From assembly GCA_030041195.1 (NCBI GenBank), contig JASHOI010000077.1, positions 1 through 14,725 on the forward strand: a stretch of 14,725 nt of DNA, written 5' to 3'. The number at the start of each line of letters is the position of its first letter. The stretch's first letter is position 1. The stretch is from Streptosporangiaceae bacterium (GTDB lineage: Bacteria > Actinomycetota > Actinomycetes > Streptosporangiales > Streptosporangiaceae). Of the stretch, positions 1-14,725 are shown in pieces. The translations under genes and the position numbers were made by a program. The notes beneath the pieces are model-generated. The model did not search any database, was not told the DNA's origin, and saw nothing but the letters and a program-made list of their open reading frames with translations.

Positions 1-404
1 GTGTTGACGACCACCGGCGGGCTGGGCTGCGGCAGCGGGTACACCCCGTCGTCGCGGTGCAGCGTCTGCGCGCGCTCGCCGGGCCCGATCCGGATCCCCA
101 CCGGGGCGCTGAGCTGGTAGTGCCCGAGAACCTGGTCGAGCACCTCGAGCAGCAGCGGATGCACCGCGGCCCGGTCGAACGTCCGGGTCTTGGCGAACAG
201 CGCGTACACCCGCTGCGTCTCGAAGCCCTCGAACGAGTTGCGGCCGGCCGGCGTCGCCTCGAGCACCCGGCCGAGATCGTCCCTGGCGGACCGCACGTCG
301 GCGGCGCTCATCATGCCGGAGACAATCACGTAACCGTCGTCGAGCAGCCGCCGCGCCACGTCGCCGCCGGTGGACGTCGCGCCGGGTATCGCAGTCAGGA
401 CCAC
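1..404 (-). CDS. Phytanoyl-CoA dioxygenase-like protein, N-terminal part (runs off left edge)
   Basis: Reverse-strand reading gives 134 codons with no stop before the window edge. The protein resembles the PhyH family of Fe(II)/2-oxoglutarate oxygenases, which hydroxylate small lipophilic or acyl substrates in the cytoplasm. Support: an early DDGYVIVSGMMS segment (residues 22-33) typical of the family's first strand and helix, and the LHRDDG motif at 115-120, in which His116 and Asp118 form the first two ligands of the HxD...H iron facial triad. The distal His and the 2-oxoglutarate Arg would lie beyond the edge. The GTG at 404 is the only plausible start, because an in-frame TAG sits at 414-416. 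It is divergent from the SRPBCC gene at 441, with 36 bp between the two starts. Substrate cannot be told. Confidence 0.8.
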   Translation of the reverse strand, partial: MVLTAIPGATSTGGDVARRLLDDGYVIVSGMMSAADVRSARDDLGRVLEATPAGRNSFEGFETQRVYALFAKTRTFDRAAVHPLLLEVLDQVLGHYQLSAPVGIRIGPGERAQTLHRDDGVYPLPQPSPPVVVN

Positions 405-440
405 TATCTGAGCCTAACGGCGTGATGGCAGGATGAAGAG

Positions 441-926
441 GTGGCGGACGAGCGGCTCGAGGTGCAGCGCACGATCCCCGCCGACCCCGCGGCGATCTTC
501 CGGGTGCTCTGCGACCCGCAGGGACACGTGGCCATCGACAGCTCCGGAATGCTGATGGACGCCACCGGCGATCCGGTGGCCGCGGTCGGCGACAGCTTCG
601 TCGTGCACATGGACCGCGAGGCGCTGAACGACTATCCCGAGCTGGGCCGGTACGACGTCACGGTCTCGATCTCCACGTTCGTGCCGGACCGGGAGATCGC
701 CTGGACGATCCTCGGCCGGATCCGCCCGCAGATCGGCCACGTCTACGGCTACACGCTCGAGCCCGCGGCCGACGGCACGGTCGTGACCTCGTACTACGAC
801 TGGTCAGACATCGACCCGGCCTGGAAGCAGGCCGGGATCTTCCCGGTGATCCCGGAGAGCGCGCTGCGCGCCACCCTCGGCATCCTGGCCAGAACCGTCG
901 CCCGCGGCTACCCGGGCTCGGCCTGA
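441..926 (+). CDS. SRPBCC-fold (START/polyketide cyclase-like) protein
   Basis: A 161-residue protein with the usual length and pattern of the SRPBCC ligand-binding fold: a starting strand (EVQRTIPADPAAIFRVLCDPQGHV, roughly residues 6-29) with the helix that follows the first strand, then alternating strands with DREIAWTILG near the middle, and a long C-terminal helix (ESALRATLGILARTVARGY). Members bind hydrophobic ligands or act as cyclases or stress proteins; the ligand cannot be inferred. The GTG start at 441 is chosen because the family's first strand begins a few residues later and an AGGA-type ribosome site lies just upstream (about 429-433). It shares a short divergent intergenic region with the dioxygenase-like gene, so the two may be co-controlled. 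The next gene starts 34 bp after the stop. Confidence 0.75.
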   Translation: MADERLEVQRTIPADPAAIFRVLCDPQGHVAIDSSGMLMDATGDPVAAVGDSFVVHMDREALNDYPELGRYDVTVSISTFVPDREIAWTILGRIRPQIGHVYGYTLEPAADGTVVTSYYDWSDIDPAWKQAGIFPVIPESALRATLGILARTVARGYPGSA

Positions 927-960
927 GCGTCCGGGCGCGCGGCGGGTAAGGTCGCGCTTC

Positions 961-1485
961 GTGCAGCGGGTATCGATGGTGGGTGTCTCCGGCTCCGGGA
1001 AGTCGACGCTGGGGCGGGAACTCGCGGGGCGGCTCGCGGTCCCGTACACCGAACTGGATTCGATCTTTCACCAGCCGGACTGGGCTCCGCTGCCGAAGGA
1101 CGACTTCCGCCGCCGCGTTGCCGCCCTGGCCGCCGAGGATGCCTGGGTGATCGACGGCAACTACGCCGCGGTCCTGCCGCTGGTCTGGCAGCGCGCGGAC
1201 ACGGTGATCTGGCTGGACCCGCCCCGGCTCATGATGATGCGCCGGCTCGTCTGGCGGTCGCTGCGCCGGGTCGTCGGCAGGACCGAGCTGTGGAACGGCA
1301 ACCGGGAGGGGTGGCGCAACCTCTTCGCCTGGGATCCGGAGGACTCGGTCATCCGGTACGCGTGGCAGCGCTTCCCCGAGTACCGACAGCGTTACGCCGC
1401 AGCGGCCCGCGACCCCGGGTACGCGCACATCACGTTCCACCGGATCACCAGGCCGGCCGACGCCCGCCGGCTCCTCGACGGCTGA
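961..1485 (+). CDS. P-loop kinase-like ATPase (adenylate kinase / FlaR 'topology modulation' type)
   Basis: A 174-residue cytoplasmic protein with a clear Walker A, GVSGSGKST at residues 8-16, at the extreme N-terminus. It is followed by an LDSIFHQPDW segment (32-41), the VIDGNY motif (63-68) and a hydrophobic strand ending in WLDPP (84-88). This order is typical of the small adenylate-kinase-like proteins often annotated AAA family ATPase, shikimate-kinase-like or topology modulation protein FlaR. These bind ATP and presumably phosphorylate a small molecule, but the substrate is unknown for the family. The GTG start at 961 puts the P-loop at the usual distance from the N-terminus. It is convergent with the methyltransferase, whose stop lies only 10 bp away, and there is no obvious terminator between them. 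Confidence 0.8.
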   Translation: MQRVSMVGVSGSGKSTLGRELAGRLAVPYTELDSIFHQPDWAPLPKDDFRRRVAALAAEDAWVIDGNYAAVLPLVWQRADTVIWLDPPRLMMMRRLVWRSLRRVVGRTELWNGNREGWRNLFAWDPEDSVIRYAWQRFPEYRQRYAAAARDPGYAHITFHRITRPADARRLLDG

Positions 1486-1495
1486 TCGCAGGGCG

Positions 1496-2272
1496 TCACG
1501 GCGCGGTCGCGGTCGCGAACACGCGGCGCATCGCGTCCCAGACGGCCAGCGAGCGCGCGCCCTCGGCCTGCATGGACGCCAGCCCTGGGTCGCTGTCGTC
1601 GGCCGGCGCGGCCACGACCTCGCGCCACATCCGGAGTTCGGCCGCCCGCCAGTCGGGCCGGTCCTGCACCCGCACGTCGGTGAAGCCGGCCGCCGGCAGG
1701 TCCCGCTCCAGGTTCATCGCGCGGATCCGCGCTGGCACCCGCTCGTCGGCCGCCTCGACAGCCTCCCACCCGGTCAGGACCAGCCGCCCCCCGGGAGCCA
1801 GCACCCGGCGGAACTCGGCCAGCGCGTGCAGCGCAGGATCGGCGAACTGCACCGAATCCAGGCACATCAGCCCGTCCACGGTCCCGGCCGGCAGCCCGGC
1901 ACTGTCCAGCGTCTGGACCAGGAACTCCGCCCTTCCGAGGGGCAGGAACGCGGCGCCTCGCACCCTGGCCTGCTCCACGGCCACCTTGGAGAAGTCCAGC
2001 CCGAGCAGGCGTGCGCCGCTGCGCCGGGCGACCTCGATGCCGTAGCCGCCGAACCCGCAGGCGGCGTCGACGAGCAGCCCGTCCGGCGGCAGCCGCAGCG
2101 CCTCGGTCACCTCGGCAAGGCCGGACCAGGTCATGGAGCCGGTCGACAGCATCCCCGGCGGCAGGCCCAGGTTCCGGGCAACGATCGCGTTCCGGGCGGG
2201 TGACGCGATGATGCCGGCGTACCAGTGGTCGAAGTACTCCGCGCCGCGCTTCGGGGGCTGCTCCGGTGTCAT
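1496..2272 (-). CDS. Class I SAM-dependent methyltransferase
   Basis: A 258-residue protein. Residues 66-78 (LLVDAACGFGGYG) form methyltransferase motif I, the glycine-rich SAM loop. LLGLDFS at 89-95 is motif post-I with the acidic residue that binds the ribose hydroxyls. GTVDGLMCLDSVQF is motif II/III-like, and FRRVLAPGGRLVLTGWE is the classic strand and loop before motif III. The N-terminal YFDHWYAGIIASPARNAIVARNLGLP region is typical of small-molecule methyltransferases of the UbiE/Methyltransf_11 group. The acceptor substrate is not identifiable. The ATG at 2272 gives the expected N-terminus; the divergent maf gene starts about 37-40 bp away, so the two share a small promoter region. Confidence 0.85.
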   Translation of the reverse strand: MTPEQPPKRGAEYFDHWYAGIIASPARNAIVARNLGLPPGMLSTGSMTWSGLAEVTEALRLPPDGLLVDAACGFGGYGIEVARRSGARLLGLDFSKVAVEQARVRGAAFLPLGRAEFLVQTLDSAGLPAGTVDGLMCLDSVQFADPALHALAEFRRVLAPGGRLVLTGWEAVEAADERVPARIRAMNLERDLPAAGFTDVRVQDRPDWRAAELRMWREVVAAPADDSDPGLASMQAEGARSLAVWDAMRRVFATATAP

Positions 2273-2311
2273 GTCCGCATTGTCCCAGGCGGTTGCTACG
2301 GTGACCGGGTG

Positions 2312-2929
2312 ATGGAACGCGGCCCGGTTGCCTTCGTGCTCGCGTCGGGGTCGGCCGGGCGGCTGCGGGTGCTGCGGGGCGCCGGGATCGATCCGGAGGT
2401 CGTGGTCAGCGGCGTCGACGAGACGATCGAGGATCAGCTGGACACCGCGGCCGCGGTGGGCGTGCTCGCCGAGCGGAAGGCCTCCGCGGTGGCCGCGCTG
2501 CGGCCGGACGCGCTCGTGCTCGGCTGCGACTCGATGCTGGACCTGGACGGCACCGCGTTCGGCAAGCCCGCGTCACCGGAGCGTGCCACGCAGATGTGGG
2601 CGCGGCTGTCCGGGCGGGACGGGACGCTGTGCACCGGCCACTGCCTCATCGAGCCCGGGACCGGGCGCCGGGTGCGCGGGGTCGGCCGCACCGTGGTGCG
2701 GTTCGGGTCGCCGACCGACGCCGAGGTGGCCGCGTACGTGGCGAGCGGGGAGCCGATGACCGTGGCCGGCGGGTTCACCATCGACGGCCTCGGGGCGACG
2801 TTCGTGGAGCGCATCGACGGCAATCCCGGCAACGTCATCGGGCTATGCATGCCGCTGCTGCGGCGGATGCTCGCCGACCTCGGGCTGGCCATCACCGACC
2901 TGTGGCGGACTCCGCGAGATACAGGTTGA
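2312..2929 (+). CDS. maf: Maf-family nucleoside triphosphate pyrophosphatase
   Basis: A 205-residue Maf/HAM1-fold protein. Maf proteins hydrolyse non-canonical or surplus NTPs to the monophosphate and are linked to septation arrest. Visible motifs: LASGSAGRL (10-18) at the site of the SxSPRR phosphate-binding loop, here in the looser actinobacterial form; SGVDET (33-38); the catalytic-acid segment LGCDSMLDLDG (70-80) with Asp73; FGKP (83-86); and GGFTIDGLGATFVERIDGN (153-171). An open frame extends upstream to 2225 but would run into the divergent methyltransferase. ATG 2312 (or the adjacent GTG 2309) fits the family N-terminus. Its last 38 bp overlap the 3' end of the convergent SDR gene. 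Confidence 0.88.
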   Translation: MERGPVAFVLASGSAGRLRVLRGAGIDPEVVVSGVDETIEDQLDTAAAVGVLAERKASAVAALRPDALVLGCDSMLDLDGTAFGKPASPERATQMWARLSGRDGTLCTGHCLIEPGTGRRVRGVGRTVVRFGSPTDAEVAAYVASGEPMTVAGGFTIDGLGATFVERIDGNPGNVIGLCMPLLRRMLADLGLAITDLWRTPRDTG

Positions 2930-3899
2930 TGATCGAGGCGAAGTCGGGATCCGGGGTGAGGCCGAGCCGGGCGGCGCGCTCCGAGCGCACCCGCCCCGGC
3001 CAGGTGGCGAACATCCGGGCCACCGCCGGATCCGGCACCCAGTCGATCAGCGCGCTCACCTCGGGCCCGGCGACGTGCTCCAGCGCGGCGGCCATGTCCG
3101 CGACCGACACGGTGAGCGCGGGCAGGTTGACCGCGGTGCGGCCGCCCCAGGCCTGGTCGGACGATGTTGCGGCGCACAGCAGCCCCTCGATGGCCTTGGC
3201 CGGCGAGGCGAGCGCCACCTCCGTGTTCGGGTCGACCGGGCAGGTGGCACGCTGCCCGGCCAGCGGCTCGCGGATGATGCCGGACAGGAACCCGGACGCC
3301 GCGGCGTTGGGCCGCCCCGGGCGCACCGACACGGTCATCAGCCGCAGGGACCGCCCGCGCAGGAACCCCTTCCTGGTGTAGTCGGCCATCAGCTGCTCGC
3401 CGATGAACTTCTGCACGCCGTAGCTGGTCTGCGGGTTCGGCAGGGTTTCATCCTCTACTACCGGTGCAAGCGGGTGCTCATCGGAGCCGCCGAACACGGC
3501 GACCGAGCTCGAGTACACCACGACCGGGTTCGTGCCCGTGGCCCGGCAGGCGGCCAGCAGCAACTCGGTGGCCCGCAGGTTCGCCCGCATGCCGAGGTCG
3601 AAGTCCGCCTCGCACTCCCCGCTGACCGCCGCGGCCAGATGGAAGATCACCTCGGCCCCGGCGAGCGCGTCCCGCGCTTCGCCTGCGTGCCCGGCCAGCT
3701 CGCCGACGTCGCCGCGGATCTCGGTCACCCGCTCGTCCGCGGCCAGATCCGGCGGAGCCGCCGCCCGGTCGATGACCGTCACCCCGGATATGGGCCGCGC
3801 CTCGCCCCCAGCCACGCCGAGCGAGCCCGCCGCGAGCAGCTCCCTGGCCAGCCGCGACCCCACAAACCCGGCGCCCCCGGTGATCACCACGTGCACCAC
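2892..3899 (-). CDS. denD: D-erythronate dehydrogenase-like NAD-dependent epimerase/dehydratase (extended SDR)
   Basis: A 335-residue extended short-chain dehydrogenase. The Rossmann NAD-binding motif is GGAGFVG (8-14), the NNAG-equivalent is FHLAAAVSG (86-94), the catalytic serine region is VYSSSVAVFGG (128-138), and the catalytic Tyr/Lys pair lies in SYGVQK (Y160, K164). The ADFDLGMRAN segment, the VRPGRPNAAASGFLSGIIREPL segment and the C-terminal WPGRVRSERAARLGL pattern match what I recall of DenD (D-erythronate dehydrogenase, Gne-like SDR). DenD oxidises D-erythronate to 2-oxo-tetronate for four-carbon acid sugar catabolism. No kinase, isomerase or hydrolase partner is present here, so the pathway role is unproven. 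AAGGAG about 5 nt upstream supports GTG 3899 or GTG 3896. Another sugar-acid substrate is possible. Confidence 0.75.
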   Translation of the reverse strand: MVHVVITGGAGFVGSRLARELLAAGSLGVAGGEARPISGVTVIDRAAAPPDLAADERVTEIRGDVGELAGHAGEARDALAGAEVIFHLAAAVSGECEADFDLGMRANLRATELLLAACRATGTNPVVVYSSSVAVFGGSDEHPLAPVVEDETLPNPQTSYGVQKFIGEQLMADYTRKGFLRGRSLRLMTVSVRPGRPNAAASGFLSGIIREPLAGQRATCPVDPNTEVALASPAKAIEGLLCAATSSDQAWGGRTAVNLPALTVSVADMAAALEHVAGPEVSALIDWVPDPAVARMFATWPGRVRSERAARLGLTPDPDFASIINLYLAESATGR

Positions 3900-3992
3900 G
3901 GCGCTCCTTACCGTCGAGACGTGATCCTAAGCCCCCGGCCGGGCGGCGGCGCGCAGACCAGCCGGTGCAGCGCCCGAGCCCGGTAACCGCGA

Positions 3993-4061
3993 CTTCTCAC
4001 GTGTTGCGTTAGTGGTCGCGGGGTTTATGTCCGCTTTGGGGTCACCGAACCCGTGAGAAGT
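3993..4061. repeat. Perfect 10-bp inverted repeat flanking 49 bp
   Basis: ACTTCTCACG at 3993-4002 is exactly complementary to CGTGAGAAGT at 4052-4061. The enclosed 49 bp has no open frame. It lies in the 185-bp gap between the SDR start and the end of the small membrane-protein gene. It could be a small palindromic repeat of the REP/MITE type or a regulatory hairpin. No target-site duplication is evident. One copy is seen in this window. Confidence 0.5.
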
Positions 4062-4084
4062 GGGCTCGAGTGGCAAAACTGCGG

Positions 4085-4342
4085 TCACTGGGTGTCCGAT
4101 GCGTCGTCCGGGAGGGTGAGCGGCGGGCGGTTGATCGCGGGCATCACGGATGTGAGCTCCGCGCTGGCCCTGGCGACTTCCTGCTGTCTCTCGTGCTGCT
4201 TCTCGGCTCTCTCGGTGGCGGCGGTCAGCCGTTCGCTCATCGTGCGCAGCCGATGCGAGTGCGCGCGTGCCTTGATGATGCGGTCGGCCGCGTACAGGAC
4301 CGGCACCACAACGACAACACCGACGATGAGCAGGGCAAACAC
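4085..4342 (-). CDS. Small single-pass membrane protein with cytoplasmic-type coiled coil, function unknown
   Basis: Starting at GTG 4342 the product is 85 residues. An N-terminal hydrophobic helix (about residues 2-20, ALLIVGVVVVVPVLYAA) is followed by a basic turn (DRIIKARAHSHRLR) and a long, charged, heptad-like helix (MSERLTAATERAEKQHERQQEVARAS, about 34-60), then a proline-rich tail. The frame opens further upstream, to 4441, but GTG 4342 is preceded by a strong AGGAAGGA ribosome site and puts the helix at the N-terminus. I do not recognise a family. It shares its 213-bp upstream region with xfp, so the DosR-like box at 4475 could in principle serve both; this is speculation. Confidence 0.6.
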   Translation of the reverse strand: MFALLIVGVVVVVPVLYAADRIIKARAHSHRLRTMSERLTAATERAEKQHERQQEVARASAELTSVMPAINRPPLTLPDDASDTQ

Positions 4343-4474
4343 GACACTTCCTTCCTCATGCACTGGCGTGCTCCTCGCCTTCCAGCCTATGCGAGGCCGC
4401 CCGCCAGGCCGCGACGGCGCGGCGGCTCGGCCTGACTCCACGCGGGTTGAGGCCCGGCGAATTCCGGCGGTACC

Positions 4475-4488
4475 GGGACCAACGACTC
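4475..4488. promoter_or_regulatory. DosR/DevR-like box upstream of phosphoketolase
   Basis: GGGACCAACGACTC matches 8 of the 10 fixed positions of GGGAC-N4-GTCCC (perfect left arm, 3 of 5 in the right arm). It is centred about 74 bp before the xfp ATG. A TTGGAT hexamer at 4512-4517 could serve as a -10 about 30-35 bp from the centre. It is the weakest of the primary boxes in this window and gains support mainly from the stronger ones nearby. Confidence 0.45.
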
Positions 4489-4555
4489 TGCAGTGGGCCT
4501 GCGCCGGCTGGTTGGATGGTCAGCGAGCTAATGCGGCGAACGGACCGGGAGTAAG

Positions 4556-6922
4556 ATGACGACCACGGAGGCACGCGCGCTCACCGACGCCGAGGCCAGG
4601 ACGCTGGACAGCTACTGGCGGGCGGCCAACTACCTTTCCGTCGGCCAGATCTACCTCATGGGCAATCCGCTGCTGACCGAGCCGCTGCTGCCCGAGCACA
4701 TCAAGCCCCGGCTGCTCGGCCACTGGGGAACGACCCCAGGCCTCAACCTGCTCTACGCGCACCTGAACCGGGTGATCCGTAACTGGGACCTGGACATGAT
4801 CTTCATCGCCGGCCCCGGGCACGGCGGCCCCGCCGTCGTGGCCAATGCGTGGCTGGAAGGCACCTACACCGAGCTGTACCCGCACGTCACCCGGGATGCG
4901 GCGGGGATGGAGCGGCTGTTCCGGCAGTTCTCCTTCCCCGGTGGCATACCTTCTCACGCCGCCCCGGAGACGCCCGGGTCGATTCATGAGGGCGGTGAGC
5001 TCGGGTACGCGCTGGCGCACGCATACGGGGCGGTGTTCGACAACCCGGACCTGATCGCCGCGTGCGTGGTCGGGGACGGTGAGGCGGAAACCGGGCCGCT
5101 GGCCACCTCGTGGCATTCCAACAAGTTCCTCAACCCGGTCACCGACGGGGCGGTGCTGCCGATCTTGCACCTGAACGGGTACAAGATAGCCAATCCGACG
5201 GTGCTGGCCCGCATCCCCGAAGCCGAACTTGTCTGTTTGCTGGAAGGCTACGGGCACCATGTCCGCGTGGTCGCCGGGGACGATCCGGCGGAGGTGCACC
5301 AGCAGCTCGCGGCCGCGCTGGACGCGTGCGTGCAGGAAATTCACGCCATCCAGCAGCGCGCGCGCGAGCAGGGCGAGGCAACGAGGCCGCGCTGGCCGAT
5401 GATCGTGCTGCGCACCCCGAAGGGCTGGACCGGGCCGAAGACGGTGGACGGGCTGCCGGTGGAAGGCACGTGGCGGGCGCACCAGGTGCCGATCGCGGAG
5501 GTACGCACGAACCCCGTGCACCTGGGGCTGCTGGAGGAGTGGATGCACTCCTACCGGCCCGGCGAGCTGTTCGGCCCGGACGGAGCGCCGATACCGGAGC
5601 TGGCCGGGCTGCCGCCGCGGGACTACCGGCGGATGAGCGCGAACCCGCACGCCAACGGGGGCTTGCTGCTGCGCGAGCTGAACCTGCCGGAGTTCCGGGA
5701 CTACGGCGTCGAGGTCACCAGTCCCGGCGGCACGTTCACCGAGGGCACCCGGGTGCTGGGCCTGTGGCTGCGCGACGTCATCGCGGCCAACCCGACCAGC
5801 TTCCGGCTGTTCGGTCCGGACGAGACGGCGTCCAACCGGCTGCAGGACGTTTTTGAGGTAACCGACCGGCAGTTCGAGGGGGAGATCCTTCCCGGGGACG
5901 ATCACCTGGCGCCGGCGGGCCGGGTCACCGAAGTGCTCAGCGAGCACCTGTGCGAAGGCTGGCTGGAAGGTTACCTGCTGACCGGCCGGCACGGGCTGTT
6001 CAACTGCTACGAGGCGTTCATCCACATCGTCGACTCGATGTTCAACCAGCACGCCAAGTGGCTCAAGGTCACCCGGACCATCCCGTGGCGGCGGCCCATC
6101 GCCTCGCTGAACTATCTGCTCTCCTCGCTGGTGTGGCGGCAGGACCACAACGGGTTCTCGCACCAGGACCCCGGCTTCGTTGACCACGTGATGAACAAGA
6201 AGGCCGAGGTGATCCGCGTCTACCTGCCGCCGGACGCCAACTGCCTGCTGTCGGTCGCCGACCACTGCCTGCGGTCTCGGCATTACGTGAACGTGATCGT
6301 GGCCGGCAAGCAGCCGCAGCCGGACTGGCTGGCCATGGACGACGCGGTCATCCACTGCACCCGCGGCGCCGGGATCTGGGAGTGGGCCTCCAACGACGAC
6401 GGCGGCGAACCCGACGTGGTCATGGCGTGCGCCGGGGACATCCCCACCCTGGAAGTCCTGGCCGCCGTGTCATTGCTGCACGAGCACCTCCCGGAGCTGA
6501 AGGTCCGGGTCGTCAACGTGGTCGACCTGATGCGGCTGCAGCCGGAGACCGAGCACCCGCACGGCATGTCCGACGCGGAGTTCGACGCCCTGTTCACAAC
6601 CAGCCGCCCCGTGATCTTCGCCTACCACGGCTACCCGTGGCTGATCCACCGGCTCACCTACCGGCGGCACGGCCATTCGAATCTGCACGTGCGCGGGTAC
6701 AAGGAGGAGGGCACCACCACCACGCCGTTCGACATGGTGATGCTGAACGACCTCGACCGGTTCCACCTGGTCATCGACGTCATCGACCGGGTTCCCGGGC
6801 TGGCCTCACGGGCCGGGCATGTGCGGCAGCTGATGACCGACGAGCGAATCCGGGCCCGCGCCTGGACCCGGGCCGAAGGTGACGACATCCCCGAGGTCAG
6901 GGACTGGAAATGGCCGCAATAG
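4556..6922 (+). CDS. xfp: Phosphoketolase (xylulose-5-phosphate/fructose-6-phosphate)
   Basis: A 788-residue ThDP-dependent phosphoketolase of normal family length. It cleaves xylulose 5-phosphate (and/or fructose 6-phosphate) with phosphate to acetyl-phosphate plus glyceraldehyde 3-phosphate (or erythrose 4-phosphate). Diagnostic features: [10 protein letters not shown] (53-62), the GPGHGGP loop (86-92), the XFP signature EGGELGY (145-151), and the ThDP/metal motif GDGEAETG (173-180) followed by PLATSWHSN. The C-terminal domain carries [20 protein letters not shown] and the [17 protein letters not shown] segment. GGGAG four bases upstream fixes ATG 4556. A DosR-like box lies upstream. Its last 44 bp overlap the only usable start of phaC, so the two are probably one transcript. 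Acetyl-phosphate can become acetyl-CoA, the precursor of PHA; that link is inference. Confidence 0.95.
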
Positions 6923-8465
6923 CCGGCGCCAGGCCCGGTGGCATCCGAGTTGTGTCCCGGCGCAGGCCCCGGCGCTGGGGCGGCCGGGCGTCACGTTCGC
7001 GGAGCAGGACCCGAGGTTCACGGACCCGACCTGGCGGGAGAACCCGCTGTTCCGCCGGCTCGGCCAGACCTACCGGCTGTACGAGCAGTGGACCGACCGG
7101 ATGGTGGCGGCCGGCGGTGGCCCGTGGGAACGGCAGGCCCGCACCCGCTACCTGGCGAACATCCTCACCGGTGCGCTCGCGCCGACAAACTACCTGCCGA
7201 CCAACCCGGCCGCGCTCAAGCGAGTGTTCGAGACCGGCGGCTGGTCGGTGCTTCGCGGCGGCCGGAACATGGTGCGTGACCTGTCGCGAGGCGGCATGCC
7301 GGCGATGGTTGACCGCAAGCCGTTCCCGGTCGGCGAGAAGCTCGCGTGCACCACCGGGGCCGTCGTGCACCGGGAAGAGATCTTCGAGCTGCTCCAGTAC
7401 GCGCCGGCCACACCGGCCGTGCGGACGGTGCCGCTGCTGATCGTCCCGCCCGAGCTCAACCGCCACTACGTGCTCGACCTGGCTCCCGGCCGGAGCATGG
7501 TGGAGTACGCGGTAGCGCAGGGCATCCAGGTTTTCATGGTGGTGTGGCGGAACCCGCGGCCCGACCTGGGTCACGGGCGCTGGGGGCTGGACGACTACGT
7601 CGGCGCCCAGGCCCGCGCCGCCGGGATCGCCGCGAAGATCTCCGGAAGCGGCACCGTGAACTGGCTGGGCCTGTGCGCGGGCGGCATCACAACCGCGCTG
7701 ACTCTCGGCTACCTGGCCGCCAGGGGCGATGCCCCGGCCGGCGCGGCAACGTTCATCGTCACGATGCTGACCAGCGATCACCCGAACATCGTGGGCTGGA
7801 TGGCGGGCGGGGGCTCGCTGCAGGCGCTCCGCCGGGCCGCCGCTGCCCGCGTGGTCTTCCCCGGCCGGATGCTGCGGACCTCGTTCGCGTGGCTGCGTCC
7901 CAACGATCTTGTGTTCAACTACCTGGCGCACGGATGGCTGCTCGGCGAGGACCCACCCGCCTTCGACGTTCTGGCCTGGAACGACGATGCGACCGGGATG
8001 ACCGCCCGGCTGTCGGCGGAGATGAGCGAGGTACTCGTGGGTCGCAAGGCCGCCCAGCCGGGCGCGATCACCGTGCTCGGCACGCCGATAGACCTGGCCA
8101 AGGTCGACTGCGACAGCTTCTGCGTGGCTGGCTACACCGACCACATCACCCCGTGGCGGGCGTGCTACGGCACCACCCAGGTGCTGGGCGGGCGCAAGGA
8201 GATGGTGGTGGTCCGTTCCGGCCACATCCAGTCTTTCGTCAACCCCGCGAAGACCGCGAAATACGGGTACTGGGACGCACCGCCGTCGGTTCCCGATCCG
8301 GACGAGTGGCTCTCCGCCGCGGCTGAGCACGAGGGATCGTGGTGGCCCGCATGGGCGCGGTGGCTGATCCCGCGTGCCGGTGCCGAGAAACCCGCCCCGC
8401 CCGTTCTGGGCAGCCCGCGGTACCCCTCACTCGGCCCCGCCCCCGGCACGTACGTGCACGAGTAA
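6879..8465 (+). CDS. phaC: Poly(3-hydroxyalkanoate) synthase (PhaC, class I-like)
   Basis: 528 residues (class I synthases are usually a little longer). The protein polymerises 3-hydroxyacyl-CoA into storage polyester at the granule surface. The PhaC N-domain begins with [21 protein letters not shown] (about 43-63). The alpha/beta-hydrolase core has the PhaC-type lipase box GLCAG with nucleophile Cys266. [25 protein letters not shown] follows, then the catalytic Asp421 in [10 protein letters not shown] and His449 in [10 protein letters not shown]. All three catalytic residues are present. The only in-frame start before the N-domain is GTG 6879, inside xfp, which gives an odd Arg/Ser-rich leader of about 40 residues; the next in-frame Met (74) would cut the domain. 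No phaA or phaB lies in the window. A phasin gene lies about 3 kb downstream. Confidence 0.9.
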
Positions 8466-8487
8466 TGAGGGCCGTGCGAGCCTGCCG

Positions 8488-8501
8488 GGGAACTCGGTAA
8501 C
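8488..8501. promoter_or_regulatory. Weak distal DosR/DevR-like box upstream of nitroreductase 1
   Basis: GGGAACTCGGTAAC matches 7 of 10 fixed positions of GGGAC-N4-GTCCC. On its own it would be unconvincing, but its centre is exactly 22 bp (two helical turns) from the centre of the perfect box at 8510-8523, the arrangement seen at tandem DosR sites. Confidence 0.4.
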
Positions 8502-8509
8502 CCGACGGC

Positions 8510-8523
8510 GGGACCTATGTCCC
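8510..8523. promoter_or_regulatory. Perfect DosR/DevR-like box upstream of nitroreductase 1
   Basis: GGGACCTATGTCCC is a 10/10 match to the inverted arms of the DosR operator core (published 20-mer TTSGGGACTWWAGTCCCSAA). Its centre is about 42 bp before ATG 8559. That is the distance expected between an activator site overlapping the -35 region and a transcription start, so a leaderless mRNA is possible. Confidence 0.75.
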
Positions 8524-8558
8524 TGGCCGCGCGCCGTCCCGCCCGTGACGCTGGGGAC

Positions 8559-9554
8559 ATGGCTAAGACAAGCTCGCGCGGCTCGTCGCGGCCGGCCGTG
8601 ACGGAACAGCTGTCCGGCCAGCTGGTCGGCGAGCTGCTGGCGGCCGCGACAGCGGCGCCATCGATCCACAACACGCAGCCGTGGCGGTTCGCGGTCAGGG
8701 GGGACACGATCGAGCTGCGCGCCGACCCGGAACGGATGCTGCCGGTCATCGACCCGGACGGCCGGGGCATCCACATCGCCTGCGGCGCGGCCCTGTTCAA
8801 CCTGTGCCTGGCCGCCGCGGTCGCGGGCCGCGAGCCCGTGACCCAGCTGCTTCCCTGGCCGGCCGAGCCGCTGCTGCTGGCCACGGCTCGGCTGGCCGGG
8901 CCGCACCGGCCCACGCCGGCCGAGCGGGAGCTGCACGCCGCGATCACGCTGAGGCACACCAACCGGGGCCCGTTCAGCGGGCGCCCGGTGCCGCCGGGCG
9001 TGCTGGCCGAGCTCGCCGGCGCTGCCGAGGCCGAGGGCGGCATCCTGCACGTCCTGGACCATGAGGAGACCGCACGCGTGCTGTATCTGGTCAGGGACGC
9101 CGAGCGCGCCTGGCTGGCCGATCGCCGCTACCGCGCCGAGCTGGCCCGGTGGGCGGGCGGACCCCGGGACCGGGACGGCATGCCGGACAGCGTGCTCGGG
9201 CCCCGGTCCCCCGACCGGCCGGCCCCGGTGCGTGACTTCGCGCCCGGCCGCCCGGCTCCGGCGGGCTACGCCTGGTTCGAGGAGAACCCGCAGCTCGCGG
9301 TCGTTTCGACCCGGTTCCGCGGGCGGGCGCACTGGCTGCTGGCCGGGCAGGCGCTGCAGCGGGTGCTGCTGACAGCCACAGCGCGCGGTATATCCGCCAG
9401 CCCGCTGACACAGCCGCTGGAGAGGGGACAGGCGTGGCTGGTCCGCGATCCGCGGTCCGGCCGGGAGGAGCCGCAGATGATTCTCCGCATCGGTTATGGC
9501 CTGCCGGTGCAATCCAGCCCGCGTCGGCCCGTCAGCGACGTCCTGGACGAGTAA
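8559..9554 (+). CDS. Acg-like nitroreductase-fold protein 1
   Basis: 331 residues from ATG 8559. It has the Acg-type nitroreductase signature APSIHNTQPWRF (33-44), an RADPERMLPVIDPDGR segment (54-69), GAALFNLCLA (77-86), and the C-terminal WLLAGQALQRVLLTATARGISASPLTQPLE block. Mycobacterial relatives (Acg/Rv2032, Rv3127, Rv3131) are DosR-regulon members; Acg binds FMN but is not a typical nitroreductase, so the activity is uncertain. Start: an upstream ATG at 8517 lies inside the perfect DosR-like box and is rejected. ATG 8559 fits the promoter spacing, while GTG 8598 (reading MTEQL) aligns with the N-terminus of the second copy; neither has a strong ribosome site. A paralogue follows 120 bp downstream with its own box. 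Confidence 0.87.
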   Translation: MAKTSSRGSSRPAVTEQLSGQLVGELLAAATAAPSIHNTQPWRFAVRGDTIELRADPERMLPVIDPDGRGIHIACGAALFNLCLAAAVAGREPVTQLLPWPAEPLLLATARLAGPHRPTPAERELHAAITLRHTNRGPFSGRPVPPGVLAELAGAAEAEGGILHVLDHEETARVLYLVRDAERAWLADRRYRAELARWAGGPRDRDGMPDSVLGPRSPDRPAPVRDFAPGRPAPAGYAWFEENPQLAVVSTRFRGRAHWLLAGQALQRVLLTATARGISASPLTQPLERGQAWLVRDPRSGREEPQMILRIGYGLPVQSSPRRPVSDVLDE

Positions 9555-9562
9555 CTCTCCCG

Positions 9563-9600
9563 CCTGGCCGAAGCCTGCTGTCACTGCCCGAATGGCCAGG
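9563..9600 (+). terminator. Candidate hairpin after nitroreductase 1
   Basis: CCTGGCC at 9563-9569 pairs perfectly with GGCCAGG at 9594-9600, with a 24-nt loop, starting 8 bp after the stop codon. No T-run follows. It may be a factor-independent terminator of the U-less actinobacterial kind, or chance in GC-rich DNA. Confidence 0.25.
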
Positions 9601-9603
9601 TGG

Positions 9604-9617
9604 GGGCCGAAGGTCCC
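9604..9617. promoter_or_regulatory. DosR/DevR-like box upstream of nitroreductase 2
   Basis: GGGCCGAAGGTCCC matches 9 of the 10 fixed positions of GGGAC-N4-GTCCC. It is centred about 64 bp before ATG 9675, in the 120-bp gap between the two nitroreductase genes. A weak half-match, GGGCCTTGGCACCT, lies 23 bp further on (9627-9640). Confidence 0.65.
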
Positions 9618-9674
9618 GGATCACGAGGGCCTTGGCACCTGCAGCTCCGCCCGTCGAGGACGTTGTCTGGCAGC

Positions 9675-10661
9675 ATGACCGAGCAGCTCACGGTGGACGA
9701 GATCGTCGGGTCCGTCGTGGCGGAAGCCGTGTGGGCGCCGTCGGTGCACAACACCCAGCCGTGGCGGTTCGACGTCGGCGAGCAGCAGATCGACCTGTAC
9801 GCCGATCCCGGTCGGCAGCTGCTCGTGGCCGATCCCGACGGCCGCGAAATGATGATCAGCTGTGGTGCCGCGCTGTTCACCGTTCGCCTCGCCCTGCGGG
9901 CGCTCGGCCGTGTTCCGCAGGCGCTCCTGCTGCCCGACCCGGGTGAACCGGCGCACGTGGCGCGGGTGAGCTGGCCGGAGCGCGCAGCCGTCACGGACGA
10001 TGAACGGCGGCTCTTCCGCGCGGTGCGCGAGCGGCGGACGCACCGTGGCGCCTTCGGCGCGGCGCCGCTTCCGCCGCGGCTGCTGAACGTGCTGCTGGCG
10101 GGGGCCGCGCGGGACGAGTCGACGCTGCGGATCCTGGCCGACGACGGGCAGCGGGCGGTACTCGCGGCGGCCGTCCAGACCGCCGAGCGAGCCCTGGAAC
10201 ACGACCGGGAACGCGCCGCGGAGCTGGCCCGCTGGGCTCCCGCGCCGGGCAGCACCCGCCGAGACGGGGTCCCGTCGACCTCCTATCCAGCACGGGCGGA
10301 GCACACCATCCCGGACTTCCCCGGCCGGGACTTCGCCCACGGCCACGGATGGGGCTGGCCGCCGCTCAGCTCGGCGCCGCTGTTCCGCGGCGCGGGGGTC
10401 GTTGCGTTGCTCACGACGGTCAATGATCGCCGGGCGGACTGGATCAATGCCGGGCAGGCGCTGCAGCGGATCCTGCTCACCGCCGGCACGCACGGGGTCG
10501 CCGCGGCGCTGCACAGCCAGCCGCTCGAGTTCCCCTCGCTTCGTGAGCTCGTCCGCTTCCGGCTGGCCGACGGGGATTACCCGCAGCTCGTGCTCAGGCT
10601 CGGGACAGTCATCCAGACGGCGGTCAGCGTCCGCCGCGCACCATCCGACGTGCTGGCTTGA
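9675..10661 (+). CDS. Acg-like nitroreductase-fold protein 2
   Basis: 328 residues, a clear paralogue of the preceding gene: MTEQLTVDEIVGS at the N-terminus, the APSVHNTQPWRF signature (21-32), YADPGRQLLVADPDGR, SCGAALFTVRLALRALGR, and near the C-terminus WINAGQALQRILLTAGTHGVAAALHSQPLEF. Like nitroreductase 1 it belongs to the Acg group, whose mycobacterial members are hypoxia-induced and FMN-binding, but the substrate is unknown. The open frame extends to 9600, but that start falls at the operator box, so ATG 9675 is used; the ribosome site is weak. Its 3' end is overlapped on the other strand by the tail of the decayed hydrolase locus. Confidence 0.87.
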   Translation: MTEQLTVDEIVGSVVAEAVWAPSVHNTQPWRFDVGEQQIDLYADPGRQLLVADPDGREMMISCGAALFTVRLALRALGRVPQALLLPDPGEPAHVARVSWPERAAVTDDERRLFRAVRERRTHRGAFGAAPLPPRLLNVLLAGAARDESTLRILADDGQRAVLAAAVQTAERALEHDRERAAELARWAPAPGSTRRDGVPSTSYPARAEHTIPDFPGRDFAHGHGWGWPPLSSAPLFRGAGVVALLTTVNDRRADWINAGQALQRILLTAGTHGVAAALHSQPLEFPSLRELVRFRLADGDYPQLVLRLGTVIQTAVSVRRAPSDVLA

Positions 10662-11344
10662 CGTCCGTGCCGTCCAGGAAGGACGTCACGGCGGCGGCGA
10701 ACTCGCCGGGTTCGGATGCGCCGCTGCCGCACGCTGCCCGCGTAGCATCCTCCGGCTGCGGCCTGCGCCTGCCAGGCACCCGCGTCGCGCTCCAAGGCCG
10801 GCGGCAGGCAGCCGATGATCTGCTGGATGAGTTCCGGGCGGTTCGCGACGGTCGCCGCGGACAGGGCGTTCTCGACGTTGCGGCGCAGCGCCTCGCGGGG
10901 GGCGAGGCGCACCGGCGGCAGCGGGGTGCCGCACCGTGAGTTCCTGCGCGATCATGCCGCCGAGGCTCGCGCCCAGCACGTGCGCGGAGCCGATCCCGGC
11001 GTGGTCGAGCACGGCCAGCACGTCACCGGCCATGTCCGCCACGCTGAACGAGCCAGAAGCGAGGCTCCGGCCGCTGCCCCGGTTGTCGACCAGCACCAGC
11101 CGGTACCGGCGCTGCAGGGGGCCGATGGCCGGGCCCAGCCCGCCCGGTCCAGGCCCAGGCCTTGGATGAGCAACAGTGCGGGCCGCCGGGAGATCCTCGA
11201 GCCGCGCAGGTCGGCCTGGATGAGCAGGGTCTCGGCGGAGATGTTGAGAGCCTGGGCGATGAGCTTGAGCACCCGCTCGGAGGGCTGATGCATGCCGCGC
11301 TCGACGCCGAGGGCCTCCATCTGCGCGCTCCACGGATCGGGCAC
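10624..11344 (-). pseudogene. Decayed XRE-type regulator fused to broken alpha/beta hydrolase
   Basis: Read on the minus strand, the locus starts with GTG 11344 behind a good GGAAG site. It encodes VPDPWSAQMEALG, then jumps directly to VERGMHQPSERVLKLIAQAL. In the XRE/Cro regulators I recall with this N-terminus, the DNA-binding helices (about 30 residues) lie between these segments, so the HTH appears deleted in frame. The frame then enters an alpha/beta hydrolase (ALLLIQGLGLDRAGW). It breaks near 11131-11136 and continues in another frame (LQRRYRLVLVDNRGSGRS, then GASLGGMIAQE with the nucleophile elbow). It breaks again near 10915-10925 (to LAPREALRRNVENALS) and again near 10728 (to EPGEFAAAVTSFLDG). 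The hydrolase Asp/His region is also missing. At least three frame breaks and two or more deletions make this a pseudogene. Confidence 0.75.
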
Positions 11345-11396
11345 TCGGCATCTTCCTTCGGGTCAGTACCGTGCTAAGTACAACTGGCGCAACGGG

Positions 11397-11430
11397 GCGC
11401 GGCGGTGGTGGCTTCCGCCGCTCGCCGCGC
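11397..11430. terminator. Candidate GC-rich hairpin between phasin and XRE remnant
   Basis: GCGCGGCG at 11397-11404 pairs perfectly with CGCCGCGC at 11423-11430, with an 18-nt loop, 15 bp beyond the phasin stop codon. No T-run follows. It is placed correctly to end the phasin transcript, but GC-rich hairpins are common in such DNA. Confidence 0.35.
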
Positions 11431-11444
11431 ACGTTGCGATGCGG

Positions 11445-11783
11445 TCACTTGCCCTGCGAACTGGCCTTCTTGGCGGCGGTCTCGGCCTTGTCGGTGCCGC
11501 TGCGGGCCGTGAGCACCGGCGCGGTGGCCGCGATCACGTCCTCGGCGAATTTGCGCTGGGCGGCGAGGAGCTGCTCGGCGAAGTCATACGCGTTGGAGAC
11601 CAGCTCACCAGGCTTGGGCAGCTTGTCGGCGAGCGGCACGGGCGGGGTCGGCAGCGACGGGGTGATGGACTGGACCGTCTCAGCCCACGTCCTGATCGCG
11701 TCGGTGACGGCTTCCTGGCTCTTGCGGATGGTGTCCAGGATCTGCTCCTGGAACTCCTGGCCGGCGGTGCGGATGTCGGTCAT
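11445..11783 (-). CDS. Phasin-like PHA granule-associated protein
   Basis: 112 residues, rich in Ala, Gln, Glu and Lys and without membrane segments. It is almost entirely amphipathic helix (MTDIRTAGQEFQEQILDTIR, then NAYDFAEQLLAAQRKFAEDV), broken by a proline-rich linker (SITPSLPTPPVPLADKLPKPG), with a Lys/Ala-rich tail (ETAAKKASSQGK). This layout is that of actinobacterial phasins and of the related HBHA-type helical proteins. Phasins coat PHA granules and modulate synthase activity, which fits the phaC gene upstream. ATG 11783 is fixed by a strong GAGGAG site; the frame runs open upstream only through the promoter. Strong regulation is suggested by a consensus-like promoter plus two DosR-like boxes. 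HBHA-like surface function is the alternative. Confidence 0.8.
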   Translation of the reverse strand: MTDIRTAGQEFQEQILDTIRKSQEAVTDAIRTWAETVQSITPSLPTPPVPLADKLPKPGELVSNAYDFAEQLLAAQRKFAEDVIAATAPVLTARSGTDKAETAAKKASSQGK

Positions 11784-11816
11784 CTGACTCTCCTCCTCGG
11801 GTGGAATCCTTCGCTT

Positions 11817-11846
11817 ATTATAGTTTGCAATTGGGTTATATGTCAA
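11817..11846 (-). promoter_or_regulatory. Near-perfect sigma-70/HrdB-type promoter of the phasin gene
   Basis: On the minus strand TTGACA (11846-11841) and TATAAT (11822-11817) are both exact consensus hexamers separated by 18 bp. The expected transcription start is near 11810, about 27 bp before the phasin ATG. The stretch is strikingly AT-rich against its surroundings. The proximal DosR-like box ends 6 bp upstream of the -35 hexamer. Confidence 0.8.
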
Positions 11847-11852
11847 GCGCGC

Positions 11853-11866
11853 TGGCCGATGGTCCC
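11853..11866 (-). promoter_or_regulatory. Proximal DosR/DevR-like box of the phasin promoter
   Basis: Minus-strand GGGACCATCGGCCA matches 8 of 10 fixed positions (perfect left arm). It is centred about 49 bp before the predicted start of transcription and directly abuts the -35 region, a class of position from which an activator can contact RNA polymerase. Confidence 0.6.
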
Positions 11867-11874
11867 GGGCGGTG

Positions 11875-11888
11875 ATGACCAACGGCCC
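11875..11888 (-). promoter_or_regulatory. Distal DosR/DevR-like box of the phasin promoter
   Basis: Minus-strand GGGCCGTTGGTCAT matches 7 of 10 fixed positions. Its centre is 22 bp from the proximal box, i.e. on the same face of the helix. Confidence 0.4.
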
Positions 11889-11927
11889 GGTCTCAGCCGG
11901 CCATTAGGCCAGGCTCCGCGGGTGCAG

Positions 11928-11941
11928 GGGACTTAAGGCCC
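11928..11941. promoter_or_regulatory. DosR/DevR-like box upstream of the SRPBCC-like gene
   Basis: GGGACTTAAGGCCC matches 9 of 10 fixed positions and also the AT-rich centre (ACTWWAGT) of the published mycobacterial DosR consensus in 7 of 8 bases. It lies 71 bp before ATG 11999. Confidence 0.7.
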
Positions 11942-11948
11942 ACGACCC

Positions 11949-11962
11949 GGGCCAGAGGTCCT
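11949..11962. promoter_or_regulatory. Second DosR/DevR-like box upstream of the SRPBCC-like gene
   Basis: GGGCCAGAGGTCCT matches 8 of 10 fixed positions. Its centre is 21 bp from the first box and about 43 bp before ATG 11999, almost the same distance as at nitroreductase 1. Confidence 0.55.
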
Positions 11963-11998
11963 CTGTCGGCCCACTGCCACAAGTGCTTGGCTGCACGC

Positions 11999-12508
11999 AT
12001 GTTCGTCGGTGACGAGGTGGTCCTGGACGTCAGCTTCGCTGTGGCCCGGGCCAGGCTCGCGGATCTCGCAGGGAACGATCTGCTGCGCGGCGCGTCAGAA
12101 GACGCTTACGGCGCCGGGATCACGGGCCTGGCGCGGGTTGGCACGCTGGGCCTGTCCAAGGTGGTCCGGGTGCGCGTGCGCGAGCTCACCGAGGCCGGCG
12201 GCGGCCCCGGGCTCGCCATCCGCTGGGAGGCCACTGGGCCGGGGGGCGGGCTGTTCCCGGCCCTGGATGCGGACATCAGGCTAGCCCGGGCCTCGGACGA
12301 AACCACGGTGCTGTCGCTTGCGGGCGTGTACCGGCCGCCGCTCGGCACGCTTGGTAATGCGCTCGACCGTGCGGCCCTGCATCGAGTCGCCGCCGCGACC
12401 ATCCGGAGCTTTCTTGGCCGCGTCGCCGCCGGCATCACGAGCCCAGCGGGCGCCCCCGAAACCGGCGCCGACCCGTTCCCGCTGCCGTTCTCGCCCGAGA
12501 TGCCGTAG
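11999..12508 (+). CDS. SRPBCC-like protein, putative member of the DosR-like regulon
   Basis: 169 residues from ATG 11999 (an in-frame TTG at 11987 is the alternative). The pattern is a cyclase/SRPBCC-like fold: an initial strand VVLDVSFAVARARLADLA (8-25), central strands (VRVRVRELTE, LAIRWEATGPGGGLFPALDADIRL, TTVLSLAGVYRPPLG) and a long C-terminal helix (LDRAALHRVAAATIRSFLGRVAAGI). Ligand and activity are unknown. There is no ribosome site before the ATG; together with the operator spacing this suggests a leaderless mRNA. It is divergent from the phasin gene, with two pairs of DosR-like boxes between them, and convergent with the STAS-PAS gene (about 25 bp between stop codons). I am confident it is a gene, less so of the fold. 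Confidence 0.7.
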   Translation: MFVGDEVVLDVSFAVARARLADLAGNDLLRGASEDAYGAGITGLARVGTLGLSKVVRVRVRELTEAGGGPGLAIRWEATGPGGGLFPALDADIRLARASDETTVLSLAGVYRPPLGTLGNALDRAALHRVAAATIRSFLGRVAAGITSPAGAPETGADPFPLPFSPEMP

Positions 12509-12533
12509 CAACCCCTGAATACGGCATTGCGGG

Positions 12534-13601
12534 TCACCTGTCACCGTTTTGCAGGGCAGGACTCGGGGAGGGCCCCGGGCTGGGCGGGGCGAAGGCGTAG
12601 CCGCGAACATCGCGGATCGTGTCGTCCAGCTCGCGCAACGCGTCCGTGATGCGCTCGCGGGCCAGCTCACTGGGCAGGTCGGCCGCGGCCTGCAGGCTGA
12701 GCCCTACCCGGAACAGGCTCTGCACGACTCGGTCGAACAGCTCCTGGTCGCGGCGGGTGTGCTCGGCCACGGCGGCGCGGGCGAGATCTGCGAGGTCCTC
12801 GCGGCGGCGGGCCTCGGTCGCGTCCCGGATCACGGCGAGGACGAAGAGGCCCGTTGCGGTCGGCACCGGGGTCAGGCTGACCTCGACGGGCAGGGTGGCT
12901 CCGTCCTTGCGCAGCCCGACCAGCCGGGCGCGGCTGCCCATCGGCCTGGCCTCGGGAGCGCGCGCATAGGCGGCCCGGTATCCCTCGTGCGCTGCGCGCA
13001 AGTCGACCGGGACAAGGCTCTCGACCGGGCGGCCAGCCAGATCGGCGGGCTCGTAGCCGAACATCTCCGCGCACCGCCGGTTGGCCAGGACGATCTCGCC
13101 ATCATGGCCGGTCAGTGCCAGCCCGTCGCCGAGCGCGTCGATGAGCTGCCACAGCATGCCCGGGGTGATCGCCGTCGCCCCGGGCGCACCGGCAGGCATG
13201 GCCGGCGATCGGGTGCTGGCGGGTACCGGCGTGTCGGTGGAAGCCATGGGCTCGGTTCGCGGCGTTCCGGCCGCGGTCGCCGCCTCCACCGTGGGGTAGA
13301 TCGAGACCAGGCGGTCGAGTCCCTCGATGCCGAGCACGCGGCGGACGACCGGTGCGGTGACGACGAGCCTCAGTTGCGTGCCGCTGACTGCCGCCCGCTG
13401 GTAGGCGCGCGCGATCGCGTCCATGGCCGCGTGATCGCACGACGCGGTGGCCGTCATGTCCGCGATCAGCACGGCCGCCCCGCGGTTGATCAACGAGAGC
13501 AGCTGCTCGCGCAGCCGGGCCACGTTGGTCACGTCGATGTGCTCGGGCAGGGTCACGACCGCCTGCCGGCCCGCCCATTGCACCGGAAACTCGGGGCACA
13601 T
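12534..13601 (-). CDS. STAS-PAS protein with degenerate DevS-like dimerisation helix (no kinase domain)
   Basis: 355 residues from ATG 13601 (in-frame TTG 13607 also possible). Residues 5-110 form a STAS domain (VQWAGRQAVVTLPEHIDVTNVARLRE; DMTATASCDHAAMDAI). The serine phosphorylated in SpoIIAA-type anti-anti-sigma factors appears replaced at SCDHA. A Pro/Ala/Thr-rich linker follows. Residues about 147-262 are a PAS domain (LIDALGDGLALTGHDGEIVLANRRCAEMFGYEPADLAGR; ending VLAVIRDATEARR). Residues 283-336 resemble the HisKA_3 dimerisation helices of DevS-type kinases (ELFDRVVQSLFRVGLSLQ; ELDDTIRDVRGYAF), but the phosphoacceptor His of the usual L-H-D-R motif is Phe289 and no ATPase domain follows. 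It may be a dominant or scaffold partner of a DevS-like sensor, or a decaying kinase. A perfect DosR-like box lies 84 bp upstream. Confidence 0.8.
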   Translation of the reverse strand: MCPEFPVQWAGRQAVVTLPEHIDVTNVARLREQLLSLINRGAAVLIADMTATASCDHAAMDAIARAYQRAAVSGTQLRLVVTAPVVRRVLGIEGLDRLVSIYPTVEAATAAGTPRTEPMASTDTPVPASTRSPAMPAGAPGATAITPGMLWQLIDALGDGLALTGHDGEIVLANRRCAEMFGYEPADLAGRPVESLVPVDLRAAHEGYRAAYARAPEARPMGSRARLVGLRKDGATLPVEVSLTPVPTATGLFVLAVIRDATEARRREDLADLARAAVAEHTRRDQELFDRVVQSLFRVGLSLQAAADLPSELARERITDALRELDDTIRDVRGYAFAPPSPGPSPSPALQNGDR

Positions 13602-13684
13602 CGGCAAGATCCAATCGAGCGGCTACTGGCGTGTGGCGCAGAGTCTACGTGGATCAGCGGGACGGGCGGGGCGCCCGTGCCGAC

Positions 13685-13698
13685 GGGACCAAGGTCCC
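13685..13698. promoter_or_regulatory. Perfect DosR/DevR-like box between STAS-PAS and cytochrome b genes
   Basis: GGGACCAAGGTCCC is a 10/10 match with fully complementary six-base arms (GGGACC/GGTCCC). It lies in the 201-bp divergent intergenic region, 84 bp from the STAS-PAS start and 104 bp from the cytochrome b start, so it may act on either or both. Confidence 0.75.
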
Positions 13699-13706
13699 GG
13701 CCGGCG

Positions 13707-13720
13707 GTGACTCACATCCC
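13707..13720. promoter_or_regulatory. Second DosR/DevR-like box before cytochrome b
   Basis: GTGACTCACATCCC matches 8 of 10 fixed positions. Its centre is 22 bp from the perfect box, on the cytochrome b side, which favours the cytochrome gene as main target. Confidence 0.5.
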
Positions 13721-13802
13721 TGGTGCGGCCGGCTTCGCGACAGCGACGATTGCAGCCATTGTGCTACGGCTCAGCCTGAGCCCCCTGATAAGGAGCAAGG
13801 AC

Positions 13803-14725
13803 ATGAGTATCCCAGCCCAGGCCGCACGTCCCTTAGCGATCAACTTGAATTCGCCCGGCAGCTACCTGCACTGGTCGATCTTCACCGTGTCGGTGGCGAA
13901 CCTCGTGCTCATCGCGGTCATGGTCGTGATCTTCGGCGCGGCGCTGATGCTGCGATTCCCGAAGGGAAAGACCTACCCGGCCGAGCAGCCCGCGACCGAC
14001 CCGGCGACCGGCGAGTCGCTGCCCGGCCCGCCGAGCCCGCCCGCCGCCGACAACGAGGACGCGACGATGTGGACGGCGCGGGTGCGGCGCGGCGCGCTGC
14101 GCTTGCTGCCACCGGGCAAGCTGCTGCCCGACCGCCAGCCGGCGTACGTGGCGTCGTGGGCGTACGTGTTCGGGGTGGCCTCCCTGGCCGCGCTCGGCGT
14201 GGCGATTGTCTCCGGATTCGCGCTCGCTCTCGGCGGCCCCGACTGGTGGCACTACAATCCGGTCGGCCACTTCTTCAACAGCCTGCACCTGTGGAGCGTC
14301 GAGCTGTTCATGGCGCTGCTGGTGATCCATTTGTGGGCGAAATTCTGGATGGCCGCCTGGCGCGGCCGCCGCGCGATGACCTGGATCACCGGCGTGGTCG
14401 CGTTCCTGGCGTCGATCGTGGAGTGCTTCACCGGATACCTGTCGCAGCAGAACTTCGACTCTCAGTGGATCTCCACCAGCGGGAAGGACGCGTTCAACTC
14501 GGTCGGCGTCGGCGCCTTCTTCAACCTCATGAACTTCGGCCAGATGCTGATGTGGCACATCGTGCTGATCCCGATCATCCTGGTCGCGGTCGTGGGTGCG
14601 CACGTGCTCATGGTCCGGGTGCGCGGGGTGGCACACCCCATCGACGAGGCAGGATCGGGGCGTGTGCGCGGGCGGGCGCGCCGGCGGGCGGCCGCGACCG
14701 CCGACGCCGCCGCATGGCGCGGCCC
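13803..14725 (+). CDS. Cytochrome b (QcrB/b6-type N-terminal domain) with extra N-terminal membrane helix, partial
   Basis: 307 codons read through to the right edge without a stop. ATG 13803 follows an AAGGAG site at 6-7 nt spacing. An extra hydrophobic helix (about 24-50, WSIFTVSVANLVLIAVMVVIF) and a Pro/Glu/Asp-rich loop (57-88) precede a four-helix cytochrome b domain. Putative haem ligands are His162 and His176 (spacing 14) in the second core helix, and His252 and His267 (spacing 15) in the fourth. The 14/15 spacing is that of b6-type proteins rather than mitochondrial cytochrome b. GYLSQQNFDSQWISTSGKDAFN is the quinol-site region between helices. After the fourth helix comes an Arg/Ala-rich stretch. 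It probably passes electrons from menaquinol in the membrane. No qcrA or qcrC lies upstream, and a tandem DosR-like box pair sits in front, so it is unlikely to be the housekeeping qcrB. Confidence 0.83.
   Translation, partial: MSIPAQAARPLAINLNSPGSYLHWSIFTVSVANLVLIAVMVVIFGAALMLRFPKGKTYPAEQPATDPATGESLPGPPSPPAADNEDATMWTARVRRGALRLLPPGKLLPDRQPAYVASWAYVFGVASLAALGVAIVSGFALALGGPDWWHYNPVGHFFNSLHLWSVELFMALLVIHLWAKFWMAAWRGRRAMTWITGVVAFLASIVECFTGYLSQQNFDSQWISTSGKDAFNSVGVGAFFNLMNFGQMLMWHIVLIPIILVAVVGAHVLMVRVRGVAHPIDEAGSGRVRGRARRRAAATADAAAWRG

Follow-up and report, generated by a model that had tools for sequence, protein, structure and literature searches.

The right two thirds of the window, by which we mean the whole 14,725-nucleotide stretch analysed (contig JASHOI010000077.1 of a Streptosporangiaceae bacterium), are probably part of a low-oxygen island controlled by DevRS, which would include the gene pair xfp-phaC and a gene for a phasin-like protein. 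The wider proposal of the original prediction, a regulon of the DosR/DevR type, is well supported at the sequence level by the statistics of the boxes, by DevR and DevS genes lying near the same nitroreductases in relatives and by the boxes found in front of devR itself. The most fitting interpretation is an established switch connected to a gene set that is new in part. Judging from its closest relatives, the organism is probably an uncultivated, Trebonia-like representative of the Streptosporangiaceae. The genes concerned are the following.

4556..6922, plus strand: XFP, xylulose-5-P/fructose-6-P phosphoketolase (Pfam XFP_N, XFP and XFP_C)
6879..8465, plus strand: PhaC, PHA synthase (PF07167), opening with GTG
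8559..9554, plus strand: Acg-type FMN oxidoreductase 1 (NF047509, 322 bits against a cut-off of 199, longest frame)
9675..10661, plus strand: Acg-type FMN oxidoreductase 2 (NF047509, 292 bits against a cut-off of 199, longest frame)
11445..11783, minus strand: phasin-like protein of 112 aa (composition; PhaC linkage in one relative)
11999..12508, plus strand: START-like protein, predicted SRPBCC/START-like fold (structure model, Foldseek)
12534..13601, minus strand: STAS-PAS protein with a C-terminal DevS-like DHp helix pair that lacks the acceptor His, and with no ATPase domain
13803..14723, plus strand: cytochrome b, N-terminal 307 aa (PF13631), running off the contig

The three XFP Pfam domains span the whole length of the phosphoketolase, which also matched NCBIfam phosphoketolase subfamilies above the cut-off; judged by this family assignment, its product would be acetyl phosphate. 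In the phosphoketolase reaction sugar phosphates are split to acetyl phosphate, and no NADH is formed. The phaC frame and the end of xfp overlap by 44 bases, thus the two genes probably share one transcript. PhaC contains the PhaC_N domain and the motifs GLCAGG (with Cys266), DHITPW and GHI, which we take to be the Cys-Asp-His motifs that identify a PHA synthase. Its scores are below the NCBIfam cut-offs of the class I and class II families TIGR01839 and TIGR01838 (432.2 versus 622.65 and 486.8 versus 855.4 bits), and it is assigned by sequence to the PHA synthase superfamily as a whole. The two nitroreductases had been claimed to be Acg-like, and both scored above the NF047509 cut-off; each has its own box. 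Their longest frames start at 8517, within a box, and at GTG 9600, and the ATG codons at 8559 and 9675 were preferred. The phasin-like protein had no match in Pfam or NCBIfam, hence none to a phasin family, and is so called on the strength of its composition and of one genome in which it is linked to PhaC: a 78 per cent identical stretch was found 3' of a PhaC in the relative genome G208 (locus L156).

Boxes had been predicted in five intergenic regions, and all of them are present, with perfect copies of the core GGGAC-N4-GTCCC at 8510 and 13685 and copies with one mismatch at 9604 and 11928. The sites are listed below without strand.

4475..4488: DevR-like box of 15.0 bits, centred 74.5 bp 5' of the phosphoketolase start
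8510..8523: perfect DevR-like box, centre 42.5 bp 5' of ATG 8559, 19.3 bits
9604..9617: DevR-like box, centre 64.5 bp 5' of ATG 9675, 16.4 bits
11853..11888: two weak DevR-like sites in tandem 5' of the phasin-like gene, starting at 11853 (8.5 bits) and 11875 (4.6 bits), spaced by 22 bp
11928..11962: two weak DevR-like sites in tandem, starting at 11928 (8.3 bits, centre 64.5 bp 5' of ATG 11999) and 11949 (5.4 bits, centre 43.5 bp 5' of it), spaced by 21 bp
13685..13698: perfect DevR-like box of 21.7 bits in the region that separates the divergent genes for STAS-PAS (box centre at -90.5) and cytochrome b (-111.5)

Counts were compared with those in 200 shuffles. The core used in the original prediction occurs perfectly at two sites (0.09 expected; two attained in one of 200 shuffles) and with at most one mismatch at four sites, which is weakly over chance (1.75 expected; reached in 19 of 200 shuffles). 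With up to two mismatches 23 sites were found against 22.0 expected (94 of 200 shuffles), and this chance-level count was dropped as a test. The published, AT-centred DosR consensus GGGHCNWWNGNCCC (PMC2947987) parted signal from noise: it matches exactly at 8510, 9604, 11928 and 13685, which amounts to 8 matches counting both strands against 0.17 expected, a number reached by none of the 200 shuffles. Allowing one mismatch added only 4475 and 11853 in the window scan. The excess over shuffled DNA is present with the published consensus, whereas the core with up to two mismatches stays at chance. A contrast with coding DNA was set aside, as miscalled starts made the coding class unreliable. The box at 4475 has two mismatches to the core and one to the published consensus, and one of its half-sites is broken.

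A weight matrix trained solely on the nitroreductase promoters of relatives, with the window left out, ranked 13685, 8510, 9604 and 4475 at the top. Four sites of at least 15.0 bits compare with 0.03 expected in first-order Markov simulations, and these four are the sole window sites of at least 12 bits. All lie in intergenic DNA, which makes up 1187 of the 14725 bases if ATG 8559, 9675 and 13803 are taken as starts; with the longest frames instead, 9604 and 13685 fall within a frame and 8510 spans a frame start. The 11928 box is by the matrix at chance level on its own (about 2 such sites expected), and it stands out through its match to the published consensus and its membership in a tandem pair. 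An Rfam search of the window at gathering scores gave no match.

Between the phasin-like and START-like genes, the weak sites are arranged as two tandem pairs with 21-22 bp spacing; the sites at 11853 and 11875, 5' of the phasin-like gene, were absent from the original prediction. In relatives, a spacing of 21-23 bp was found in 19 of 51 strong and in 23 of 37 weak tandem pairs, as compared with 0-1 in the simulated sets for either class, and about 0.017 weak pairs with the preferred spacing are expected in the window. By the strict strong-pair criterion, which demands one site of at least 12 bits, the window has no tandem pair. That the boxes are chance palindromes in GC-rich DNA is a practically negligible explanation: the two-mismatch core count agrees with it, but matrix ranking, conservation and spacing are all beyond the shuffles.

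The conservation of the boxes differed between the target genes. From the survey of the nitroreductase loci of relatives, promoters were left out when the match started past residue 40, when it scored below 80 bits, when the upstream DNA was too short (L024 and L065) or when identity was below a limit, which was 60 per cent for XFP and removed L046 even though it is boxed. A protein search turned up cytochrome b orthologues in 13 relative genomes, and all seven with a readable 5' end have a box of at least 12 bits at -71 to -122 (null mean 0.04). This already speaks against chance palindromes, and it makes cytochrome b, originally named as a member of the cluster, the best conserved target as judged by sequence. 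At the same threshold boxes were detected in one of three START-like, one of three STAS-PAS, five of 35 DevS and one of nine AckA promoters of relatives. The START-like gene gave two weak matches in a search of 101 genomes of the order, unusable for footprinting.

Phosphoketolase promoters were boxed in 7 of 12 loci near nitroreductases (null 0.06), in 9 of 30 loci of the order (null 0.28) and in 2 of 11 close relatives, L137 and L139 being counted in both of the latter sets. In the sample covering the phylum the number was 1 of 30, the one being the L007 locus that had already been used; one promoter of this sample had just 14 bases upstream, and the scoring matrix was an earlier one whose training contained phosphoketolase sites. 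The locus with the closest XFP fragment (L022, 87 per cent) has no XFP box. In five promoters, from Actinomadura, Catellatospora and Lentzea loci and with two of them in one genome, the site is at -63 to -67. The predicted coupling of phosphoketolase to the switch thus recurs in relatives but does not extend through the phylum, and phosphoketolase as a general member of the DevR regulon was rejected. For PhaC, 12 loci were sampled, three of which lacked the 5' end; none of the remaining nine promoters is boxed, one of them having just 69 bases upstream. PhaC and phasin genes were absent from the 80 nitroreductase loci of relatives. The predicted coupling of PHA synthesis is therefore seen only on the window contig and finds no support as a conserved unit.

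These numbers bear on a smaller regulon, in which DevR would act solely on both Acg-type genes, on the START-like gene and on the STAS-PAS/cytochrome b pair, while xfp-phaC and the phasin-like gene would be neighbours whose weak boxes are decayed or due to chance. We regard this as rather unlikely, though it deserves serious weight. It would account for the unboxed PhaC promoters, the single phylum-wide XFP box, the broken half-site at 4475 and the low scores before the phasin-like gene, and it agrees with the L156 phasin-like gene being without a site of at least 10.5 bits. On the other hand, the 4475 site reaches 15.0 bits at -74.5, close to the position of the sites in the five XFP promoters, and the pair before the phasin-like gene has the preferred 22-bp spacing, for which chance would rarely account. 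The larger island including xfp-phaC and the phasin-like gene is the preferred interpretation, with the PHA step as its least certain part.

DevR in relatives was recognised via reading frames, Pfam and PDB. Of the 80 nitroreductase loci, 33 contain a DevR-like gene (at least 150 bits and at least 50 per cent identity) and 36 a DevS-like gene (at least 200 bits and at least 35 per cent identity). No GAF-type DevS kinase was seen in the window itself, whose right edge appears to be the end of the contig, as the entry for the window's STAS-PAS protein gives a contig of 14725 bases. In L004, DevR matches PDB 3c3w (4.6e-86) and DevS matches DevS GAF structures (2y8h, 6.9e-53); the frame 13768-14454 of the same locus was rejected as DevR, having no Pfam or PDB match. 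The DevR proteins of L001, L003, L005, L020 and L025, which are among the closest loci, are 82-93 per cent identical to that of L004. A box was found in 20 of 34 devR promoters of relatives (null 0.25), and no box of at least 8 bits in those of L003, L004, L005 and L020, four of the closest. Nitroreductase promoters of relatives carry the core with at most one mismatch in 32 of 104 cases (null mean 4.9, maximum 10), and in just 5 of 13 in nine of the closest loci.

Another response regulator of the LuxR/NarL type, such as a paralogue of DevR that answers to a signal of its own, might read the boxes. Paralogues do exist, for L129 has, close to a 22.6-bit box, a gene 39 per cent identical to DevR and next to it a DevS-like match, and PolR, a DevR homologue of Microlunatus, is reported in the available part of PMC6754071 to bind a different direct repeat. 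Such a regulator is nevertheless improbable, since devR itself is boxed in most of the relatives' promoters, the motif agrees with the published DosR box, and five of the closest loci have the highly similar DevR described above.

Genome-wide, the perfect core outnumbered its reversed control in G002 (27:2), G001 (11:6) and G006 (17:10), and was little or not enriched in four of the seven relatives (G003 17:17, G004 6:7, G005 7:5, G007 7:8). Perfect-box neighbourhoods were inspected for 6 of 11 boxes in G001, 3 of 7 in G005 and 2 of 6 in G004, and several perfect boxes of relatives sit by genes without an evident link to hypoxia.

The window shares features with described systems. The OsdR/OsdK regulon of Streptomyces coelicolor, as far as the available text of PMC5069765 goes, has palindromic GGGxC-N4-GxCCC elements like the window boxes, comprises a nitroreductase-family gene (SCO0215) with clustered stress genes, and has a regulator that was phosphorylated in vitro with acetyl phosphate. 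Its target table, in the available portion, differs from the window in listing USPs, nitrate reductase and pyruvate phosphate dikinase, and the main text has no words beginning with phosphoketolase, polyhydroxy or cytochrome, gene types that the window contains. The mycobacterial DosR/DevR regulon has the same type of box (PMC2947987) and, by the accessible parts of PMC10034137 and PMC11203133, likewise an Acg nitroreductase; it is autoregulated, and its storage arm is tgs1, which makes triacylglycerol under DosR. The window has a PHA synthase in place of tgs1 and adds phosphoketolase and cytochrome b, whereas neither USP nor HSP20 was found by Pfam and NCBIfam among the ten window proteins scanned. 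This parallel suggests that the logic of the switch was kept while the storage polymer was swapped. The DevR switch, described in the available literature for mycobacteria, Streptomyces and Microlunatus, would thereby be extended to uncultivated soil actinobacteria, with a different output that comprises phosphoketolase and an unusual cytochrome b and might also comprise PHA storage.

Similar islands occur in relatives, none with the full gene set of the window. The 13-kb contig L184 encodes cytochrome b, USPs, HSP20, AckA and XFP with three boxes and resembles the window in combining boxed cytochrome b with XFP. In Trebonia (L185/L186), a stretch of about 27 kb contains AckA-XFP, a boxed cytochrome b, DevS and DevR, and L136 has DevR and DevS together with an Acg-type and a START-like gene, the latter two types being shared with the window. 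XFP has acetate kinase as its neighbour in L184 and L185, whereas in the window it is followed by PhaC.

We propose that when oxygen falls, DevS, encoded off the contig, would phosphorylate DevR, which would then bind the boxes in the five intergenic regions and switch on xfp-phaC, both Acg-type flavoproteins, the genes for the phasin-like and START-like proteins and, in divergent directions, those for STAS-PAS and cytochrome b. Judging from their families, XFP would split sugar phosphates to acetyl phosphate, the acetyl groups would go to ATP or, in the window organism, partly into PHA granules, and the flavoproteins and cytochrome b might deal with surplus reductant. A bolder version, which we think unlikely, is a self-reinforcing hypoxia switch: DevR would induce phosphoketolase, whose acetyl phosphate would phosphorylate DevR without a kinase, the STAS-PAS-DHp protein would be a DevS-derived pseudo-kinase that has lost the acceptor His and tunes DevS or DevR, and PHA would replace triacylglycerol as the DevR-controlled carbon store. 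Phosphorylation of DevR by acetyl phosphate is reported in the accessible part of PMC7843721; combined with DevR control of an acetyl-phosphate maker it would allow a feedback that can be tested.

In the cytochrome b, His162/176 and His252/267 are spaced like heme ligands. Full-length relatives have 644 and 666 aa, and no Rieske domain was found in the four cytochrome b neighbours in L186 and the two in L004, the downstream side of the window gene being cut off. The STAS-PAS and START-like proteins belong to large families (2171 and 2656 homologues, respectively), and we met no known function for either. The START-like protein is without a Pfam domain in the 120 homologues listed; its model (pLDDT 70) matched ZhuI (1.8e-5) and CoxG (8uds, 6.8e-5) in Foldseek, with low TM-scores of 0.38-0.52. 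What the STAS-PAS protein has in common with DevS-type histidine kinases is the DHp helix pair, which aligns with DevS. These kinases have GAF domains, whereas the window protein has STAS and PAS domains, a replaced acceptor His and, by Pfam scan, no HATPase domain. The phospho-acceptor His is missing in 119 of the 120 matches listed, which have Leu (114), Phe (3), Ile (1), Val (1) or His (1) at this position, the window's own protein being among those with Phe.

DosR/DevR-like boxes (core GGGAC-N4-GTCCC) had been predicted in five intergenic regions, and a scan with the core motif found all of them at the predicted positions (4475, 8510, 9604, 11928 and 13685; boxes are named by start coordinate). 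The genes concerned are:

4556..6922 (+), phosphoketolase (XFP)
6879..8465 (+), PhaC
8559..9554 (+), Acg-type nitroreductase
9675..10661 (+), second Acg-type nitroreductase
11445..11783 (-), phasin-like protein
11999..12508 (+), START-like protein
12534..13601 (-), STAS-PAS protein
13803..14723 (+), cytochrome b

Whether the boxes exceed chance was decided by the choice of motif. With two mismatches allowed in the core, the window held 23 sites versus 22.0 expected from shuffles, which is no excess, whereas the perfect core occurred twice versus 0.09 expected, a count reached in 1 of 200 shuffles. A DosR consensus taken from a supplementary legend to the Rhodococcus equi genome publication (PMC2947987) and trimmed for this analysis to GGGHCNWWNGNCCC had four exact window sites, each inside a region flagged by the original prediction; 0.17 matches were expected (both strands summed), and none of 200 shuffles gave as many. 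Allowing one mismatch added only 4475 and 11853.

An independent weight matrix was derived from public genomes, using the neighbourhoods of genes homologous to the second nitroreductase; of at least 340 such loci, 80 were kept. First-order Markov simulations served as nulls for matrix scores, relatives' promoter counts and pair spacing. Core boxes carrying no more than one mismatch were present in 32 of the 104 nitroreductase promoters of these loci (null mean 4.9, maximum 10, 60 simulations), and in 5 of 13 in nine of the closest loci among the 80. The matrix was built from 36 distinct boxes of nitroreductase promoters, with the window left out. Its core part was imposed, because training sites were picked by likeness to the core; the AT centre emerged unforced in a version whose training also took in phosphoketolase promoters. 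The top window sites were 13685 (21.7 bits), 8510 (19.3), 9604 (16.4) and 4475 (15.0), that is, four at 15.0 bits or more versus 0.03 expected, all within the intergenic 8% of the window, as delimited with the start codons chosen here. The centre of box 8510 lies exactly 42.5 bp upstream of ATG 8559, which, for a leaderless transcript, is presumably where an activator would bind.

Site 11928 scored 8.3 bits, and about two such sites are expected in the window. In relatives, a spacing of 21-23 bp was found in 19 of 51 pairs classed as strong (one site at least 12 bits, partner at least 7 bits), versus 0-1 in five simulated sets, and in 23 of 37 classed as weak (both sites 4.5 to 12 bits, sum at least 13, 14-40 bp apart), versus 0-1 of 6-9 in three simulated sets. 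The matrix found no strong tandem pair in the window, and two weak pairs at the favoured spacing, 11853+11875 and 11928+11949 (expectation about 0.017 for pairs of such score), both within the 215 bp separating the phasin-like from the START-like gene. Given this spacing and the low expected count, they are probable DevR-like sites.

No DevR was seen within the 14,725-nt window. The contig probably ends at the window's edge, since the database entry of the STAS-PAS protein gives a contig of exactly 14725 bases. Among the 80 nitroreductase loci (of at least 340), 33 had a DevR-like and 36 a DevS-like gene. DevR of locus L004 matched DevR structure 3c3w (4.6e-86); its DevS has the domain order GAF-GAF-HisKA_3-HATPase and matched DevS GAF structures, which we take to be heme-binding. 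A box of at least 12 bits preceded devR in 20 of 34 promoters of this sample, and was absent in L003, L004, L005 and L020. Nine sites of at least 11 bits lie within 15 kb at locus L136 (G004:C531), which also carries DevR, DevS and USPs as well as an Acg-type and a START-like gene. Strong boxes in genome G001 (L129, 4880; L130, 4798 and 9334) neighbour a DevR paralogue, an oxidoreductase of ferredoxin type and genes that, by eye, resemble a sulfide:quinone oxidoreductase cluster.

Phosphoketolase and PHA synthesis had also been placed under DevR control. Boxed XFP promoters numbered 7 of 12 within the nitroreductase loci (80 of at least 340), 2 of 11 among close relatives, 9 of 30 across the order (null 0.28; XFP match in 85 of 101 genomes) and 1 of 30 phylum-wide (best loci taken; match in 48 of 198 genomes). 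Judged from these uneven promoter counts, recruitment of XFP to the boxed set is recurrent rather than general; PhaC promoters of relatives were boxed in 0 of 9. In several relatives the gene order is USP, XFP, AckA, with a box upstream of USP that scores 14.2 bits in L140 and 11.4 bits in L184, and none of at least 10.5 bits in L187, L191 and L192. One further genome (L156) has the phasin-like gene 3' of a PhaC, there with no box of at least 10.5 bits. In L184, a GNAT plus CoA-ligase/ATP-grasp fusion (4646-7312) has a 15.9-bit box 43 bp upstream of its called start, and frames that look similar adjoin XFP in L185 and L188. The PhaC frame has no in-frame ATG/GTG/TTG from GTG 6879, within XFP, until ATG 7101, which could reflect translational coupling, use of a less common start codon or an error in the sequence.

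In the proposed mechanism, falling oxygen would be sensed by DevS, DevR would be activated and the island switched on. Feedback on DevR through XFP would be possible, since passages of the respective papers name acetyl phosphate as the XFP product (PMC6456759) and report phosphorylation by it of DevR (PMC7843721) and, in vitro, of OsdR (PMC5069765). The overlap between PhaC and XFP suggests that some of the acetyl flow would be stored as PHA, which resembles mycobacterial triacylglycerol storage through tgs1 (passages of PMC10034137 and PMC11203133). A DosR-type regulon is of a known kind, and the gene set here is a variant. The literature searched gave no paper with DevR together with phosphoketolase and nitroreductase, nor one with DevS together with phosphoketolase. 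DosR and phosphoketolase both occur in three papers; excerpts of two of them, PMC2947987 and PMC6456759, name the two in separate places; the former notes the R. equi Xfp gene and, separately, DosR boxes, and one may precede that gene. A paper with DosR, polyhydroxyalkanoate and actinobacteria is, in its excerpts, about polyphosphate (PMC6754071).

The C-terminal helix pair of the 355-aa STAS-PAS protein (model pLDDT 70.6, pTM 0.40) aligns with the DevS DHp domain. In the best 120 of 2171 sequences, the window's own included, the acceptor-His position holds Leu in 114, Phe in 3 and Ile, Val and His in 1 each, and the following Asp is kept in 120/120. With the acceptor His replaced and no ATPase domain found by domain search, the protein resembles in architecture a kinase-dead DevS dimer module, from which we infer a modulating role. 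The adjoining START-like gene and its 2656 homologues form an unnamed family; the protein model (pLDDT 70) gave fold matches with low TM-scores. The gene was found in 3 of the 80 loci (of at least 340), L002, L025 and L026, all with the STAS-PAS gene, and of 119 START-like entries, counting the one from the window, 18 were listed on a contig equal in size to a STAS-PAS entry's (null 1.6).

A protein search of 13 relative genomes gave some cytochrome b match in each, many distant. All seven loci with a readable 5' end (66-78% identity) were boxed (null mean 0.04), three of them (L004, L005, L028) being already in the nitroreductase sample. Among 101 genomes of the order, Trebonia alone had a clear full match. 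Two full-length relatives (644 and 666 aa) lack a PEW motif and have an additional helix at the N-terminus, a four-histidine bundle and some 300 residues as a C-terminal part; four neighbours in Trebonia locus L186 and two in L004 gave no Rieske-domain match. A frame that looks Rieske-type by eye (L020, 16054-17802, -) lies in the same genome as a cytochrome b gene but distant from it. In L186, the cytochrome b adjoins a lone STAS-domain protein (5431-5901) and an acetyl-CoA synthetase-like enzyme (3076-5202). Within the window, an alpha/beta hydrolase (10686-11344, -) that has an HTH piece at its N-terminus is divided between two overlapping frames and therefore looks frame-broken or mis-assembled.
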